A DNA stretch of 64,000 bases, taken from positions 1-64,000 of the forward strand of contig JAFQMF010000014.1 of assembly GCA_017396395.1 (NCBI GenBank). The letters are read 5' to 3'. This document shows positions 1-64,000 of this stretch, one piece after another; positions within the stretch are counted from its first letter, which is position 1; each line of letters opens with the position of its first letter. The notes under the pieces are model-generated. The model saw nothing but the letters and a program-made list of their open reading frames with translations, ran no database searches and had not been told where the DNA came from. The position numbers and the translations under genes were made by a program. Origin of the DNA: Clostridia bacterium. GTDB taxonomy: Bacteria > Bacillota > Clostridia > RUG12999.

Positions 1-2045
1 GTTCATTAGTTTATGAAAAGTGGTATAATTATACAGTAACACTTGGCTATAAAGAAGATGTAGGTCTTACAGTTTCTCTTGGTGCAGATGATACTGCATT
101 TCCTGAAACAACAAATTCTACAACAACACTTCCTTTAACAGTGGATGAGCTTTCTGCTCTTTCTGCTACAGATGTTAGCCTTGTAATTTCTGCCACAGGT
201 AACACACAGATTGCAGGTGCTAACAGATATGTATATATTAAGGATGTTGCTGAAGTAGATAATGGACCATATACAGTTACATTTGAAGGTTTAGGTAAAG
301 GTACACTTACAACAACTTCTGTAGAAGTTGAAAAAGGTGCTACTCTTACATCAGAGCCAACCTTTACATCATATGATAACAATAACTTCTATATCATAGG
401 TTATAAAATTGGTGATACAGCATACACTTGGGACCAGCTTAAGACTCTTCCAATTAACGAAGATACAACAGTAACTGTTCTTATTAAGGAAAAAGCGTTC
501 TCAAACGGCGAATATGATTTTTCTGCTATGACTGCAGATGCACTTAGTGTATCTCCCTTCAGCGGATGGTCTTCAGCTTTTGTTCAGGGTAAAGGTATTG
601 AAATGATGAACTGGCCTTCTAGAAGCCTTGAAGCGAACTTTATTGAAGATACTGCAAATCAGGGTATGGAAATTGAGTTCACATATACTCAGTCAGCAGG
701 TACAGTTCCTTTTGACGCAACTTTCCAGAACAGCTCAAGTGCAACTATTCAGAACTGGTATCAGCAGGCAAATTCCATTTTTGTTAAAGGCAACAATGAT
801 AATGCTGCATTAGAAAATGTGAATGCAGGTGCTGATGGTCAGGAACATACACTTAAGTTTATTATTGATGATACTAATAACAAAATGTACGTTGTAAAAG
901 ACGGCGTTATTGGTGCAACATCAAATCTTGATTCTTATGCAACATTAGCTGACGGACTTATCAAAAAGATTGCTATGACAGCAAAGGGCAGAGTAAATGA
1001 GAATGATTCCTTCGTAATTAAAAAGATTAATATTACAAGATATGCTACAATGACAGCTGCTCCTAAGCTTACTGTTGAAAACGGCGGTGTTGCTAGTGTA
1101 ACCGGCGACAGAATTCTTACAAATGAGATTTATATGCCTGCAGGTACTAAAGCTACACTTATTGCTGATTTATCCGAAGGTCAGAACTTTACAAACTGGA
1201 CAGGTAACGTAGAACCTGCAGATGCAGCAACAACTGTATTCACAATGGGTGACAGAGACGCTACAGTTACTGCAAACAGTGCACTTTCTAAAGTTACTGC
1301 TACATTCGTAGTTGATTCCGAAAAGGCTGATTACGTTGGCGAGCTTGTACAGGAAATTGACTATGGTACAGCTGCTACAGCTCCCACAGTTACAGCTAAA
1401 GAAGGTTACACATTCACAGGTTGGGATGTTGACCCTGCTACAGCAATTACAGAGAATACAACATATACAGCTCAGTTCACTGCTGTTAACAAGTACACTA
1501 TCACATTTGAAGTTGGCGAAAACGGTACTGTAACATTTGGTGATGAAGTGGTTTATGTATTTGAAGGCAATATGCCTACTCCTCCTACAGTAGTTGGTAA
1601 AACAGGCTGGGAATTTAAAGGATGGGATAAAGAAATCGTTGCAGCAACAGGTGATGTAACTTATACAGCTGTATATGAACAAACAATTTCTCCAATTCTT
1701 ACAACAACAGCTGATTCCGGTTACTATGGTGAATTAGATGCTCCTGTAGAAGGCGAAGCTATTTTCAACGTATTCTTTGAAAACTATAACGAATTTGTTA
1801 ATGTTGAAAAGTACGGTATCTTCCTTTATGTATCAGGTATGGAAGAAAACGGTAAGAACCTTGAAGCAGCAACAGCTGACGAACTTGTATCTTCACTTGG
1901 TAAGTTCTATGGTTTAGTAACAGGCATTAACGATTTAGATGCAATAATTATTGGTAAAGCTTTCGTTGTTATTAACGGACAGACACATTATGGAGCTCTT
2001 AAGTCAGTAGCTGTTGATACAGCTAAATGGCTTGGTACAAAATAA
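1..2045 (+). CDS. Large repeat-containing surface protein, 5' end outside window
   Basis: The reading frame is open from base 3 to the stop at 2043-2045, so the start and any signal peptide lie left of the window; 680 residues are visible. The first in-frame start-like codon, GTG 141, is internal. The middle part (about bases 500-1050) looks like a beta-rich, lectin- or laminin-G-like module. Between about 1270 and 1690 are two InlB-type B-repeats (Listeria-Bacteroides repeat, Flg_new), recognisable by GYTFTGWD and GWEFKGWD. A C-terminal region of about 110 residues is unrecognised. No LPXTG sorting motif or C-terminal membrane anchor is seen. The protein is Thr/Ala-rich with very few charged clusters, as expected for a secreted or surface adhesin. 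The next gene starts 35 bases downstream, so the two are probably cotranscribed. Family assignment rests on the repeats; the ligand is unknown. Confidence 0.85.
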   Translation, partial: SLVYEKWYNYTVTLGYKEDVGLTVSLGADDTAFPETTNSTTTLPLTVDELSALSATDVSLVISATGNTQIAGANRYVYIKDVAEVDNGPYTVTFEGLGKGTLTTTSVEVEKGATLTSEPTFTSYDNNNFYIIGYKIGDTAYTWDQLKTLPINEDTTVTVLIKEKAFSNGEYDFSAMTADALSVSPFSGWSSAFVQGKGIEMMNWPSRSLEANFIEDTANQGMEIEFTYTQSAGTVPFDATFQNSSSATIQNWYQQANSIFVKGNNDNAALENVNAGADGQEHTLKFIIDDTNNKMYVVKDGVIGATSNLDSYATLADGLIKKIAMTAKGRVNENDSFVIKKINITRYATMTAAPKLTVENGGVASVTGDRILTNEIYMPAGTKATLIADLSEGQNFTNWTGNVEPADAATTVFTMGDRDATVTANSALSKVTATFVVDSEKADYVGELVQEIDYGTAATAPTVTAKEGYTFTGWDVDPATAITENTTYTAQFTAVNKYTITFEVGENGTVTFGDEVVYVFEGNMPTPPTVVGKTGWEFKGWDKEIVAATGDVTYTAVYEQTISPILTTTADSGYYGELDAPVEGEAIFNVFFENYNEFVNVEKYGIFLYVSGMEENGKNLEAATADELVSSLGKFYGLVTGINDLDAIIIGKAFVVINGQTHYGALKSVAVDTAKWLGTK

Positions 2046-2080
2046 TTAAGTGATTAGTCCTTGAAAGGAGACATATTATT

Positions 2081-2233
2081 ATGAAAAAAGTATTTCAGGC
2101 ACCTGTAGCACAGGTGGTAAAATTCAATGCTCCTGACGTAATTTGCACAAGTACTCCTGTTGAGCCTACTGTTCTTGCTAACAATGGCGGAAACAATATA
2201 GGAACTCAAGATTACGCAGATTTACTTGGCTAA
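2081..2233 (+). CDS. 50-aa small peptide, candidate RiPP precursor
   Basis: The short frame has an ATG at 2081 and a good ribosome site (GAAAGGAG, 2063-2070). The peptide begins MKKVFQAPVAQVVKF and ends in GTQDYADLLG. It has one Cys (residue 22, in DVICTSTP) and a Gly/Asn-rich stretch near residues 34-41. The N-terminal FxxP (FQAP, residues 5-8) resembles the aromatic-x-x-Pro leader motif that PqqD-like recognition proteins bind in lasso precursors. A PqqD-like protein, an HprK-like kinase, a peptidase and an exporter follow in the same operon. The start (MKK, aromatic, xxP) resembles small proteins I have seen often in gut Clostridia and whose role is unclear to me. The gene is supported by its ribosome site, operon position and family-like start; the precursor role is inference. 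Confidence 0.68.
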   Translation: MKKVFQAPVAQVVKFNAPDVICTSTPVEPTVLANNGGNNIGTQDYADLLG

Positions 2234-2268
2234 TTTTTAGGATTATTGAGTAAATGACCTTATGCAAA

Positions 2269-2415
2269 CATAACCACCCGCCAGGCGGGTGGTTATGATT
2301 GTCTAAAGGCTTCTCTGCAGGGAGTGAAGCCTTTAAAAAAGGTATATCAAAAACTAATAAACCCCACTAGAAGGGAAGGGGCTTAATCCTTTCCCTAACC
2401 TTTGGGGAAAGGATT
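2269..2415 (+). other. Three consecutive stem-loops between peptide and enzyme genes
   Basis: Three separate inverted repeats fill this gap. The first has perfect 14-base arms, CATAACCACCCGCC at 2269-2282 and its complement at 2284-2297, and is far more GC-rich than its surroundings. The second pairs AAAGGCTTC 2305-2313 with GAAGCCTTT 2326-2334. The third pairs AATCCTTTCCC 2385-2395 with GGGAAAGGATT 2405-2415. None is followed by a proper T-run, so they are not standard terminators. They could stabilise the 3' end of the peptide message or lower readthrough into the enzyme genes, a common way to make more precursor than enzyme. Confidence 0.7.
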
Positions 2416-2450
2416 AAAAACTACATGACAGATAAAATGGAGGTATATCC

Positions 2451-2891
2451 ATGAAAAAAATTATAGTTTTATTAATGATTTTTATAATGGCAGTATCCAT
2501 TACTGCTTTTGCAACAGAAAATATCAGCGTTTATATAGGCAACAAAAAACTTGAGTTTGATGTACAGCCTCAGTTAATTAATGACAGAACTATGGTACCT
2601 ATGCGTAAAATTTTTGAAAGCTTAGGTGCTGAGGTAACATGGGTTGGAGAGGCAGAAACTATTGTAGCAACTCGTGATTCACAGATTATAGTTATGGAAA
2701 TAGGAAAATTAAGCTTTACCGTTACAGACGTAAAAACTGAAGTAACAAAAGAAGTTATTCTTGATGTTCCCCCTCAGTTAGTAGAGAGCAGAACTCTTGT
2801 TCCTGTTCGTGCCATTTCAGAAACCTTTGGTTATACTGTAAACTGGGATGATGCTACCACAACCGTAACTATTTTAAGACCTGCGGCTTAA
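2451..2891 (+). CDS. Secreted stalk-domain protein (copper amine oxidase N-terminal-like)
   Basis: The 146-residue protein has a signal peptide (MKKIIVLLMIFIMAVSITAFA, written here as residues 1 to about 21, hydrophobic core 4-20). Two copies of the Cu_amine_oxidN1 (stalk) repeat follow: one with RTMVPMRKIFESLGAEVTW, the other with RTLVPVRAISETFGYTVNW. No amine oxidase catalytic domain is present. In Clostridia such domains form small cell-surface modules. The ribosome site GGAGG lies just upstream of ATG 2451. The stop is one base before the kinase gene, so this gene is translationally coupled to the modification cassette, an unusual partner for cytoplasmic enzymes. It may act outside the cell on the exported product or as a wall attachment; its role is unknown. 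Confidence 0.85.
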   Translation: MKKIIVLLMIFIMAVSITAFATENISVYIGNKKLEFDVQPQLINDRTMVPMRKIFESLGAEVTWVGEAETIVATRDSQIIVMEIGKLSFTVTDVKTEVTKEVILDVPPQLVESRTLVPVRAISETFGYTVNWDDATTTVTILRPAA

Positions 2892-2892
2892 T

Positions 2893-3588
2893 ATGTTTTA
2901 TATAAAATTAGCAGACTTAAAAATTAAAATTGAAAATAAATATGAATATATTTCAGATATGTGCAAGGATTATTTAACAGACGGGGGAAATGAAAATTTC
3001 TCCCTTTCTGTCACACAGGAGGAGATACTCCGAGAACAGGCAGGACAGGAAGGATTTCCTTTAGGGTATTTAGAAAGCCTTGCAATTTACCGCAAAATAG
3101 CTGAAATGCTTCCTGCATACGGAGGTTTTTTAATGCATGGTGCGGTAATTACCTATGAGGATACGGGGATAGCTTTTCTTGCACGCTCAGGCGTAGGAAA
3201 GACTACCCATATTGTAAATTGGAAAAAACTATTTGGTGATAAAGTAAAACCTGTTAACGGGGACAAGCCTTTGGTACGGCTTATTGATAACAACGTATTT
3301 GTTTATGGTACGCCCTGGGCAGGAAAAGAAAATGTTCATCGAAACACACGGGCAATACTGAAAAAGATTTGCTTTATTGAAAGAGATGTTAACAGTAGTG
3401 TAACAGAAATCTCTAAAAAAGAGGCATTTGAAAGATTTTTGCCTCAGGTATATCTTGATAAAAACTATACCGCATTTGGAGTTATTGATGAATGTTTTAA
3501 AAAGTGTGAATTTTATTTAATTAAATGTAATAGGGATATTTCGTCAGCACAAACTGCATTTGACGGAATAATGACAAAGGGGTTATAA
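2893..3588 (+). CDS. HprK-like (HPr serine kinase-type) P-loop protein
   Basis: The protein of 231 residues carries the P-loop ARSGVGKTTH at about 97-106, preceded by FLMHGAVI at 79-86, and a downstream GTPWAGKE. This order (hydrophobic strand with HGA, P-loop, then GTPWxGKE) is that of the HprK/PEPCK-like kinases found in peptide-modification clusters, not of housekeeping HprK, which is about 310 residues and has an N-terminal DRTGG domain. Family knowledge: PadeK-type kinases phosphorylate a Ser near the C terminus of lasso precursors. There is no obvious ribosome site before ATG 2893, and the gene appears coupled to the preceding stop. It ends one base before the PqqD gene. A kinase acting on the small peptide at 2081 is inferred; that peptide has one Ser (residue 24) and several Thr. 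Confidence 0.83.
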   Translation: MFYIKLADLKIKIENKYEYISDMCKDYLTDGGNENFSLSVTQEEILREQAGQEGFPLGYLESLAIYRKIAEMLPAYGGFLMHGAVITYEDTGIAFLARSGVGKTTHIVNWKKLFGDKVKPVNGDKPLVRLIDNNVFVYGTPWAGKENVHRNTRAILKKICFIERDVNSSVTEISKKEAFERFLPQVYLDKNYTAFGVIDECFKKCEFYLIKCNRDISSAQTAFDGIMTKGL

Positions 3589-3589
3589 A

Positions 3590-3856
3590 ATGAGAGTAAA
3601 AGAAGGGTTTGTTCTTCATACGGTTTGTGATGAAAATCTTGTTGTTCCAATCGGTAAGGCAACAGAGGAATTTCACGGAATGATAAGGCTTAACGATACA
3701 GGTGCCTTTCTTTGGAAGCTTATGGACTCTGAGTTTTCTAAAGAAACTTTAGTTACGGCACTTCTTTCTGAATATGATGTGGAGCAGAAGGAAGCACAGG
3801 ATACTGTAGAGGCATTTTTGAACAATTTAATAGAAAACGGAATTATACAAAAGTGA
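3590..3856 (+). CDS. PqqD family protein (RiPP recognition element)
   Basis: At 88 residues this is the length of a free-standing PqqD-like chaperone. It shows the family pattern: N-terminal beta strands (GFVLHTVCDENLVVPIG), the signature LNDTGAFLWKLM at about 43-54, then helices ending in LNNLIENGIIQK. Family knowledge: PqqD and the B1 protein of lasso clusters form a winged-helix-like fold that binds the leader of a ribosomal peptide and hands it to modifying enzymes. The stop overlaps the GTG start of the peptidase gene by four bases. Its presence makes a peptide substrate in this operon likely; the best candidate is the gene at 2081. Confidence 0.88.
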   Translation: MRVKEGFVLHTVCDENLVVPIGKATEEFHGMIRLNDTGAFLWKLMDSEFSKETLVTALLSEYDVEQKEAQDTVEAFLNNLIENGIIQK

Positions 3857-4281
3857 AGGAAACAAGTATTAAGCAGGAACTAAAAGAGGGTAAAACCGTA
3901 ATTTATTATACTATGGGTATTAGTATGGAGCCTCTATTAAAGGCAAGAAGAACTCATGTAGTTCTTACACCTGTGTCAAAACCCCAAAAGTACGATATCC
4001 TTCTTTATGAAAGACAAGACGGAAAATATGTTCTTCACAGACTTTTGAATATTAAAAATGACTTTTTTTATATTCGCGGAGACAATACCTTTTACTTGGA
4101 AAAAATTCACCCAAGTCAGATTATAGGTAAAGTATCCAGAGTCTATCGAAATGGAAGATACATAGATGTAGAAAAAAGCTTTATTTACAAGGTATATGTT
4201 TTGGTAAACATATGGAGTTATCCTTTAAGATTTTTCCGTTACAAGCTTAAAAAACTTCGTGCAAGAAAGCAACGGGGGTAA
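3853..4281 (+). CDS. S24/S26 family peptidase, signal-peptidase-like
   Basis: This 142-residue protein starts at GTG 3853, overlapping the PqqD stop. It has the signal-peptidase nucleophile motif GISMEPLL (Ser at residue 24), then YDILLYE, VLHRL with His 62, and the GDN box at 76-78. The position usually held by Lys in bacterial leader peptidase is occupied by His, the Ser-His arrangement of the archaeal/ER and SipW type. There is no clear N-terminal membrane segment; a weakly hydrophobic stretch lies near the C terminus (KVYVLVNIWSYPLRFF) before a Lys/Arg-rich tail. It sits where lasso clusters have the B2 leader protease, so leader removal is a reasonable guess. A LexA-type regulator is less likely because there is no N-terminal DNA-binding domain. 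Confidence 0.82.
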   Translation: MKETSIKQELKEGKTVIYYTMGISMEPLLKARRTHVVLTPVSKPQKYDILLYERQDGKYVLHRLLNIKNDFFYIRGDNTFYLEKIHPSQIIGKVSRVYRNGRYIDVEKSFIYKVYVLVNIWSYPLRFFRYKLKKLRARKQRG

Positions 4282-4288
4282 AATGCTT

Positions 4289-5434
4289 ATGAATAAAAAA
4301 ATATTAAATACAACAAGTGATTTGTTATATTTGGTAAAGTGCGTTTTAAATGGTAATAAGGCTGACAAAAACCTTATCAATACCGAACTAAAAAATATAT
4401 ATTTAATTGCAAAAGCTCACAATCTTTCTGCAATAGTTGCCTATGCTTTTTCAGATATGGATACTCAAGACTTTGCACCTGAAGAGCAAAAGGTAATTTC
4501 AGCCTTTATGGATGAAAAAAATAAGGCTAAGAGGAATATGGTGTTATTTGAGCTTGAGCGTAATGCCCTGACAGACTTTTTTGAGGAGCAGGGCATTTTG
4601 TATATGCTGATGAAGGGTGCGCTGATAAGCAAGCTGTACCCTAAAGCTTTTATGCGTCAGATGGTGGATAACGACATCTGGTTTGATATAGCCTATGGGG
4701 AAAAAGTCATAGAGTGGTTTAAAAATAGGGAATATAATTGTAAAGTGGAAGACACAACTATTCATTATACATTTACTAAAGCACCTGTGCTGAATTTTGA
4801 ACTGCATTATGCTCCTTTATTTGCTAAATTCTGGAACAACACTTTTCATGAGTACTATAAAGAAAAATTTGAAAACCTTATAGCTAATCATAAAGAAGGT
4901 TGTGTCCTTAAATTTTCAGATGAAGATTTTTTTGTTTATATTTTTGCACATGCATATAAGCACTACAGCAACAGAGGTACAGGACTTCGCACCCTTGTGG
5001 ATATTTACCTTTTAAACAAAGAATATTCTAAAAAAATTAATATGGAATATGTAAATCAGCAATTTGAAATTCTTGGTATAACGGAGTTTGCAAATGATAT
5101 TATAAACCTTACGCATACTATCTTTCAAGGAAATGGAAATTTAAATAATAAACAAAAAAATATCCTTTCATTTGTTTCAGTAAGCAATGCTTACGGAAAC
5201 AGCTACTCCATGGAATTAAACAAAATTAAGAAAGTAACAAACAGTTCAGCTAAAATTAATATATTTGTTAAGATTAAATATATTTTAAAGCGAATTTTCC
5301 CAAGTGTTAAAAATTTAGATATAAAATATAAAAATGAGAAAAAATATAAAATTCCCATAATTTACATATGCAGATTTGTACGGGGATTTGGACGTGGGCT
5401 GAAAGAGTTAAAATCAATTATTAAAATAAAGTAA
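4289..5434 (+). CDS. Nucleotidyltransferase family protein, copy 1 (NTP_transf_5-like)
   Basis: I chose ATG 4289 because the resulting 381-residue protein aligns from its first residue with the neighbouring paralogue (both reach the Cys of YLVKC/YLIDC at residue 18) and because GGGGG at 4274-4278 is 10 bases upstream; ATG 4283 and GTG 4259 are also in frame. The core is MLMKGALISKLYP followed by FMRQMVDNDIWFD (about 106-133), the KG and D-x-D signature of the uncharacterised nucleotidyltransferase family PF14907. The C-terminal 100 residues are Lys-rich. Related proteins occur in lasso clusters and have been linked to nucleotide-type modification of peptides. The substrate is unknown. Confidence 0.85.
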   Translation: MNKKILNTTSDLLYLVKCVLNGNKADKNLINTELKNIYLIAKAHNLSAIVAYAFSDMDTQDFAPEEQKVISAFMDEKNKAKRNMVLFELERNALTDFFEEQGILYMLMKGALISKLYPKAFMRQMVDNDIWFDIAYGEKVIEWFKNREYNCKVEDTTIHYTFTKAPVLNFELHYAPLFAKFWNNTFHEYYKEKFENLIANHKEGCVLKFSDEDFFVYIFAHAYKHYSNRGTGLRTLVDIYLLNKEYSKKINMEYVNQQFEILGITEFANDIINLTHTIFQGNGNLNNKQKNILSFVSVSNAYGNSYSMELNKIKKVTNSSAKINIFVKIKYILKRIFPSVKNLDIKYKNEKKYKIPIIYICRFVRGFGRGLKELKSIIKIK

Positions 5435-5450
5435 GGGTTATGCAATAATT

Positions 5451-6590
5451 ATGACGGAACAATTATTTGTTGTTATGCAAGATATAGTTTATCTTATAGA
5501 TTGCGTTTCAATGGAAAAGAAAGCTGATATTTCTCGGCTTAAATGCCAACTTAATACTATTTATAATTTTGCTAAACTAAACAGCTTATCGGCACTGATA
5601 GCCTATGCTTTTGAGGATGCTTTAAAATATTCTGACAGGGACAAGTCTGCTATTGTAGCATTTGAAGAAGAAAAAAACATAGCTATGCGTAATATGGTGC
5701 TCTTTGAACTGGAAAGAAATTGTCTTGTTGATTTTTTAAAGAAAAACGACATATTTCATATGATACTTAAAGGGGTACATATAAGCGATTTATATCCAAA
5801 ACCTTTTATGCGTCAGGTGGCAGACAATGATATCTGGTTTGACAAGTCATATGAAAATCAGGTTGTCAGCTGGTTTAAGGACAGGGGATATACTTGTAAA
5901 ATGAACGCTCCCGTTCATTATGAATTCACAAAAGAACCAGTGCTTAACTTTGAAATGCATCACACCTCTCTTTTTTCAAAAAGCGGATATGATGTTTTCT
6001 ATGAATATTATAACGAAAAGCTTCAAAGCCTTGTTTTAAACAGCAAAGACTTTCAACTGAATTTTTCTGATGAAGATTTTTATGTGTATATAATTTGTCA
6101 CAGTTATAAGCATTATACTGAGGCAGGGACAGGCTTTCGAACATTAGTTGATTTGTTTTTCTTAAATAAAAAACTTTCAGAAAAGCTTAATCGTGATTAT
6201 ATAGACAGTCAGCTTAAAAAGCTGGGCATTTACGATTTCGAACAAAGCTTGCAGGAAATTTGCAAAGCGGTTTTCTTAAAGAAAAGCTTAGATGAAAAAA
6301 ATAAAAAAATGCTTTTGTACATATTAAACGCAGGAACTTATGGAGATAGAGTTACCAATATGTCCAACAAAATAAAAAGGGTAACGGGGGGAAAGGTTAA
6401 TGCCTTTACAAAGGCTAAATATATTCTTTCAAGAGTGTTTCCAAAGCCTGAAATAATTAAGGAAAGATATGGTAAAATAGGTATAGTGTTATTACCTGTA
6501 TTTTACTTAATTCGTATTTTGCAGTGCATTTTTAAGGGATTTTCAAAAGGGTTAAATGAAATCAGGTGGATTTTAAAGGCAAAACAATAG
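5451..6590 (+). CDS. Nucleotidyltransferase family protein, copy 2 (NTP_transf_5-like)
   Basis: At 379 residues it is a tandem paralogue of the gene just upstream. Shared blocks run through the whole length, for example NMVLFELERN, LYPKxFMRQ, DNDIWFD, EPVLNFE against APVLNFE, FSDEDF, and GTGxRTLVD. The catalytic-looking KG (107-108) and DNDIWFD (125-131) are intact in both copies, so neither looks like a decaying duplicate. The start ATG 5451 lies 16 bases after the previous stop. Two active copies suggest two modification sites or a heterodimer; this is inference. The product has no membrane segments and should be cytoplasmic. Confidence 0.85.
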   Translation: MTEQLFVVMQDIVYLIDCVSMEKKADISRLKCQLNTIYNFAKLNSLSALIAYAFEDALKYSDRDKSAIVAFEEEKNIAMRNMVLFELERNCLVDFLKKNDIFHMILKGVHISDLYPKPFMRQVADNDIWFDKSYENQVVSWFKDRGYTCKMNAPVHYEFTKEPVLNFEMHHTSLFSKSGYDVFYEYYNEKLQSLVLNSKDFQLNFSDEDFYVYIICHSYKHYTEAGTGFRTLVDLFFLNKKLSEKLNRDYIDSQLKKLGIYDFEQSLQEICKAVFLKKSLDEKNKKMLLYILNAGTYGDRVTNMSNKIKRVTGGKVNAFTKAKYILSRVFPKPEIIKERYGKIGIVLLPVFYLIRILQCIFKGFSKGLNEIRWILKAKQ

Positions 6591-6599
6591 GAGTTTGGT

Positions 6600-8285
6600 A
6601 TGAAAAATTCTACAGTAAAAAGACTTTCAAAGGTTATTGGAAAATACAAGTTTAATATTTTAGTTCTTAGTATTATACAGCTTATCAGCGGTGTAATTAC
6701 TGTATATTTTGCACTAGCTATGAAGCAGACAGTGGATTTTGCAGTGAGCAAAAGTGCTGAGGGATTTAAAATTTCCTTTATATCCCTGATTTCTCTTGTT
6801 ATATTTCAAATTTTATTGCATGTGTTTGCAAGATATTTTTACGAGCTTACCCTTGCAAATGTTGAAAACAGGTTTCAGTCAAGACTATTTGAAACACTTT
6901 TAAACAAGGATTTTTCTGCTGTTACCGCTTTCCACTCAGGAGAATGGATGAACAGACTTACTTCAGATGTTTCAATTGTAACATCAAGCGTTGTTAATAT
7001 TATACCCTCTGCAGTAGGTATGATTGTGCGTCTTACAGGTGCACTTATAGTTATTGTGGCACTGGAGCCTAAATTTTTGTTATTTTTGTTGCCTTGCGGA
7101 TTAGGCGTAGCATTATTCAGCTTTTTATTACGAAAAAAAATGAAGAAAATGCATAAAAATGTTCGCGAAGCAGACGGAAGGCTCAGAGGATATTTACAGG
7201 AACAGTTAACAAGCGGTGTACTTATAAGATGTTTTGGTGCTCAGAAAGACACCCTTTCTAAAGCAAAGGGTTATATGGGAGAATATAAAAGAGAGAGAAT
7301 TAAAAAAAGCAATTTTTCAAACGCTGCAAATGTTCTTCTTTCTGTTGGTGTAAACGCACTTTATTTAATGGGACTGGGTTTTTCCTGCGTGCGTCTTTTA
7401 GCAGGAAGTATTACATATGGTACACTGACAGCACTATTACAGCTGGTGGGTCAGCTTCAGTCTCCTGTAATAGGTCTTACGGGAATTATACCAAGATTTT
7501 ACAGTATGATTGCAAGTGCAGAGCGTCTTAATGAGGCAGAGGATTTTCCAGAGGATATTTCAGAAACTTTAATGGAATATGCTCCTGTAATGGAGTATTT
7601 TAATAAGGATTTTTTACAGATACAGTTTAATAATGTAAGCTTTGCATATCCGGGTTCTGAGGAAGATGAGGTAACCCATAATGCTAACTTAACCATAAAT
7701 AAAGGGGATTGTGTTGCTTTAGTAGGTTATTCAGGCAGCGGAAAATCCACTTTAATCAAGCTGTTGTTATCCTTGTATTCGCCAACTAAAGGTGAGATTG
7801 TTTTAAAAGATAATAAAGGGGAAAGTATTCCTCTTACAGGAGCTTGGAGAAGGCTTTTTGCCTATGTTCCGCAGGATAACAGGCTTACCAGTGGGTCAAT
7901 ACGTGATGCCGTAGCTTTTTCAAGACCAAATGAAAGAGATAATGACAGCAAAATAATAGAGGCATTAAAGGTAGCATCTGCAGATGAGTTTGTATTAAGC
8001 TTGCCAAAGGGAATAGATAGTATGCTAAGTGAGTGCGGTGGCGGAATATCCGAAGGGCAGATGCAGAGAATTGCAGTTGCAAGGGCTGTTTTTTCTGAAA
8101 GTCCCATACTTCTTCTTGACGAGGCGACCAGTGCACTTGACGGAAAGACAGAAAGCAGGCTTTTAGAAAATATAAAAAATATGACAGATAAAACGGTGCT
8201 TTTAATTGCTCACAGGCCCGCAGCACTGGAAATCTGCAATAAGATATATGATGTAAGTGATAATGGAATAAATCAAATTAAGTAA
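6600..8285 (+). CDS. ABC exporter, fused permease and ATPase
   Basis: The 561-residue half-transporter has an N-terminal membrane domain with about six hydrophobic segments (residues 15-300) and a C-terminal ATPase: Walker A GYSGSGKST at 376-384, PQDN Q-loop region, signature ISEGQMQR at about 484, Walker B LLLDEATSALD and the switch histidine in IAHRP. It has the type I exporter (MsbA/LmrA/McjD) layout, and lacks the N-terminal C39 peptidase found in many bacteriocin exporters, so leader removal would need the separate S24/S26-type peptidase. GGAG lies upstream of ATG 6600, nine bases after the previous stop. It closes the cassette and probably exports its product as a homodimer. A plain multidrug exporter is the alternative. 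Confidence 0.88.
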   Translation: MKNSTVKRLSKVIGKYKFNILVLSIIQLISGVITVYFALAMKQTVDFAVSKSAEGFKISFISLISLVIFQILLHVFARYFYELTLANVENRFQSRLFETLLNKDFSAVTAFHSGEWMNRLTSDVSIVTSSVVNIIPSAVGMIVRLTGALIVIVALEPKFLLFLLPCGLGVALFSFLLRKKMKKMHKNVREADGRLRGYLQEQLTSGVLIRCFGAQKDTLSKAKGYMGEYKRERIKKSNFSNAANVLLSVGVNALYLMGLGFSCVRLLAGSITYGTLTALLQLVGQLQSPVIGLTGIIPRFYSMIASAERLNEAEDFPEDISETLMEYAPVMEYFNKDFLQIQFNNVSFAYPGSEEDEVTHNANLTINKGDCVALVGYSGSGKSTLIKLLLSLYSPTKGEIVLKDNKGESIPLTGAWRRLFAYVPQDNRLTSGSIRDAVAFSRPNERDNDSKIIEALKVASADEFVLSLPKGIDSMLSECGGGISEGQMQRIAVARAVFSESPILLLDEATSALDGKTESRLLENIKNMTDKTVLLIAHRPAALEICNKIYDVSDNGINQIK

Positions 8286-8386
8286 CCCCGGAAGAAATTT
8301 TGTTGTATTTTATTTAATAACAGTTATTGCACAGTAAGAAGAATATATTCCAAAAAGCAGGTTATTTCAAATAATAAGTAAAAATT

Positions 8387-8422
8387 GCCGATACAAAAAA
8401 GTTTTATGCTTTATGTATCGGC
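8387..8422 (-). terminator. Terminator at the end of the ung/flavin reductase operon
   Basis: GCCGATACA at 8387-8395 pairs with TGTATCGGC at 8414-8422. Read on the minus strand the stem is followed by AATTTTTA. It lies between the convergent ABC exporter and flavin reductase genes. Confidence 0.65.
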
Positions 8423-8427
8423 ATTCT

Positions 8428-9009
8428 TTATTTCTTTTTATGTTTATTTTTTTTCTTTACTGAAAATCCAAAATCTCCCAGATACTTACCAAGTGTATAA
8501 TAACTGCCGTGAGCATAAGCAAGAAGATCTGCTTTCCAAAGACAGATTTTTCCGTTTTTATCAATAAGATTGCTATCCACATTTACAGCAAGAATTTCTG
8601 CCATAAACACATTATGAGTACCAAGAGGAGTTTCGTTTATTACCTTGCACTCGATATTTACAGGACACTGAGAAATTAAAGGTGCAGATACACGGGTAGC
8701 ATTTAAGGCAGTGAGCTTAAATTCAGCAAATTTATCAATATCTCTGCCACTTTTAACTCCGCAAATATCACAAACTTTAACAAGTGATGCTGGCACTAAA
8801 TTTATAACAAACTGCCCTGTGCGTCTTATAATTTCATATGAATGTCTTGAGGGACGCACAGATATATATGTAATTGGCGGGTCTGTACACATAGTTCCTG
8901 TCCAGGCAACAGTAAAAATATTTTGCTGATTTTCGTCACCGCAGGAAACAAGTGTAGGTGGTACAGGGGAGAGCATAGCTCCGCCTTTGAATGTTGTTTT
9001 ATTCATCAT
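8428..9009 (-). CDS. Flavin reductase-like flavoprotein (FMN-binding split barrel)
   Basis: The 193-residue protein fits the flavin_Reduct fold: MLSPVPPTLVSCGDENQQNIFTVAW (first part residues 12-22), then TYISVRPSRHSYEIIRRTGQFVINL and a central CGVKSGRDIDKF. The start GGAMLSPVPP with the N-terminal loop that holds the FMN phosphate is typical. Members reduce FMN or use it as a bound cofactor; the electron donor and acceptor cannot be told from sequence. The C terminus is a run of Lys. It is the last gene of a five-gene minus-strand operon, 11 bases after ung. A second, more distant family member lies at 60466-60969. Confidence 0.85.
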   Translation of the reverse strand: MMNKTTFKGGAMLSPVPPTLVSCGDENQQNIFTVAWTGTMCTDPPITYISVRPSRHSYEIIRRTGQFVINLVPASLVKVCDICGVKSGRDIDKFAEFKLTALNATRVSAPLISQCPVNIECKVINETPLGTHNVFMAEILAVNVDSNLIDKNGKICLWKADLLAYAHGSYYTLGKYLGDFGFSVKKKNKHKKK

Positions 9010-9020
9010 AGAAACCTACT

Positions 9021-9689
9021 TTATACATTTTCTATCTGCCAGTCAATTTTTTTCTCACCTATTGAGGAAAGTATGGCATTGGTTTTGGAAAAGTGCTTGC
9101 AACCAAAAAAACCGCCATAGGCAGAAAGAGGACTTGGATGTACTGTAGTAAGTACATAGTGATGGGGATTTGTAATATACTTTAGCTTTTCCTTTGCATT
9201 TCCACCCCAAAGAAGGAAGATTACAGGAGTTTTTCTTTCGTTAAGTGCTTTTATTACACTATCGGTAAAGGTTGTCCATCCAGTTTTTTTATGGGAATTT
9301 GCTTTTCCTTCCTCTACAGTAAGCACAGTATTAAGGAGCAATACTCCTTGCTTTGCCCACTTTTCCAAATATCCGTTATCAGGAATATAACAGCCAAGGT
9401 CGCTGTTTAATTCTTTGTACATATTACAAAGACTGGGCGGAATAGTAATACCTTTATTTACTGAAAAAGCAAGTCCGTGTGCCTGCCCCTGCTCGTGGTA
9501 TGGGTCCTGACCTAAAATTACTACTTTAACATCATCATAATCAGTAAACTTAAAAGCATTAAATATACAGTCTTTTGGAGGAAATATAGTTTTGTTTGCA
9601 TATTCCTCATTTACAAAAGCCATAAGCTTTATAAAATAGTCTTTTTCCGTTTCTTGCTTTAAAACCTTATCCCATTTTGTATTAAACAT
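9021..9689 (-). CDS. ung: Uracil-DNA glycosylase
   Basis: At 222 residues it has the standard length of family 1 Ung. The catalytic water-activating motif GQDPYHEQGQAHG is present near residues 60-72, the uracil-binding LLLNTVLTV follows, and the DNA-intercalating loop HPSPLSAYGGFFGC lies near 185-198. It removes uracil from DNA to start base-excision repair in the cytoplasm. GAGG precedes ATG 9689. Nine bases separate it from degV upstream and 11 from the flavoprotein gene downstream, so it is part of the operon that starts with the SLH gene. Confidence 0.97.
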   Translation of the reverse strand: MFNTKWDKVLKQETEKDYFIKLMAFVNEEYANKTIFPPKDCIFNAFKFTDYDDVKVVILGQDPYHEQGQAHGLAFSVNKGITIPPSLCNMYKELNSDLGCYIPDNGYLEKWAKQGVLLLNTVLTVEEGKANSHKKTGWTTFTDSVIKALNERKTPVIFLLWGGNAKEKLKYITNPHHYVLTTVHPSPLSAYGGFFGCKHFSKTNAILSSIGEKKIDWQIENV

Positions 9690-9697
9690 AATAACCT

Positions 9698-10555
9698 CTA
9701 TTTTTTGTAGAAAATAACTGCAAATGCACCATCGCCGGTATTAATTCCGATTGTAGGACCAATGTAGGAAATGCCTGTTACTGTTATTCCTAAATTTTCT
9801 TCCATAGCATTTTTGAATTCTTCTGCTTTTTCAGGAATATCAGCGTGAACAATCCATATTTCAGAGGCATTTTCAATGCCTTCCTCTTTTGCAAGCTGAA
9901 GAAGCTTTGGAATAACCTTCTTTTTTCCTCGCACCTTTTCTTTTGACTCTACAAGTCCATCCTCAATAGAAAGTATAGGCTTAATATCAAGAATGTCTGC
10001 AATAGTAGCAACAGAAGGTTTAATTCTTCCGCCTGCTTTCAAATATTTAAGATTATCAACCGCAAAAAGAGCAACCTGACGTTGAAGCATAGGATAAATT
10101 TTATCTAAAATCTGGGATTTATCAGCACCACTTTGTGCCATTTCTGCTGCAACTTCCGCAACTCGTCCATACATAAGGCTATATGACATTGTGTCAATAA
10201 CTTCCACATCCAGTTTTATTCCATCTTCTTCCAACATCTTGCAGGCAAGGTTTGCATTATTATATGTGCCGCTTCCTGCTTTAGATATAGTAAAGCATAA
10301 AACGGTGTCATAGCCTTCCTCAGCCGCCTCTTTATACGCATCATAAAAAGTGGTGGGAGAAATCTGTGAAGTGGTAGGAAGCTCAGACATTTCTTTCAGC
10401 TTTTTGTAAAATTCCTGATATTTAATATCATAATAGTCTAAAACAAGCTCTTCCCCAAACATAATATTTATGGGAAGTACTTTAATTCCGTATTTTTCAA
10501 TAGCCTGGTAGCGTAAATCTCCCGCAGAGTCGCACATAATTTTAATTTTTGACAT
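9698..10555 (-). CDS. DegV family fatty-acid-binding protein
   Basis: This 285-residue protein begins KIMCDSAGDLRYQAIEKYGIKVLPINI and contains LPTTSQISP at about 57-65, the typical DegV start and the conserved lipid-headgroup loop with TTSQ. The family (FakB-like) binds a fatty acid and presents it to the kinase FakA for incorporation into phospholipid. No fakA is next to it here. AAGGAG lies eight bases before ATG 10555. Many Clostridia have several copies, and the fatty acid preference of this one is unknown. Confidence 0.93.
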   Translation of the reverse strand: MSKIKIMCDSAGDLRYQAIEKYGIKVLPINIMFGEELVLDYYDIKYQEFYKKLKEMSELPTTSQISPTTFYDAYKEAAEEGYDTVLCFTISKAGSGTYNNANLACKMLEEDGIKLDVEVIDTMSYSLMYGRVAEVAAEMAQSGADKSQILDKIYPMLQRQVALFAVDNLKYLKAGGRIKPSVATIADILDIKPILSIEDGLVESKEKVRGKKKVIPKLLQLAKEEGIENASEIWIVHADIPEKAEEFKNAMEENLGITVTGISYIGPTIGINTGDGAFAVIFYKK

Positions 10556-10576
10556 AACAATTCTCCTTACTGTATG

Positions 10577-11752
10577 TTATATTGATAACCATGCCTTAAG
10601 TACGTGATAAAAGGCTTGGAAAATATTCATTTTTTTTACTTCAACAGAGGTTTTTGCCTGTGTGGTAGAAACAAGCACATTATCCACATATATATTAACT
10701 TTGCCTACCACACTGCCCTTTGGAACAGGGGCAACCAAGCTGTTATCAATTTCATATTCTGCCCTTACTAAACTTTTCTTGGAAGAGGGTATAAAGGCAG
10801 TTATATCCTTGTCACAGAAAAGAGCAACCTTAGACTTGTTGCCTCTTTGAACGTTAACATAAATTGTATTTCCCTCAGTGTCTTTCAAAATACCTTTTTT
10901 CTGTATAATTTCAGGAGTGAATGAGGAATAAGTATATTCAAAAAGATATTTTGCCTCAGAAAATCTGGTAGGACTGTCAGGAGCACCTAAAATAACACAA
11001 ATAAGTTTAACATTATCCTTTTGTGCAGTAGCGGTAAGACAATATCCTGCTCCGTCTGTTGTACCTGTTTTAAGTCCCGTTGCATACTGGTAGTTGGAAA
11101 GCAAGTTGTTTGTGTTAATAAGGGGGAAAGTACCATCCCGAAGGGTATCCGAAACAGTTGCGGAGTGAGCCATAATTCTTGGATGATTAAGCAAAACCTC
11201 ACGGGAGATTTTTGCAATATCACGAGCGGTAGAATAATGACCTTCTGCATCAAGACCGGAAGCGGTAACATAGTGGGTATCCTTTAAACCAAGCTTCTGT
11301 GCTCTTTTGTTCATAAGCTGTACAAAGGCTTCTTCCGACCCTGCAATATGCTCGGCAAGGGCAACAGCTGCATCGTTTGCACTTGGTATAGAGATACTCT
11401 TTAAAATATCATCAAGTGTCATTTTTTCACCGTCGTCAAGATATACACGGCTGCCGGGAGTTTCCTTTGCTGTTGCTGTTCCGGTAACAATTTCCGTAAG
11501 CTTAAGCTTTCCCTCCTCCAAATACTCATCTGCAATTAAAAGCACCATAAGCTTTGTTATACTTGCCATTGGCATTTTCTCATCAGGATTTTTAGCCATA
11601 ATTACATATCCTGTGTCTGCATCCATCAAAAGAATGGATTTTGCATCAAATGCATCAGGGTCAAGGTTGCAAAATGGCGAAGTTTGAGCATTTACACAAA
11701 CAGATGAAAAACATAATATTAAAATCAGAATAACGCTGAATATTTTCTTCAT
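10577..11752 (-). CDS. D-alanyl-D-alanine carboxypeptidase, DacF/PBP5 type
   Basis: The 391-residue protein has a signal peptide (residues 1-22, cleavage near NAQ) and the three penicillin-binding signatures: SITK (in PMASITKLM, about residue 63), SAN (SIPSANDAA, about 122) and KTG (GLKTGTTDGAG, about 227). A C-terminal PBP5_C-like beta domain and an amphipathic tail ending KAWLSI, a likely membrane anchor, follow. It trims the terminal D-Ala of peptidoglycan stem peptides on the outer face of the membrane. It is in one operon with an SLH-domain protein, so both act at the cell envelope. dacF is the usual name for sporulating species, but the subtype is not certain. Confidence 0.94.
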   Translation of the reverse strand: MKKIFSVILILILCFSSVCVNAQTSPFCNLDPDAFDAKSILLMDADTGYVIMAKNPDEKMPMASITKLMVLLIADEYLEEGKLKLTEIVTGTATAKETPGSRVYLDDGEKMTLDDILKSISIPSANDAAVALAEHIAGSEEAFVQLMNKRAQKLGLKDTHYVTASGLDAEGHYSTARDIAKISREVLLNHPRIMAHSATVSDTLRDGTFPLINTNNLLSNYQYATGLKTGTTDGAGYCLTATAQKDNVKLICVILGAPDSPTRFSEAKYLFEYTYSSFTPEIIQKKGILKDTEGNTIYVNVQRGNKSKVALFCDKDITAFIPSSKKSLVRAEYEIDNSLVAPVPKGSVVGKVNIYVDNVLVSTTQAKTSVEVKKMNIFQAFYHVLKAWLSI

Positions 11753-11772
11753 ATATACAAATTCCTTTATTA

Positions 11773-12924
11773 TTAAAATACTACAATAACACTTGTTTTA
11801 GCAGAGGAGGTAGTTATTTGCTTATAAGGTATTTGAAAAAAGTCAAGGACTTCTTCAACAGGAAGCATAGGTAGATTTCTCAGCACTATGCTGGCATCAG
11901 TATCCTGGGCACATACAAATTCGAATTTTTTACCTTCTCTGTTTGATATATAACCCTCATAATAATTTGAATATCCGTAATTGTTTTCCTCTGTTTCAAC
12001 ATGAGAGTAAAAGTCAGAACTGGGTATATGAATATAATAATCATAAAATCCGTAATATATGTCATTTTCCAGTGTGGGATGCATAGTAAAATCCGCTTCA
12101 CAGGCTTCCAAAATTTTAGCTATTCCATCTGCAGTCATATAAACTATGCCGTTATCCTTTATTATTGGTCTGCCTGTATCTGCAATAGGGAAAACCTGTC
12201 CGCCTGTTGTTTGAATACAGGTAAATGCATAATCTTTATAAGTAAATGGGTCAATATAATGCATACCATTATTTCTTTTTAGCTGGTATATTTTTAATCT
12301 AAGTAACATAGTAACCGCTTCTGCTCTTGTAAGGTATGAATAAGGAGCAAGCTCTCTTTTGTCATTACCCTGAATTATTTCGTGAGCAAAACAGGAGTAT
12401 GCGGAAATTATATAAAGGTCATTAAAAAGGTCTCCTGAATCAGTAAAATGTTCAATTCCAACAAGTGCCTTTGCTGCATTTTTCTCGCTTAGCCGATGGG
12501 GCGGAGAAAGCTTAAGGCTTACTAAGGTATTATCAAAAAGCACATTTATCATAAGACGAAGTGCAGGAGAATCATAAAAGCCTACTAATTCTTCCTGAGT
12601 AAAATTATTAAGTATTCCACATTCAAAGGCTTCGTTTACATATTCTGTGTACCACTGCTGACTATCTGTAATTTCAGGTCTGAGACCTGTAACAACAGGA
12701 ACAAGCATAGCAAGCACTTCAGCTAATGTAATAGGGGAGTCCGGGTCAAACTTTCCTCCCGGATGTCCCTGAATAAGACCCATAGCTGCAGCTTTTTCAA
12801 TATATTCTTCGGCCCAGTGACCTGAAATATCACAGTAGGCGGGTGTATTTGCCGTAACAGCTACTGGAAATATCAAGCAAAAAAGCAAAATAAAAGATAC
12901 AAGTTTGTTTATTAATTTTTTCAT
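11773..12924 (-). CDS. S-layer homology (SLH) domain envelope protein
   Basis: The protein of 383 residues from ATG 12924 (an in-frame TTG lies just before) has a signal peptide ending near TANTPA. SLH motifs follow: DISGHWAEEYIEKAAAMGL with GHPGGKFDPDSPITLAEVLAML at about 33-72, a weaker second repeat, and one ending in YLTRAEAVTMLLRL near 200. SLH domains bind pyruvylated secondary wall polymers and keep proteins on the cell surface. The C-terminal 170 residues are unrecognised but carry a stalk-domain-like segment (IKDNGIVYMTADGIAKILEA). It is the first gene of the operon with dacF, degV, ung and the flavin reductase. Confidence 0.86.
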   Translation of the reverse strand: MKKLINKLVSFILLFCLIFPVAVTANTPAYCDISGHWAEEYIEKAAAMGLIQGHPGGKFDPDSPITLAEVLAMLVPVVTGLRPEITDSQQWYTEYVNEAFECGILNNFTQEELVGFYDSPALRLMINVLFDNTLVSLKLSPPHRLSEKNAAKALVGIEHFTDSGDLFNDLYIISAYSCFAHEIIQGNDKRELAPYSYLTRAEAVTMLLRLKIYQLKRNNGMHYIDPFTYKDYAFTCIQTTGGQVFPIADTGRPIIKDNGIVYMTADGIAKILEACEADFTMHPTLENDIYYGFYDYYIHIPSSDFYSHVETEENNYGYSNYYEGYISNREGKKFEFVCAQDTDASIVLRNLPMLPVEEVLDFFQIPYKQITTSSAKTSVIVVF

Positions 12925-12994
12925 CAAAATATCTTACTTTTTTAATTTAAAATTAAAAAAAGCATTCCTTTCAAGTGAAAATATATACAGATAT

Positions 12995-13023
12995 ATTATA
13001 TAATAATGGGGAGTTTTTGTCAA
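12995..13023 (-). promoter_or_regulatory. Promoter of the SLH-dacF-degV-ung operon
   Basis: On the minus strand a perfect -35 TTGACA (13018-13023) is 17 bases from a perfect -10 TATAAT (12995-13000). It gives a leader of about 60 bases before the SLH start codon. Confidence 0.85.
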
Positions 13024-13135
13024 TAAGAAATGCCCTTTGCATTTGAATTTTAATACCTGCGTAAAAATAATGACAAAAAAACAAAAATATGTTATAAACC
13101 GCTTTTTTTAAAGTTGCCAATAGGGGAAAATAGTA

Positions 13136-13164
13136 TTGACACTAACTGGAAAATAAAGTATAAT
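13136..13164 (+). promoter_or_regulatory. Promoter of alaS
   Basis: TTGACA (13136-13141) and TATAAT (13159-13164) are separated by 17 bases, a consensus sigma-A promoter. The leader to the start codon is only about 30 bases, so there is no room for a T-box. Confidence 0.87.
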
Positions 13165-13201
13165 AATAAGTAGATTATTTTTTTGAAAGGCAATGAGTAG
13201 T

Positions 13202-15832
13202 ATGGAAAAATTAGGACTTAATGAAATACGTGAAAGATATCTTTCTTTTTTTGAAGGCAAGGGACATCTTCGTATGCCCTCATTCTCTTTAGTTCCGCAA
13301 AATGACCCAAGTCTTTTGCTGATTAATGCAGGTATGGCACCTTTAAAGCCTTATTTTACAGGAGCAAGAATTCCTCCCAGAAAAAGGGTTACTACTTGCC
13401 AGAAATGTATCAGAACTCCCGATATTGAGAGAGTTGGACATACTGCACGTCACGGCACTTTTTTTGAAATGCTGGGAAACTTCTCTTTCGGGGATTATTT
13501 TAAACATGAAGCTACTGCATGGGCATGGGAATTTATTACAAAAGACCTTAAAATGCCTGTAGATAAGCTTTGGGTTACTATATATCTTGATGATGATGAA
13601 GCCTTTGATATATGGACAAAGGAAGTAGGAGTTGACCCTTCTCATATTGTAAGATTAGGTAAGGAAGACAACTTCTGGGAACATGGTACAGGTCCTTGCG
13701 GTCCCTGTTCTGAAATCTATTTTGACAGAGGGGTTGAAAAGGCTTGCAGTCCTGACTGTAAACTGGGATGCGACTGTGACCGATATGTGGAATTCTGGAA
13801 CCTTGTTTTCACTCAGTTTGACAAGGACGAAGAGGGTAATTATAACCGCCTTCCAAATCCTAATATTGATACAGGTATGGGACTTGAACGTCTTGCTGCT
13901 ATTATGCAGGGTGTTGACAACTTATTTGAAGTAGATACTGTAAGAAATATTATGATGCATATCTGTGATATTGCAGGTGTTAAGTATAATGATAATGAAA
14001 ATACAGACGTTTCATTAAGAGTTGTAACTGACCATATCAGAAGCACTACAATGATGATTAGTGACGGCGTTCTTCCTTCAAATGAAGGCAGAGGATATGT
14101 TCTTCGCAGACTTCTTAGAAGAGCTGCCCGTCATGGAAGACTTCTTGGAATTAAAGGTGCTTTTCTTGCAGATGTTGCAGGTACTGTAATTAAAGAATCA
14201 GGAAACGCATATCCGCAGCTTGTGGAAAAGGCTGATTATATTAAAAAGATTATCAGCGTTGAAGAAGGAAGATTTAACGAAACTATAGATAATGGTCTTC
14301 TTATATTGAACGAATATATTGACCAGACTAAAAAAGAGGGCAAATCCTCTCTTTCGGGGGAAAAGGCATTTAAGCTTTATGATACCTATGGATTTCCTCT
14401 TGACTTAACTGTGGAAATTCTTGCTGAGCAGGACTTATCAGTTGATAAAGAAGAATTTGACAGACTTATGCAGAACCAGAAGGATACTGCACGTACTTCC
14501 AGAAAAGACGGCTCTTCATGGGATGCTGCCGATACAGCATATATCAGTGTAACAGAAGCTACAAACTTTGTAGGATATGAAAATGATACACAAAAGGGTA
14601 AAATTCTTTTCCTTGCAACAGGAGGAGAGGGTGTTTCAACACTTAGTGCAGGTATGGAAGGTATTATCATTACCGATACAACCGTATTCTATGGCGAAGG
14701 CGGAGGGCAGGTAGGAGATACAGGTATAATTATAGGTGATAAAGGTAAGGCACAGGTAATTGATACAAAGAAAAATCACGATGGCGTTTATATGCATATT
14801 GCAAAGGTGCTTGAAGGTGAATTTAACTTGGAACAAACCGTAACCCTTGCAATTGATAAAGACAGAAGAGATGCTGTTTCCCGCAACCATTCCACAACAC
14901 ATATGTTGCAAAAAGCACTTAAAATGGTACTGGGAGGCCATGTTGAACAAGCAGGCTCTTATGTTGATGAAAAACGTCTTAGATTTGATTTTGCTCATTT
15001 TGAAGCTATGACTCCGGACCAGATTGCTCAGGTTGAGGATATTGTTAATAAAGAAATTCTTGCTGGGGATGTTATCACTACTCAGGTGCTCCCCATAAAT
15101 GAAGCTAAAAAACTGGGAGCAACAGCATTATTCGGTGAAAAATACGGTGACAATGTGCGTGTTGTAAAAATGGGAGATTTCAGTATTGAGTTTTGTGGTG
15201 GTTGCCATCTTACCAATACTGCAAATGCAGGAATGTTCAAGCTTCTTAGTGAAACAGGTGTTGCTGCAGGCGTAAGAAGAATTGAAGGTGTTACAGGACT
15301 TGGAGTTTTAGAATATATAAGAGAGAAAAATGCCCTTATTTCTAAGACTGCGGAAGCTTTAAAAACAACAGAGGGAGAACTTATAACAAGAGCAAACGGA
15401 GTTATAAATGAAATCCGTGATTTGAAAAGTGAGCTTGAAGCTGCTAAATCCAAGCTTGCAGGGGGAATGCTTGATGAAATTATTTCTCTTGCTCAGGTTA
15501 AAGAGGGAGTAAGTGTTATTGCTACACCCGTAAAAGGTATGAAGGGTGATGAGCTTAGAACTCTTTGCGACAAAATTAAGGATAAGCTTCCTTGTTCTGC
15601 TATGATTATAGCAAGCGAGTCAGATGGCAAGATTACCTTTGTAGGTATGGCAACAAAAGAAGCTGTAGCAAAGGGAATTCATATTGGAAATACCATTAAA
15701 GCTGCCACTTTGGTTGTTGGCGGTAACGGTGGCGGAAAGCCTGATATGGCTCAGGGTGCTGGTAAGGATGTTTCCAAGATAAATGACGCAATAGAAGTGG
15801 CAAAGCAAACTCTTCTTGATATGATTAAATAG
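13202..15832 (+). CDS. alaS: Alanyl-tRNA synthetase
   Basis: I place the start at ATG 13202 (MEKLGLNEIRERYLSFF), the usual start of this enzyme, rather than ATG 13193, which is only two bases from GAAAGG; the product has 876 residues. The class II catalytic core covers roughly the first 450 residues. The editing domain contains NHSTTHMLQKAL (HxxxH) and CGGCH, which bind the zinc used to clear mischarged Ser and Gly. The C-terminal DHHA1-like domain ends with GGNGGGKPDMAQGAG. It charges tRNA-Ala with alanine in the cytoplasm. It heads a probable operon with the HIT, HD and GH78-like genes. Confidence 0.98.
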   Translation: MEKLGLNEIRERYLSFFEGKGHLRMPSFSLVPQNDPSLLLINAGMAPLKPYFTGARIPPRKRVTTCQKCIRTPDIERVGHTARHGTFFEMLGNFSFGDYFKHEATAWAWEFITKDLKMPVDKLWVTIYLDDDEAFDIWTKEVGVDPSHIVRLGKEDNFWEHGTGPCGPCSEIYFDRGVEKACSPDCKLGCDCDRYVEFWNLVFTQFDKDEEGNYNRLPNPNIDTGMGLERLAAIMQGVDNLFEVDTVRNIMMHICDIAGVKYNDNENTDVSLRVVTDHIRSTTMMISDGVLPSNEGRGYVLRRLLRRAARHGRLLGIKGAFLADVAGTVIKESGNAYPQLVEKADYIKKIISVEEGRFNETIDNGLLILNEYIDQTKKEGKSSLSGEKAFKLYDTYGFPLDLTVEILAEQDLSVDKEEFDRLMQNQKDTARTSRKDGSSWDAADTAYISVTEATNFVGYENDTQKGKILFLATGGEGVSTLSAGMEGIIITDTTVFYGEGGGQVGDTGIIIGDKGKAQVIDTKKNHDGVYMHIAKVLEGEFNLEQTVTLAIDKDRRDAVSRNHSTTHMLQKALKMVLGGHVEQAGSYVDEKRLRFDFAHFEAMTPDQIAQVEDIVNKEILAGDVITTQVLPINEAKKLGATALFGEKYGDNVRVVKMGDFSIEFCGGCHLTNTANAGMFKLLSETGVAAGVRRIEGVTGLGVLEYIREKNALISKTAEALKTTEGELITRANGVINEIRDLKSELEAAKSKLAGGMLDEIISLAQVKEGVSVIATPVKGMKGDELRTLCDKIKDKLPCSAMIIASESDGKITFVGMATKEAVAKGIHIGNTIKAATLVVGGNGGGKPDMAQGAGKDVSKINDAIEVAKQTLLDMIK

Positions 15833-15862
15833 TTTTTCTGGGGGAAAAAGGAGGAAAAGCAA

Positions 15863-16204
15863 ATGGAAGATTGTCTTTTTTGTAAAATTATAAAGGGTGA
15901 AATTCCTTCAAGTAAGGTTTTTGAAAATGAATATGTATATGCATTTAATGATATAAACCCTGTTGCCCCAGTGCATATTCTTGTTATTCCGAAAGAGCAT
16001 ATTTGCTGTGCCGACAAGGTAGATGAAAAAAACAGCATTTATATTGCAAAGGTATTTGAAGCCATTTCCCAAATTGCAAAAAATCTTGACCTTAAAGAGG
16101 GATACCGAATTGTAAACAATTGCGGCGAAAATGCAGGGCAGACTGTTTTTCATATGCATTTTCATTTAATTGCCGGCACAAACTTTGGCTGGCCACCATG
16201 CTAA
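15863..16204 (+). CDS. HIT family nucleotide-binding protein (HinT-like)
   Basis: The 113-residue protein starts CLFCKIIKGEIPSSKVFE, the HinT signature with a Cys pair, and ends with the histidine triad HMHFHLIAG (His-x-His-x-His, about 98-102). Family members hydrolyse adenosine phosphoramidates such as AMP-lysine or aminoacyl-AMP. That fits a position 30 bases behind an aminoacyl-tRNA synthetase, because leaked aminoacyl-adenylates are substrates. A strong GGAGG site precedes ATG 15863. Full length, cytoplasmic. Confidence 0.95.
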   Translation: MEDCLFCKIIKGEIPSSKVFENEYVYAFNDINPVAPVHILVIPKEHICCADKVDEKNSIYIAKVFEAISQIAKNLDLKEGYRIVNNCGENAGQTVFHMHFHLIAGTNFGWPPC

Positions 16205-16269
16205 AGATTAGAGTTTGAGGTCTTTAAACTCAGAAAGGAAGCTTTCCCTGGAAAGACATATGAAAAGTA

Positions 16270-16842
16270 ATGAAAAGTAACTTTTTTGCCTTTTTAAGCA
16301 GAATGAAATATATTAACCGCTGGGGACTTATGCGTAACAGCTATGTGGAAAATATTCAGGAGCACAGCTTGCAGGTAGCAATGATTGCTCACGGACTTGC
16401 GGTTATAAGAAACAAATATTATGGCGGAAATGTGGACGCCAGAACAGTGGCAACCGTTGCTATGTACCACGATGCCAGCGAAATTATAACAGGTGATTTG
16501 CCTACCCCTGTAAAATATCATAATAAAGAAATAATTTCTTCGTATAAAGATTTGGAGAAGATGGCAAACGAAAAAATTATTGGATTTTTACCTGATAAAA
16601 TGAAAGAAGACTATAAAGATATTTTCTTTTGCAGGGATGAAGAAATTTGTAAAATTGTAAAAGCGGCAGACAAACTGGGAGCTTATATTAAATGTATTGA
16701 GGAAACTAATGCAGGCAATAATGAGTTTTCTACTGCAAAAGAATCCGTTGGCAATTGGCTTGATAACTGTGATTTGCCGGAGGTAAAATTTTTTATGGAA
16801 AACTTTCTGGAAGGCTTTTCACTTACCCTTGACCAGATGTAG
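16270..16842 (+). CDS. HD-domain 5'-deoxynucleotidase (YfbR-like)
   Basis: The 190-residue protein has the HD metal-binding set: ENIQEHSLQVAMIAH with His 31, and MYHDASEIITGDLPTPVKYHN with HD at about 66-67. The sequence GDLPTPVKY is close to the YfbR signature, an enzyme that removes the 5' phosphate of dNMPs. The start context is odd: a 10-base unit (ATGAAAAGTA) is repeated, giving a decoy ATG at 16260 that opens a six-codon frame closing just before the real ATG 16270. It lies between the HIT and GH78-like genes, with 12 bases to the latter. Confidence 0.88.
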   Translation: MKSNFFAFLSRMKYINRWGLMRNSYVENIQEHSLQVAMIAHGLAVIRNKYYGGNVDARTVATVAMYHDASEIITGDLPTPVKYHNKEIISSYKDLEKMANEKIIGFLPDKMKEDYKDIFFCRDEEICKIVKAADKLGAYIKCIEETNAGNNEFSTAKESVGNWLDNCDLPEVKFFMENFLEGFSLTLDQM

Positions 16843-16854
16843 GAGATTATTTAT

Positions 16855-18516
16855 ATGAGTATTGTTAGAGATGACAGAGTCAGAGATTATATAATGCCGA
16901 AAAAAGTGATTTTTACAACAGGAGATACTGTGGAAAATCATAGCAGACTTCTTGATAATTCTAAAGCTCCTCAGGCATCCTTTGATGGAAGTAATGTTAC
17001 CCTGTTAAAACCTCAGGGTGGATTTTTGCTTGATTTTGGAAAGGAATATCACGGCGGTGTGCAGATTATTGTGCAGAATATCGGAGAAAGTGCTGAGGGT
17101 AAACAGGCAAAACTCCGTGTTCGTTTTGGTGAATCTGCTATGGAGGCAATGAGTAATATTGGCGAAAAAGGTGCTACAAATGACCATTCTCCCAGAGATG
17201 TGGAAATCGCTGTTTCTCAGCTTGGAAGTGTTGAGGTGGGAGCTACTGCTTTTCGTTTTGTAAGAATAGATTCCCTTTATGACGGAGAAATTTCTATAAA
17301 GCTTGTAAGAGCAGTATATCTTCACAGAGACCTTGAGTACAAGGGGAGCTTTAAATGTAATGATGAGCTTTTAAATGAGATATGGAAAGTAGGTGCCTAT
17401 ACAGTAGAACTAAATATGGGAGATTATGTATGGGACGGAGTGAAAAGGGACCGACTTGTGTGGATAGGGGATATGCATCCCGAAACCTCCACAATTCAGG
17501 CAGTTTTTGGGTATGATAAGGCGGTGCCTAAAAGTCTTGATTTAGTAAAGGCAGATACAAAACCCACATCCTGGATGAACGGAATACCGTCTTACTCTCT
17601 TTGGTGGATAAGAATTCAGCACGACTGGTATATGCACACAGGAGATAAAGAGTATCTTCTTTGCCAAATAGATTACTTAAAACAGCTTATAGATAATATT
17701 TCAGCACATATAAAAGAAGACGGAACAAATGATATAGGGGAAGGAAGATGGATAGGATATTTTATAGACTGGCCTACATCTGAAAATCCCGTTGCCCAAA
17801 GGGGCGGTGTACATGCTATTTTAGTGCAGGCTTATAAAGATGCTAAAGAAATCTTTACTGAAACAAATGAAAATGAGTATGCAGTAAAATGTGAAAAAAT
17901 TCTTTTTTATCTTGAAAAGAATAAGCCATCTCACGGAAACAGCAAGGCGGCGGCATCTCTTTTGGCTCTTAGTAAGGTGCTGGATGCAAAACAGGTTAAT
18001 GAAACCCTTTTAAAAGAAAATCCATATAGTGATATATCAACTTTTTTAGGATATTATGTTTTAAAAGCAAGAGATCTGGCAGGGGATACAGAAGGTGCTC
18101 TTGACCTTATAAGAGTGTTCTGGGGTGAAATGTTAAAGCTTGGTGCTACCACCTTCTGGGAAGATTTCAATATGGACTGGTCAAAGGGTGCAAAGTCTAT
18201 TGACACCATATTAAAAGAAGGCGAATATGATGTTCACGGAGATAACGGTGCATATTGCTATAAAGGATACCGCCACAGCTTTTGTCACGGCTGGGCATCA
18301 GGGCCTACCGCTTTTCTTTCAGAATGTGTGCTTGGTATAAGACCGGCTGAGCCAGGCTTTAAAAAGGTAAACATTAAACCTTCTCTTGGTAATTTGCAGT
18401 ATGCAGAAGGAGAATATCCTACTCCATACGGAAGTATTTACGTAAAGCACGAAAAACAATCTGACGGAAGTATTAAAACTGATGTTAAACTTCCTGAGGG
18501 TGTAGAAATTGCATAA
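16855..18516 (+). CDS. Alpha-L-rhamnosidase-like six-hairpin glycosidase (GH78 type)
   Basis: At 553 residues it is short for GH78 proteins, which usually have 700-1000. An N-terminal beta-sandwich covers about 1-160. The (alpha/alpha)6 catalytic barrel follows and carries VWDGVKRDRLVWIGDMHPE, equivalent to the GH78 acid motif DxxxRDxxxWxGD. The CHGWASGPTAFL segment near 480 also fits. A small C-terminal beta domain (PTPYGSIYVKHEK) ends the protein. There is no signal peptide, so it should act in the cytoplasm on imported oligosaccharide or glycoside. No sugar transporter or rhamnose pathway gene is adjacent; the neighbours are housekeeping genes. Rhamnose specificity is inferred from the fold only. 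Confidence 0.84.
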   Translation: MSIVRDDRVRDYIMPKKVIFTTGDTVENHSRLLDNSKAPQASFDGSNVTLLKPQGGFLLDFGKEYHGGVQIIVQNIGESAEGKQAKLRVRFGESAMEAMSNIGEKGATNDHSPRDVEIAVSQLGSVEVGATAFRFVRIDSLYDGEISIKLVRAVYLHRDLEYKGSFKCNDELLNEIWKVGAYTVELNMGDYVWDGVKRDRLVWIGDMHPETSTIQAVFGYDKAVPKSLDLVKADTKPTSWMNGIPSYSLWWIRIQHDWYMHTGDKEYLLCQIDYLKQLIDNISAHIKEDGTNDIGEGRWIGYFIDWPTSENPVAQRGGVHAILVQAYKDAKEIFTETNENEYAVKCEKILFYLEKNKPSHGNSKAAASLLALSKVLDAKQVNETLLKENPYSDISTFLGYYVLKARDLAGDTEGALDLIRVFWGEMLKLGATTFWEDFNMDWSKGAKSIDTILKEGEYDVHGDNGAYCYKGYRHSFCHGWASGPTAFLSECVLGIRPAEPGFKKVNIKPSLGNLQYAEGEYPTPYGSIYVKHEKQSDGSIKTDVKLPEGVEIA

Positions 18517-18519
18517 AAC

Positions 18520-18557
18520 AAAAGCTCAAAAATCCCTTAGGATTTTTGAGCTTTTTT
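18520..18557 (+). terminator. Bidirectional terminator, GH78-like and LCP genes
   Basis: AAAAGCTCAAAAATCC (18520-18535) pairs perfectly with 18540-18555 across a CTTA loop and ends in a T-run; the A-run on the other side serves the convergent LCP gene. Confidence 0.9.
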
Positions 18558-18563
18558 GTTTCT

Positions 18564-19772
18564 TTACTGTGCAGGAGTAATAATATCCTTTCCGTTTTCA
18601 TCTACCCCATCATCTCTGTACTGGTAGTCTATAGGCTCCTGATCTTCTTCTAAAGGTTTATGACTTGCTTCGATTTCAAGCAGCATTTCGTCAATTGCAT
18701 CGGTATCTGCAATGTAGTATGAAACCCCGTTTATATCCTTTGCCTCACCGGGAAGCTGATATGTATTAATAGAGTTAACATCAAATTTTGACACAAAGCT
18801 TGCATACTGGAGTGCATCCTGCAGACTAATATTTGTATCAACAAAATCCATAACGGCAGGGATTATCTCTTTGTATTTTTTAATTAAATCCGAATTAAGC
18901 TTCTGCTTGTATAGAGCCATTACAAAGTCGCGTTGAACCTGTGTTCTTGCAATATCTCCCATGGGATAACGCCTGAAACGCACAAGCTGTTCAGCTTTGT
19001 CGCCGTCAAGGTGTTGCTGACCTTCTTTAAGATTTATATACAAATCCTGTTCAGGGTCACTATAATGCATATCCTGAGGAACATAAAAATCAACACCGCC
19101 AATAGCGTCAATCACATTACGGAAGCCTTCGTAATTCATAAATACATAGTTATCAATTTTAACTCCCATAAGATTTTCTACCTGTTCAACAAGAAAATCT
19201 TCATCCCCGATATGTAAAGAAGCATTAATTCTGTGATATCTGTCACCAATTTTAATGCGTGTATCACGAAGGATTGAAATAATATCTACACTTTTAGTCT
19301 GTGCATCAAGCTGCACAAGCATTATTACGTCAGCATTGATTTTCTGCTTGTCCGAGCCGATAACCAGTACATTTTTATCAGTAAGCATAACAGGAGAAAC
19401 TTCATCTACAATTTCAACAAAAAATTCCACTGAGTCACTCCAAGCAATTTTTGCGGCTTCAGAAGAAGAAAATCCATTTTTTCTTAAAGATATGTAATCA
19501 TAAGCAAATATGCCCGCTCTCCAGGCTACCAGCATTAGTGCCGCTACAAGAAGCGTCAAGAAAAGGGAGCGAAGAAAAGTTTTAAAATGAAATTTATACT
19601 TTTTCCTGCGTCGTCTTTTTGGAGCAGAAACAGGAATTTCTTCCTTCATATACTCCTCATATACTTCATCTTTTGGCAATTGAATTTCTTCGTTTAAAAT
19701 GATTTCTTCGTCTGCTTCTATATTGTTCTGAGAAAGATTGTTTTCTTCACCATTAAATTCATTATAATTCAT
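18564..19772 (-). CDS. LytR-CpsA-Psr (LCP) family cell-wall ligase
   Basis: The 402-residue protein has a long acidic cytoplasmic N terminus (1-50), a basic stretch PKRRRRKKYKFHFK, one membrane segment (about 67-90) and an extracellular LCP domain: VLVIGSDKQ near 138, MLVQLDAQTKSVDIISILRDTRIKIG, HRINASLHIG and VRFRRYPMGDIARTQVQRDF. These Arg and Asp residues bind the lipid pyrophosphate in known LCP structures. The family moves teichoic acid or other glycopolymers from undecaprenyl carriers to peptidoglycan. It is a single-gene unit with its own promoter. Confidence 0.94.
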   Translation of the reverse strand: MNYNEFNGEENNLSQNNIEADEEIILNEEIQLPKDEVYEEYMKEEIPVSAPKRRRRKKYKFHFKTFLRSLFLTLLVAALMLVAWRAGIFAYDYISLRKNGFSSSEAAKIAWSDSVEFFVEIVDEVSPVMLTDKNVLVIGSDKQKINADVIMLVQLDAQTKSVDIISILRDTRIKIGDRYHRINASLHIGDEDFLVEQVENLMGVKIDNYVFMNYEGFRNVIDAIGGVDFYVPQDMHYSDPEQDLYINLKEGQQHLDGDKAEQLVRFRRYPMGDIARTQVQRDFVMALYKQKLNSDLIKKYKEIIPAVMDFVDTNISLQDALQYASFVSKFDVNSINTYQLPGEAKDINGVSYYIADTDAIDEMLLEIEASHKPLEEDQEPIDYQYRDDGVDENGKDIITPAQ

Positions 19773-19814
19773 TTTTAAATTCCCCTTGTTAGTGTTTATA
19801 ATGAGATATATTAA

Positions 19815-19843
19815 AGTATATCATTACTATAAATTAAAGTCAA
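19815..19843 (-). promoter_or_regulatory. Promoter of the LCP gene
   Basis: Minus-strand -35 TTGACT (19838-19843) and -10 TATACT (19815-19820) with a 17-base spacer, about 40 bases before the start codon. Confidence 0.8.
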
Positions 19844-19905
19844 GGAATTTACAAAAAATTTACACAATAGAAATATTTGGGTAATAGGCTAATAAAAAAA
19901 TAAAA

Positions 19906-19930
19906 AAATCCTATCTTTTCGATAGGATTT
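19906..19930 (-). terminator. Terminator downstream of tRNA-Pro
   Basis: AAATCCTATC (19906-19915) pairs with GATAGGATTT (19921-19930); on the minus strand the stem is followed by a T-run and starts eight bases after the encoded CCA. Confidence 0.88.
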
Positions 19931-19937
19931 TCGTTTT

Positions 19938-20013
19938 TGGTCGGAGTGACAAGACTTGAACTTGCGGCCCCTAGACCCCCAGTCTAGTGCGCTACCAGCT
20001 GCGCCACACCCCG
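19938..20013 (-). tRNA. tRNA-Pro (anticodon GGG), CCA encoded
   Basis: The minus strand folds as a full cloverleaf of 76 bases. The acceptor arms are CGGGGTG and CACTCCG, the D-arm is GGCGCAGCTGGTAGCGC, the anticodon stem CTAGA/TCTAG closes the loop CTGGGGG (anticodon GGG, proline), and the T-arm contains GTTCAAG. The discriminator base is A and CCA is encoded at 19940-19938. It stands alone between the LCP gene and the NifU-like operon. Confidence 0.96.
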
Positions 20014-20106
20014 ATCTTTTACAACTGACTATGATATTATACCATAGTTTTTTTGAAAATGCAATACCTAATTTGAAAAAATATAAATTTTTTTTGTAAA
20101 ATAATG

Positions 20107-20135
20107 TTGCAAATATTTCCAGATTGTGTTATAAT
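20107..20135 (+). promoter_or_regulatory. Promoter of the NifU-like/GGGtGRT operon
   Basis: -35 TTGCAA (20107-20112) and -10 TATAAT (20130-20135) are 17 bases apart; the leader is about 50 bases. Confidence 0.8.
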
Positions 20136-20191
20136 TATAACAAGTATGTTTATGCTTAAAATTTAAAGCTTTTGAAAGGAGCAGATAGAAT

Positions 20192-20884
20192 ATGAAATAT
20201 TCAGCGGAAGTTGAAGCTATGTGTCCTCTTGCTAAGGGCGCATATCATGGTCCTGCACCTATCCCACAGGAAGGCAAATGGACACAGGTAAAAGAAATTA
20301 AAGACATTTCCGGTCTTACACATGGTATTGGCTGGTGTGCACCTCAGCAGGGTACTTGTAAGCTTACCTTAAATATTAAGGAAGGTATTATTCAGGAGGC
20401 TCTTGTTGAAACAATCGGTTGCTCAGGTATGACTCATTCAGCTGCTATGGCATCTGAAATCCTTGTAGGTAAAACCTTACTTGAAGCACTTAATACAGAC
20501 CTTGTTTGTGACGCTATCAATACAGCTATGAGAGAACTTTTCCTTCAAATTGTATATGGTCGTTCACAGACTGCATTTTCCGAGGATGGTCTTCCTGTAG
20601 GTGCAGGTCTTGAAGACCTTGGTAAGGGACTTCGTTCTCAGGTTGGTACAACATATGCAACACTTAAAAAGGGTCCAAGATATCTTGAACTTGCAGAGGG
20701 TTACATAACAAAGTGTGCTGTTGATAATGAAGGACAGATTATTGGTTACAAGTTTGTACACCTTGGCAAAATGATGGAAATGATTACAAAGGGTATGGAT
20801 GCAAACGAAGCTCTTGAAAAAGCAAGCGGACAATATGGTAGAGTTGATGATGCTGCAAAGCTTATTGACCCCAGACATGAATAA
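20192..20884 (+). CDS. NifU/IscU-like iron-sulfur scaffold-type protein
   Basis: The 230-residue protein resembles the IscU/NifU N-terminal fold between about 45 and 120: GWCAPQQGTCKLTLNIKEG, then VETIGCSGMTHSAAMASEILVGKTL, matching the scaffold pattern with Cys in strand and loop positions and a helix starting near AMASE. It has a C-terminal extension not found in IscU. It is always worth reading together with the next gene (GGGtGRT protein, 21 bases downstream); the two form a conserved pair in anaerobes. Cluster assembly or delivery is inferred from the fold; the client protein is unknown. AAAGGAG precedes ATG 20192. Confidence 0.83.
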   Translation: MKYSAEVEAMCPLAKGAYHGPAPIPQEGKWTQVKEIKDISGLTHGIGWCAPQQGTCKLTLNIKEGIIQEALVETIGCSGMTHSAAMASEILVGKTLLEALNTDLVCDAINTAMRELFLQIVYGRSQTAFSEDGLPVGAGLEDLGKGLRSQVGTTYATLKKGPRYLELAEGYITKCAVDNEGQIIGYKFVHLGKMMEMITKGMDANEALEKASGQYGRVDDAAKLIDPRHE

Positions 20885-20905
20885 TCGAAAAGGAGGAATT
20901 TAAAA

Positions 20906-21904
20906 ATGGCTTTATTTGAAAGTTACGAAAGAAGAATAGATCAGATTAATGCTGAACTTGCAAAACATGGTATTTCCTCCATCGAGGAAGCTAAAAAAAT
21001 CTGTGACGATAAGGGCATAGATGTATATAACATAGTAAAAGGTATTCAGCCTATCTGCTTTGAAAACGCATGTTGGGCATATATCGTAGGTGCTGCAATC
21101 GCTATTAAGGATGGCTGCACAAAGGCTGCAGATGCTGCAGAAAAAATCGGTGTGGGACTTCAGTCCTTCTGTATTCCCGGCTCTGTTGCAGATGACAGAA
21201 AGGTTGGTATCGGTCACGGTAATCTTGGAGCGATGCTTCTTAGAGAGGATACAAAGTGCTTTGCTTTCCTTGCAGGTCACGAATCTTTTGCTGCTGCTGA
21301 AGGTGCTATTGGTCTTGCAAGAAGTGCCAACAAGGCAAGAAAAGAAGACTTAAGAGTTATTCTTAACGGTCTTGGTAAGGACGCAGCTCAGATTATTTCA
21401 AGAATTAACGGATTTACTTATGTGCAGACTCAGTTTGATTACTACACAGGTGAAGTTACTGTTGTAAAAGAAATTGCTTACTCAAATGGGGAACGTTCAA
21501 AGGTTCGTTGCTATGGTGCTGATGATGTTAGAGAAGGTGTTGCTATTATGCACCTTGAAGGTGTTGACGTTTCCATTACAGGTAACTCCACCAACCCAAC
21601 TCGTTTCCAGCATCCTGTTGCAGGTACATACAAAAAAGAATGTATCGAGCAGGGTAAGAAATACTTCTCTGTTGCATCAGGTGGTGGTACAGGACGTACA
21701 CTTCATCCTGACAATATGGCAGCAGGCCCAGCTTCTTACGGTATGACAGATACAATGGGAAGAATGCACTCTGATGCTCAGTTTGCCGGTTCTTCTTCCG
21801 TTCCTGCTCACGTTGAAATGATGGGACTTATCGGTGCAGGTAACAACCCGATGGTAGGAATGACAGTTGCGGTTGCTGTTGCAATCGAAGAAGCAATGAG
21901 ATAA
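20906..21904 (+). CDS. GGGtGRT family protein
   Basis: The 332-residue protein contains the eponymous motif in SGGGTGRTLHPDNM (about 259-272) of a conserved but functionally uncharacterised family. Other blocks are GLQSFCIPGSVADDRKVGIGHGNLGAML and FLAGHESFAAAEGAIG. No known catalytic motif or membrane segment is seen; Cys residues near 31, 51 and 57 could bind metal. It follows the NifU-like gene with a GGAGG site and ends in a terminator, so the pair is a two-gene operon. I can name the family but not its reaction. Confidence 0.9.
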   Translation: MALFESYERRIDQINAELAKHGISSIEEAKKICDDKGIDVYNIVKGIQPICFENACWAYIVGAAIAIKDGCTKAADAAEKIGVGLQSFCIPGSVADDRKVGIGHGNLGAMLLREDTKCFAFLAGHESFAAAEGAIGLARSANKARKEDLRVILNGLGKDAAQIISRINGFTYVQTQFDYYTGEVTVVKEIAYSNGERSKVRCYGADDVREGVAIMHLEGVDVSITGNSTNPTRFQHPVAGTYKKECIEQGKKYFSVASGGGTGRTLHPDNMAAGPASYGMTDTMGRMHSDAQFAGSSSVPAHVEMMGLIGAGNNPMVGMTVAVAVAIEEAMR

Positions 21905-21932
21905 CCCCTTTTTAATATAACGGTTAAAAAGA

Positions 21933-21962
21933 AAAAGCCAAGTGTATATACACTTGGCTTTT
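21933..21962 (+). terminator. Bidirectional terminator after the GGGtGRT gene
   Basis: Perfect 14-base arms AAAAGCCAAGTGTA (21933-21946) and complement (21949-21962), serving also the convergent MecA-like gene. Confidence 0.88.
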
Positions 21963-21963
21963 G

Positions 21964-22569
21964 TTATATCCGCTGAAGTTCCAGCAGGGCATTATCTTTA
22001 ATAATGCATTTACCGTGCTCCGATAGCATATATGGTAGAATAGTACCTTTTGTGTTTGTGGAAAATTCACTTATTTTTCCTGAAATTGCCTTATAGTAGC
22101 TTTCAAACTGAGGGGGAAGTGTAATATCCAAATAATACATATCCTGATATTCATATAATGTGTTATTTCCTTTTAAAAGCTTAGAGTAAAAGGGATAAAT
22201 TCTGCCAAAACTGCAAATATCCTCAATATTATCAAACTCTGCTACAATACTAAGAAAAGTTTTACAACCTTGAGGCTGAAATTCCTTATCTTTTATTCTG
22301 TGAACAGAACGCTTTTCAGGGGCTATAGTCCTGCCTTGATTTTTTGTGACAAAAATTTCATAAACATTATTTTTACAAGGGCCTGCCTCTACAACTACCT
22401 GACAGTTGCGAAAGGAAATACCTGTTTCTTTTTCAGCCGCTCCTATAAGGTCCAGCATCATGGCATTATAATCAGGAATTTTGTTGCCGTAAAGGTTACT
22501 CCACTGAGTTATTTCACTGCTTTTAAGCTGAATTTTTATTCTATTTTCATTAATTTTTTTTATAATCAT
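21964..22569 (-). CDS. MecA-like adaptor protein
   Basis: The 201-residue protein starts IIKKINENRIKIQL, close to the MecA start (IERINENTI), and has a C-terminal region with TFLSIVAEFDNIEDICSFGRIY and LYEYQDMYYLDI, which fits the MecA C-terminal domain (the part that binds ClpC). The middle linker is short. MecA-type adaptors present substrates to ClpC; a clpC gene lies at 54117-56552. The targets in this organism are unknown and the N-terminal half is divergent, so the substrate set may differ from competence factor ComK. Confidence 0.75.
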   Translation of the reverse strand: MIIKKINENRIKIQLKSSEITQWSNLYGNKIPDYNAMMLDLIGAAEKETGISFRNCQVVVEAGPCKNNVYEIFVTKNQGRTIAPEKRSVHRIKDKEFQPQGCKTFLSIVAEFDNIEDICSFGRIYPFYSKLLKGNNTLYEYQDMYYLDITLPPQFESYYKAISGKISEFSTNTKGTILPYMLSEHGKCIIKDNALLELQRI

Positions 22570-22678
22570 ATATTTCTACTCCAAAAAATGTATGATACTA
22601 TTATACCTTCATTTGCAAAAAAAAGCAATAGCAAAACATCAGTTTTTTTGTCTTTTATGTGTAAAATGGAAAAAACTC

Positions 22679-22707
22679 TTGTAATATGCGTTTTTTTGTT
22701 GTATAAT
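22679..22707 (+). promoter_or_regulatory. Promoter of the rnf operon
   Basis: -35 TTGTAA (22679-22684) and -10 TATAAT (22702-22707), spacer 17 bases, about 45 bases before the rnfC ATG. Confidence 0.75.
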
Positions 22708-22760
22708 TATTACTATATAATAGGAACAATTATATCCATAAAGTTTAACGGAGGTGCCAT

Positions 22761-24083
22761 ATGGGCATTAAAACTTTCAAAGGCGGTATTCATCCAGGCT
22801 ATATGAAAAAGCTTACAAAAAAATCTCCAATTATAAAACTTGAGGCAGGAAGACAGGTTGTAATTCCTCTTCAGCAGCATATAGGTAAAATATGTGACCC
22901 TCTTGTTAATAAGGGAGATTATGTAAAAGTAGGGCAGATAATAGGCGATGTAGATGCCTATGTTTCCTCACCTGTACATTCTTCTGTTTCTGGTACTGTT
23001 GTGGCAGTAGAACCAAGACTTTCCAATGGCGGTGTAGAGGTAAATTCTGTTGTTATTGAAAATGACGGTGAGTATATTGAGGATGATACTTTAAATTTAA
23101 AGGGCAACTATGAGGAAATGTCCCGTGAGGAACTAATAGAAACTATCCGTAAGGCGGGTATTGTTGGTATGGGCGGTGCAGGCTTTCCTATGCACATTAA
23201 GCTTGACCCTAAGGATAGAAATATCAAATACATAATTCTAAACGGTGCAGAGTGTGAGCCTTATCTTTCTTCTGACCATCGTACTATGATGGAACACGCT
23301 GATGAAATGATTTTTGGTATTAATGTTATGATGAAAATTTTAGGGGCAAGGCGTGCATTTATTGGCGTTGAAGATAACAAGCCTGATGTTATAGGACTGC
23401 TTCTAAAAAAAGGTCTGCCATATCAAATTGAAGTTGTTCCCCTTGAAACAAAATATCCTCAGGGCTCGGAAAAACATCTTATTAAAGCAATTACTGAAAT
23501 TGAAGTGCCACATGGTAAGCTTCCCGCAGATGTGGGGGTGGTGGTAAATAATATTGATACCTGCATTTCCCTTTATAATGCTCTTGTACTTGGAAAACCC
23601 CTATATAGAAGAAGAGTTACGGTTTCAGGTAAAGCAGTTAAAAATCCAGGCGTATATGACGTTCCTGTAGGTATGAGCTTCCGTGAAGTATTTGAAGCGG
23701 CAGGGGGATTTACCAAAGATCCTAAGAAAATCATTATGGGAGGACCTATGATGGGTGCGGCACAGATTTCTCTTGATGTGCCGATTGTAAAAACCACTTC
23801 CGGAATACTTGCATTTACCGAAAAAGAAGGAAGAGTGTATAAAGAAAGTCCTTGCCTTAAATGCGGAAAGTGCGTAGATGTTTGTCCTATGAACTTAATG
23901 CCGTATGTAATATCAAAAGCGGCAAGAAACGATGATATAGAAAAAGCGGCAAGGTATCATGCGTCAGACTGTATAGAATGTGGCTCATGTTCATATACCT
24001 GCCCATCACACAGATATTTGGTAGAGGGTATTCGCCTTGCTAAAACAAAGGTAACTGCCCTTGAAAAAAGTCAGAAAAGATAA
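22761..24083 (+). CDS. rnfC: Rnf complex subunit RnfC
   Basis: RnfC is the NADH-binding peripheral subunit. The 440-residue protein has an N-terminal barrel-sandwich part (GGIHPGY, then VKVGQIIGDVDAYVSSPVHSSVSG), the FMN/NADH-binding region GIVGMGGAGFPMHIKL near 132-147, and two [4Fe-4S] motifs, CLKCGKCVDVCP (about 370) and CIECGSCSYTCP (about 409). Compared with proteobacterial RnfC it lacks the long Ala/Lys-rich C terminus. GGAGG precedes ATG 22761. First gene of rnfCDGEAB, the gene order typical of Clostridia. Confidence 0.97.
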   Translation: MGIKTFKGGIHPGYMKKLTKKSPIIKLEAGRQVVIPLQQHIGKICDPLVNKGDYVKVGQIIGDVDAYVSSPVHSSVSGTVVAVEPRLSNGGVEVNSVVIENDGEYIEDDTLNLKGNYEEMSREELIETIRKAGIVGMGGAGFPMHIKLDPKDRNIKYIILNGAECEPYLSSDHRTMMEHADEMIFGINVMMKILGARRAFIGVEDNKPDVIGLLLKKGLPYQIEVVPLETKYPQGSEKHLIKAITEIEVPHGKLPADVGVVVNNIDTCISLYNALVLGKPLYRRRVTVSGKAVKNPGVYDVPVGMSFREVFEAAGGFTKDPKKIIMGGPMMGAAQISLDVPIVKTTSGILAFTEKEGRVYKESPCLKCGKCVDVCPMNLMPYVISKAARNDDIEKAARYHASDCIECGSCSYTCPSHRYLVEGIRLAKTKVTALEKSQKR

Positions 24084-24097
24084 AGGAGGAATACAAA

Positions 24098-25135
24098 GTG
24101 AATGAAAAATTTCAGGTGACCTCGTCACCGCATATACATAATGATTTCACAGTAAGAAGCATTATGCTGGATGTGGTAATTGCTCTTATTCCCGCTGGTC
24201 TTGCAGGTATATTTTACTTTGGTATTCACTCTCTTTGGGTAATACTTGCCAGTGTAATTTCCTGTGTTGTTTTTGAAACAATCTGGAATATTTTATTACA
24301 TAAGAAAAATACGGTAGGGGACCTTAGTGCAGTTGTAACAGGACTTCTCCTTGCTTATAATATGCCACCTACAATTCCTGTATGGATGGTAATTATTGGA
24401 GCATTATTTGCTATAATTATAGTAAAGCAGTTTTTTGGCGGTCTTGGACAGAACTTTATTAACCCTGCTCTTGGTGCAAGAGCCTTTATGCTTGCTTCCT
24501 GGGCAGGTGCTATGACTACCTGGGTTTCACCATCCCTTTTTGGTTCGGATGCTATGTCAAGTGCAACTCCTCTTTCTCTTTTAAAAGCAGGAGGAGAGGC
24601 ATTACAAAATATGCCGGGAGTGCAGAAATTGTTTATGGGAGACGTTGGTGGATGTATCGGTGAAACTTCCGCTTGTCTTTTGATCATTGGGGGTATTTAC
24701 CTTGCTATGCGTGGTGTAATTAAATTACGCATACCTGTCAGTTTTATACTTACAGTTTCCGTATGTGCATTTTTATTTGCCGGCGGAAGTACCTTAGCAG
24801 AAAGATTGCAGTTTATGAGATGGCATACCTTTGCAGGAGGACTTTTTCTTGGTGCTATATTTATGGCAACAGATTATACCACCTCTCCCACAACTCCAAA
24901 GGGTGAACTTATTATGGGTATAGGCTGTGGACTTTTAACCTCTTTAATCAGACTTAAAGGGGGATATCCTGAAGGTGTAACCTACGCTATCCTTATTATG
25001 AATATATTTACTCCTTTAATTGACCGTTATACAGTTCCTAAGCCTTTTGGCAGCAAATCAGGAAAAGAAAAGCTGGAAAAGAAGCTTATGAACTTTATAG
25101 CGAAAAAACAAGAAAAGAAGGAGGCTGCAAACTAA
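24098..25135 (+). CDS. rnfD: Rnf complex subunit RnfD
   Basis: The 345-residue integral membrane protein has about nine hydrophobic segments. It carries the covalent FMN attachment motif in SSATPLSLLKAG (about 147-158), where FMN is bound through phosphate to Thr. The RnfD/NqrB block FGGLGQNFINPALGARAFML is also present. It forms part of the electron path across the membrane. The stop overlaps the start of rnfG by one base. The C terminus is a Lys-rich cytoplasmic tail. Confidence 0.97.
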   Translation: MNEKFQVTSSPHIHNDFTVRSIMLDVVIALIPAGLAGIFYFGIHSLWVILASVISCVVFETIWNILLHKKNTVGDLSAVVTGLLLAYNMPPTIPVWMVIIGALFAIIIVKQFFGGLGQNFINPALGARAFMLASWAGAMTTWVSPSLFGSDAMSSATPLSLLKAGGEALQNMPGVQKLFMGDVGGCIGETSACLLIIGGIYLAMRGVIKLRIPVSFILTVSVCAFLFAGGSTLAERLQFMRWHTFAGGLFLGAIFMATDYTTSPTTPKGELIMGIGCGLLTSLIRLKGGYPEGVTYAILIMNIFTPLIDRYTVPKPFGSKSGKEKLEKKLMNFIAKKQEKKEAAN

Positions 25136-25833
25136 TGAATAACATTAAAGAGCCATTAAAGCTTGGAGGCATTTTAGGTGCTATTGCGTTGGTGCTTGCC
25201 CTTCTTTTAGCCTTTGTAAATAATATAACAAAAGAAAGAATTGAAAAAGTAAATGCAGCAGCTTTGCAGCAGGGGCTTTTTGCAGTTATGGAAAACGCTG
25301 ACCATTTTATTCCTATGGATGGTGTGGAGCTTGGAAACTCCTATGGAGTAAAAGTAGATGAAATGTACCTTGCAATGGATGCAAACGAGGATGTTATCGG
25401 TTACTGTGCTGTTGCAAAGCCTGGAGGTTATGCAGGAGAAATTGAAACTATTGTAGGTGTTGATTTATCCTTTAAAATTACAGGTGTAAATGTAACCTCA
25501 AATATGTCCGAAACTCCTGGTCTTGGTGCAAAAGCAACAGACAGTTCAAAGTTTACATATCAGTTTGCGGATAGACAATGGCAGGAAACTTCTCCCTTTG
25601 CAGTTACAAAGGATGGGGGAGATGTGGATGCCATAACAAGTGCTACAATTACCTCAAGAGCAGTAACAAACGGTGTTAATGCGGCTATTGAAGTTATGAA
25701 CAACAACAGTATTTACGGCAGTTCAATTGCTGAAGGGGAAATTGTAGATGGAAAATATATTGTTCCAGCAAAGGAAAGAGAGCCTGAGGAAGGCGAGAAC
25801 GCTGTAGAGGGGGAGGTAAGGGAAGATGAGTAA
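25135..25833 (+). CDS. rnfG: Rnf complex subunit RnfG
   Basis: The 232-residue protein has one N-terminal membrane helix (about 10-30) and an extracytoplasmic FMN-binding domain. The covalent flavin motif is in DAITSATITSRAV (about 163-175), with the acceptor Thr. ETPGLGAKATDS is another RnfG/NqrC block. The acidic C terminus (EPEEGENAVEGEVREDE) is an addition found in some Clostridia. It overlaps rnfE by eight bases. Confidence 0.96.
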   Translation: MNNIKEPLKLGGILGAIALVLALLLAFVNNITKERIEKVNAAALQQGLFAVMENADHFIPMDGVELGNSYGVKVDEMYLAMDANEDVIGYCAVAKPGGYAGEIETIVGVDLSFKITGVNVTSNMSETPGLGAKATDSSKFTYQFADRQWQETSPFAVTKDGGDVDAITSATITSRAVTNGVNAAIEVMNNNSIYGSSIAEGEIVDGKYIVPAKEREPEEGENAVEGEVREDE

Positions 25834-26434
25834 AATGAAAACCTTTTTAAATGGTATTATTAATGAAAACCCATCTTTCGTTCAGTTACTTGGTATGTGT
25901 CCCCTTTTGGCAGTCAGTACATCTCTTAAAAATGCTGTAGGTATGGGACTTACAGCTACACTTGTGCTTATCTGTTCAAATGCGGTAATATCACTTCTTC
26001 GTAAGTTAATTCCGGGCAAAATCAGAATTGCTTCATATATTATAATTATTGCAGGTTTTGTAACTATGATACAGATGCTTTTAAAAGCGTATCTGCCTGA
26101 AATAAATAATGCACTTGGAGTATTTATTCCTTTGATAGTTGTAAACTGTATAATTTTAGCCAGAGCAGAAGCTTTTGCTTCCAAAAACGGAGTGCTTTTA
26201 TCTATACTTGACGGTGCAGGTATGGGTCTTGGATTTACTCTTGGTCTTTCTGTTTTAGCAGTAATCCGTGAAATTTTAGGAGCAGGTCAAATATTTGGCT
26301 TTAACTTATTTGGTGAAAACTTTCAGGGTGTTACTATGCTGATTCTTGCACCGGGGGGATTTTTAACACTTGGTATTGTAATCGGTATTATTCAGCTTGT
26401 AAGAAGTAAAAAGAAGGAAGGGGGCAAAAAATGA
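25826..26434 (+). CDS. rnfE: Rnf complex subunit RnfE
   Basis: The 202-residue membrane protein has six predicted helices. NPSFVQLLGMCPLLAVSTSLKNAVGMG at the N terminus is the RnfE/NqrD signature; the Cys in GMCPLLA and the one in VVNCIILARAEAF bind the membrane [2Fe-2S] cluster together with RnfA. The RnfE-type VVNCIILARAEAFAS segment separates it from its sister RnfA. Four-base overlap with rnfA. Confidence 0.96.
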   Translation: MSKMKTFLNGIINENPSFVQLLGMCPLLAVSTSLKNAVGMGLTATLVLICSNAVISLLRKLIPGKIRIASYIIIIAGFVTMIQMLLKAYLPEINNALGVFIPLIVVNCIILARAEAFASKNGVLLSILDGAGMGLGFTLGLSVLAVIREILGAGQIFGFNLFGENFQGVTMLILAPGGFLTLGIVIGIIQLVRSKKKEGGKK

Positions 26435-27012
26435 TGGGGAATTTATTTGTTATTGCCATTACTGCAATTCTAATGGAAAACTTTGTCCTTTCAAAGTTTT
26501 TGGGAATATGTCCTTTTCTTGGGGTTTCAAAAAAACTTAAAACTGCACTTGGTATGGGAGCAGCAGTTACTTTTGTAATTGTTCTTTCAGCGATTGTAAC
26601 CTGGTGCGTGCAGAGATTTTTGCTTGTGCCTCTTAAACTTGAATATTTACAGACGATTGCTTTTATTCTTATAATAGCATCCCTTGTTCAGTTTGTGGAA
26701 ATGGCACTTATGAAGCTTGTTCCGCCCTTATATGAATCACTTGGAATATATCTTCCTCTTATTACTACAAACTGTGCTGTGCTGGGTTCAGCAATTTTAA
26801 TTCAGGATAACAATTACACCTTTATAGAAGGGGTTGTATATGCTTTTGCATCATCTATAGGCTTTATGCTTGCTATGGTTATGTTTGCAGGAGTGCGTGA
26901 ACGTTTAGAGGATAGTGATATTCCGGAATTTTTAAAGGGATTTCCCATTACACTTATATCGGCATCCCTTTTATCACTGGCTTTTTTCGGATTTCAGGGA
27001 CTAAAGTTTTAA
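26431..27012 (+). CDS. rnfA: Rnf complex subunit RnfA
   Basis: The 193-residue membrane protein has six helices and is homologous to RnfE but inverted in topology. ENFVLSKFLGICPFLGVSKKLKTALGMG and ITTNCAVLGSAIL carry the two Cys of the cluster-binding site (in GICPFLG and TTNCAVL). Electrons pass through this site between the cytoplasmic and outer flavin domains. The start ATG follows GGGGGC in the end of rnfE. Confidence 0.97.
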   Translation: MMGNLFVIAITAILMENFVLSKFLGICPFLGVSKKLKTALGMGAAVTFVIVLSAIVTWCVQRFLLVPLKLEYLQTIAFILIIASLVQFVEMALMKLVPPLYESLGIYLPLITTNCAVLGSAILIQDNNYTFIEGVVYAFASSIGFMLAMVMFAGVRERLEDSDIPEFLKGFPITLISASLLSLAFFGFQGLKF

Positions 27013-27024
27013 GGAGGGGCAGTT

Positions 27025-27816
27025 ATGATTAAAGCAATATTATTAGCTGCACTTGTGCTTGGAGGAATGGGAGTTCTTTTTGGCATTATTTTAGGAATTG
27101 CATCTAAAGTGTTTCATGTTGACAAAGATGAAAGAGTTGGCATGATACTTCAGGTACTTCCTTGTGCAAACTGCGGAGGCTGCGGATATGCAGGCTGTAG
27201 TGCTTATGCTGAGGCAGTTGTAAAGGGTACAGCATCTCCGTCAGGTTGTATTGTAGGCGGTGAAACCTGTGTTTCTAAAGTTGCTGATATTATGGGAGTG
27301 CAAGCGACAACTAAAGAAAAGAAGGTTGCCAGAGTTAAATGTGGAGGAAACTGCTTTGAAGCTCCCGCTAAATATGAGTATATCGGTGTACAAAGTTGTG
27401 TGTCTGCTGCACGAATAGCAGGAGGACCCAAAAACTGTGAATACGGGTGTTTTGGTCTTGGCAGTTGTGCTAAAGTATGTCCCGCAGATGCAATTTCAAT
27501 GAGTAACGGAATTGCATATGTAATAGAAAGCAAATGTGTTGCCTGCGGACTTTGTGTAAGTACTTGCCCCAGAAGAATAATTGAGCTTGTACCTGCATCT
27601 AAAGAATATACTGTAGTATGTAACTCAAAGGCTAAAGGTGCTAAGGTTACAAAAGTGTGTGATGTAGGCTGTATTGGATGTAAAATGTGTGAAAAGGCTT
27701 GTCCAAATGGTGCAATAACCGTAGAGGATAACCGTGCAAAAATTGATTATACTAAATGTACCAACTGTGGACTTTGCAGTGAAAAATGCCCCAGAAAGAT
27801 TATAAAAAAGTTTTAA
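27025..27816 (+). CDS. rnfB: Rnf complex subunit RnfB
   Basis: RnfB is the ferredoxin-accepting subunit. The 263-residue protein has an N-terminal membrane helix (about 3-27), the Fer4-like motif [19 protein letters not shown] near 47-65, then a Cys-rich ferredoxin part with [32 protein letters not shown] and [12 protein letters not shown], enough for several [4Fe-4S] clusters. Reduced ferredoxin is oxidised here, and NAD+ reduced at RnfC, with Na+ or H+ export. A terminator follows directly, so the operon ends here. Confidence 0.97.
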
Positions 27817-27823
27817 TAAAAAC

Positions 27824-27854
27824 AAGCTGGAATAATATTATTCCAGCTTATTTT
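27824..27854 (+). terminator. Terminator of the rnf operon
   Basis: AAGCTGGAATAA (27824-27835) pairs with 27838-27849, followed by ATTTTC. The weak T-run suggests some readthrough into the next gene, whose ribosome site starts two bases later. Confidence 0.75.
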
Positions 27855-27868
27855 CAGGAAAGTAGTGA

Positions 27869-29104
27869 TTGAAAATTATGCCTGATGTAGTTGTAATTGG
27901 CGGTGGTGCCGCAGGAATGATGGCGGGTATATCTGCATCACGATGTGGACAGAAGGTTCTTATAATTGAACAAAATAAAATGCTGGGCAGAAAAATGAGG
28001 ATAACAGGCAAGGGAAGATGTAATGTTACAAATATTGCTTCAACAGATGAAATGATGCAGTTTATTCCCAAAAACAACCGCTTTTTATTCAGTGCCTTTA
28101 AAAATTTTGACAATAACGACCTTATCCAAATGCTGGAAGATGAAGGAGTTAAACTTAAAACTGAACGAGGCGGAAGAGTTTTTCCTCAGTCTGACAAAGC
28201 TGTTGATATTGTAAATGGACTTAGGAGCATTTTAGCAAAATGTAAAGTAACTGTACTGATTGGGGATAAGGTAACGGAAGTACTAACAGAAAATGGTCAG
28301 GTTACAGGAGTTAAGACAGATAAAGGACGGACGGTTCTTACAAAAAAGGTGATTATCTGCACAGGAGGAAAAAGCTATCCTTTAACAGGCTCGGACGGGT
28401 CAGGATACGCCCTTGCAAAAAGTCTGGGACACAATATAACTCCTATTAAACCAGCACTTATTCCTCTGGAAACAGCAGAAAACTGGGTGACAGAGCTTCA
28501 GGGACTTTCTCTTAAAAATGTAGCAGTAACACTGGAAAAAGCTTCGGGCAAAAAAGTGTATGAAGATTTTGGAGAAATGATATTTACTCATTTTGGCATA
28601 TCAGGTCCTGTTGTTCTTAGTGCAAGCTGTCATATAAATGATAATGAAAAGTATATTTTCTCTATAGATTTAAAGCCTGCCCTTGATGAGAAACAGTTAG
28701 AGGACAGGGTTCTTAGGGATTTTAAAGAAAATATGAATAAAAACTTTGAAAATGCTCTTTCGGGATTGTTTCCCCAAAAGCTGATACCTGTAATTGTAAA
28801 ATTATCAGGGATTGATAATTATAAAAAAGTAAATGTAATAACAAAAGAGGAACGTAAAAAACTGTGTTATATTACGAAGAATCTTAGACTCACTATTATT
28901 GGTACAATACCTATTGAGGAAGCTATTGTAACAGATGGGGGAGTACAGGTTAAGGAGATTAATCCTTCTACTATGGAGTCAAAGATTGTAAAAGGTCTGT
29001 TTTTTGCAGGAGAAGTAATTGATATTGTAGCATACACAGGGGGATACAATCTGCAGATTGCCTTTTCAACAGGGTATCTTGCAGGAAAAAGCGGAAAGGA
29101 ATAA
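27869..29104 (+). CDS. HI0933-type NAD(P)/FAD-dependent oxidoreductase
   Basis: The 411-residue flavoprotein has the N-terminal dinucleotide fold VVVIGGGAAGMMAGISAS, then QNKMLGRKMRITGKGRCNVTN (first part 30-40) and near the C terminus FAGEVIDIVAYTGGYNLQIAFSTG, the family signature. BaiN-like members have been linked to bile acid metabolism, but most are uncharacterised. The start may be TTG 27869 (AGGAAAG six bases upstream) or ATG 27878. The next gene starts five bases after the stop. Confidence 0.92.
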   Translation: MKIMPDVVVIGGGAAGMMAGISASRCGQKVLIIEQNKMLGRKMRITGKGRCNVTNIASTDEMMQFIPKNNRFLFSAFKNFDNNDLIQMLEDEGVKLKTERGGRVFPQSDKAVDIVNGLRSILAKCKVTVLIGDKVTEVLTENGQVTGVKTDKGRTVLTKKVIICTGGKSYPLTGSDGSGYALAKSLGHNITPIKPALIPLETAENWVTELQGLSLKNVAVTLEKASGKKVYEDFGEMIFTHFGISGPVVLSASCHINDNEKYIFSIDLKPALDEKQLEDRVLRDFKENMNKNFENALSGLFPQKLIPVIVKLSGIDNYKKVNVITKEERKKLCYITKNLRLTIIGTIPIEEAIVTDGGVQVKEINPSTMESKIVKGLFFAGEVIDIVAYTGGYNLQIAFSTGYLAGKSGKE

Positions 29105-29108
29105 TAAA

Positions 29109-29765
29109 ATGATTAAAGCGTGTATTTTTGATATGGACGGAACAACAGTAAACACAATAAATTCCATTAGCTATTTTGCTAATAATGCACTTAATAAATT
29201 TGGACTTGCTTCCATTCCTACTAATGAATATAAAATAATGGTAGGTAACGGAGCAAAGGTGCTTGTGCAGAGAATGATAGATTATACAGGGGGTACTGAG
29301 GAAGTTTTTCAGCAGGTATTAAATGAATACAACACCACCTATGATAATGATTTTATGTACCTTACACAGGCGTATGAAGGTATATTACCACTTCTTGAAA
29401 ACCTAAAAAAAGCGGGAATTAAAACTGCTATTGTATCTAATAAGCCTCACAGCACAGCCCTTAAGGTTTCGGATAAGCTCTTTGGAGATAAGCTGATTGA
29501 TATTTGTACAGGAGCAAAAGACGGTGTGCCCTTAAAGCCTGATCCTTCTTCTGTAATAGAAACCTTAAAAGAGCTTAATGTTACTCCTTTGGAATGTTTA
29601 TATATAGGGGATACTGCTGTTGATATGAAAACAGGCAAAGCTGCTGGAATTTATACGATAGGAGTATTGTGGGGATTTCGCAGCGAGGAAGAAATGAGAA
29701 ACGCAGGAGCTGATGTGATTGTGGAAAAACCTGAAGAAATTTTTAAAATAGCAACTGAAAAATAG
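29109..29765 (+). CDS. HAD-family phosphatase (phosphoglycolate phosphatase-like)
   Basis: From ATG 29109 the protein has 218 residues. HAD motifs in order: FDMDGT (about 7-12, nucleophile Asp 8), AIVSNKP (motif II, about 119), KPDP with the Lys of motif III (about 141-144), and YIGDTAVDMKTG (motif IV, about 165). A helical cap lies between motifs I and II, as in Gph and PpaX. The substrate may be phosphoglycolate or pyrophosphate; sequence alone does not decide. It overlaps no other gene but sits five bases after the flavoprotein. Confidence 0.92.
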   Translation: MIKACIFDMDGTTVNTINSISYFANNALNKFGLASIPTNEYKIMVGNGAKVLVQRMIDYTGGTEEVFQQVLNEYNTTYDNDFMYLTQAYEGILPLLENLKKAGIKTAIVSNKPHSTALKVSDKLFGDKLIDICTGAKDGVPLKPDPSSVIETLKELNVTPLECLYIGDTAVDMKTGKAAGIYTIGVLWGFRSEEEMRNAGADVIVEKPEEIFKIATEK

Positions 29766-29798
29766 TACTTCATAATTTTTTTAAAATTGGAGATTAAT

Positions 29799-30299
29799 AT
29801 GACAAGTAAAGAATATTATGAAAAAATATATAAAATACTGGGAGCTTATACTCCAATAATGGAAGATTGCGGAAAGCTATGCGGGTCAGCCTGTTGTGAG
29901 GGTGAAGAAGATACGGGAATGTATCTGTTTCCGGGAGAAAAGCACCTTTATAACAAAGAAAAAGGCTGGCTGAAAATAATAAAAAGTGATTTTGAGTACA
30001 GCGATGGGAAATTTGCAGATATTCTTGTGTGTAAATCTTCTTGCCCAAGGGACAAAAGACCTCTTTCCTGTCGTATTTTCCCTCTGCTTCCTTATGTAAA
30101 CGAGTATGGTGAAGTATCGGTAAAGCTTGACCCAAGAGGGAAAAGTGTCTGCCCAATAGTTAAAGCAGATTTGATGGAAGAATTGAATAGTGAATTTGTA
30201 AAAAGAGTACTTAAAATAGGCAAAATTATGATGCATAGCTGTGCAAATGCTGAATTTTTATTTAATCTTAGCAGGCTTACGGATGAATATGATTTATAA
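29799..30299 (+). CDS. Conserved Cys-rich protein, function unknown
   Basis: From ATG 29799 (GGAG at 29789-29792) the protein has 166 residues. Cysteines cluster as CGKLCGSACC near 23-32, then CKSSCPRDKRPLSCRIFPLLPY around 75-96, SVCPI near 117 and a late Cys. The spacing resembles the YkgJ-type cysteine-cluster proteins that bind zinc or iron-sulfur, but I cannot assign it. No signal peptide or membrane segment. It is last in a three-gene run with a flavoprotein and a phosphatase. Confidence 0.82.
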   Translation: MTSKEYYEKIYKILGAYTPIMEDCGKLCGSACCEGEEDTGMYLFPGEKHLYNKEKGWLKIIKSDFEYSDGKFADILVCKSSCPRDKRPLSCRIFPLLPYVNEYGEVSVKLDPRGKSVCPIVKADLMEELNSEFVKRVLKIGKIMMHSCANAEFLFNLSRLTDEYDL

Positions 30300-30384
30300 A
30301 TAAGAATTTTCATGATATGGATTTTTAAAAATGAAAATGTGAAAATAATTGGGCGTAATTATATCAATTATAGGTTAATAAATA

Positions 30385-30408
30385 AAAAGGCAGGGAAACC
30401 TGCCTTTT
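30385..30408 (+). terminator. Bidirectional terminator between Cys-rich protein and response regulator
   Basis: AAAAGGCAGG (30385-30394) and CCTGCCTTTT (30399-30408) with a GAAA loop; the right arm covers the stop codon of the response regulator. Confidence 0.82.
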
Positions 30409-31084
30409 ATGCTTTATAAATATATGTAATTGAGGGTCTGCCTCCTGTTGAATAATCAACCGAACTTACTATTTCTCCTTTTTCGCAAAGATAATTCATA
30501 TATCGTCTGACAGTTACTCTTGAAAGACCTATATCATCCGAGATAACTTCGCTGGTAAGAGGTTTATTGGTGTTGCTTTGTAAATAGCCACGCACCATTT
30601 CAAGAGTTTTTTCCTGAAGTCCTTTTTCCAAGGAGCTATCTGTTTCAGTATAGGAAGTAAGATATACAGAGTCAAGCTCCTTTTGAGTAAGCCGTGTATC
30701 TTTATCCACCAGCTGTCTTGATTTTATAAACTTATCCAGAGCCATCATAAATCTTGCTTTTTCGAAGGGTTTTACAAGATAATCAGTTATTCCGAAAGCC
30801 ATAAGCTTTTTGAAGTGCTCAGGCTCATTTACTGCAGTTACCAATATAACTCCGCAACTATATCCGTTCCCGCGAAGTTCACACAAAAATATATCACCGC
30901 TCATAACTGGCATAAAAACATCCAGTACTATTAAATCTACAGGGTTCCCTTTTTTTAAAAATTCAAGAGCATCTCTGCCGTTTTCAAAGACCCCTGAAAT
31001 ATGAAAAGCCTTGTTTTCTTCAATATAGGTGCGGTTAAGCATCCTTACCATAGGGTCATCTTCCACAATAATAACATTATACAT
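30407..31084 (-). CDS. CitB/DcuR-type response regulator without a partner kinase
   Basis: The 225-residue protein has a receiver domain with the acidic pair ED (8-9), phospho-acceptor Asp 55 in IVLDVFMP, Thr 83 in LVTAV and Lys 106 in YLVKPFEKA. A linker and a C-terminal winged-helix DNA-binding part (SEVISDDIGLSRVTVRRYMNYLCEKGEIVSS) follow. The family usually works with a sensor of C4-dicarboxylates or citrate, but no histidine kinase is adjacent. It is divergent from the NCS2 permease at 31337, with 252 bases in between, so it may control that gene. That link is inference. Confidence 0.93.
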   Translation of the reverse strand: MYNVIIVEDDPMVRMLNRTYIEENKAFHISGVFENGRDALEFLKKGNPVDLIVLDVFMPVMSGDIFLCELRGNGYSCGVILVTAVNEPEHFKKLMAFGITDYLVKPFEKARFMMALDKFIKSRQLVDKDTRLTQKELDSVYLTSYTETDSSLEKGLQEKTLEMVRGYLQSNTNKPLTSEVISDDIGLSRVTVRRYMNYLCEKGEIVSSVDYSTGGRPSITYIYKA

Positions 31085-31336
31085 ATTAAAACATCTCCTG
31101 AAAAAAGAAAGATTTCCTATATTCTACCACAAATTTTGCATAATATCAACATTTTCCCTCTTGTTTTTTGTATTACAAAAATGTTACAAAAAATTGTATA
31201 TTTTTCACAAAGATAAAAAAAGTAATCAAAACAACTTTACTTTTATTTATTGTTATGATAAAATTATTAAGGATGGACAAAATTTGCTAAAAACTGCAAA
31301 AATCCGTCTGAATAACAAATTTACGGAGGAATAGGT

Positions 31337-32695
31337 ATGAAATTAATTTACAACATTAAAGACAAACCACCTTTTGGTCAGCTGATTGTATTTGCAATTC
31401 AGCAGCTTCTTGCTATTATGACAGCAACTCTTGTTGTTCCTGTTATTATAGGAAATGGTATGAGTCCGTCAGCAGCACTTTTTGGTGCAGGCTTAGGTAC
31501 ACTTGTTTATGTTCTTTTTACAAAGGCAAGCAGTCCTGTTTTTTTAGGTAGCTCTTTTGCTTTTATTAACTCAATGTTTGTTGCTTTTGCAGGCGGCGTT
31601 TCGATGAGTCTTGGATATTTAGGACTTATCATAGGTGCGATATTTGCAGGTCTTGTATATGTAGTTATAGCTTTAATTGTTAAACTTGTTGGAGTAGGCT
31701 GGATAAATAAGCTTATGCCTGCAGTTGTTATCGGTCCTACAGTTTCAATTATAGGTCTTTCTCTTGCAGGAAATGCAGTAGGTGATATTTTAAAAGGTAA
31801 TTTAACAAGCGAAGCAGGTCAGCTTGCTTCTCCTTTTGCTTGTCTTCTCTGTGGTGTTATTACCCTTATTGTAGTTGCTCTTTGCTCTACATTTGGTAAG
31901 AAAACAGTAAGAATGATACCATTTATTATTGGTATTTTAGCAGGTTATGCAGTGGCTGCTGTTATGACAGCGATTGGATACGCTGTAGATTATGACGCTA
32001 TTAAAATTCTTAATATTGCTCCCATTACAGACCTTGTAAAAGATGGTGTAACTTTAAGCACATTTGTTACCATGCCTGATTTTACATTTCTTACAGCTTG
32101 GAAGGGTGTGGGCGAACTTAACGCTACATATATAGGCACAATTGCAGTAGCTTATATTCCTGTTGCCTTTGTTGTATTTGCAGAGCATATTGCAGACCAC
32201 AAGAATATTTCAAGTATTATTGAAAACGACCTTCTTGAACAGCCTGGTCTTTCCAGAACACTTCTTGGTGACGGTGTAGGCTCAATGGTAGGTGCTTTCT
32301 TTGGAGGATGTCCCAATACTACATACGGTGAGTCTGTAGGTTGCGTTGCAATTAGTGCCTGTGCATCTGTTTATACTGTTATTGCTGCAGCAGTGCTTGC
32401 ACTTTTGGTAGCTTTTATTTCACCATTTGTTGCTTTTGTAAATACTATTCCTTCTTGTGTAATGGGTGGTGTATGTATGACACTTTACGGATTTATTGCA
32501 GTAAGCGGTCTTAAAATGATTCAGGCTGTAGATTTAAACGAAAACAAAAATCTTTTTGTTGTTTCCACAATCCTTATAGCAGGTATCGGCGGACTTAGTC
32601 TTACATTTGGCAAGGTAAATCTTACATCAATTGCTTGTGCTCTTATTCTTGGTATTGTAATTAATCTTATATTAAAGGACAAAAAAGCACAGTAA
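31337..32695 (+). CDS. NCS2 family nucleobase permease (uracil/xanthine)
   Basis: The 452-residue membrane protein has about 14 hydrophobic segments. Family blocks: FAIQQLLAIMTATLVVPVIIG (first part, about 15-30), GTLVYVLFTKASSPVFLGSSFAF, VVFAEHIADHKNISSI with the substrate-binding Glu (about 278), and GGCPNTTYGESVG near 330. The QQLLAIMTATLVVP start and FAEHIADH place it in the UraA/PyrP branch; uracil is the likely substrate. ACGGAGGA precedes ATG 31337. A purine or PyrR-binding leader was looked for and not found. Confidence 0.93.
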   Translation: MKLIYNIKDKPPFGQLIVFAIQQLLAIMTATLVVPVIIGNGMSPSAALFGAGLGTLVYVLFTKASSPVFLGSSFAFINSMFVAFAGGVSMSLGYLGLIIGAIFAGLVYVVIALIVKLVGVGWINKLMPAVVIGPTVSIIGLSLAGNAVGDILKGNLTSEAGQLASPFACLLCGVITLIVVALCSTFGKKTVRMIPFIIGILAGYAVAAVMTAIGYAVDYDAIKILNIAPITDLVKDGVTLSTFVTMPDFTFLTAWKGVGELNATYIGTIAVAYIPVAFVVFAEHIADHKNISSIIENDLLEQPGLSRTLLGDGVGSMVGAFFGGCPNTTYGESVGCVAISACASVYTVIAAAVLALLVAFISPFVAFVNTIPSCVMGGVCMTLYGFIAVSGLKMIQAVDLNENKNLFVVSTILIAGIGGLSLTFGKVNLTSIACALILGIVINLILKDKKAQ

Positions 32696-32714
32696 CATTA
32701 AATAATCCATAAAA

Positions 32715-32746
32715 AACTCCCTATTTTTATAGGGAGTTTTTTTTGT
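32715..32746 (+). terminator. Terminator of the NCS2 permease gene
   Basis: AAACTCCCTA (32715-32724) and TAGGGAGTTT (32731-32740) followed by a run of T. Confidence 0.9.
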
Positions 32747-32763
32747 TGGAAATTGCAAGATGA

Positions 32764-32792
32764 TTGACATTTTTGTAAAAGAACTGTATAAT
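32764..32792 (+). promoter_or_regulatory. Promoter of the zinc-ribbon membrane protein genes
   Basis: Perfect TTGACA (32764-32769) and TATAAT (32787-32792), 17-base spacer. Confidence 0.87.
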
Positions 32793-32840
32793 ATTTATAA
32801 GGAGTAAATTCCTAATTTAAAAAAACGGAGGATTATAGAA

Positions 32841-33323
32841 ATGAAAGTATGTAGTAAATGTCAGGCAAATCTTCCTGATGATGCAAAATTCTGCACCGCA
32901 TGCGGGACGCAGTTTGAAACAGTAAATTCCCAAGGATATGTTCCGCCTCAGGGTTATTATAATGCATATTATGCTGACCCTACAGACCATACAGCGGAAT
33001 TTGATAAAAAAGATATTTCAGACAATAAGGTTATTGCAATGCTGGTTTATTTAATGGGATGGATTGGAATTATAATTGCACTTATTGCATCTGGCAATTC
33101 CCCATATACATCCTTCCATGTTCGTCAGGCACTTAAATTTGCAGTAGTTGAAGCACTTCTTGGAATTATATCAATATTATTATTCTGGACATTTATTGTT
33201 CCTGTTGCTGCTGGTATATGTTATATAATTTTATTTGTATTAAAGATTATTTGCTTCTTCCAGATTTGTAACGGAAAAGCAAAAGAGCCTGTAATTATCA
33301 GTTCACTTGGTTTTTTGAAATAA
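32841..33323 (+). CDS. Zinc-ribbon protein with DUF4870-like membrane domain
   Basis: The 160-residue protein starts with a zinc ribbon (CSKCQANLPDDAKFCTACG, Cys 4, 7, 19, 22), a Tyr/Pro-rich linker, and a C-terminal membrane domain with about three hydrophobic segments from residue 65. The segment TSFHVRQALKFAVVEALLG matches the DUF4870/Tic20-like pattern. The function is unknown. It shares its promoter with the next gene, which also starts with a zinc ribbon. Confidence 0.84.
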   Translation: MKVCSKCQANLPDDAKFCTACGTQFETVNSQGYVPPQGYYNAYYADPTDHTAEFDKKDISDNKVIAMLVYLMGWIGIIIALIASGNSPYTSFHVRQALKFAVVEALLGIISILLFWTFIVPVAAGICYIILFVLKIICFFQICNGKAKEPVIISSLGFLK

Positions 33324-33344
33324 TATCAGAATAGGAGAAGGAGT

Positions 33345-34337
33345 ATGTTTTGTAGAAAATGCGGTAAAGAAAATTCTGATGAAGCAAAATTCTGTGCAGA
33401 CTGCGGGGAAAAACTTGTAACAGAAATTGTTGAAAAAACAAAAGAAAGTGGAGAACAGGCAGAAGCACCTGTAGAGGAAGCTGCAGCAGAAACAGTTACA
33501 GAAGATATTTCCAAGCCTGTTTACACTCAGCCTACAGAGGCAACAGGGCCTGTGGCAATACTTAAGAAGATAGGATCATCGTCCCTGTTTTTAACTATGA
33601 CTATTTTAAATACTGTAATTGTTTTTTTAAGTGTTTTTGCAAGCAATTCAGGTATAAGACAGTTATATCATAATTTATTAAAAGCTCTTTATACTATGGG
33701 CGTGGATAATGAGGTTGTTTACAGATTTGAGCGGTCACTTTACTCAATAGGGCCTGCTACATTTATGTATTCGCTGTTTTTATCTGTTTTCGCTATTTTG
33801 GTTTGCATTGGTCTTTGGATATGTTATGTGACTGCAAAGAATAAGGCTCCCATATTCAAAACAGGCGGACTTACACTTTTAAAAGTTGTACAGATAATTT
33901 CACTGGTATCGTGTTGCCTTTTAATGTTATTAGTTATAGTTATATTTGCAATTACAGCAATTGTACTTTCCTCAACTGTTGCGTATTATGGAAGTGATAT
34001 GGTAACAGTATGGATTGCTTTGGCTGTTACAGCCTTTATCACATTGATTTTAATGTTGATTGATGTTATATTTTTTGCTAAAATAGTTACTTCATTATCG
34101 AGTGCAATTAAAACAGCAAGAACTAATAAAGTTGTTGGAAATGCTTCTGCATTTGTAGGTATTTTTCTCTTTATTTCAGCATTCTTTGAGGCATTTAAAG
34201 CATTATTCACATTGATTACACCCGCATTAGGAATTCGGGCAATTATTAATTGTGCATTTGAAGTAATTGCAGGTATAGTAATTTTCAAGTACAGAAAAGA
34301 AATAAAAATGTTTAAGACTAAAAATAAGATTGATTAA
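33345..34337 (+). CDS. Zinc-ribbon membrane protein, function unknown
   Basis: The 330-residue protein starts with the zinc ribbon MFCRKCGKENSDEAKFCADCG (first part residues 1-7; Cys at 3, 6, 18, 21), followed by a Glu/Ala-rich acidic linker to about residue 70. At least five hydrophobic segments lie between 80 and 310. The C terminus is basic. No enzymatic motif is visible. It follows the DUF4870-like gene by 21 bases with a GGAGAAGGAG site and ends in a shared terminator. Proteins of this plan are common in Clostridia and mostly unstudied. Confidence 0.82.
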   Translation: MFCRKCGKENSDEAKFCADCGEKLVTEIVEKTKESGEQAEAPVEEAAAETVTEDISKPVYTQPTEATGPVAILKKIGSSSLFLTMTILNTVIVFLSVFASNSGIRQLYHNLLKALYTMGVDNEVVYRFERSLYSIGPATFMYSLFLSVFAILVCIGLWICYVTAKNKAPIFKTGGLTLLKVVQIISLVSCCLLMLLVIVIFAITAIVLSSTVAYYGSDMVTVWIALAVTAFITLILMLIDVIFFAKIVTSLSSAIKTARTNKVVGNASAFVGIFLFISAFFEAFKALFTLITPALGIRAIINCAFEVIAGIVIFKYRKEIKMFKTKNKID

Positions 34338-34344
34338 TTAAATA

Positions 34345-34376
34345 AAAAACTGGGAATCACAGGATTCCCAGTTTTT
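34345..34376 (+). terminator. Bidirectional terminator, zinc-ribbon gene and rluA-type gene
   Basis: ACTGGGAATC (about 34349-34358) and GATTCCCAGT (34363-34372) with A- and T-runs outside both arms. Confidence 0.9.
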
Positions 34377-35324
34377 TTATATCCCATTTTCAAACCAAAC
34401 ATTTTTTATGCAAAAGGTTTTATTTTTAAGATATTCCAAATTTCCGCTGTTTTCTTTAAAGGCAAACTTTAGTTTGTATGAGCAAAGTAGCTGATAAGAC
34501 TGATTTACCTTTTTATTAAAAGAATAATCGCCGTATTTTCCATCACCTAAAAGCGGGTGGCCGATATGCGCAAAATGTGCTCTTATCTGGTGAGTTCTGC
34601 CGGTGCCAAGATGTACTTCTAAAAGGGAATATTCCTTAAATTCCTTTAAAACCTTGTAGTGAGTAATAATAGTTTTGCCGTCCTTGCAAGGTTTTTTTGA
34701 TACTGTAACCTGTTTTTTATTTTCGTCCTTTACAAGGTATCCTGTGAGAGTTCCTTCTTTGTGACTTAAATGTCCCATAACAAGGCATTTGTAGTATTTT
34801 TCAATTTCTCTTGCTTTTATTTTTTCATTTATAATACGAAGTGTTTCTGCATTTTTAGCAGCAATTACAATTCCTGATGTATTTCTGTCGATACGGTTGC
34901 AAAGAGAAGGCACAAAGGAATTTTCATTTTTAGGGTCATACTCTTTTTTGTCGTATAAGTATTTTAAAATCCTAAAAATGAGGGTATCAGTACTTCCTCT
35001 GTCGTCCTCGTGTACCACAAGACCTGTCGGCTTGTCTATAAGAAGTATATTTTCATCCTCATATACAATATTAAGAGTACTCTTTGATGATAAAAAGCTA
35101 AGACTATCCTCTTTTTTTTCAAAGAATTCGTCATTTATATACAGGGAAATAAGGTCATTTTCTATAAGTCTGTAGGAAAGCTCGCTTTTTTTGCCATTAA
35201 CTTTAATTCTCTTTAAACGAATATATTTATATAGGAGAGATTGAGGAAGCAGGGGACAAGCCTTAGTAAGAAATTTATCAAGACGTTGTCCGCTGTCATT
35301 TTTAGTTATAGTAAATTCTCTCAT
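34377..35324 (-). CDS. RluA family pseudouridine synthase
   Basis: The 315-residue protein has an N-terminal S4 RNA-binding domain (GQRLDKFLTKACPLLPQS, first part 12-24) and the catalytic domain. The active-site Asp is in CNRIDRNTSGIVIAAK near 144-157, where most members have HRLDRxTSG; the catalytic Asp and following Arg are kept. LLEVHLGTGRTHQIRAHFAHIGHPLLGD near 235-262 is the second signature. It modifies uridines in 23S rRNA, probably of RluC or RluD type. It is six bases downstream of uvrC and probably cotranscribed. Confidence 0.93.
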   Translation of the reverse strand: MREFTITKNDSGQRLDKFLTKACPLLPQSLLYKYIRLKRIKVNGKKSELSYRLIENDLISLYINDEFFEKKEDSLSFLSSKSTLNIVYEDENILLIDKPTGLVVHEDDRGSTDTLIFRILKYLYDKKEYDPKNENSFVPSLCNRIDRNTSGIVIAAKNAETLRIINEKIKAREIEKYYKCLVMGHLSHKEGTLTGYLVKDENKKQVTVSKKPCKDGKTIITHYKVLKEFKEYSLLEVHLGTGRTHQIRAHFAHIGHPLLGDGKYGDYSFNKKVNQSYQLLCSYKLKFAFKENSGNLEYLKNKTFCIKNVWFENGI

Positions 35325-35330
35325 AATAAT

Positions 35331-37163
35331 TTAATCCTTTTTGTTTTTAAAATACAGGTAGATTGTATCTGCCAGGTTTTTGCTAATACCTTTTACCTTT
35401 GAAATCTCGTCTGCTGAGGCATTTTCAATAGCCTTAATACTTTTAAAATGCTTAATTAAGTTTACCCTTCTCCCGCTGCCGACTCCTGGGATATCCTCCA
35501 GTACAGAATGTACCATAGATTTGCTTCGGAGCTTTCTGTGGTAGCCGATAGCGATGCGGTGAACCTCCTCCTGAATCATACTAATTAAACGGAAGGCTTC
35601 ATCAGATACAGGAATTATTTCACCATCAATGCTGACCAGTGCTCTTGTTTTGTGATGGGAATCCTTTACCATTCCGTAAACAGGCACGTTTGCTCCTGCT
35701 TTTTTTACTACAGAGGCTATTACGCTTGCCTGAGCAATTCCGCCGTCTGCTAAAATCAGCTGAGGAATTTTTGAAAAACTACCTTTTTTATCATTTAAGT
35801 GGCTAAGTCTTCTTGTTAAAATTTCCTGAAGAGAGCCGTAATCATTTACACCTTCAATGGTCTTTATACGAAAATGACGATATTCTGACTTTGCCAGTTC
35901 GCCCTCCTGAAATACCGCCATACTGCCTACAGAGTTCTCGCCTCCTGTGGTGGATATATCGTATGCTTCAATTCGGGAAACAGATGAAAGTCCTATAGCA
36001 TTTGCCAGTTGATTTGCCGCAATAATATTCCGTGCTTTATCCTGACCTGCACTTTTATTATAGTCGTAAATAGCCTTTTTACCATTTTTAATTGCCATAT
36101 CCATTGTTTCTCTGCCGGTGCCACGCATAGGAACTTTTATTTCCACCTTACAGCCTTTTTTTTCAGTCAGCCATTTTTCAATATCCTGCACATTTTCAGG
36201 CAATATGTTTATATGAATTTCTTTTGGTATAAACTCACAGGTGGCATAAAACTGAGCCATAAAGTTTGCAGAAATGTCCCTTTCCTGTTCATAGCTTACC
36301 CCCTCAATCCACAGCTCTTCACGCCCTTGTAATTTACCTTTTCTGAAGGAAAAAACCTGAGCATTTGCAATTCTGGGACCTGACACAATAGCAATAATAT
36401 CTTTATCGCCGCTTCCTACAGAAACAATTTTTTGCTTTTCAAAAATACCTTTTAAATTGGCTATTTTATCTCTTATTTCCGCTGCCGCCTCAAAAAGCAT
36501 ATTTTCAGACAGAGCATACATCTGTTCCTCTAATTTGCTTATTAAAGTATCCTGCCTTCCCTCTAAAAAGTCAATAATTTCCTGAGTAATTTCTTTGTAT
36601 TTTTCTTGAGATATTTTGCCCCCGCAAGGTGCAAGACACAGACCGATATAATGGTTTAAACATGGTCTGCCTTTTCCTATATCTCTTGGAAAAACTCTGT
36701 TGCAGGTACGAAGCTTAAAGGTTTTTCTTAAAATATCCAATGTATCTCTCACAATACCACCTGAAAAAGGACCAAAATATTTACTGCCGTTTTTTTCAAT
36801 TTTTCTTGCAAGTACAAGTCGAGGATAGGGGTCTTCCAAAGTAAGCCTGATATATGGATATGCCTTGCTGTCCTTTAAAAGAATGTTGTAATAGGGCTTG
36901 TGTTTTTTTATTAAGTTACATTCCAGCACAAGAGCTTCCCATTCTGTATCAGTAATAATATACTCGAAATCATAAATTGCTGATACCATACTGATTACTT
37001 TTGGAGTATGAGAGGAGTTTTTTGTGAAATACTGGCGAACTCTGTTTTTCAAACATTTAGATTTTCCCACATATATAATATTTCCGCCATTATCCTTCAT
37101 AATATAAACGCCAGGTGACTCAGGCAAAGTTTTTAATTTTTCCTGCAAATTCACAAAAATCAC
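35331..37163 (-). CDS. uvrC: Excinuclease ABC subunit C
   Basis: The 610-residue protein has the GIY-YIG nuclease domain (PGVYIMKDNGGNIIYVGKSK, about 16-35), the Cys-rich CNRVFPRDIGKGRPCLNHYIGLCLAPC (first part 153-166), the UVR motif in the middle (LFEAAAEIRDKI), an RNase H-like second nuclease domain and the C-terminal helix-hairpin-helix (LEDIPGVGSGRRVNLIKHF). It cuts both sides of a DNA lesion in nucleotide excision repair. uvrA and uvrB are not in this window. The start may be GTG-near alternatives, but ATG 37163 or the one shortly after gives a normal length. Confidence 0.97.
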   Translation of the reverse strand: MIFVNLQEKLKTLPESPGVYIMKDNGGNIIYVGKSKCLKNRVRQYFTKNSSHTPKVISMVSAIYDFEYIITDTEWEALVLECNLIKKHKPYYNILLKDSKAYPYIRLTLEDPYPRLVLARKIEKNGSKYFGPFSGGIVRDTLDILRKTFKLRTCNRVFPRDIGKGRPCLNHYIGLCLAPCGGKISQEKYKEITQEIIDFLEGRQDTLISKLEEQMYALSENMLFEAAAEIRDKIANLKGIFEKQKIVSVGSGDKDIIAIVSGPRIANAQVFSFRKGKLQGREELWIEGVSYEQERDISANFMAQFYATCEFIPKEIHINILPENVQDIEKWLTEKKGCKVEIKVPMRGTGRETMDMAIKNGKKAIYDYNKSAGQDKARNIIAANQLANAIGLSSVSRIEAYDISTTGGENSVGSMAVFQEGELAKSEYRHFRIKTIEGVNDYGSLQEILTRRLSHLNDKKGSFSKIPQLILADGGIAQASVIASVVKKAGANVPVYGMVKDSHHKTRALVSIDGEIIPVSDEAFRLISMIQEEVHRIAIGYHRKLRSKSMVHSVLEDIPGVGSGRRVNLIKHFKSIKAIENASADEISKVKGISKNLADTIYLYFKNKKD

Positions 37164-37173
37164 CTCCTAATTG

Positions 37174-37221
37174 TGAAAAAAAGGATATATTTACAAAGGT
37201 CTTCCCTATATAAATATATCC
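37174..37221 (-). terminator. Probable terminator of the HPr gene
   Basis: GGATATATTTA (37183-37193) pairs with TAAATATATCC (37211-37221); on the minus strand the stem runs into a T-rich tract. Confidence 0.6.
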
Positions 37222-37249
37222 CCAAATTTATAGATAATTACTTTATAGA

Positions 37250-37513
37250 TTATTCAACAAAATCAGACTCTACAAGAGCAACAAGAGCATTAACTGCATC
37301 TTCCTCATCAGAGCCGCTTGCAATAATATTAATTGAACTACCTTGCATAATACCTAATGAAAGAACACCAAGTAAACTTTTTGCATTTACTTTTCTGGAA
37401 TCGGTTTCTACCCAAATTGAACAGTCAAACTGATTTGCTTTTTGAATAAAAAAGGTTGCGGGACGAGCATGTAATCCCTCTTCACGCTTTATTGTAACTT
37501 GGCTTGAATACAT
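37250..37513 (-). CDS. HPr family phosphocarrier protein
   Basis: With the start at ATG 37513 (AAGGAG eight bases upstream) the protein has 87 residues and the key sites fall on the canonical numbers: His 15 in GLHARPAT and Ser 46 in NAKSLLGVLSLG. Upstream GTG 37522 would shift them. His 15 takes phosphate from PTS enzyme I; Ser 46 is the target of HPr kinase. No PTS enzyme gene is nearby, so it may be the general HPr or a Crh-like regulator, though Crh lacks His 15. A single-gene unit with its own strong promoter. Confidence 0.93.
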   Translation of the reverse strand: MYSSQVTIKREEGLHARPATFFIQKANQFDCSIWVETDSRKVNAKSLLGVLSLGIMQGSSINIIASGSDEEDAVNALVALVESDFVE

Positions 37514-37560
37514 AATTTTCACTCCTTAGAAATAACCAACATTATAACTATTATAGTACA

Positions 37561-37589
37561 ATTATATAATTGTTTTCGAAAATTGTCAA
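37561..37589 (-). promoter_or_regulatory. Promoter of the HPr gene
   Basis: Minus-strand TTGACA (37584-37589) and TATAAT (37561-37566), spacer 17 bases. Confidence 0.87.
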
Positions 37590-37671
37590 GAAGGTTGCAA
37601 AATTTTCTCACTTACACATAACTAAAGGGTAATTTATACTATAAAATGTATGAATAATGCACAATAAATTT

Positions 37672-38157
37672 TTACTTTTTGAAGAAAAAAAGCACCAATT
37701 TTTCAAAAGGTCTTTTTAATCTGATTTGTATAATTTCCTTAGGATGAATTTTTTCAACTAATACGGAATAAAGACCTATTCGATTTGCTCCGTAAATATC
37801 CGTAAAAAGCTGGTCGCCTACCATAACCCCTTCCTCAACCGTTATTCCCATTTTTTTAAGGCAGGTATTATATGCCTCGCTTTTTGGTTTATGAGCTTTA
37901 AAATGATAGGGAAGATTAAGCTCAGTTGCAACAGGCTTAACTCTTGCTTCTCCGTTATTGGACATAAGGCAAATTTTAAAACCAATATTTAAAGCCTCTT
38001 CAATAAATTTTTTTGAAGCCTCTTCTATATAAAACTGTTCATCTTTGCAAAGAGTATTGTCAATATCAGATATAATACCCCTTTTTCCCTCATTCCATAA
38101 CTTTTTTAAATCAATATGTGAAACAGATGGTAAATATTCTTTTGGAAATAGTTTCAT
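37672..38157 (-). CDS. YqeG family HAD phosphatase
   Basis: The 161-residue protein has HAD motifs GIISDIDNTLC (Asp pair at about 32-34), ICLMSNNGEARV (motif II), AHKPKSEAY (Lys, motif III) and MVGDQLFTDIYGANRIGL (motif IV). YqeG is a type IIIA phosphatase related to phosphatidylglycerophosphate phosphatases such as GEP4/PgpP, so a phospholipid substrate is possible. It is a short single gene. The C terminus ends in a run of Phe and Lys and may touch the membrane. Confidence 0.92.
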   Translation of the reverse strand: MKLFPKEYLPSVSHIDLKKLWNEGKRGIISDIDNTLCKDEQFYIEEASKKFIEEALNIGFKICLMSNNGEARVKPVATELNLPYHFKAHKPKSEAYNTCLKKMGITVEEGVMVGDQLFTDIYGANRIGLYSVLVEKIHPKEIIQIRLKRPFEKLVLFFFKK

Positions 38158-38227
38158 TATTTTATTTCTCCTGTTTTTGATATTAATATTTTACATCATA
38201 TTAAGGGAAAAAGCAAGTAAAAGTTAG

Positions 38228-38256
38228 TTGCAAAAAGATAAGGAATATGATATAAT
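38228..38256 (+). promoter_or_regulatory. Promoter reading into the hairpin array
   Basis: TTGCAA (38228-38233) and TATAAT (38251-38256) with 17 bases between. Transcription would begin near 38263, inside the first hairpin of the array, so the array would be the leader of the radical-SAM operon. Confidence 0.72.
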
Positions 38257-38257
38257 G

Positions 38258-38463
38258 AGTTTAATCGTGAAACGATTAAACTCAGCGATATAAATTCCTG
38301 ACGGAATTTGCGATATGTACTTCGTACGCGATATATCTTCGATGTGATATGTCCCTTCGGGACGAGATTAAGGAATTTATATCATATCGCTTTGCTTGCA
38401 AAATATCGCAATCGAACTTTCGTGAGATTATATCGCACGAACGAAGTGAGTATATCGCCAAAA
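38258..38463 (+). repeat. Array of short hairpins with TTC/GAA loops and repeated GCGATAT word
   Basis: This fills most of the 367-base gap between yqeG and the radical-SAM gene. Perfect hairpins: 38258-38268/38272-38282 (11 bp, loop GAA), 38292-38298/38303-38309 (AAATTCC, loop TGAC), 38317-38320/38324-38327 (GTAC, loop TTC) and 38351-38355/38359-38363 (GTCCC, loop TTC); weaker ones follow. The word GCGATAT occurs at 38285, 38310 and 38328, and its complement ATATCGC at 38384, 38403, 38430 and 38452, so the left and right halves can pair over the whole length. It contains no credible coding frame. It may be a repetitive MITE-like element or a structured leader RNA. Confidence 0.78.
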
Positions 38464-38524
38464 TTGGTGTCATCTAAATTGTTCGCTGATGTTACAATAT
38501 ATAGACTGTGTAAGGAGATAAAAT

Positions 38525-40378
38525 ATGAATGAATATATGACAAAAAAGCTGGACAGCGTGCTTCCTCTTGTGCAAAAGCCTGCAAGATATATAGGGGGAG
38601 AGCTTAACAGCATTATAAAGAATGCAGATAAAATTACCTCAAGATTTGCATTTTGTTTTCCTGATGTTTATGAGGTGGGTATGTCCCATCTTGGAATGAA
38701 AATTCTGTATCATCAGCTTAATCGCAGAGAGGATACATGGGTGGAGAGAGTATTTACTCCCTGGGACGACATGGAAATGCAGATGAAAGAGAATAACATA
38801 CCCTTATATGGTCTTGAAAGCAGGGACCCTTTAAAGGAATTTGATTTTGTGGGATTTACCCTTCAGTATGAGCTTTCATATTCTAATATTTTAAATATGC
38901 TTAAAATGGCGGATATTCCTATTTATTCCAAAGACAGAGGGGAAAATGACCCTCTTATTTGTGCAGGAGGCCCTTGTGCGTATAATGGCGAACCTATTGC
39001 AGATTTTATTGACTTTTTCCTTCTGGGTGAAGGGGAAGAAATCTGGGAAGAGGTTCTTGATGCTTATGCACTTCACAAAAAAAACGGTGGCAGTAAAAAG
39101 GATTTTCTTTTGAAAATTGCAAGGGAAATACAGGGAATTTATGTGCCAAGTTTTTATGATGTAAGCTATAATAACGATGGAACAGTTAAAGAAATATCAA
39201 TTAACACAGAGGGTGTACCTGAAAAAATCCGCAAGAGAATTATTGTTGATATGGACAAGGTATATTATCCCGATGCTTTTGTAGTACCTTTTATGGATAT
39301 TGTCCATAATAGGGTTATGCTGGAAATTTTTCGTGGATGCATAAGAGGATGCCGTTTTTGTCAGGCGGGTATGATTTACCGCCCTGTGAGAGAAAAAAGT
39401 GCAGAAAATCTTTGTTTAGCAGGGGAAAATTTAATTTCCTCTACAGGCTATGAAGAAATGTCACTATCCTCTCTTAGCACCAGCGATTATACCCAGTTTG
39501 AAAAACTGGCAAACGGACTTATTGATATGGCAGAAAAGAAAAAGGTAAGCTTGTCCCTTCCTTCTCTCAGAATTGATAATATGTCCCTTGATATACTTAA
39601 AAAGGTGCAGACAGTACGAAAAAGCGGACTTACCTTTGCTCCTGAGGCGGGAACGCAAAGACTTCGCGATGTACTGAATAAGGGAGTTACTCAGGAAGAT
39701 ATTTTGCGTAGTGCAAATATGGTTTTTTGTGAGGGTTGGTCTAATGTTAAATTGTATTTTATGATGGGACTTCCTACTGAAACCGACGAAGATATTGTGG
39801 GTATTGCAAGAACAGGGTATAGCGTGCTGGACTGCTTTAAAAAGTGCGATTCTCCTAAAAAAGCAAACAGAATAAATATAACTGTAAGTGTTTCCTCATT
39901 TGTTCCAAAGCCATTTACACCTTTCCAGTGGGAAGCACAAAATCCTATGGAAGAGCTTGTGAGAAAACAACAGCTTTTAAAGGATACAATAAAAACAAGA
40001 GCCATTACCTATAATTATCATATGTCCAAAGTAAGCTGTCTTGAAGGTGTGTTTGCAAGAGGGGACAGACGGCTTTCGAAAGTTATTGAGCTTGCTTGCG
40101 AAAAGGGCTGTAAGTTTGACGGCTGGGACGAATTTTTTAAATATGATGCGTGGATGGAAGCGTTCTGCGAGGCAGGGCTTGAGCCTGAGTTTTATTCCCG
40201 GAGAAAAAGGGAGTTTTCTGAAGTTCTTCCTTGGGATATGGTAGATATTGGAGTTACAAAAGCCTTTTTACAAAGAGAATGTGAAAAAGCATATCGTGGA
40301 GAAACTACTCCCAACTGTCGTGAAAAATGTAGCGGTTGTGGTGCAAAATCCTTTGGAGGAGGTGTTTGCTATGAGTAA
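38525..40378 (+). CDS. TIGR03960-type radical SAM protein
   Basis: The 617-residue protein has a B12-binding-like N-terminal Rossmann part (FCFPDVYEVGMSHLGMKILYHQL, first part 43-58) and the radical SAM cluster motif CIRGCRFC with Cys at 272, 276 and 279 in FRGCIRGCRFCQAGM. Later GLTFAPEAGTQRLRDVLNKG and a Cys-rich tail CREKCSGCGAKSFGGGVC (about 597-614). AAGGAG is seven bases before ATG 38525. It overlaps the next gene by eight bases; the pair (TIGR03960 with TIGR03936) is conserved in Clostridia and is often next to ribonuclease G and ribosomal genes. The substrate is not known to me. Confidence 0.92.
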   Translation: MNEYMTKKLDSVLPLVQKPARYIGGELNSIIKNADKITSRFAFCFPDVYEVGMSHLGMKILYHQLNRREDTWVERVFTPWDDMEMQMKENNIPLYGLESRDPLKEFDFVGFTLQYELSYSNILNMLKMADIPIYSKDRGENDPLICAGGPCAYNGEPIADFIDFFLLGEGEEIWEEVLDAYALHKKNGGSKKDFLLKIAREIQGIYVPSFYDVSYNNDGTVKEISINTEGVPEKIRKRIIVDMDKVYYPDAFVVPFMDIVHNRVMLEIFRGCIRGCRFCQAGMIYRPVREKSAENLCLAGENLISSTGYEEMSLSSLSTSDYTQFEKLANGLIDMAEKKKVSLSLPSLRIDNMSLDILKKVQTVRKSGLTFAPEAGTQRLRDVLNKGVTQEDILRSANMVFCEGWSNVKLYFMMGLPTETDEDIVGIARTGYSVLDCFKKCDSPKKANRINITVSVSSFVPKPFTPFQWEAQNPMEELVRKQQLLKDTIKTRAITYNYHMSKVSCLEGVFARGDRRLSKVIELACEKGCKFDGWDEFFKYDAWMEAFCEAGLEPEFYSRRKREFSEVLPWDMVDIGVTKAFLQRECEKAYRGETTPNCREKCSGCGAKSFGGGVCYE

Positions 40379-41012
40379 ATATATTTTAAAATTTGAAAAA
40401 GCAGACAGCGTAAAATATGTGTCACACCTTGACCTGATAAGGGTTTTTGACAGGGCGATGCGTAGAGCGCAGCTTCCTATGGGGTATAGTCAGGGCTTTA
40501 ATCCTCATCCGCTTATGACATTTGCTCATCCTCTTGGTGTAGGGGTTTCCAGTATAGGAGAGCTGGTGGAAATTACTACTGCAGAACATTTGCAGGAAAA
40601 GGAATTTTTAAATAGGCTACAGGAATTTATGCCAGTGGGCTTTAAGCTTATTGATATTAAAGAAATTGAAGGTAAAAACAACTTTGCCCGTCTTACCTCT
40701 GCTGATTATAAAATAAATATTGAAGGCAAGTTTCCTGAAAGCGACCTTGTAAAATCCTTTAATAAGCTTAAAGAAATTTTGATAGATAAAAAAACAAAAA
40801 GCGGTATTAAAGAAACGGATATCCGCCCATTTATTCTTTCCTTTGAGGGGAATATGGGAGTTTATATGGCAAGACTTAAAACTGGTGCAGAAAATTTAAA
40901 GCCTGAACTTTTTGTAAAGGCATTGGAAAAATATATACCTGATTTTTCTCCTGAATGGGTACAGATTTTACGAGTGCAGTTAAATGACGGGGAAGGGAAT
41001 TCGCTTTTTTAA
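40371..41012 (+). CDS. TIGR03936 (DUF2344) radical SAM-linked protein
   Basis: The start is ATG 40371, inside the end of the radical SAM gene with GGAGGAGG upstream, giving 213 residues. It begins YILKFEKADSVKYVSHLDLIRVFDRAMRRAQLP, with SQGFNPHPLMTFAHPLGVG at about 44-62, both signatures of the family. The protein is always found with TIGR03960 partners, either as a separate gene (as here) or fused. A role as partner subunit or substrate-binding half is inferred from that linkage. Cytoplasmic, no metal motif. Confidence 0.92.
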   Translation: MSKYILKFEKADSVKYVSHLDLIRVFDRAMRRAQLPMGYSQGFNPHPLMTFAHPLGVGVSSIGELVEITTAEHLQEKEFLNRLQEFMPVGFKLIDIKEIEGKNNFARLTSADYKINIEGKFPESDLVKSFNKLKEILIDKKTKSGIKETDIRPFILSFEGNMGVYMARLKTGAENLKPELFVKALEKYIPDFSPEWVQILRVQLNDGEGNSLF

Positions 41013-41073
41013 TATGTAGAGTTACGAAGGTAATAAGATATACAGGCTATTTTAAGTATTGACAATTACTACC

Positions 41074-41123
41074 TGATGGTATAAAAAAAGACAGAATTAA
41101 TTCTGTCTTTTTTTATACCATCA
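41074..41123 (+). terminator. Bidirectional terminator forming a perfect 50-base palindrome
   Basis: Arms 41074-41098 and 41099-41123 are exactly complementary over 25 bases with no loop. A and T runs of seven are inside the stem instead of after it. The right end covers the last codons and stop of spoIIID. Confidence 0.85.
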
Positions 41124-41370
41124 TTTTGCTTGCATATTTTTGTTTTGTGGCAAGACCCCCTCTGATATGGCGTTCTTCTTTGTTTTTTCTTAGTACAGCA
41201 CAGGCTTTTTTGGAGAGAGAAGGGCTGATTTCCCTTAGACGTTCTGATATGTCTTTATGTACAGTAGATTTTGAAATGCCGAAATGACAAGCTGCAGCAC
41301 GTACAGTTGCATTATTTGAAATAATATATTCTGCAAGTAAAACTGTTCTTTGCTCAATGTAATTTTTCAT
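41113..41370 (-). CDS. spoIIID: Sporulation transcription factor SpoIIID
   Basis: From ATG 41370 (GGAG upstream; GTG 41379 is also in frame) the protein has 85 residues. It starts KNYIEQRTVLLAEYIISNNATVRAAACHFGISKSTVHKDISERL, the helix-turn-helix (about 22-42) of SpoIIID, and has a basic C-terminal part (RKNKEERHIRGGLATKQKY). In sporulating Bacillota it acts in the mother cell, turning sigma-E genes on or off. It shows that this organism can form spores or has kept part of the program. The stop lies within the palindromic terminator. Confidence 0.95.
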   Translation of the reverse strand: MKNYIEQRTVLLAEYIISNNATVRAAACHFGISKSTVHKDISERLREISPSLSKKACAVLRKNKEERHIRGGLATKQKYASKMMV

Positions 41371-41540
41371 AAAAATCACTCCATATATTCTACTTTGTAA
41401 AATATATGAAGTGAAGGCATTGATTATGAATTTAAGATTTTGCAGTGGGATTTATAAATATGTAACCTTAGAATATGTATTATTTATCTGTAATTGATAA
41501 TAATATTGGAGAATTAATTTTTTAATAAGGAAGTAATGTT

Positions 41541-42836
41541 ATGAGTTCAGTATGGGAAAAAACTGCACAAAAAAATGAATTTAAAAGCCTTGACAGGGAT
41601 ATTAATACAGATGTACTGATAATTGGTGGCGGAATTACAGGAGTACTTTGTGCTTATGCTCTTTCAAAAGAGGGAGTTTCCTGTATACTTGCAGAGGCAG
41701 AAACAATAGGAAGCGGAATTACTAAAAACACTACAGCTAAAATTACTGTACAACATGGACTTATTTATAATAAGCTGATTAATAAATGGGGAATAGAAAA
41801 GGCAAAAAAATATTTAGAAATAAATAAAACTGCACTTGAAAAATATATTAATATTTGCAAAAATATAAATTGCGATTTTCAAAAAAAAGATTCCTATGTG
41901 TATAGCATAAACAATTCAAATAAAATTGAAAAAGAACTAAAGGCTCTTGAAAAGCTTGGAATTAAGGCAGAATTTATAAAAGATTTACCATTACCATTTT
42001 CTACTGCAGGTGCAGTGAAATTTTCAAATCAGGCACAGTTTAATCCACTTAAGTTTTTATATGAAATATCAAAGGAATTAAATATTTACGAGCATACAAG
42101 GGTAACAGAACTAATTGTAAATACAGCTGTAACAAAAGGCGGAAAAATTACTGCAAAAAAAATCATTGTTGCAACCCATTTTCCTTTTATAAATAAGCAC
42201 GGCAGTTATTTTGTTAAAATGTATCAGCATCGGTCATATGTTATTGCCCTTGAAAACGCACCGAATATAAATGGAATGTATGTAGATGAAGCATTAAAGG
42301 GTATGTCCTTTCGAAATTATGAAAATCTTTTGCTTATAGGCGGAGGTGACCACAGGACAGGGAAAAAAGGTGGAAGCTACCAGGAATTAAGAAATTTTGC
42401 AAAAAAATATTATCCTGATTCAAAGGAAAAATTTCACTATGCAACTCAGGATTGTATGACACTTGATGAAATTGCTTATATAGGTGATTACAGTGGCAGC
42501 ACAAAGAGTTTATATGTTGCTACAGGGTTTAACAAATGGGGTATGACAACTTCCATGGTAGCGGCTATGATTTTGTGTGATATGGTACAAGGTAAACAAA
42601 ATGATTTTGCAGAAGTTTTTTCTCCTTCAAGAAGTATTTTTCATCCTCAGCTTGCGGTAAATATTTTTGAGTCAACCTTAGGACTTATAACACCAAAGGT
42701 AAAGAGATGTCCTCATTTAGGATGTGCACTTAACTGGAACAGGTATGAACATTCCTGGGATTGTCCATGTCATGGCTCAAGATTTACAAAAGAAGGCAAG
42801 CTTATTGATAATCCGGCAACAGGAGATTTAAAATAA
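41541..42836 (+). CDS. FAD-dependent oxidoreductase with C-terminal Rieske domain
   Basis: The 431-residue protein has a DAO-type FAD domain (TDVLIIGGGITGVLCAYALS, about 24-43; AKITVQHGLIYNKL) and a short C-terminal Rieske [2Fe-2S] module: CPHLGCALNW then CPCHGSRFTKEGKLIDNPA, so Cys and His pairs are complete. Electrons probably move between FAD and the cluster, but the donor and acceptor are unknown. The same layout occurs in many Clostridia and Bacilli, often as a single gene. It is convergent with the manganese catalase gene. An AAGGAAG site precedes ATG 41541. Confidence 0.92.
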   Translation: MSSVWEKTAQKNEFKSLDRDINTDVLIIGGGITGVLCAYALSKEGVSCILAEAETIGSGITKNTTAKITVQHGLIYNKLINKWGIEKAKKYLEINKTALEKYINICKNINCDFQKKDSYVYSINNSNKIEKELKALEKLGIKAEFIKDLPLPFSTAGAVKFSNQAQFNPLKFLYEISKELNIYEHTRVTELIVNTAVTKGGKITAKKIIVATHFPFINKHGSYFVKMYQHRSYVIALENAPNINGMYVDEALKGMSFRNYENLLLIGGGDHRTGKKGGSYQELRNFAKKYYPDSKEKFHYATQDCMTLDEIAYIGDYSGSTKSLYVATGFNKWGMTTSMVAAMILCDMVQGKQNDFAEVFSPSRSIFHPQLAVNIFESTLGLITPKVKRCPHLGCALNWNRYEHSWDCPCHGSRFTKEGKLIDNPATGDLK

Positions 42837-42838
42837 AA

Positions 42839-42863
42839 AAAGAGCATCAATATGATGCTCTTT
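42839..42863 (+). terminator. Bidirectional terminator, Rieske oxidoreductase and Mn catalase
   Basis: AAAGAGCATC (42839-42848) and GATGCTCTTT (42854-42863) with an AATAT loop. Confidence 0.85.
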
Positions 42864-42868
42864 AAAAA

Positions 42869-43537
42869 CTAATTATTAAAACTTGGCGCTGTTACATTGG
42901 CATTTCCAAATCCGTTTGAAGGTGAGGGACTGGACATATCAAAATATATTTTTGATGCTTTTGTTACACCGAAATCTTTGTTTGAGCCTGTATCCTGAAC
43001 CTCGTTAAATGCCTGTCTGAACATAGCGTTATGGGCTTCTTCACGATTAAGAAGAAAATCAATTGTTTCCCTTACTTTTTTGTCATCAATCTGGCGGTAA
43101 AGGTATTCATAAACCACCTTTGCTCTTTGCTCAGATGCAATATTTGAAAGAATATCTGCACAAAGGTCACCTGTTACAGAAACATAATCACCTGTCCAGG
43201 AATATCCTGAAGCATTAATAAGACCGGGGTTTAAGCCTAATAATACATGGCTTTCAATTTCTCCTGCCTTAACCTCTTTTGCATCTACATAATGGCCATT
43301 TAAAAGGTTAATTGTCTGTGCCACCATTTCCATATGACCAAGTTCTTCTGCCGCAATATCCAAAAATAAATCTTTGATTTTCTGGTCTTTTATACGAAAG
43401 CTCTGGGACATATACTGCATAGCGGCTTTAAGCTCACCGTTTGCACCACCAAGCTGTTCTTGCATAAGTGCCGCATAGTGAGGATTTGGTTTTTCTACGC
43501 CTACCGGATGAAAAAGCTGTTTTTCGTGTTTAAACAT
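42869..43537 (-). CDS. Manganese catalase/CotJC-like ferritin-fold protein
   Basis: The 222-residue protein has the four-helix ferritin-like plan with metal ligands in LGGANGELKAAMQYMSQ (Glu near 35), IAAEELGHMEMV (EExxH near 66-70), a third Glu near YEYLYRQ and EEAHNAMF (E-x-x-H near 172). CotJC of spore coats is the closest known relative, and a spoIIID gene is nearby. It could destroy hydrogen peroxide or be a spore-coat protein. The C-terminal 25 residues are Ser/Asn/Phe-rich. It runs alone on the minus strand. Confidence 0.92.
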   Translation of the reverse strand: MFKHEKQLFHPVGVEKPNPHYAALMQEQLGGANGELKAAMQYMSQSFRIKDQKIKDLFLDIAAEELGHMEMVAQTINLLNGHYVDAKEVKAGEIESHVLLGLNPGLINASGYSWTGDYVSVTGDLCADILSNIASEQRAKVVYEYLYRQIDDKKVRETIDFLLNREEAHNAMFRQAFNEVQDTGSNKDFGVTKASKIYFDMSSPSPSNGFGNANVTAPSFNN

Positions 43538-43700
43538 ATTATCGCTCCTATTAATTATTTACATTTTACCACTTTTATTTTTTGCAAAGAAGCATAATAA
43601 TATTCATATAATATTTTTAATTATTTTATAAAAATATAGAGATCAGAGAAATATCAGATTTTCTAAAAATAAAAAATTATAAATTTACACAGGTATAAAG

Positions 43701-43739
43701 AAAAGCGAAATACCTTAATCATAAGATATTTCGCTTTTT
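43701..43739 (-). terminator. Terminator of the sigma/anti-sigma operon
   Basis: AAAAGCGAAATA (43701-43712) and TATTTCGCTTTT (43727-43738) close a loop of 14 bases, with a T-run on both strands. Confidence 0.78.
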
Positions 43740-43762
43740 AATATTTATTTTAAATAAATTAA

Positions 43763-44740
43763 TTACTTGTTAATTGTAAAATCAATTGTGTTGCCGTTTA
43801 CTGTTGCTGTAGCTCCAATAATAGTTGTAAAGAAATCAGCAGGCACATAAGTTCTTGCATCATTTACCAGAATAGGAGCACTTGAAAGAGTTTGTGGAAC
43901 CATTTTAGCCTTGTTATAGCTGTTTACACCAATATTAAAGCCAACACCCATAGGAATTGTACCAACAGTTACTAACTGAAGATTGTCGTCCCATTTAACT
44001 TCAAAACCCATAGCTTCAGCGATTGCTCTTACAGGGTAAAGTGCAATATCATTCTCATATACCACTTCACCTGCAATTTCCTTGCCGTTTACTGTAAAGT
44101 TTTGGATTTTTGCAGTTTCAGCATTTATCTGGTCAAGAATAACAATTTTAGATGCTACACCCTGTGCAGGAAGACTAAGAGTAAGAATATCTGTGTAGAA
44201 AAGGAAGCCTGAATCCTCTTTAATAGCGGACATATCAAGCTTGTCACCATTTAAGGAAGTGATTATAGTATCATTTGTAACTGTGATAACATAAGAACCG
44301 TCTTTTGTTTCAAGAGCGATTGTTCCTTCGCCATTTTCAATTTCCTTAACTTCGCCGAAAATAGGACGGATTTCAGAAGCTTTGTCACATACAATTACAA
44401 CGTATCCGTAGCTCTGAGGGGGAAGACTTCTGGTTGTTTTTTCGTCAGCAACAATTTTTACAAGGTCGCCTTCTTTTAAATCGTTGATAGTGATTTTTTC
44501 ACCATTAAGACCTACAAAAAGAGTGTTTTCGTCAGTGTTTATAGCAAACTCGGTTTCACCTTTAAATATAAGCATACCTTCTTCATTTGCTACAAATTCA
44601 CCTTCTAAATTAACTTTTGTGTAGTTTTCTTCAAGGTTAATAGCAACTTCAGTTGAAGTTTCATTTGAGCTTGTTGCATTCGCATAAGCGATGCTTCCTA
44701 AAAGTACTGTCATAAGAATAAAAGCAATAATTTTTTTCAT
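43763..44740 (-). CDS. Secreted stalk-domain protein (copper amine oxidase N-terminal-like)
   Basis: The 325-residue protein has a signal peptide (residues 1 to about 21, ending near AYANA) and a C-terminal Cu_amine_oxidN1/stalk repeat (EVVYENDIALYPVRAIAEAMGFEVKW). A second half-repeat, ARTYVPADFFTTIIGA, closes the domain. The N-terminal 200 residues are beta-rich with EIRPIFGEVKEIENGEG and similar stretches; one or two OB-like folds are possible. It is third in an operon with a sigma factor and its anti-sigma factor, so it is likely the surface output or sensed component. The same domain is found in the gene at 2451. Confidence 0.85.
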   Translation of the reverse strand: MKKIIAFILMTVLLGSIAYANATSSNETSTEVAINLEENYTKVNLEGEFVANEEGMLIFKGETEFAINTDENTLFVGLNGEKITINDLKEGDLVKIVADEKTTRSLPPQSYGYVVIVCDKASEIRPIFGEVKEIENGEGTIALETKDGSYVITVTNDTIITSLNGDKLDMSAIKEDSGFLFYTDILTLSLPAQGVASKIVILDQINAETAKIQNFTVNGKEIAGEVVYENDIALYPVRAIAEAMGFEVKWDDNLQLVTVGTIPMGVGFNIGVNSYNKAKMVPQTLSSAPILVNDARTYVPADFFTTIIGATATVNGNTIDFTINK

Positions 44741-44765
44741 TTTTTGTTCCTCCTAAAAATTTTAA

Positions 44766-45455
44766 TTAATTTATAATTGAATTTAATAAATTTTCATTTT
44801 CTGTTTCAGTAAGATTATAAGTAGCAATACTGTATCCTACGGAGTTTTTAATTACAAATGCGGAAAATTCACTGTCTATTTTTGTAATTCCCGCTGTTGT
44901 TCCGTCAGGGTAAGTTTTAGTTTCCTGTGCAAGACTTATAACATCAGTTAAACGCTCACCAAATTTTGTTGTTGCAACATTAACCGAAGCTTCATCCTTT
45001 ACATATCTGAAAGTGTGAGAATCTTCAAGGATGTTTTGGTTTTCGTCAATGAAAAAACATACCTTTTCGTCAGTATCATTTGTAAAATCCTTTGGCACAT
45101 CAAGTTTATCTTCCACATCCACACCAAGATATTCATAATACTCATTTAAAGAAAGAGTTTTCTGAAATTCATTTGTTTGTCCTGCGGGAGTAATGGTGCG
45201 TCCGTGCATTTCTATATTTGCTGTTGAAATGCCATCTTCTGTATCATCACTTTGCATTCCAAATGCAAATGCACATACAATTACACAGGCGAAGGATGCA
45301 GCCATAAAAGCAAGCTTTCTGTAAGCAGGAAAAGTAACAACTTTTTTTTCTTGTCTTTTACTTGCCATTATGTTTTTAAACATTTTATCCTTCTGAGCCT
45401 GAGTTGGAGTGATTTTATCAAAGCTATCAAAAAGCTGTCTTTCATTCATCATCAT
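44766..45455 (-). CDS. Putative membrane anti-sigma factor
   Basis: The 229-residue protein has a cytoplasmic N terminus (QLFDSFDKITPTQAQKDKMFKNIM, first part 8-20), one membrane helix near 49-66 (LAFMAASFACVIVCAFAFG) and an outer domain of about 160 residues. That topology and the overlap of its ATG with the end of the sigma gene (14 bases) are those of an ECF anti-sigma factor. No zinc motif is seen. The outer domain is DUF4367-like at best; I cannot name the signal. Confidence 0.8.
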   Translation of the reverse strand: MMMNERQLFDSFDKITPTQAQKDKMFKNIMASKRQEKKVVTFPAYRKLAFMAASFACVIVCAFAFGMQSDDTEDGISTANIEMHGRTITPAGQTNEFQKTLSLNEYYEYLGVDVEDKLDVPKDFTNDTDEKVCFFIDENQNILEDSHTFRYVKDEASVNVATTKFGERLTDVISLAQETKTYPDGTTAGITKIDSEFSAFVIKNSVGYSIATYNLTETENENLLNSIIN

Positions 45456-45939
45456 TCACCCCTATCATCAATTTAAGTTTTTCCCTTGCTACAGCCAGTC
45501 TGCTGCGAAGTGTAGCTTCGTTTACATCTAATATTTTGGCTATTTCATATGTTTTATAGCCTTCATAGTAGTAAAGATATACAGGTAAGCTGTATTTTTC
45601 GGGAAGTGCTTTAACTTGCTCCATTATACTGTCAGTATCTTTGTTATCCGAGTAGGTAGGCTCAGGAGCATCCTCCAAATGATTCCTTTTGGATTTCCAC
45701 CAGTGCTTAAAAAGGTTTTTGCATTCGTTTTTTGCAGCCACTATCAGCCAGCGGAGTATATGTTCATCGTCAGTAAATTCATTATCGGAATTCATTAGCT
45801 TGATGAAAACATTTTGTACCACATCTTCTGTTTCTGCTTTTTCCTTTAACATCATAAAGGCTACTCGGTAAACTGTATTAACATACTTTTCATATAAACG
45901 AGCTATTTCTTCGTCCGATCGTAACTCAGAAAAACTCAT
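45442..45939 (-). CDS. ECF-type RNA polymerase sigma factor
   Basis: The 165-residue protein has region 2 (RLYEKYVNTVYRVAFMMLKEKAETEDVVQNVFIKLM, first part 14-30) and region 4 (SLPVYLYYYEGYKTYEIAKILDVNEATLRSRLAVAREKL), the whole of an ECF sigma factor. GGAGG precedes ATG 45939. The anti-sigma gene overlaps its 3' end and a stalk-domain surface protein follows. ECF operons usually activate their own promoter; in the 150 bases upstream there is TTGACTTTC but no sigma-A -10 at the right distance. Confidence 0.93.
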   Translation of the reverse strand: MSFSELRSDEEIARLYEKYVNTVYRVAFMMLKEKAETEDVVQNVFIKLMNSDNEFTDDEHILRWLIVAAKNECKNLFKHWWKSKRNHLEDAPEPTYSDNKDTDSIMEQVKALPEKYSLPVYLYYYEGYKTYEIAKILDVNEATLRSRLAVAREKLKLMIGVNDDE

Positions 45940-46041
45940 TTTTCAAAACACCTCCTAAAGGGCTTTCACTTATATAACAATTGAGAAAGTCAAAATGTTG
46001 GATAATTTTTAAAAAAAATTAAAAATTTTTCATAATCTTTA

Positions 46042-46077
46042 AAAAGTACCGCAAAAATCAGCCTTTGCGGTACTTTT
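46042..46077 (-). terminator. Terminator of the engB gene
   Basis: AAAAGTACCGCAAA (46042-46055) and TTTGCGGTACTTTT (46064-46077); on the minus strand the stem ends in TTTTT. Confidence 0.85.
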
Positions 46078-46088
46078 AATTTTTTGGT

Positions 46089-46694
46089 TTATCGTAAAAT
46101 TGGCTTATCAATTTCCAGCATATCACATAAAAGCTCCCAGAAATCTTCTTTTCCTTCACCTGTTGTAGCAGAAAAAGGAATTAAAAAGTCATCCTCTGTA
46201 AAAGAAAGAGTATCAGCAATCAGCTGAAAATTTTCTTCCATTTGCTTTCTTGACAGCTTATCAATCTTTGTTGCAACAATAATTAAGTATCCAAAGCGGT
46301 ATCTTATCCATTCTGCCATTTGTATATCTTCTCTTGATGGCTTATGTCTGCTGTCAACAAGTAAAAAAGTCTGGCGAAGCTGCTTTCTGGTATTGAGGTA
46401 AGTGTCCATCATTTCACCCCAGCGTTTTTGCTCTGATTTAGAAACTGCCGCATAGCCATAACCGGGAAGATCCACAAAAAACAGCTGTGAGTCAATGTTA
46501 AAAAAATTTATCTGTGCAGTTTTGCCAGGTTTTCCGCTTGTTCTGGCAAGACTTTTTCTTCCTACTACTTTATTGAGGAAAGAAGACTTTCCCACATTGG
46601 ACCTGCCCGCAAAAGCAACTTCAGGTCTGTCACCTGTAGGATACTGCTTGGGACTAACTGCAGAAACCTCTATTGATAAGTTGTTTAAATTCAT
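46089..46694 (-). CDS. engB: Ribosome biogenesis GTPase EngB (YsxC/YihA)
   Basis: The start is ATG 46694 (GGAG eight bases before), giving 201 residues beginning NLNNLSIEVSAVSPKQYP. GTPase motifs: G1 GRSNVGKSSF, G2 near RTSGKPGKTAQINFF, G3 DLPGYG and G4 ATKID. It helps mature the 50S subunit. lon lies upstream on the same strand at 187 bases, as in many Bacillota, so the two may share a transcript. Length and motifs are normal. Confidence 0.95.
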   Translation of the reverse strand: MNLNNLSIEVSAVSPKQYPTGDRPEVAFAGRSNVGKSSFLNKVVGRKSLARTSGKPGKTAQINFFNIDSQLFFVDLPGYGYAAVSKSEQKRWGEMMDTYLNTRKQLRQTFLLVDSRHKPSREDIQMAEWIRYRFGYLIIVATKIDKLSRKQMEENFQLIADTLSFTEDDFLIPFSATTGEGKEDFWELLCDMLEIDKPILR

Positions 46695-46881
46695 AAAAAT
46701 CTCCATTCCGCCGCCTTGCATCGGCATAAATCGTGATAAAGCTTATCTCTTATCTGCAAGGGAAAGGGATAATAAGAGTTTTTTATGCACATCGCCTTTT
46801 TTCTATATGAGAGAAAAAATTTTTGCAGTGCAATTTAATCCGCTGAAGGATTAATGTGAAATAAGCTTCCGCTTCAATTAG

Positions 46882-49290
46882 CTATATACGATTTGATATT
46901 TCCATACTTTTAGGAGGAATTGTATGTGCCATCATATTGCTGTTTACGGAAAAAGCACTTTTTTCAGGAATTTTGCAAAGGGCAGTTTTAAGCACCTGTT
47001 CAATAGAAGAAACAGGTATAAAGTTTATCTGCTCTTTAATATTGGAAGGTATATCCTCCAAATCCTTAACATTATCCTGAGGAATAATAACAGTGCGAAC
47101 ACCGCTGCGAAAAGCCGCTATGGATTTTTCTTTAAGACCGCCAATAGGCAGAACCCTGCCGCGAAGAGTAATTTCTCCTGTCATGGCAACATCACTTTTA
47201 ACTGCATATCCTGAAAGTGCAGAAATAAGTGCAGTTGCCATAGTTATTCCTGCAGAAGGACCATCTTTAGGAGTAGCACCTTCAGGTACATGAATATGAA
47301 TATCGCAGGTTTTATAAAAATCAGGAGATATTTTGTAATCCTCTGCTTTTGAACGAATATAGCTTATAGCTGTCATAGCAGATTCCTTCATAATATCCCC
47401 AAGCTGACCTGTAAGCTCGGTTTTTCCGCTTCCCTGCATAACATTTACTTCAATTTCCAAAGTTTCTCCGCCAACCTGAGTCCATGCAAGACCTGTAGCA
47501 ATACCTACCGAAGGAGAAGTCTTCATCTTTTCAAAGGTATATTTATGACTACCTAAATAATCAGTAAGATTTCTGGAAGTTATACTGATAGACTTTTTAT
47601 CTTCAGAAACAATCTTCTTTGCCACCTTACGGCAAAGGCTTCCTATTTCTCTTTCCAAATTACGAACTCCTGCCTCACGGGTATAATAGTTTATTATATC
47701 ATAAAGGGCATCGTCGGAGATTTTAAGAGTAGCTTTGGTAAGACCGTACATTTTATACTGCTTGGGAATAAGATGTTTTTTAGCAATATTAAACTTTTCT
47801 TCCATTACATAACCGCTTATTTCAATAAGTTCCATTCTGTCAAGAAGCGGACGGGGAATAGTATCAAGCTGATTTGCGGTAGTAATAAAGGTTACACGGC
47901 TAAGGTCGTAGGGAAGCTCTAAGTAGTTATCACGAAAAGTAGAGTTCTGCTCACTGTCTAAAACCTCCAGCATAGCAGAAGACGGGTCGCCGTGATTATC
48001 TGCACAAAGCTTGTCAATTTCATCAAAAAGCATAAGAGGGTTGCTTGAGCCAGCCTGTTTTATGGCATTAATAATTCTGCCAGGCATTGATCCAAGATAT
48101 GTCCTTCTGTGACCTCTTATTTCTGCTTCGTCACGAACACCGCCAAGTGCAATTCGTACATATTTTTTATTCATAGCCTTAGCTATGGATTTTGCAATAG
48201 AGGTTTTGCCCACCCCCGGAGGGCCTACAAGACAAAGTATAGGTGCTTTTGCATCAGGTGCAAGTTTGCGTACAGCAAGATATTCCAAAATACGCTCTTT
48301 TACTTTAGAAAGCCCATAATGGTCCCGCTCTAAAACCTTCTCAGCTTTTTTAACATCTATACTGTCTCTTGTATATACTCCCCATGGAAGCTGGCAAAGA
48401 AGGTCCAGATAATTTCTTATTACAGTTCCTTCGCCCATTCCTGCAGGGGTTTTAATAAGCTTTGATATTTCCCTGTCTGCCTTTTCCATAACCTCTTCAG
48501 GCAAATTCATTTTATCAAGCTTTTCGCGGTATTCGTTTACCTCTCCCATAATACCGTCTTTATCACCCAGTTCCTCCTGAATAACCTTAAGCTGTTCCCG
48601 AAGGAAGTAATCACGCTGATTTTCCTCCATAGCAGACTTCACCTTCATATCAATATCAGCTGAAAGCTTTGCAATTTCACATTCACGGTTTAATATAATA
48701 AGAAGGTTTTCAAGACGCTCTTTAGGGTCAAGACTGTCTAAAATAATCTGCTTGTCCTTAATGGGAAGATCAAGATTTCCTGCAATAATATCACACATTC
48801 TTCCCGGATCTTCAGTAATCAACATAGAAGCAAATGCTTCAGGAGATACCTTACCGCTAAGCTCGGTAAACTTTTCAAATGCTGTGCGAAGCTTGCGTAC
48901 AAGAGCCTCCACATTGTCTGAATATTTCACAAGGGTTTCAGGGTTACATTCTAAAATTTCGGCGGTAAAATAATCATGGCCGTAAGCAGTTAAAAGCTCA
49001 GCTCTGTTTATACCTTCTACCAGTACCCGTACAACCTTTCCAGACATATGAAGCACCTGAGTAATTTTTGCTATAGTACCCACTTGATAAAGCTGATGGG
49101 GAGTAGGGTCGGAAATATTTTCATCAAACTGTGTAACCAGAAAGACAAGCTTGTCCTGCTCCATAGCCTTTTCAAGTGCATTTATTGATTTTTGTCTGCC
49201 TACATCAAAATGCAGAACCATATATGGTAACACTACCAGTCCCCGAAGGGGTATCATTGGAAGCGTTAATTTCTTATGTGTATTTGACAT
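46882..49290 (-). CDS. lon: ATP-dependent protease Lon
   Basis: The 802-residue protein has the N-terminal LON substrate domain ([23 protein letters not shown], first part 9-25), AAA+ module with Walker [13 protein letters not shown] (about 356-367) and Walker [10 protein letters not shown], and the C-terminal Ser-Lys protease domain: [13 protein letters not shown] with the catalytic Ser, and [10 protein letters not shown] with the Lys. It degrades damaged and regulatory proteins in the cytoplasm. It has its own promoter; the clpC stress operon is in the same window, but no CtsR box is seen before lon. Confidence 0.97.
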
Positions 49291-49338
49291 AATATCCTCC
49301 AGTGGAAAAAATTTATCTGTAAAAACAAATATACTATA

Positions 49339-49367
49339 ATTATACTATATTTCAATAAAGTTTTCAA
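49339..49367 (-). promoter_or_regulatory. Promoter of lon
   Basis: Minus-strand TTGAAA (49362-49367) and TATAAT (49339-49344), spacer 17 bases, about 45 bases before the start codon. Confidence 0.8.
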
Positions 49368-49392
49368 TGTTTATTTATGGAAGTAAGGGCAT

Positions 49393-50148
49393 TTATACGT
49401 CAAATGGCGGTGAATAAAACACCTTTTCAAGTATAAGTCCCTGAGGCGGTGCAGTCATTCCTGCACGGCGTCTGTCAAGAGAGGTGATAATCTGGGGCAT
49501 ATCCAGATAGTTAAGTGTACCCGACCCCATAAACATAAGTGTACCGCATATTATACGCACCATATTATAAAGATAGCCGTCTGCGTGAAGGGTAATGGTA
49601 ATTATATCTCCTTCCTTCTGGGCAGTTACACTATACATATTTTTTTCGTAAATTCTCTGGCTTCCGTCATTTGCCATAAAGGTGCGAAAATCGTGCTTTC
49701 CTACAAGACAGGAAGCGGCATATTTCACCTTTTCCATATCCACCTTTAAAGGGTAGTGCCAGGCTCTGTTATACATAAAAGCATCACCGTGAGGTGCGTT
49801 TATAATTGTATAAGAATATATTTTAGAAATTGCTTTAAACTGGGCATGAAAATCAGAGGGTGCATCTGCTGCACGAATGGCACGAATATCGGGAGGCAGA
49901 CAGGTATTAAGTGCAAAAGGGATTTTTTCTGCAGGAATTTTTGCTTCTGTTTCAAAACTGCATACATATTCCCTTGCGTGAACACCTGCATCCGTTCTGC
50001 TACAGCCGTGAACAATCACTCGATTTTCATTTAAAATTGTACCAAGAGCTTCCTCTACACACTGCTGAACAGTTATAACATCATTTTGTCTTTGCCAGCC
50101 GTGATAGTTTGTGCCGTCGTACATTAAAGTCAGTTTTATATTTCTCAT
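49393..50148 (-). CDS. truA: tRNA pseudouridine synthase A
   Basis: Starting at ATG 50148 (AGGTG upstream, GTG 50157 also in frame) the protein has 251 residues. It begins RNIKLTLMYDGTNYHGWQRQ and has the catalytic Asp in GCSRTDAGVHAREYV (about 51-65). ARSW-type ends are replaced by YNMVRIICGTLMFMG and RRAGMTAPPQGLILEKV. It makes pseudouridine at positions 38-40 of tRNA anticodon arms. It follows ecfT directly, the usual order in Bacillota (ecfA1-ecfA2-ecfT-truA). Confidence 0.96.
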   Translation of the reverse strand: MRNIKLTLMYDGTNYHGWQRQNDVITVQQCVEEALGTILNENRVIVHGCSRTDAGVHAREYVCSFETEAKIPAEKIPFALNTCLPPDIRAIRAADAPSDFHAQFKAISKIYSYTIINAPHGDAFMYNRAWHYPLKVDMEKVKYAASCLVGKHDFRTFMANDGSQRIYEKNMYSVTAQKEGDIITITLHADGYLYNMVRIICGTLMFMGSGTLNYLDMPQIITSLDRRRAGMTAPPQGLILEKVFYSPPFDV

Positions 50149-50153
50149 TTCGT

Positions 50154-50972
50154 TCACCTGAAAAATTTAATAAAATCCAAATTACCTACTATTATACATA
50201 TTGCAGAGCATATACCGAAAACTAAAAATGCCTTTACATCAAGTGGGGTAATTTTAAGCTGTCTAAGCTTGGTGCGTCCTTCGCCTCCATGATATCCTCT
50301 GCATTCCATAGCAAGTGCAAGCTCGTCCGCACGGCGAAATGAGCTGATAAAAAGTGGTATTAATAAAGGAACCATAGACTTGGCCTTTTTAATAAGACCA
50401 CCTGTGTCAAAATCTGCTCCTCTTGCTGACTGTGCCTTCATAATTTTATCTGTTTCTTCTACAATAGTAGGAATAAAACGAAGTGCAATAGTCATCATCA
50501 TAGCAAGCTCGTGTGCAGGAAATTTTAACTTTTGAAGTGGCTTTAAAAGCCCCTCAATACCATCGGTAAGTACAATGGGAGAGGTGGTATAAGTCATAAG
50601 AGAAGTGCCTGCAACAAGATAAATAAGGCGAAGAGCCATAATAATTGTTGCATATATTCCTTCGTAAGTAATATGAAGCCAGCCGTATTTAAATACATAA
50701 GTACCGCTTGTCATAAAAAGATTAAGCACAGCAGTAAAAATTATAAAAATATAAATGGGTTTAATGCTTTTTAATATAAATTTAATTGGAATTTTAGAGG
50801 AAGAAATCAGCAGTGCAATAAAAACACCAGTAAGCAGATAACCCACAATATTATTCACAATAAAAAGTATTACAACAAGGGAAATGGTAAGTATAATTTT
50901 TGTTCTGGGGTCAAGTCTGTGAATTACTGAATTACCCGGGATATACTGTCCCAGTGTTATATCTGAAATCAT
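50154..50972 (-). CDS. ecfT: Energy-coupling factor transporter, membrane component EcfT
   Basis: The 272-residue protein has at least five hydrophobic segments and starts LGQYIPGNSVIHRLDPRTKI, the EcfT signature. The coupling-helix motifs with Ala-Arg-Gly type sequence are visible in KAQSARGADFDTGG and in ALAMECRGYHGGEGRTKL. It links two ATPases to varying substrate-binding S components. The module here is general (group II), with no S component next to it; QueT at 59003 could be one user. Confidence 0.96.
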   Translation of the reverse strand: MISDITLGQYIPGNSVIHRLDPRTKIILTISLVVILFIVNNIVGYLLTGVFIALLISSSKIPIKFILKSIKPIYIFIIFTAVLNLFMTSGTYVFKYGWLHITYEGIYATIIMALRLIYLVAGTSLMTYTTSPIVLTDGIEGLLKPLQKLKFPAHELAMMMTIALRFIPTIVEETDKIMKAQSARGADFDTGGLIKKAKSMVPLLIPLFISSFRRADELALAMECRGYHGGEGRTKLRQLKITPLDVKAFLVFGICSAICIIVGNLDFIKFFR

Positions 50973-50978
50973 TTATGG

Positions 50979-51827
50979 TCATCCTCTCATAAGCTGTGTT
51001 ATAGCGTCATATGCCATATCGGTGGTGTAAATATCATTGGAAAGTGGGTATCCTTTTTTTCGCAAAATATCCGCAAGTTTAGTAATTTGCGGAACAGATA
51101 AATGAAGATTTTCCAGTTCTTTTTCTCTGCGGAAAATTTCGCTGACGCTTCCCTCCATAGCAACAGTGCCGTCACTCATAACAACAACTCTGTCACATAT
51201 CTTTGCAACATCCTCCATACTGTGGGAAACAAGTATAACAGTAAGCTTTTGCTCCTTGTGAAGTCTGGAAATGCTGTTTAGAATATCCTCTCTGCCTTTA
51301 GGGTCAAGACCTGCTGTTGGCTCATCTAAAATAAGCACTTTTGGTTTCATGGCAAGTATTCCCGCAATAGCAACACGTCTTTTCTGACCCCCTGACAAAT
51401 CAAAGGGAGATTTATCTAATATTTCTTCTTTTAAGCCAACATAAGCTATTGACTCATATACTCTTTCACGAATTTCTCTGTCTGACAACCCCATATTTTT
51501 AGGACCGTAGGAAATATCTCCATATACTGTTTCATCAAAAAGCTGATACTCAGGGTACTGAAAAACAAGACCTACATTAAAGCGAAGATTTTTAAGGTCA
51601 CCTTTGTTTTCACCCACACATTTTCCATCTATCAGGATTTTTCCGCCTGTAGGCTTTAAAAGTCCGTTAAGATGTTGAATTAATGTAGATTTTCCCGAAC
51701 CGGTGTGCCCAATAAGTCCCACAAAGCTGCCACTTTTTATTTCAAGGTTAACATTTTTAATTGCAGTATGGGAAAGGGGAGAACCGGGCATATAAATATG
51801 TTCAAGATTTTCTATTTTAATATCCAT
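50979..51827 (-). CDS. ecfA2: Energy-coupling factor ATPase EcfA2
   Basis: From ATG 51827 (start MDIKIENLEHIYMPGSPL, one base after the ecfA1 stop) the protein has 282 residues. ABC motifs: Walker A GHTGSGKSTLI, Q-loop FQYPEYQLF, signature LSGGQKRRVAIAG, Walker B VLILDEPTAGLDP and switch His in LVSHSMEDV. The FQYPEYQLF block and AGLDPKG mark EcfA2 against EcfA1. It is one half of the nucleotide-binding heterodimer of the module. Six bases separate it from ecfT. Confidence 0.95.
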   Translation of the reverse strand: MDIKIENLEHIYMPGSPLSHTAIKNVNLEIKSGSFVGLIGHTGSGKSTLIQHLNGLLKPTGGKILIDGKCVGENKGDLKNLRFNVGLVFQYPEYQLFDETVYGDISYGPKNMGLSDREIRERVYESIAYVGLKEEILDKSPFDLSGGQKRRVAIAGILAMKPKVLILDEPTAGLDPKGREDILNSISRLHKEQKLTVILVSHSMEDVAKICDRVVVMSDGTVAMEGSVSEIFRREKELENLHLSVPQITKLADILRKKGYPLSNDIYTTDMAYDAITQLMRG

Positions 51828-51828
51828 T

Positions 51829-52683
51829 TTATTCACCAATTTTTTTATATTTTTCAGGGTCGCCAAGAAGCTTTGAAAGTTCATTTGCACAATCTTCTAC
51901 GGTAAGCTTGTTGTATTCAAGGGCGTGTCCTGATTGTCTTAATCTGTACATAAGGTCTGTAACCTGAGGAACATCAAGTCCAAGCTCCTTTAAAAGAGCC
52001 ACATTTGCAAATACAAGCTGAGGAGTATCATCTATTAAAATTTTACCATCATCAATTACAATTACCCTGTCTGCCTGAGCTGCCTCATCCATATAGTGAG
52101 TAATTAAAAGACAGGTAATTCCCTGCTCCTTGTTAAGGGTTTTTATAGCCTCAATTACTTCTTTTCTCCCACTTGGGTCAAGCATAGCGGTAGGCTCATC
52201 GAAAATAATGTATTTGGGTGACATGGCAATAATGCCCGCAATTGCAATTCTCTGCTTCTGACCTCCTGAAAGGTTATGGGGTGCCATATCTTTTTTGTGG
52301 TACATATTAAGGGTTTTTAAAGAAAAATCAACTCTCCTTCGTATTTCGTCAGGAGCTATACCCATATTTTCAGGACCGAAAGCAACATCCTCCTCCACAA
52401 CAGAAGCTACAATCTGATTGTCAGGATTTTGAAAAACCATTCCCACAGTTTTGCGAAGTGCTGCAAGAAGTTTTTCGTCCGATGTGTCAATTCCATCCAC
52501 ATACACCTTCCCGCCTGAGGGAAGAAGTATGCCATTAAGCTGCTTTGCCAGAGTAGATTTCCCTGAGCCGTTATGACCCAAAACTGCCACAAACTGACCC
52601 TCTTGTACATTTAGGTTTACAGATTTGAGTACAGGCTGAGAATTTTCTTCATATGTAAAACTAAGGTTTTTGATTTCTATCAA
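51829..52683 (-). CDS. ecfA1: Energy-coupling factor ATPase EcfA1
   Basis: The 284-residue ATPase has Walker A GHNGSGKSTLA, FQNPDNQIVASVVEEDVAFGPENMG (EcfA1-type Q-loop, first part about 83-98), signature LSGGQKQRIAIAG, Walker B YIIFDEPTAMLDP and switch His in LLITHYMDEA. First of the three module genes and 20 bases downstream of a methyltransferase gene, with a GGAGGG site. The promoter before the methyltransferase gene probably serves all five genes through truA. Confidence 0.95.
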   Translation of the reverse strand: MIEIKNLSFTYEENSQPVLKSVNLNVQEGQFVAVLGHNGSGKSTLAKQLNGILLPSGGKVYVDGIDTSDEKLLAALRKTVGMVFQNPDNQIVASVVEEDVAFGPENMGIAPDEIRRRVDFSLKTLNMYHKKDMAPHNLSGGQKQRIAIAGIIAMSPKYIIFDEPTAMLDPSGRKEVIEAIKTLNKEQGITCLLITHYMDEAAQADRVIVIDDGKILIDDTPQLVFANVALLKELGLDVPQVTDLMYRLRQSGHALEYNKLTVEDCANELSKLLGDPEKYKKIGE

Positions 52684-52703
52684 TTAAGGTCCCTCCAAAG
52701 GAA

Positions 52704-53570
52704 TTATTTGTACCATCTTGAGGTAGCACCACAGGGGAGAATAAGTCCTGAAGAAGAAATAGGAAGTCCTATTTCTTCGCTGTGAGCTTCGCCGCCAAAC
52801 CTTTTCTTTAAGGTAAGAGAAAGTATATTTGATACTACAATGGGTGATATACCTGTAGTATAAGAGTTTATCATAAAAAACAGGGGATTGTCTGACAAAA
52901 TCTCCATACAGCTTTCAATAAGCTTAAAAAGCTCATCTTCAAATTTCCATACTTCACCATTTGGACCTCTGCCGTAGGAAGGCGGATCCATAATAATAGC
53001 ATCGTATTTTCTGCCTCGTCTTTGCTCTCTTGCTACAAATTTCTGTACATCATCCACAATAAACCGTACAAATTTATCTTCAAGACCGCTGGAGATGATA
53101 TTTTCCTTTGCCTGAGCAACAATACCCTTTGCTGCATCCACATGAACAACTTCCTCAGCACCTGCATATGCTGCCGCAACGGTAGCACCGCCTGTATAAG
53201 CAAAAAGATTAAGCACCTTTACAGGGCGGTTTGCACCCTTTATTTTTGAGATAATAAAATCCCAGTTTGTGCCCTGCTCGGGGAAAAGACCTGTATGCTT
53301 AAACCCCATAGTTTTAATGTTAAAGGTAAGGTTTTCGTAATTTACCTTCCAACTGTCGGGCAGAGTTCTTTTATACTCCCAGTGTCCGCCCCCTTCATTA
53401 CTTCTTATGTAATGTGCATCAGCCCTTTTCCATAAAGAGGGCTGTGACTTTTCCTTCCATATAACTTGAGGGTCGGGACGGGCAAGAATAATATCTCCCC
53501 AACGTTCTAATTTTTCACCGCCACCCGCATCTATAACTTCAAAATCCTTCCATTTATCTGTAAGCCACAT
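52704..53570 (-). CDS. Class I SAM-dependent methyltransferase (RlmI-like)
   Basis: The 288-residue protein has the SAM-binding motif VLNLFAYTGGATVAAAYAGAEEVVHVDAA (first part near 119-134) and the DPPSYGRG catalytic motif (about 196-203), typical of RlmI/RlmK-type RNA cytosine or guanine methyltransferases. The N-terminal PUA domain of RlmI is absent; instead there is a Trp-rich N terminus with IILARPDPQVIW. The substrate is probably rRNA but is not certain. First gene behind the promoter at 53617-53645. Confidence 0.9.
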   Translation of the reverse strand: MWLTDKWKDFEVIDAGGGEKLERWGDIILARPDPQVIWKEKSQPSLWKRADAHYIRSNEGGGHWEYKRTLPDSWKVNYENLTFNIKTMGFKHTGLFPEQGTNWDFIISKIKGANRPVKVLNLFAYTGGATVAAAYAGAEEVVHVDAAKGIVAQAKENIISSGLEDKFVRFIVDDVQKFVAREQRRGRKYDAIIMDPPSYGRGPNGEVWKFEDELFKLIESCMEILSDNPLFFMINSYTTGISPIVVSNILSLTLKKRFGGEAHSEEIGLPISSSGLILPCGATSRWYK

Positions 53571-53616
53571 AAGTTTTTCTCCTTTTTAGGACTTTTGTAC
53601 ACAATAATTCATTATA

Positions 53617-53645
53617 ATTATACCATAAATACCCTCTCGGGTCAA
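53617..53645 (-). promoter_or_regulatory. Promoter of the methyltransferase-ecf-truA operon
   Basis: Minus-strand TTGACC (53640-53645) and TATAAT (53617-53622), spacer 17 bases. Confidence 0.82.
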
Positions 53646-53713
53646 GAAAATGAGGCAAAAAAACATACCGAAACTGTAAAAATAAAAAAATATGTGAAAT
53701 TTTAAAAAAATAC

Positions 53714-53742
53714 TTGATTTTTGATTTTGATTGTGTTATAAT
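53714..53742 (+). promoter_or_regulatory. Promoter of rpmE
   Basis: TTGATT (53714-53719) and TATAAT (53737-53742), spacer 17 bases. The leader is about 85 bases with no clear structure. Confidence 0.78.
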
Positions 53743-53835
53743 AGCTGATGTATGTTTTTATTGTATAATAATTATTGAATTAATTGAGATACAATTATTA
53801 AATAATTGCAACTTTAGAAAAAGAGGTGAAAAGAG

Positions 53836-54039
53836 ATGAAGGCAGGTATCCATCCCGATTACAAAGCTACAACAATTACTTGTGCTTGTGGTGAAGTTAT
53901 TGAAACAGGTTCAACAAAGGAAAACATCCGTGTTGAAATTTGTTCAAAGTGCCATCCCTTCTTTACAGGCAAACAGAAGCTTGTTGACACAGGCGGTCGT
54001 GTAGAGAAATTCAGAAAGAAATATGGCATACAGGAGTAG
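53836..54039 (+). CDS. rpmE: 50S ribosomal protein L31, zinc-binding type
   Basis: The 67-residue protein starts [14 protein letters not shown] and has the zinc set Cys 16, 18, 36 and 39 (TCACGE and CSKCHP), so it is the zinc-containing form and not the Cys-less paralogue made under zinc limitation. The block [12 protein letters not shown] closes it. Ribosome site AGAGGTGAAAAGAG. A single-gene unit. Confidence 0.97.
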
Positions 54040-54077
54040 TAAGCAGTCGCTTTCTCTCTTACAAAATTAAAAAAATA

Positions 54078-54108
54078 CGGAGGAATGAAAAATTCCTCCG
54101 ATTTTTTT
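54078..54108 (+). terminator. Bidirectional terminator, rpmE and clpC
   Basis: CGGAGGAAT (54078-54086) and ATTCCTCCG (54092-54100), loop GAAAA, then T7. Confidence 0.9.
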
Positions 54109-54116
54109 ATGTCTTT

Positions 54117-56552
54117 TTATAAAATTGCAACTTTGTCATCAGTAAAGTCCACTGTTACAGTACTTCCGTCACCAATGTTTTTATCCAACATCTGCTCCGC
54201 CAAAACGTCCTCAATTTTAGACTGAATGGCTCTTTTTAAAGGTCTTGCACCATATATTGGGTCAAAGCCTTCACTGCTGATATACTCAATTACTTTATCT
54301 GTAAACTGTGCCTTTATGCCGTTTTCAGCAAGTCTTTTTGAAAGCCCCTTAAGTAAAAGAGCAGAAATTTCCTTAACATTTTCCTTAGAAAGTCTGTGGA
54401 AGACAATTATATCATCAAGTCTGTTTAAAAACTCAGGGCGAAAAGCTTTTTTAAGTTCGCAAAGCACATTTTCCTTAATTTTTTCATAGCTTTTATCTTC
54501 GCTTTCTTCTTCCTTAAAGCCCATACTTCTGTCATTTTCCGTAATAAGTCTTGCACCGATATTAGAGGTAAGAATTATTACAGTATTTTTAAAATCTACC
54601 TTTCTACCCTGTGCATCAGTAACGGAGCCTTCATCTAAAATCTGTAAAAGTACGTTAAATACATCAGGGTGAGCCTTTTCGATTTCATCAAATAAGATTA
54701 CGCTGTATGGCTGTCTGCGTACCTTTTCGGTAAGCTGACCCCCTTCATCGTATCCCACATATCCAGGAGGTGAGCCGATAAGTCTTGATACAGTATGCTT
54801 TTCCATATATTCTGACATATCAACACGGATAATTTTATCTTCACTGCCAAACATAGCATCTGCAAGTGCTTTGGAAAGCTCAGTTTTACCAACCCCTGTA
54901 GGGCCAAGGAATATAAAACTTCCAACAGGCCTTTTAGGGTCTTTAAGTCCTACTCTGCCTCTGCGAATTGCCTTTGCCACCGCAGTTACAGCTTCCTCCT
55001 GACCTACAACTCTGCCGTGAAGGACTGTTTCTAGGTTTTTCAGTTTTTCTCCTTCCTCCTGTTTAACCTTGCTGGCGGGGATGCCTGTCCATTGTGCGAT
55101 TTTTTCTGCAATATCCTCAGAAGTTACAATAAGAGTTTGGGAAGAAGTTTTTTCCTTCCACAAAGCCTTTTCTTTTTGTAAAACTTCCTGTTTTTGTTTT
55201 TCCTGGTCACGAATAGACGCAGCACGTTCGTAGTCCTGATTTGTAATTGCCTCTTCTTTTTCCTTGCGAAGCTTTTTAATTTCCTCCTCCATATCAGAAA
55301 GCTCAGGTGGGCAGGTCAGGGACTTAATTTTTACACCGGAAGATGCTTCATCTACAAGGTCAATAGCCTTGTCGGGCAAAAATCTGTCAGTTATATACCT
55401 TGCAGAAAGCTTTGCTGCAGAAATAAGTGCATCATCTGTGATTTTCACCTTGTGGTGTGCCTCATATTTATCACGGATACCCTTTAAAATCTCAATAGTA
55501 TCCTCTACAGTAGGCTCTCCTACAGTAACAGGCTGAAATCTTCGTTCCAATGCAGAATCTTTTTCGATATATTTTCTGTATTCGTTTATGGTAGTTGCAC
55601 CAATAACCTGAATATCACCTCTTGCAAGAGAGGGCTTTAAAATATTCGCTGCATCTATAGAACCTTCTGCTGCACCTGCACCTACAATGGTATGAAGCTC
55701 GTCAATAAACAAAATTACGTTGCCTGCGGCTTTTACTTCATCAATAGCTTTTTTAAGTCTTTCTTCAAATTCGCCGCGATATTTTGCTCCTGCTACCATA
55801 GAAGAAAGGTCAAGACAAAATACCCTTTTACCTTTTAATACTTCCGGGATATCACCTGAAACTATACGTTGTGCAAGACCTTCTGCTACGGCAGTTTTAC
55901 CAACACCCGGCTCGCCGATTAAACAAGGATTGTTTTTTGTTCTTCTGCTAAGTGTCTGGACTACTCGTTCAATTTCTTCGTTTCTTCCTATAACGGGGTC
56001 AAATTTACCTTCCTTTGCAGCTTTTGTAAAATCTGTACCAAAGTTTTCAAGGGTAGGCGTGGTAGATTTACTTTCCTTTTGTGCTCCTGCAGTGCTTCCG
56101 CTTTGCTGACGGATATTTGATGAAATAACGCTGTAAAGGTCACGGACATTTATGCCCATTTCACCAAGCAGTCTCAGTGCCAGACCTTCACCCTCCGAAA
56201 TAAGAGCAAGAAGAATATGCTCGGTACCGATATATCTGTTACCCAGTCTTGCTGCCTCTTGAACGCTAAGCTGTAATACGCTTTTTGTTCGGGGGGTCAT
56301 TTCCACCACTCTGCCGTTTTCTAAAGTATAGGGGTGGTTAGCATAATACTTTTCCAGTTCTTTTATAATTCTATCGTAGTTAACTCCTTTAGCCTGCAGG
56401 ATTTTACTTGCCATAGATTCGGAAACTTTGGAAAGTCCTGCTAACAGATGCTCTGTTCCAAGTACTCCGTGACCCATAGAAATTGCACACTCCTGAGCAT
56501 ATCTTAAAGCCATTTCGGCTTTTTCTGAAAAATTAAAACCATTTACATACAT
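54117..56552 (-). CDS. clpC: AAA+ chaperone-protease ATPase ClpC
   Basis: The 811-residue Hsp100 has two N-terminal Clp_N repeats, AAA-1 with Walker A GEPGVGKTAVAEGLA (about 203-217), a middle UVR/M domain (NQDYERAASIRDQEKQ, about 420-435) that docks MecA or McsB, AAA-2 with GPTGVGKTELSKALA (about 540-554), and the C-terminal D2-small domain. With ClpP it degrades damaged proteins. The ClpP-docking loop is expected near 660-670. Last in ctsR-mcsA-clpC; GAAAGGAATG lies before the ATG. A MecA-like adaptor gene is at 21964-22569. Confidence 0.97.
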   Translation of the reverse strand: MYVNGFNFSEKAEMALRYAQECAISMGHGVLGTEHLLAGLSKVSESMASKILQAKGVNYDRIIKELEKYYANHPYTLENGRVVEMTPRTKSVLQLSVQEAARLGNRYIGTEHILLALISEGEGLALRLLGEMGINVRDLYSVISSNIRQQSGSTAGAQKESKSTTPTLENFGTDFTKAAKEGKFDPVIGRNEEIERVVQTLSRRTKNNPCLIGEPGVGKTAVAEGLAQRIVSGDIPEVLKGKRVFCLDLSSMVAGAKYRGEFEERLKKAIDEVKAAGNVILFIDELHTIVGAGAAEGSIDAANILKPSLARGDIQVIGATTINEYRKYIEKDSALERRFQPVTVGEPTVEDTIEILKGIRDKYEAHHKVKITDDALISAAKLSARYITDRFLPDKAIDLVDEASSGVKIKSLTCPPELSDMEEEIKKLRKEKEEAITNQDYERAASIRDQEKQKQEVLQKEKALWKEKTSSQTLIVTSEDIAEKIAQWTGIPASKVKQEEGEKLKNLETVLHGRVVGQEEAVTAVAKAIRRGRVGLKDPKRPVGSFIFLGPTGVGKTELSKALADAMFGSEDKIIRVDMSEYMEKHTVSRLIGSPPGYVGYDEGGQLTEKVRRQPYSVILFDEIEKAHPDVFNVLLQILDEGSVTDAQGRKVDFKNTVIILTSNIGARLITENDRSMGFKEEESEDKSYEKIKENVLCELKKAFRPEFLNRLDDIIVFHRLSKENVKEISALLLKGLSKRLAENGIKAQFTDKVIEYISSEGFDPIYGARPLKRAIQSKIEDVLAEQMLDKNIGDGSTVTVDFTDDKVAIL

Positions 56553-56592
56553 ATTAAATCATTCCTTTCGTGGAACAAACTTTATTCCCGTT

Positions 56593-57147
56593 TTACAAAT
56601 CCTGTATCCTTTTGATTTCATCACGATATTTTGCGGCATCTTCATATCTTTCTTCTTTTACCGCTTTTGAAATCTTTTCTGAAAGCTTGGAAATCTTATC
56701 TTCGCGGCTTTCCTCTTTTTCTTCTGCTTTTTTGCTTGCACTAACCCTTGCAAGGTCAATCTTGTCCTTGAAGGTTTCATAACACATAGCACAGCGGAAT
56801 TTACCTGTTTTCTCAAAATCCTGCAAGGTGCCGCCACAGTAAGGACAGGAATCATTAGAGGAGGCGTTTTCAGGAAGAGTATCAAAGCTTCTTTCAAGTC
56901 CCCAAAAATCATTCATTATAGAGTCTAAAAGTGCTATTTGTTTTCTCATTCCGCCAAAAAGCGACCCGCTGAAGAAATCAGTGCCAAAAAAGTTATTTTG
57001 TATAATCTGTCTTTGACGCTGAAAATCCTCCATTACACCCATTTTGTCAGCACAGCTCTGGCAAAGATTATGCTGAGTCTTCTTACCATTTATAGTTTTT
57101 GAAAAAAATACACTTGCTTCATTTTTACCACATTTTGAACATAACAT
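56593..57147 (-). CDS. mcsA: McsA-like zinc protein (UvrB/UvrC motif)
   Basis: The 184-residue protein has four CxxC motifs (CSKCGK, CQSCAD, CPYCGG, CAMCYE) binding zinc, and a C-terminal UVR motif (KEERYEDAAKYRDEIKRI). In Bacillus McsA activates the arginine kinase McsB and helps release CtsR. Here mcsB, which normally follows, is missing: only 40 bases separate mcsA from clpC. The role without McsB is open, possibly direct control of CtsR or ClpC. Confidence 0.93.
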   Translation of the reverse strand: MLCSKCGKNEASVFFSKTINGKKTQHNLCQSCADKMGVMEDFQRQRQIIQNNFFGTDFFSGSLFGGMRKQIALLDSIMNDFWGLERSFDTLPENASSNDSCPYCGGTLQDFEKTGKFRCAMCYETFKDKIDLARVSASKKAEEKEESREDKISKLSEKISKAVKEERYEDAAKYRDEIKRIQDL

Positions 57148-57189
57148 AACTCATTCCTCCAAATTCAATATATTTATAAAATTGCAAAT

Positions 57190-57633
57190 TTATATCAAAT
57201 TAACAAGCATACTTTTAAGTATGCGTGCACGAAGAGCATCACGAAGCGGATTAGCTACGGCTATTACCTTATCTGTAATTCCGCTGCATATAAGCTTTGC
57301 TTCCTTTGGGGATATAACATCATATCCCACAAGATTTGCCACCAGTATCTTTGCGGTAGGGTAGTCAATTGTATCACCAATAGAATTTACTATGTGCATA
57401 ATAGGGTTTGTGCCCTGCATAGCTATCTTTTTAATGGTAATACCTCCGCCTCCACCTCGTCGGCTTTCTACAATATAACCTCGCTCGTTTGTAAAGCGGG
57501 TTGCTATAACATAATTTATCTGAGAGGGGACACAGCCAAATCTTGAGGCAAGCTCATTTCTTTGAAGCTGTACATAATCCTCTTCTTTTAATGCCTCACT
57601 GATAAACTGTTCTATTATATCACTTATACCCAT
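57190..57633 (-). CDS. ctsR: Transcriptional repressor CtsR
   Basis: The 147-residue protein has the CtsR winged helix (QLQRNELASRFGCVPSQINYVIATRF, about 22-47) with the RGGGGGI wing (ESRRGGGGGITIKKI, about 57-71), and the C-terminal dimer domain. It represses clp genes in the absence of heat stress. Its operator lies right upstream (57658-57686), so the operon regulates itself. GGAGG precedes the ATG at 57633. Confidence 0.96.
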   Translation of the reverse strand: MGISDIIEQFISEALKEEDYVQLQRNELASRFGCVPSQINYVIATRFTNERGYIVESRRGGGGGITIKKIAMQGTNPIMHIVNSIGDTIDYPTAKILVANLVGYDVISPKEAKLICSGITDKVIAVANPLRDALRARILKSMLVNLI

Positions 57634-57657
57634 TTTTATTTCCTCCTAGACATTATA

Positions 57658-57686
57658 GTCAAATTTGACTTTGACTTTCTTTGACC
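57658..57686 (-). promoter_or_regulatory. CtsR operator (three heptads)
   Basis: On the minus strand GGTCAAA (57680-57686), GAA, AGTCAAA (57670-57676) match the RGTCAAA-NAN-RGTCAAA consensus; a third AGTCAAA (57664-57670) overlaps the second, and an inverted GTCAAA lies at 57658-57663. Confidence 0.92.
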
Positions 57687-57695
57687 TTCGGTGTT

Positions 57696-57724
57696 ATTAT
57701 ATACATTTTTGTGCATTATTTCAA
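57696..57724 (-). promoter_or_regulatory. Promoter of the ctsR-mcsA-clpC operon
   Basis: Minus-strand TTGAAA (57719-57724) and TATAAT (57696-57701), spacer 17 bases. The CtsR operator begins about 10 bases downstream of the -10 and covers the transcript start. Confidence 0.82.
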
Positions 57725-57865
57725 CTATGTTAAAAGACTAAATATGCTGAAAATTTTAAATTAGGTCGTGTTTTCTTTTGATTTCTTTAAAATTCAACTA
57801 CTTTTGAAGGCTATTGCAAAAATATATTTTTGTTAAAATTATCAATGGAAAAACAGACGAATTTA

Positions 57866-57874
57866 TGTTATAAT
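57866..57874 (+). promoter_or_regulatory. Extended -10 promoter of argF
   Basis: TGTTATAAT (57866-57874) is an extended -10 (TGN before TATAAT). The sequence 17 bases upstream (TGGAAA, 57846-57851) is a poor -35, as is usual for extended -10 promoters. Confidence 0.6.
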
Positions 57875-57913
57875 ATGGAAAGACAATGAATAAGTCAGAA
57901 AGGAAGATGTATA

Positions 57914-58840
57914 ATGAATAAGGATTTACTTTCACTTCACACACTTTCCTGTGAAGATATTTATGAAATTTTAGACCTTGCAGATAAGCTTAAAGCAGAA
58001 CATAAAGCAGGAATTGAACATCATATTTTAAAGGGCAAAACTCTGGGTATGATATTTGCAAAATCCTCTACAAGAACAAGAGTTTCCTTTGAAGTTGGTA
58101 TGAGTCAGCTTGGCGGTCACGCACTTTTCTTAAGCTGTAATGATATACAGCTGGGAAGAGGAGAAACAATTTATGATACGGCTAAGGTTCTTTCAAGATT
58201 TTTAGATGGTATTATGATAAGAACTTTTTCTCAGGAGGATGTGGAAGAGCTTGCAAAACACGCTTCCATTCCTGTAATTAACGGTCTTACAGACCTTTTA
58301 CATCCTTGTCAGGTTTTGGCAGATTTACAGACAATCCGTGAATATAAAGGAACACTTAAGGGTCTTAAAATGTGCTATATCGGTGACGGAAACAATATGA
58401 CAAACACACTTATTCAGGGAGCTGCCAAGGTAGGTATGGATATAAGCTGTGCTTCTCCAAAGGGTTACACCTGTGATATGAATGTTGTTATGGAAGCTGA
58501 AAAGGATGCTATTGCAATGGGCAGTAAAATTGAACTTACAACTGACCCTGAAATCGCTATTAAAGATGCTGATATAATTTATACAGATACATGGGTTTCT
58601 ATGGGACAGGAAGAGGAAAAAGCTAAGAGAATTAAGGATTTTGAAGGCTTTGAAATTACTCCCCAGCTTATGAAAAAAGCTAAGTCTGATGCAATATTTA
58701 TGCACTGCCTTCCTGTTTATAGAGGATATGAAGCGTCAAGTGAAGTTGTAGATGGACCCCAGTCGGTTATTTTTGATGAGGCAGAAAACAGACTTCATGC
58801 ACAAAAGGCAGTTTTAGTAAAACTTATGGGAAATAAATAA
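57914..58840 (+). CDS. argF: Ornithine carbamoyltransferase
   Basis: The 308-residue protein has the carbamoyl phosphate motif SSTRTRVSFEVG (about 53-64), HPCQ in LLHPCQVLADL and the ornithine-binding HCLPVYRGYE near 262-271. It makes citrulline from ornithine and carbamoyl phosphate. The anabolic or catabolic role cannot be told; no other arginine gene is close. It is a single-gene unit. Confidence 0.95.
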   Translation: MNKDLLSLHTLSCEDIYEILDLADKLKAEHKAGIEHHILKGKTLGMIFAKSSTRTRVSFEVGMSQLGGHALFLSCNDIQLGRGETIYDTAKVLSRFLDGIMIRTFSQEDVEELAKHASIPVINGLTDLLHPCQVLADLQTIREYKGTLKGLKMCYIGDGNNMTNTLIQGAAKVGMDISCASPKGYTCDMNVVMEAEKDAIAMGSKIELTTDPEIAIKDADIIYTDTWVSMGQEEEKAKRIKDFEGFEITPQLMKKAKSDAIFMHCLPVYRGYEASSEVVDGPQSVIFDEAENRLHAQKAVLVKLMGNK

Positions 58841-58847
58841 AAATTTT

Positions 58848-58878
58848 ACGCACTCATTATGTGGGTGCGTATTTTTAT
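58848..58878 (+). terminator. Terminator of argF
   Basis: ACGCAC (58848-58853) and GTGCGT (58865-58870) followed by ATTTTTATT; a short stem. Confidence 0.75.
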
Positions 58879-58906
58879 TACATAACTATTAAATTTTTGA
58901 AAACCC

Positions 58907-58935
58907 TTTACTTTTGAAAAAAATTGTTATATACT
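58907..58935 (+). promoter_or_regulatory. Promoter of queT
   Basis: TTTACT (58907-58912) and TATACT (58930-58935), spacer 17 bases. Transcription would start about 15 bases before the riboswitch stem. Confidence 0.55.
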
Positions 58936-58952
58936 AATAATTGGAATAAATA

Positions 58953-58993
58953 ACAGTCAGTCGCAATTACCTGACTTAAATTAAAATAAGGAG
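58953..58993 (+). ncRNA. preQ1-I riboswitch controlling queT translation
   Basis: GTCAG (58956-58960), loop TCGCAATTAC (58961-58970) and CTGAC (58971-58975) form the single stem of a class I preQ1 aptamer, followed by the A-rich tail TTAAATTAAAATAAGGAG that folds back as a pseudoknot. The loop and tail resemble the Thermoanaerobacter tengcongensis aptamer (UCGCAGUAAC loop, UUAACAAAACAAGG tail) closely. The tail includes the ribosome site AAGGAG (58988-58993), so preQ1 binding would hide it and lower QueT synthesis. The gene behind it is a queuosine-precursor transporter, which fits. Confidence 0.85.
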
Positions 58994-59002
58994 ATGTTTA
59001 TT

Positions 59003-59497
59003 TTGAAAAAAGGGACTTTACGGGGCATCACTACTGCTTCAGCAATTTCAGCAATTTATGTAATTTTAACGCTTTTTCCAGGGATAAGTGTGTTATCTTT
59101 TGGACCTCTTCAGGCAAGAATATCAGAAGTACTTTGTGTTTTGCCTGTATTTACCCCCTGGGCAATACCAGGCCTTGCAGTAGGCTGTTTTGTGTCTAAT
59201 ATGCTGGGAAGTGTGGGTGTAGCTGATATGATTTTCGGTACTCTTGCAACACTTATCGCATCAGGCGCGAGCTATTATTTGAGAAAATATCCTCTTGGGA
59301 TTTCTCTTATACCGCCGGTGCTTTTTAATGGTATTATAGTAGGAAGTATGCTCACTTTTGTATATATGAACGGAAGTAAAACCGCACTTATTTATAATAT
59401 TCTTACGGTATCTGCAGGGGAAATGGCGGTGTGTTATCTGCTTGCTCTTCCTTTTGGAGTATATTTAAAAAAACATAGTAATATTTTTAATATATAG
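59003..59497 (+). CDS. queT: QueT, queuosine precursor ECF S component
   Basis: I place the start at TTG 59003, nine bases after AAGGAG; ATG 58994 touches the ribosome site. The product then has 164 residues, starting MKKGTLRGITTASAISAIYV. It has five to six membrane segments and the QueT block FGPLQARISEVLCVLPVFTPWAIPGLAVGCFVSN (first part near 33-50). It imports preQ1 or preQ0 with an EcfAAT module, which is at 50154-52683. The preQ1 riboswitch upstream supports the substrate. Confidence 0.93.
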   Translation: MKKGTLRGITTASAISAIYVILTLFPGISVLSFGPLQARISEVLCVLPVFTPWAIPGLAVGCFVSNMLGSVGVADMIFGTLATLIASGASYYLRKYPLGISLIPPVLFNGIIVGSMLTFVYMNGSKTALIYNILTVSAGEMAVCYLLALPFGVYLKKHSNIFNI

Positions 59498-59529
59498 TAA
59501 TTATTTATGGCAGAAATGGAGATTTTTGT

Positions 59530-60357
59530 ATGAGACATGTGCTTGGTATATATATTGAGGGCAGACTCTGGCAGACTGTAGTCTTGGATGATTTTCCAGG
59601 TTTTAATACAGGGGAGCCTGTAACTATAGGCAGAAGAGAAACCTGTGATATATGCATAAAAAAGAATACTGTATCAAGACAGCATGCACAAGTGAAAAAA
59701 GTGGGACCTTATGTTGAAATTGTAGATAGCGGAAGCCTTAACAAGCTAAATTATAAGGGTAAAATATACGAAAAAATCCGTCTTGAAAATGGTATGAAAA
59801 TTGCTATAGGTGGAAGTATTTCTGACCCTGAAACTGTTGTTATTATGTATATCCAGTCAGGTGCAGAAAAAAAGAAGGAACAAAAAAACGATTTTATTGA
59901 AAATGCTAAAGAGGGTATAGAAAAAATAAAAAATAAAATTGACCCTGTAAATATAGAAAAAGCTTCACCTTCTAAAAAGAGCAAAGGAAAAAGAAGGCTT
60001 CTTGCCTTTATGATAGACTTTGCAATCAGCGTATTTATGTGCATTGGTCTTTGCGGAATTATAGTGATACCTTTTGGCATAGGGGGAATAATAAAATACA
60101 TACTTGTGCTGTGCGTTATGGCAGTTTTCTGGCTTTATTATGCACTTGGAGAATCGGGAGAAAACTGCAGTACAACAGGGAAAACCATAATGCAGCTTAA
60201 AGTGGTGAACGTTAATGGAGAAAGACTCAGCTTTTTAAAAGCTTCTGTTCGTTTTGCTTCCAAGCTTCTTTCGGTTTTCACATTGTTTTTGCCGGTGTTT
60301 GGAAAATTCAGATGTTTGCATGATGTTATAGCAGGCACTAAGGTGATAAACAGATAG
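59530..60357 (+). CDS. FHA domain protein with RDD membrane domain
   Basis: The 275-residue protein has an N-terminal FHA domain (PVTIGRRETCDICIKKNTVSRQHAQVKK, first part about 31-45, with the conserved Arg, Ser and His) that binds phosphothreonine, a Lys-rich linker, and a C-terminal RDD domain of three membrane segments from about 155 (RRLLAFMIDFAISVFM, then GKTIMQLKVVN and HDVIAGTKVI). FHA-RDD proteins are seen in Clostridia near type VII secretion or kinase genes, but none is here. Function unknown. Confidence 0.9.
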   Translation: MRHVLGIYIEGRLWQTVVLDDFPGFNTGEPVTIGRRETCDICIKKNTVSRQHAQVKKVGPYVEIVDSGSLNKLNYKGKIYEKIRLENGMKIAIGGSISDPETVVIMYIQSGAEKKKEQKNDFIENAKEGIEKIKNKIDPVNIEKASPSKKSKGKRRLLAFMIDFAISVFMCIGLCGIIVIPFGIGGIIKYILVLCVMAVFWLYYALGESGENCSTTGKTIMQLKVVNVNGERLSFLKASVRFASKLLSVFTLFLPVFGKFRCLHDVIAGTKVINR

Positions 60358-60380
60358 AAAACAAAATAGGTATTTAATAA

Positions 60381-60419
60381 AAAAATGGCATTTGCAAATA
60401 TTTGTAAATGCCATTTTTT
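60381..60419 (+). terminator. Bidirectional terminator, FHA-RDD gene and flavin reductase
   Basis: AAAAATGGCATTTGCAAA (60381-60398) pairs imperfectly with TTTGTAAATGCCATTTTT (60401-60418); A and T runs on both sides. Confidence 0.88.
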
Positions 60420-60465
60420 GTTGCTTTGTGACTTAGCAAATTATTAAATTAAAAATAAATCTTAT

Positions 60466-60969
60466 TTATTTTTTGTAAACACCTGTAATCTCTGCCACAT
60501 ACATTCTGTGATAATCCTTCTGGGTATAATTTTTCAGTAATTCTTCATCAATAAAACCGCTTTGTTGTATATCTCCAAAGTAAAGCTTTTTACAGGTAAG
60601 TGAAAGAAATCCTTCTTCGATAAAAGCCGTTTCGTTTTCTATATGAAGATTAAAACCGCATTCTTTTATTTTGTCTTTATCCCTGCCTGAAACTTTTCCA
60701 CAAAAACCAAGTTTTTCACGAAAGCTTTCTTCAAGAAAAGAGAGAGAAAAGTTTTGGCAGTTTTCCATTAATTCATAGGTGTAACGCTGTGGGCGAATGA
60801 AAACAAAAACCACATTTTTACCCCATAAAACTCCTGTTCCTCCCCAGCTTGCAGTCATAGTATTATAACTGCCATCAGGTTTTTGAGTAGTAACAAGCAT
60901 CCATGTCTTTCCAATTAAATCAAAACTGTTTTCAAGTATTTTATCAGGTGTTATTTTTTTAAATTCCAT
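60466..60969 (-). CDS. Flavin reductase family protein
   Basis: The 167-residue protein has the split-barrel pattern: GKTWMLVTTQKPDGSYNTMTASWGGTGVLW (first part about 20-35), RPQRYTYELMENCQNFSLSF and GFCGKVSGRDKDKIKECGF. It lacks the N-terminal loop of the family member at 8428-9009 and is shorter, closer to the NimA/FlR-like group found in anaerobes. FMN binding is expected. It is a single gene. Confidence 0.88.
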   Translation of the reverse strand: MEFKKITPDKILENSFDLIGKTWMLVTTQKPDGSYNTMTASWGGTGVLWGKNVVFVFIRPQRYTYELMENCQNFSLSFLEESFREKLGFCGKVSGRDKDKIKECGFNLHIENETAFIEEGFLSLTCKKLYFGDIQQSGFIDEELLKNYTQKDYHRMYVAEITGVYKK

Positions 60970-61121
60970 TACATTTATCTCCCTTGCTTTTTTAAGTTAT
61001 TGTACCATACTTATGTTAAAACATAAATATGCAAAATATACAAAAATATACCATGGATATATGGCATTTTGCCTTATATAAAATATTACTGAAAAGACTG
61101 TGATAAAATTGGAAGAAAAAT

Positions 61122-61150
61122 TTGACATATTTATTTTTTTGGTGTATAAT
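61122..61150 (+). promoter_or_regulatory. Promoter of the acyl-CoA ligase gene
   Basis: Perfect TTGACA (61122-61127) and TATAAT (61145-61150), spacer 17 bases. Confidence 0.87.
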
Positions 61151-61153
61151 GTT

Positions 61154-61172
61154 TTTAGTATGCAATACTAAA
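61154..61172 (+). promoter_or_regulatory. FapR-like operator
   Basis: TTTAGTATGCAATACTAAA is an inverted repeat with seven-base arms and a five-base centre, four bases after the -10, covering the transcript start. The FapR consensus of Bacillota has the same TTAGTA-N5-TACTAA arms. No fapR gene is in this window. Confidence 0.65.
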
Positions 61173-61212
61173 TCACTCAGTTTATTAAACTTGAAAGGGA
61201 AGGAATGTAAAA

Positions 61213-62913
61213 ATGAATAAATACGGAATTTATAAATATCCCCTTTACAAAACAAGGGAAATAACAGATATTCGTGATATGATAAGGTCAAGTACCGAAA
61301 TATTTGGAGATAAGCCTGCTTTTCTTGTAAAAAAGACAGATAAGTATGAGCCTGTCAGCTACAAGGAATATATGGCAGATGTAAATGCTCTTGGAACAAA
61401 GCTTATGAATATGGGCTTAAAGGGTGAAAAAATTGCTGTAATAGGCGAAGCTTCTTATGCGTGGGCAGTAAGCTATATGGCTGTAGTATGCGGTGTAGGT
61501 GTTGTAGTTCCTCTTGATAAAGAGCTTCCAAGGGAAGAAATTATAAACCTTATTGAAATTGCAGACGTTAAAATGATTATTCATTCCGAAAAGGTTAAAA
61601 ACCTAGAAGGCATTTATGATGACAAAAAAGTTTCTATGGGTATGGAGCTGGATGAGCTGATTGAAGAAGGTAAGGTTCTTCTTGCAAATGGTGACAGAAC
61701 ATATTTGGATGCTGAAATTGACAGAGAGGGTATGTCTATTCTTCTTTTCACTTCAGGTACAACAGGTATGGCAAAGGGCGTTATGCACAGCCATAATACA
61801 ATTTGCGAAAACCTTATGCAGATGCCAAGACTTGTAGAAATCGGTCCTTGGGATACATTTCTTTCAGTGCTTCCTATACACCATACATATGAATGTACCT
61901 GTGGTTTTCTTTGTCCATTATATATGGGAGGTACCATTGCACACAGCGAGGGACTCAGATATATTACCAAAAACTTAAAAGAGGTTAAACCTACCATTAT
62001 TCTGGGTGTACCTCTATTGTACGAAAAAATGTACAATAATATTTTTAAGGCTATTGAGAAAAAAGGTCTTACTAAAAAGGTTAATGGAATTATAAAAGCA
62101 AGCAACGCTCTTAGAAAAGTGGGTGTTAACCTTACAGGGGTTTTGTTTAAGTCGATTACCGATAATTTAGGCGGAAGACTTCGCATTTTAGTAAGTGGTG
62201 CTGCTGCAATTGACCCTAAGGTAGCACAGGGCTTTAAAGATCTTGGTATAAATTTTGTGCAGGGGTACGGACTTACAGAGTGTGCTCCTATAGCGGCTCT
62301 TAACAGAGATAAGTATTCGAAAAATGATGCTGCAGGACTTCCTCTTTACGGGGTGGAAATTCGCATTGAAAATCCTAACGAATTAAATATTGGCGAAATT
62401 ATGATTAAGGGAAAAAACCTTATGCTGGGTTATTATGAAAATTCACAGCTTACAGCTGAGGCAATTGAGGACGGCTGGTATCACAGCGGTGACCTTGGAT
62501 ATATTGATGAAGACGGATTTATTCATATTACAGGCAGAAAAAAGGATGTTATCGTTACAAGTAACGGAAAGAATATTTTCCCTGAAGAACTGGAAACATA
62601 CCTTTCCAGAAGCCCCTATATTGCCGAAAGCTTTGTAAGAGGCAAAGAAAAGGGCAACGACCTTACTGTAGCAGCACAGATTATTCCTGATTATGATGAA
62701 GTAAAAGCACAGCTTGGTGAAGGTTATACACAGGAAATGCTTATTGACCTTATTAAAGAAGAAATTACAAAGGTAAACGAGGTTGTACAAGACTATAAGA
62801 GAATAGCAACTTTCAGTATAAGACAGCGTCCCTTTGATAAAACAACAACTCATAAAATCAAAAGATTCAGTGAGGAAAATCTTTCTGAAGAAGGAAATAT
62901 TCAGAAAAAATAG
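61213..62913 (+). CDS. Long-chain acyl-CoA ligase (AMP-binding)
   Basis: The 566-residue enzyme has the ANL motifs: P-loop LFTSGTTGMAKGVMHSH (about 178-194), QGYGLTECAP (about 352-361), the YHSGDLGYIDEDGFIHITGRKKD hinge region (first part about 420-430) and the C-terminal Lys in FDKTTTHKIKR. It activates a fatty acid with ATP to acyl-AMP and then acyl-CoA. Membrane segments are absent. The FapR-like operator in front supports a lipid role; fatty acid versus other carboxylic acid specificity is unknown. Confidence 0.92.
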   Translation: MNKYGIYKYPLYKTREITDIRDMIRSSTEIFGDKPAFLVKKTDKYEPVSYKEYMADVNALGTKLMNMGLKGEKIAVIGEASYAWAVSYMAVVCGVGVVVPLDKELPREEIINLIEIADVKMIIHSEKVKNLEGIYDDKKVSMGMELDELIEEGKVLLANGDRTYLDAEIDREGMSILLFTSGTTGMAKGVMHSHNTICENLMQMPRLVEIGPWDTFLSVLPIHHTYECTCGFLCPLYMGGTIAHSEGLRYITKNLKEVKPTIILGVPLLYEKMYNNIFKAIEKKGLTKKVNGIIKASNALRKVGVNLTGVLFKSITDNLGGRLRILVSGAAAIDPKVAQGFKDLGINFVQGYGLTECAPIAALNRDKYSKNDAAGLPLYGVEIRIENPNELNIGEIMIKGKNLMLGYYENSQLTAEAIEDGWYHSGDLGYIDEDGFIHITGRKKDVIVTSNGKNIFPEELETYLSRSPYIAESFVRGKEKGNDLTVAAQIIPDYDEVKAQLGEGYTQEMLIDLIKEEITKVNEVVQDYKRIATFSIRQRPFDKTTTHKIKRFSEENLSEEGNIQKK

Positions 62914-62931
62914 AAAAATTTAAAAAAAGAC

Positions 62932-62960
62932 TTGTATTTTATGTTTTTTTATGATATACT
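62932..62960 (+). promoter_or_regulatory. Promoter of the rimP-nusA operon
   Basis: TTGTAT (62932-62937) and TATACT (62955-62960), spacer 17 bases, about 90 bases before the rimP start. Confidence 0.75.
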
Positions 62961-62995
62961 AATGGTAGATAGATTATACAAGTATGATTTTAAAG

Positions 62996-63027
62996 GTGGG
63001 TTTTGCAAGAAACCCACTTTTGTTTTT
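62996..63027 (+). terminator. Terminator-like hairpin in the rimP leader
   Basis: GTGGGTTT (62996-63003) pairs with AAACCCAC (63010-63017), followed by TTTTGTTTTTG. It lies between the promoter and rimP, so it looks like an attenuator of the nusA operon. NusA itself acts at such hairpins, which would allow feedback. Confidence 0.75.
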
Positions 63028-63048
63028 GTATTTGAGTGAGGTGAAAAA

Positions 63049-63507
63049 ATGGGGAAAATTGAAGAAAGCGTAAGACCTATAGCGATAAATGCCTGCACAG
63101 AGCTTGGGTACGAACTTTATGATGTGGAGTACAAAAAAGAAGGCCCTGACTGGTACTTAAGGGTTTTTATTGACAAAAAAGAAGGTATCGGCGTTGATGA
63201 CTGTGAAAAATACAGCAGATTTATAAGTCCGATTCTTGATGAAAAAGACCCTATAGCAGAAAACTATATTTTAGAGGTTTCCTCTCCGGGAATGTTCAGA
63301 AAGCTGAATACAAAAGAGCATTTTGAAAGATATATGGGACAGGAAGTTGAAATTAAACTTAAAAGGTCTATAGAAGGAAAAAAGAAGTTTGGCGGAAAAC
63401 TTGCCTCATATATTGACGGCAAGGTTATTATAAATACTCCCAACGGGGAAGTATCCGTGGAAAAAGAAGATTATATGTATGTAAAACTCAATCCTGAGTG
63501 TTTTTAA
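63049..63507 (+). CDS. rimP: Ribosome maturation factor RimP
   Basis: The 152-residue protein has the RimP N-terminal domain with GYELYDVEYKKEGPDWYLRVFIDKKEGIGVDDCEKYSR (first part about 19-36) and ILEVSSPGMFRKL, and the C-terminal SH3-like barrel with KRSIEGKKKFGGKL. It helps assemble the 30S subunit. It leads the conserved rimP-nusA operon. The start ATG 63049 follows GAGGTG. Confidence 0.95.
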   Translation: MGKIEESVRPIAINACTELGYELYDVEYKKEGPDWYLRVFIDKKEGIGVDDCEKYSRFISPILDEKDPIAENYILEVSSPGMFRKLNTKEHFERYMGQEVEIKLKRSIEGKKKFGGKLASYIDGKVIINTPNGEVSVEKEDYMYVKLNPECF

Positions 63508-63530
63508 AAAAAGGAGGAGAAGAAAAGCAA

Positions 63531-64000
63531 ATGGCAAGCATTAACGAATTGCAGATGGCACTTGAACTTCTGGAAAAGGAAAAAGGTATCAATAAAGAGT
63601 ATATGATTGAGGCATTTAAAGGTGCACTTATTCATGCTTATAAGAAAAATTATAAAGATGAGTGCGAAAACATTGATATTTCAATCAGTGAAAAGGGAGT
63701 AGTAAAGGTTATAGCTTCCAAAATAGTTGTGGAGGATTTTAACGAAGAGCTTGGTGCCCTTGACAATCAAATTTTACTTACTGACGCAAAACAGTATAAA
63801 GCTAGGGTTAAGGTGGGAGATACATTAAAAATTGAAATTGCTCCCAAAGATTTTGGCAGAATTGCCGCACAAACAGGTAAGCAGATTATTCTTCAGAAGC
63901 TGAGAGAAGCTGAAAGAGAAAAGATATTAGAGGAATTTGCTATTAAGTCAAATGACATTATTTCTGCTACTGTCAGAAGATTTGAAAAAGTAGAACCCAG
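63531..64000 (+). CDS. nusA: Transcription factor NusA, 3' end outside window
   Basis: The frame starts at ATG 63531 with AAGGAGGAG upstream and runs to the window edge; 156 complete codons are visible. The N-terminal domain that binds RNA polymerase is complete (ELQMALELLEKEKGINKEYMIEAFKGAL, first part about 6-22; GRIAAQTGKQIILQKLREAE). The S1 domain begins at the cut end. NusA controls pausing, termination and antitermination. It is 23 bases behind rimP. Confidence 0.96.
   Translation, partial: MASINELQMALELLEKEKGINKEYMIEAFKGALIHAYKKNYKDECENIDISISEKGVVKVIASKIVVEDFNEELGALDNQILLTDAKQYKARVKVGDTLKIEIAPKDFGRIAAQTGKQIILQKLREAEREKILEEFAIKSNDIISATVRRFEKVEP

Follow-up and report, generated by a model that had tools for sequence, protein, structure and literature searches.

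Linear polyphosphorylated peptides (LPPs) are RiPPs described by Popov et al. in 2026 (PMC13381572), and their biosynthetic set consists of an HprK-like kinase, a PqqD-like RRE, a SipW-like leader protease, an NTP transferase and an MsbA-like exporter. In this pathway LppK phosphorylates the precursor LppA repeatedly at S3, the S3T substitution abolishing phosphorylation, LppS acting with LppB cuts LppA after T-1, i.e. with the Ser downstream of the cut, and no activity was seen for LppN (PMC13381572). The role of these peptides is stated as unknown by the describing paper, whose main text makes no mention of 'surface', 'secreted', 'orphan' or 'Clostridi' (PMC13381572). PsmN, an enzyme with a nucleotidyltransferase annotation, adds hexoses to a phosphorylated lasso peptide (PMC9266682).

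The locus considered here belongs to a gut-type Clostridia genome carrying the LPP enzyme kit (Clostridia bacterium, contig JAFQMF010000014.1), and it lies at the beginning of the window, by which we mean the whole stretch of 64,000 nucleotides that was analysed. Base 1 of the window is the first base of its contig, so that nothing can be read leftwards and the left flank is missing. The features are the following:

3..2045, + strand, C-terminal part (680 aa) of a large protein (PF18998, 1e-9; PF09479, 7e-8)
2081..2233, + strand, precursor peptide of 50 aa, MKKVFQAPVAQVVKFNAPDVICTSTPVEPTVLANNGGNNIGTQDYADLLG (family model A3, E=3.7e-11)
2093..2104, + strand, F5-x-x-P8, predicted RRE-binding motif of the leader, counterpart of the LppA YxxP (PMC13381572)
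2144..2152, + strand, C22-T23-S24, predicted leader cut after C22 and predicted phosphorylation of Ser24, by inference from LppA
2269..2297, + strand, hairpin 1 (13 bp), behind the peptide gene (z=-5.6 vs shuffles)
2304..2335, + strand, hairpin 2 (z=-2.7 vs shuffles)
2383..2417, + strand, hairpin 3 (16 bp), ahead of the enzyme genes (z=-3.9 vs shuffles)
2451..2891, + strand, stalk-domain protein, copper amine oxidase N-terminal domain (PF07833, 4e-33)
2893..3588, + strand, HprK-like kinase, LppK-like (AlphaFold2 model; H82, P-loop K103 and D124 invariant in relatives)
3590..3856, + strand, PqqD-like RRE, LppB-like (PF05402, 9e-18)
3853..4281, + strand, SipW/SEC11-like S26 peptidase, LppS-like (weak TIGR02228 match, 5e-6)
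4283 or 4289..5434, + strand, PF14907 nucleotidyltransferase 1, LppN/PsmN-like (PF14907, 9e-34; DND motif)
5451..6590, + strand, PF14907 nucleotidyltransferase 2 (PF14907, 3e-30; DND motif)
6600..8285, + strand, MsbA-like ABC exporter, LppD-like (PF00664, PF00005; TIGR02204, 1e-76, under its cut-off)

The order given in the preliminary description, from the small peptide through the stalk-domain protein, kinase, PqqD-like protein, S26 peptidase and both PF14907 enzymes to the exporter, is borne out for every gene, and its gaps of 1 and 1 bases, an overlap, and 7, 16 and 9 bases are correct provided that nucleotidyltransferase 1 starts at 4289. All LPP functions, namely kinase, discrete RRE, SpI-type S26 peptidase, NTP transferase and MsbA-like exporter, come together at this locus; the proposal that it represented an undescribed system no longer holds, since the same gene set was published in May 2026, with experiments, as LPP (PMC13381572). 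The kinase has no Pfam match and, used as a single-sequence query in a scan of genome contigs, gave none there; its AlphaFold2 model (pLDDT 95) matches the PEPCK/HprK fold. Among solved structures the RRE finds its best PDB match in LppB (9x8z_B, E=3.8e-6) and a weaker one in the paeninodin RRE (4.5e-4), its residues N35, Y62, T72 and F76 aligning with N33, Y60, D70 and F74 of LppB. The S26 enzyme aligns with archaeal/ER-type signal peptidases and has Ser24, His62, Asp77 (in GDN) and Glu83, the Ser, His and GD motifs being invariant in 13 relatives. It shares with SipW/SEC11 (S26, Ser-His type) the Ser of GxSMxP, the His of LHR and the GDN motif, but it has no evident N-terminal membrane helix and is encoded with an RRE, whose presented leader it would be expected to cut. 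The two PF14907 enzymes are the only ones in the source genome, the ABC exporter has no peptidase domain, and the stalk-domain protein, which has an N-terminal signal-like stretch, heads the enzyme gene group; in one subgroup (six loci) a stalk-domain gene likewise adjoins the kinase.

Other arrangements of these enzymes were observed elsewhere in the class. At two loci (L061 and L064) a single frame of about 520 aa contains both the S26 domain and a PF14907 enzyme, apparently as a fusion, and other fusions are suggested by an S26 domain sharing a 755-aa frame with the exporter (L071) and by another within a 993-aa frame (L066). Longer HprK-like kinases of about 297 aa, with NDD replacing the NGDKP motif, form a second widespread class found at L004 and in many genomes of the class; at L004 the kinase is paired with PqqD and none of the peptide family was seen.

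Paeninodin-type and pseudomycoidin lasso systems resemble the locus in their HprK-like kinase, PqqD-like B1 protein, nucleotidyltransferase, ABC exporter and [YW]xxP leader, and differ from it in that the window is without the macrolactam synthetase and the transglutaminase-like B2 protease. This absence, noticed in the preliminary description, extends to other genomes: the B2 domain (PF13471) has no match in 20 cassette genomes, and the suggestion that a signal-peptidase-like enzyme stands in for B2 is likewise supported. As for the cyclase, the source genome has only two weak PF00733 matches, both on another contig, matches elsewhere are weak or distant and none lies inside a cassette, and an Asn-synthetase query found no match in the 121 stretches examined. 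A lasso cyclase or B2 acting in trans, sought and not found, was therefore rejected, and the idea that this is a genuine lasso system with both enzymes encoded elsewhere, to which the common accessory enzymes and leader motif might lead, is hardly credible.

The enzyme set has a wide distribution, and its joint recurrence goes well beyond chance. In a sample of 391 genomes of the same class the kinase occurs in 102, the S26 enzyme in 108 and both together in 94 (p=1e-64), and the peptide family defined below accompanies the kinase in 46 (p=1e-28) and the S26 enzyme in 45 (p=2e-25) of 48 genomes, these p-values overstating independence since the sampled genomes are related. Of 80 named Clostridia loci, which include Oscillospiraceae, Lachnospiraceae, Faecalibacterium, Ruminococcus and Blautia, 55 have PqqD and 52 have S26 no further than 8 kb from the kinase, and the kinase-PqqD-S26 combination, often with PF14907 and the exporter, recurs across many families. 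Kinase, S26, PF14907 and peptide are all absent together from three genomes of the same genus.

The new part of the system is the peptide family, which no Pfam or NCBIfam model recognises. A model built on five sequences found it in 40 of the 391 genomes and one built on 52 sequences in 48, with up to 20 copies per genome (20, 19, 16 and 15 in G216, G359, G025 and G024); the window peptide, preceded by the ribosome-binding site GAAAGGAG, is the sole copy that model A3 found in its genome. The family follows the motif [YF]xxP..F...D[IV][IL][TCA]xS and then a variable tail. Among 79 unique members the leader aromatic is Tyr in 60 and Phe in 17 (Y/F in 77/77), the leader Pro is kept in 57/78, F15 in 69/79 and D19 in 73/79, position 22 is T, C or A in 70/78 and position 24 is Ser in 73/78, with one Thr, conservation giving way to variability beyond it. 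In about half of the genomes with both kinase and S26 the model detected no peptide, which means either that there are leaders of other kinds or that the link is not complete. Many peptides of unrelated families, at nine loci, have in common a tail motif [IVED]xLP or ELP (e.g. GVILPDEE, GIELPPDWV, GELPFVPAE and NELPILPAN). A local subtype whose tails are rich in Cys, Trp and Asn, CGHWSNQNHVSCYYDL being an example, lies near or behind S26 without a secreted partner at four loci of Faecalibacterium and relatives and at one of Blautia.

The sharp end of conservation after Ser24 bears on the place of the cut. Together with the small residues at -3 and -1, which would match the signal peptidase -3/-1 rule, it might indicate that in this same pathway the S26 enzyme cuts after the conserved Ser of [TCA]xS and that another residue is phosphorylated. 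We think this somewhat unlikely, as the near-invariance of Ser at position 24 is what a phospho-acceptor would show, and in the LPP pathway phosphorylation is lost in LppA S3T and LppS leaves the Ser on the downstream side of its cut after Thr (PMC13381572). Cleavage after [TCA] and phosphorylation of the Ser two residues further on would thus be the preferred assignment.

Leader and RRE vary together. The structure of LppB with its leader shows a hydrogen bond between D70 of the RRE and the leader Tyr (PMC13381572). We aligned the RREs to LppB and read the leader aromatic from the HMM alignment. The position of D70 is Asp in 28 of 32 RREs of genomes with Tyr leaders, whereas 8 of the 10 RREs from Phe-leader genomes have another residue there (p=1.5e-4, only indicative as the genomes are related, yet the Phe leaders occur in several families). 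The window pair combines a leader Phe with a Thr in the RRE (T72), and of the two exceptions among Phe leaders one concerns an additional RRE (L095), the RRE next to the peptide in that genome having Ser. This covariation includes genomes in which the peptides lie far from the enzymes.

Such separation turned out to be common. The expectation that a small peptide gene would always sit beside the enzymes failed, as one lies within 8 kb in only 22 of the 80 named loci; this is because the peptides are dispersed, usually behind genes for secreted proteins, and in multi-copy genomes they are mostly on contigs other than those of the enzymes. Among 53 peptide genes with flanks, 46 follow a larger same-strand gene at a distance of no more than 50 bp, most often 12-25 bp. 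The partners with a complete N-terminus look secreted, by a simple signal-peptide heuristic, in 31 of 35 cases, as against 54 of 216 other genes of the same stretches (p=6e-13), the N-terminus of the window partner not being visible. Partner domains comprise InlB-type repeats, laminin-G-like lectin, BspA LRR, Ig-like, pectinesterase and GDSL domains, and neither LPxTG nor a recognised anchor Pfam domain was found in them. Among the papers searched, none dealt with precursors being dispersed or having secreted partners. Taken together, the placement of most peptide genes right behind secreted-protein genes hints that the peptides work at the cell surface.

The window shows a similar picture. 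The large protein whose frame is open at the contig start, its N-terminus lying beyond the contig end, carries InlB-type/Listeria-Bacteroides repeats, ends 35 bp upstream of the peptide gene and is presumably the secreted partner of the 50-aa peptide. Between the peptide and the stalk-domain gene there are three strong hairpins in 150 bp (2269-2417), exceeding the needs of one terminator; the peptide therefore probably belongs with the upstream gene, and we infer that it is co-transcribed with the large repeat protein rather than with the enzymes.

It could be argued from their place directly behind large genes that the small ORFs are coupled regulatory ORFs of surface-protein genes and not precursors for these enzymes. 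We hold this to be very improbable in view of a leader conserved at protein level with its RRE-binding motif, the near-perfect co-occurrence with the enzymes and the Y/F-RRE covariation. Codon changes point the same way in one comparison of G025 copies, where 8 synonymous differences stand against 2 non-synonymous ones, the remaining G025 pairs being less clear (6:4 and 1:2).

A further alternative is that the peptides are secreted signals or bacteriocins of an LPP pathway, adjacency merely coupling their expression to that of the neighbouring protein, for instance to report its production. Variable tails, many copies and a RiPP-type biosynthesis would suit such products, as would the Faecalibacterium-type peptides of four loci, which lie behind S26, have Cys-rich tails and no secreted partner, and which also speak against the explanation favoured below. 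No recurring immunity or receptor gene is evident in the neighbourhood maps, however, and the association with secreted proteins is found in many different families, so that we regard this alternative as rather unlikely.

Other relations between peptide and partner were also considered. A single C-terminal domain common to all partners is unsupported, several classes being present, and tails copying the partner C-terminus in general were rejected, the value being 18.15 for true pairs and 18.15 for other-genome pairs (z=0.0). No fused peptide-partner protein was found. Ruminococcus flavefaciens Y1 has eight peptides, and in two types of site there the C-terminus of a lipoprotein is nearly identical to the sequence of the adjacent peptide. 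These lipoproteins (three loci) have a Thr/Ser/Ala-rich linker, and the shared last 10-12 residues read PIELPLVPLR in both, or DDGLEWSPLTPI vs DDGLNWSPLTPI (DDGL[EN]WSPLTPI). Since the tail of a lipoprotein should lie outside the membrane, this likeness accords with the peptide tail having a role outside the cell.

We consider it probable that the locus encodes a variant of LPP biosynthesis belonging to Clostridia, with precursors that act in trans and are produced alongside secreted proteins having no anchor. By homology to LPP, its biosynthetic steps are likely to be binding, phosphorylation, cleavage and export: the PqqD-like RRE would bind the FxxP/YxxP motif of the precursor, the HprK-like kinase would (poly)phosphorylate the conserved Ser found two positions downstream of [TCA], the SipW-like S26 enzyme would remove the leader, most likely after [TCA], and the ABC exporter would release a linear peptide. 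A linear phosphorylated product, as put forward in the preliminary description, is thus the outcome expected from this homology. The two PF14907 enzymes are hypothesized to add a sugar or a nucleotide to the phosphate. In relatives one enzyme set would serve precursors encoded elsewhere, mostly right behind a Sec-secreted protein without a recognised wall anchor; the mature peptide is therefore probably active extracellularly, accompanying this protein, a surface role which we offer as a hypothesis with a specific genomic basis. It is tempting to speculate further on a genome-wide surface system in which a single trans-acting enzyme set makes many phospho(glyco)peptides, each the dedicated partner or tether of the anchorless protein encoded upstream, and this we take as possible though not probable. 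Its logic would be comparable to that of sortase/exosortase substrates, except that a separate peptide would carry the tag.

The pairing of precursors with secreted proteins suggests a testable cell-surface role for LPPs in gut and rumen Clostridia, whose carriers include cultured species such as R. flavefaciens Y1. The dispersal also indicates that the genes for LPP-class precursors may lie at a great distance from those of their enzymes, where they would escape mining that relies on gene clusters. We provide here a peptide family that the existing Pfam and NCBIfam models leave uncovered.

Compared with LPP, the window system has likewise no cyclase or B2 of its own (the left flank missing in the source genome), a YxxP-type leader motif, which reads FxxP in the window peptide and Y/FxxP across the family, a T at the cut with a downstream Ser, and a variable tail. 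It differs in its host, a member of the Clostridia, the main text of the LPP paper centring on Bacilli, and in the addition of a stalk-domain gene and a second NTP transferase. The family leader, F/YxxP..F...D[IV][IL][TCA]xS, departs from the LPP leader, YxxPxVLxHQxIxFETxxS: it does not follow the Px9Fx[T/A] spacing, its Phe standing at P+7 and T/C/A at about P+14, and its Ser is at +2 instead of +3. This leader spacing is the reason for calling the system a variant and not a plain member of the LPP class. Where an LPP cluster has 1-3 precursors, a genome with this peptide family may have up to 20, scattered behind genes for secreted proteins. The enzyme set is of a known kind, that of LPP, found in another lineage, where the arrangement of the precursors in the genome is clearly different.
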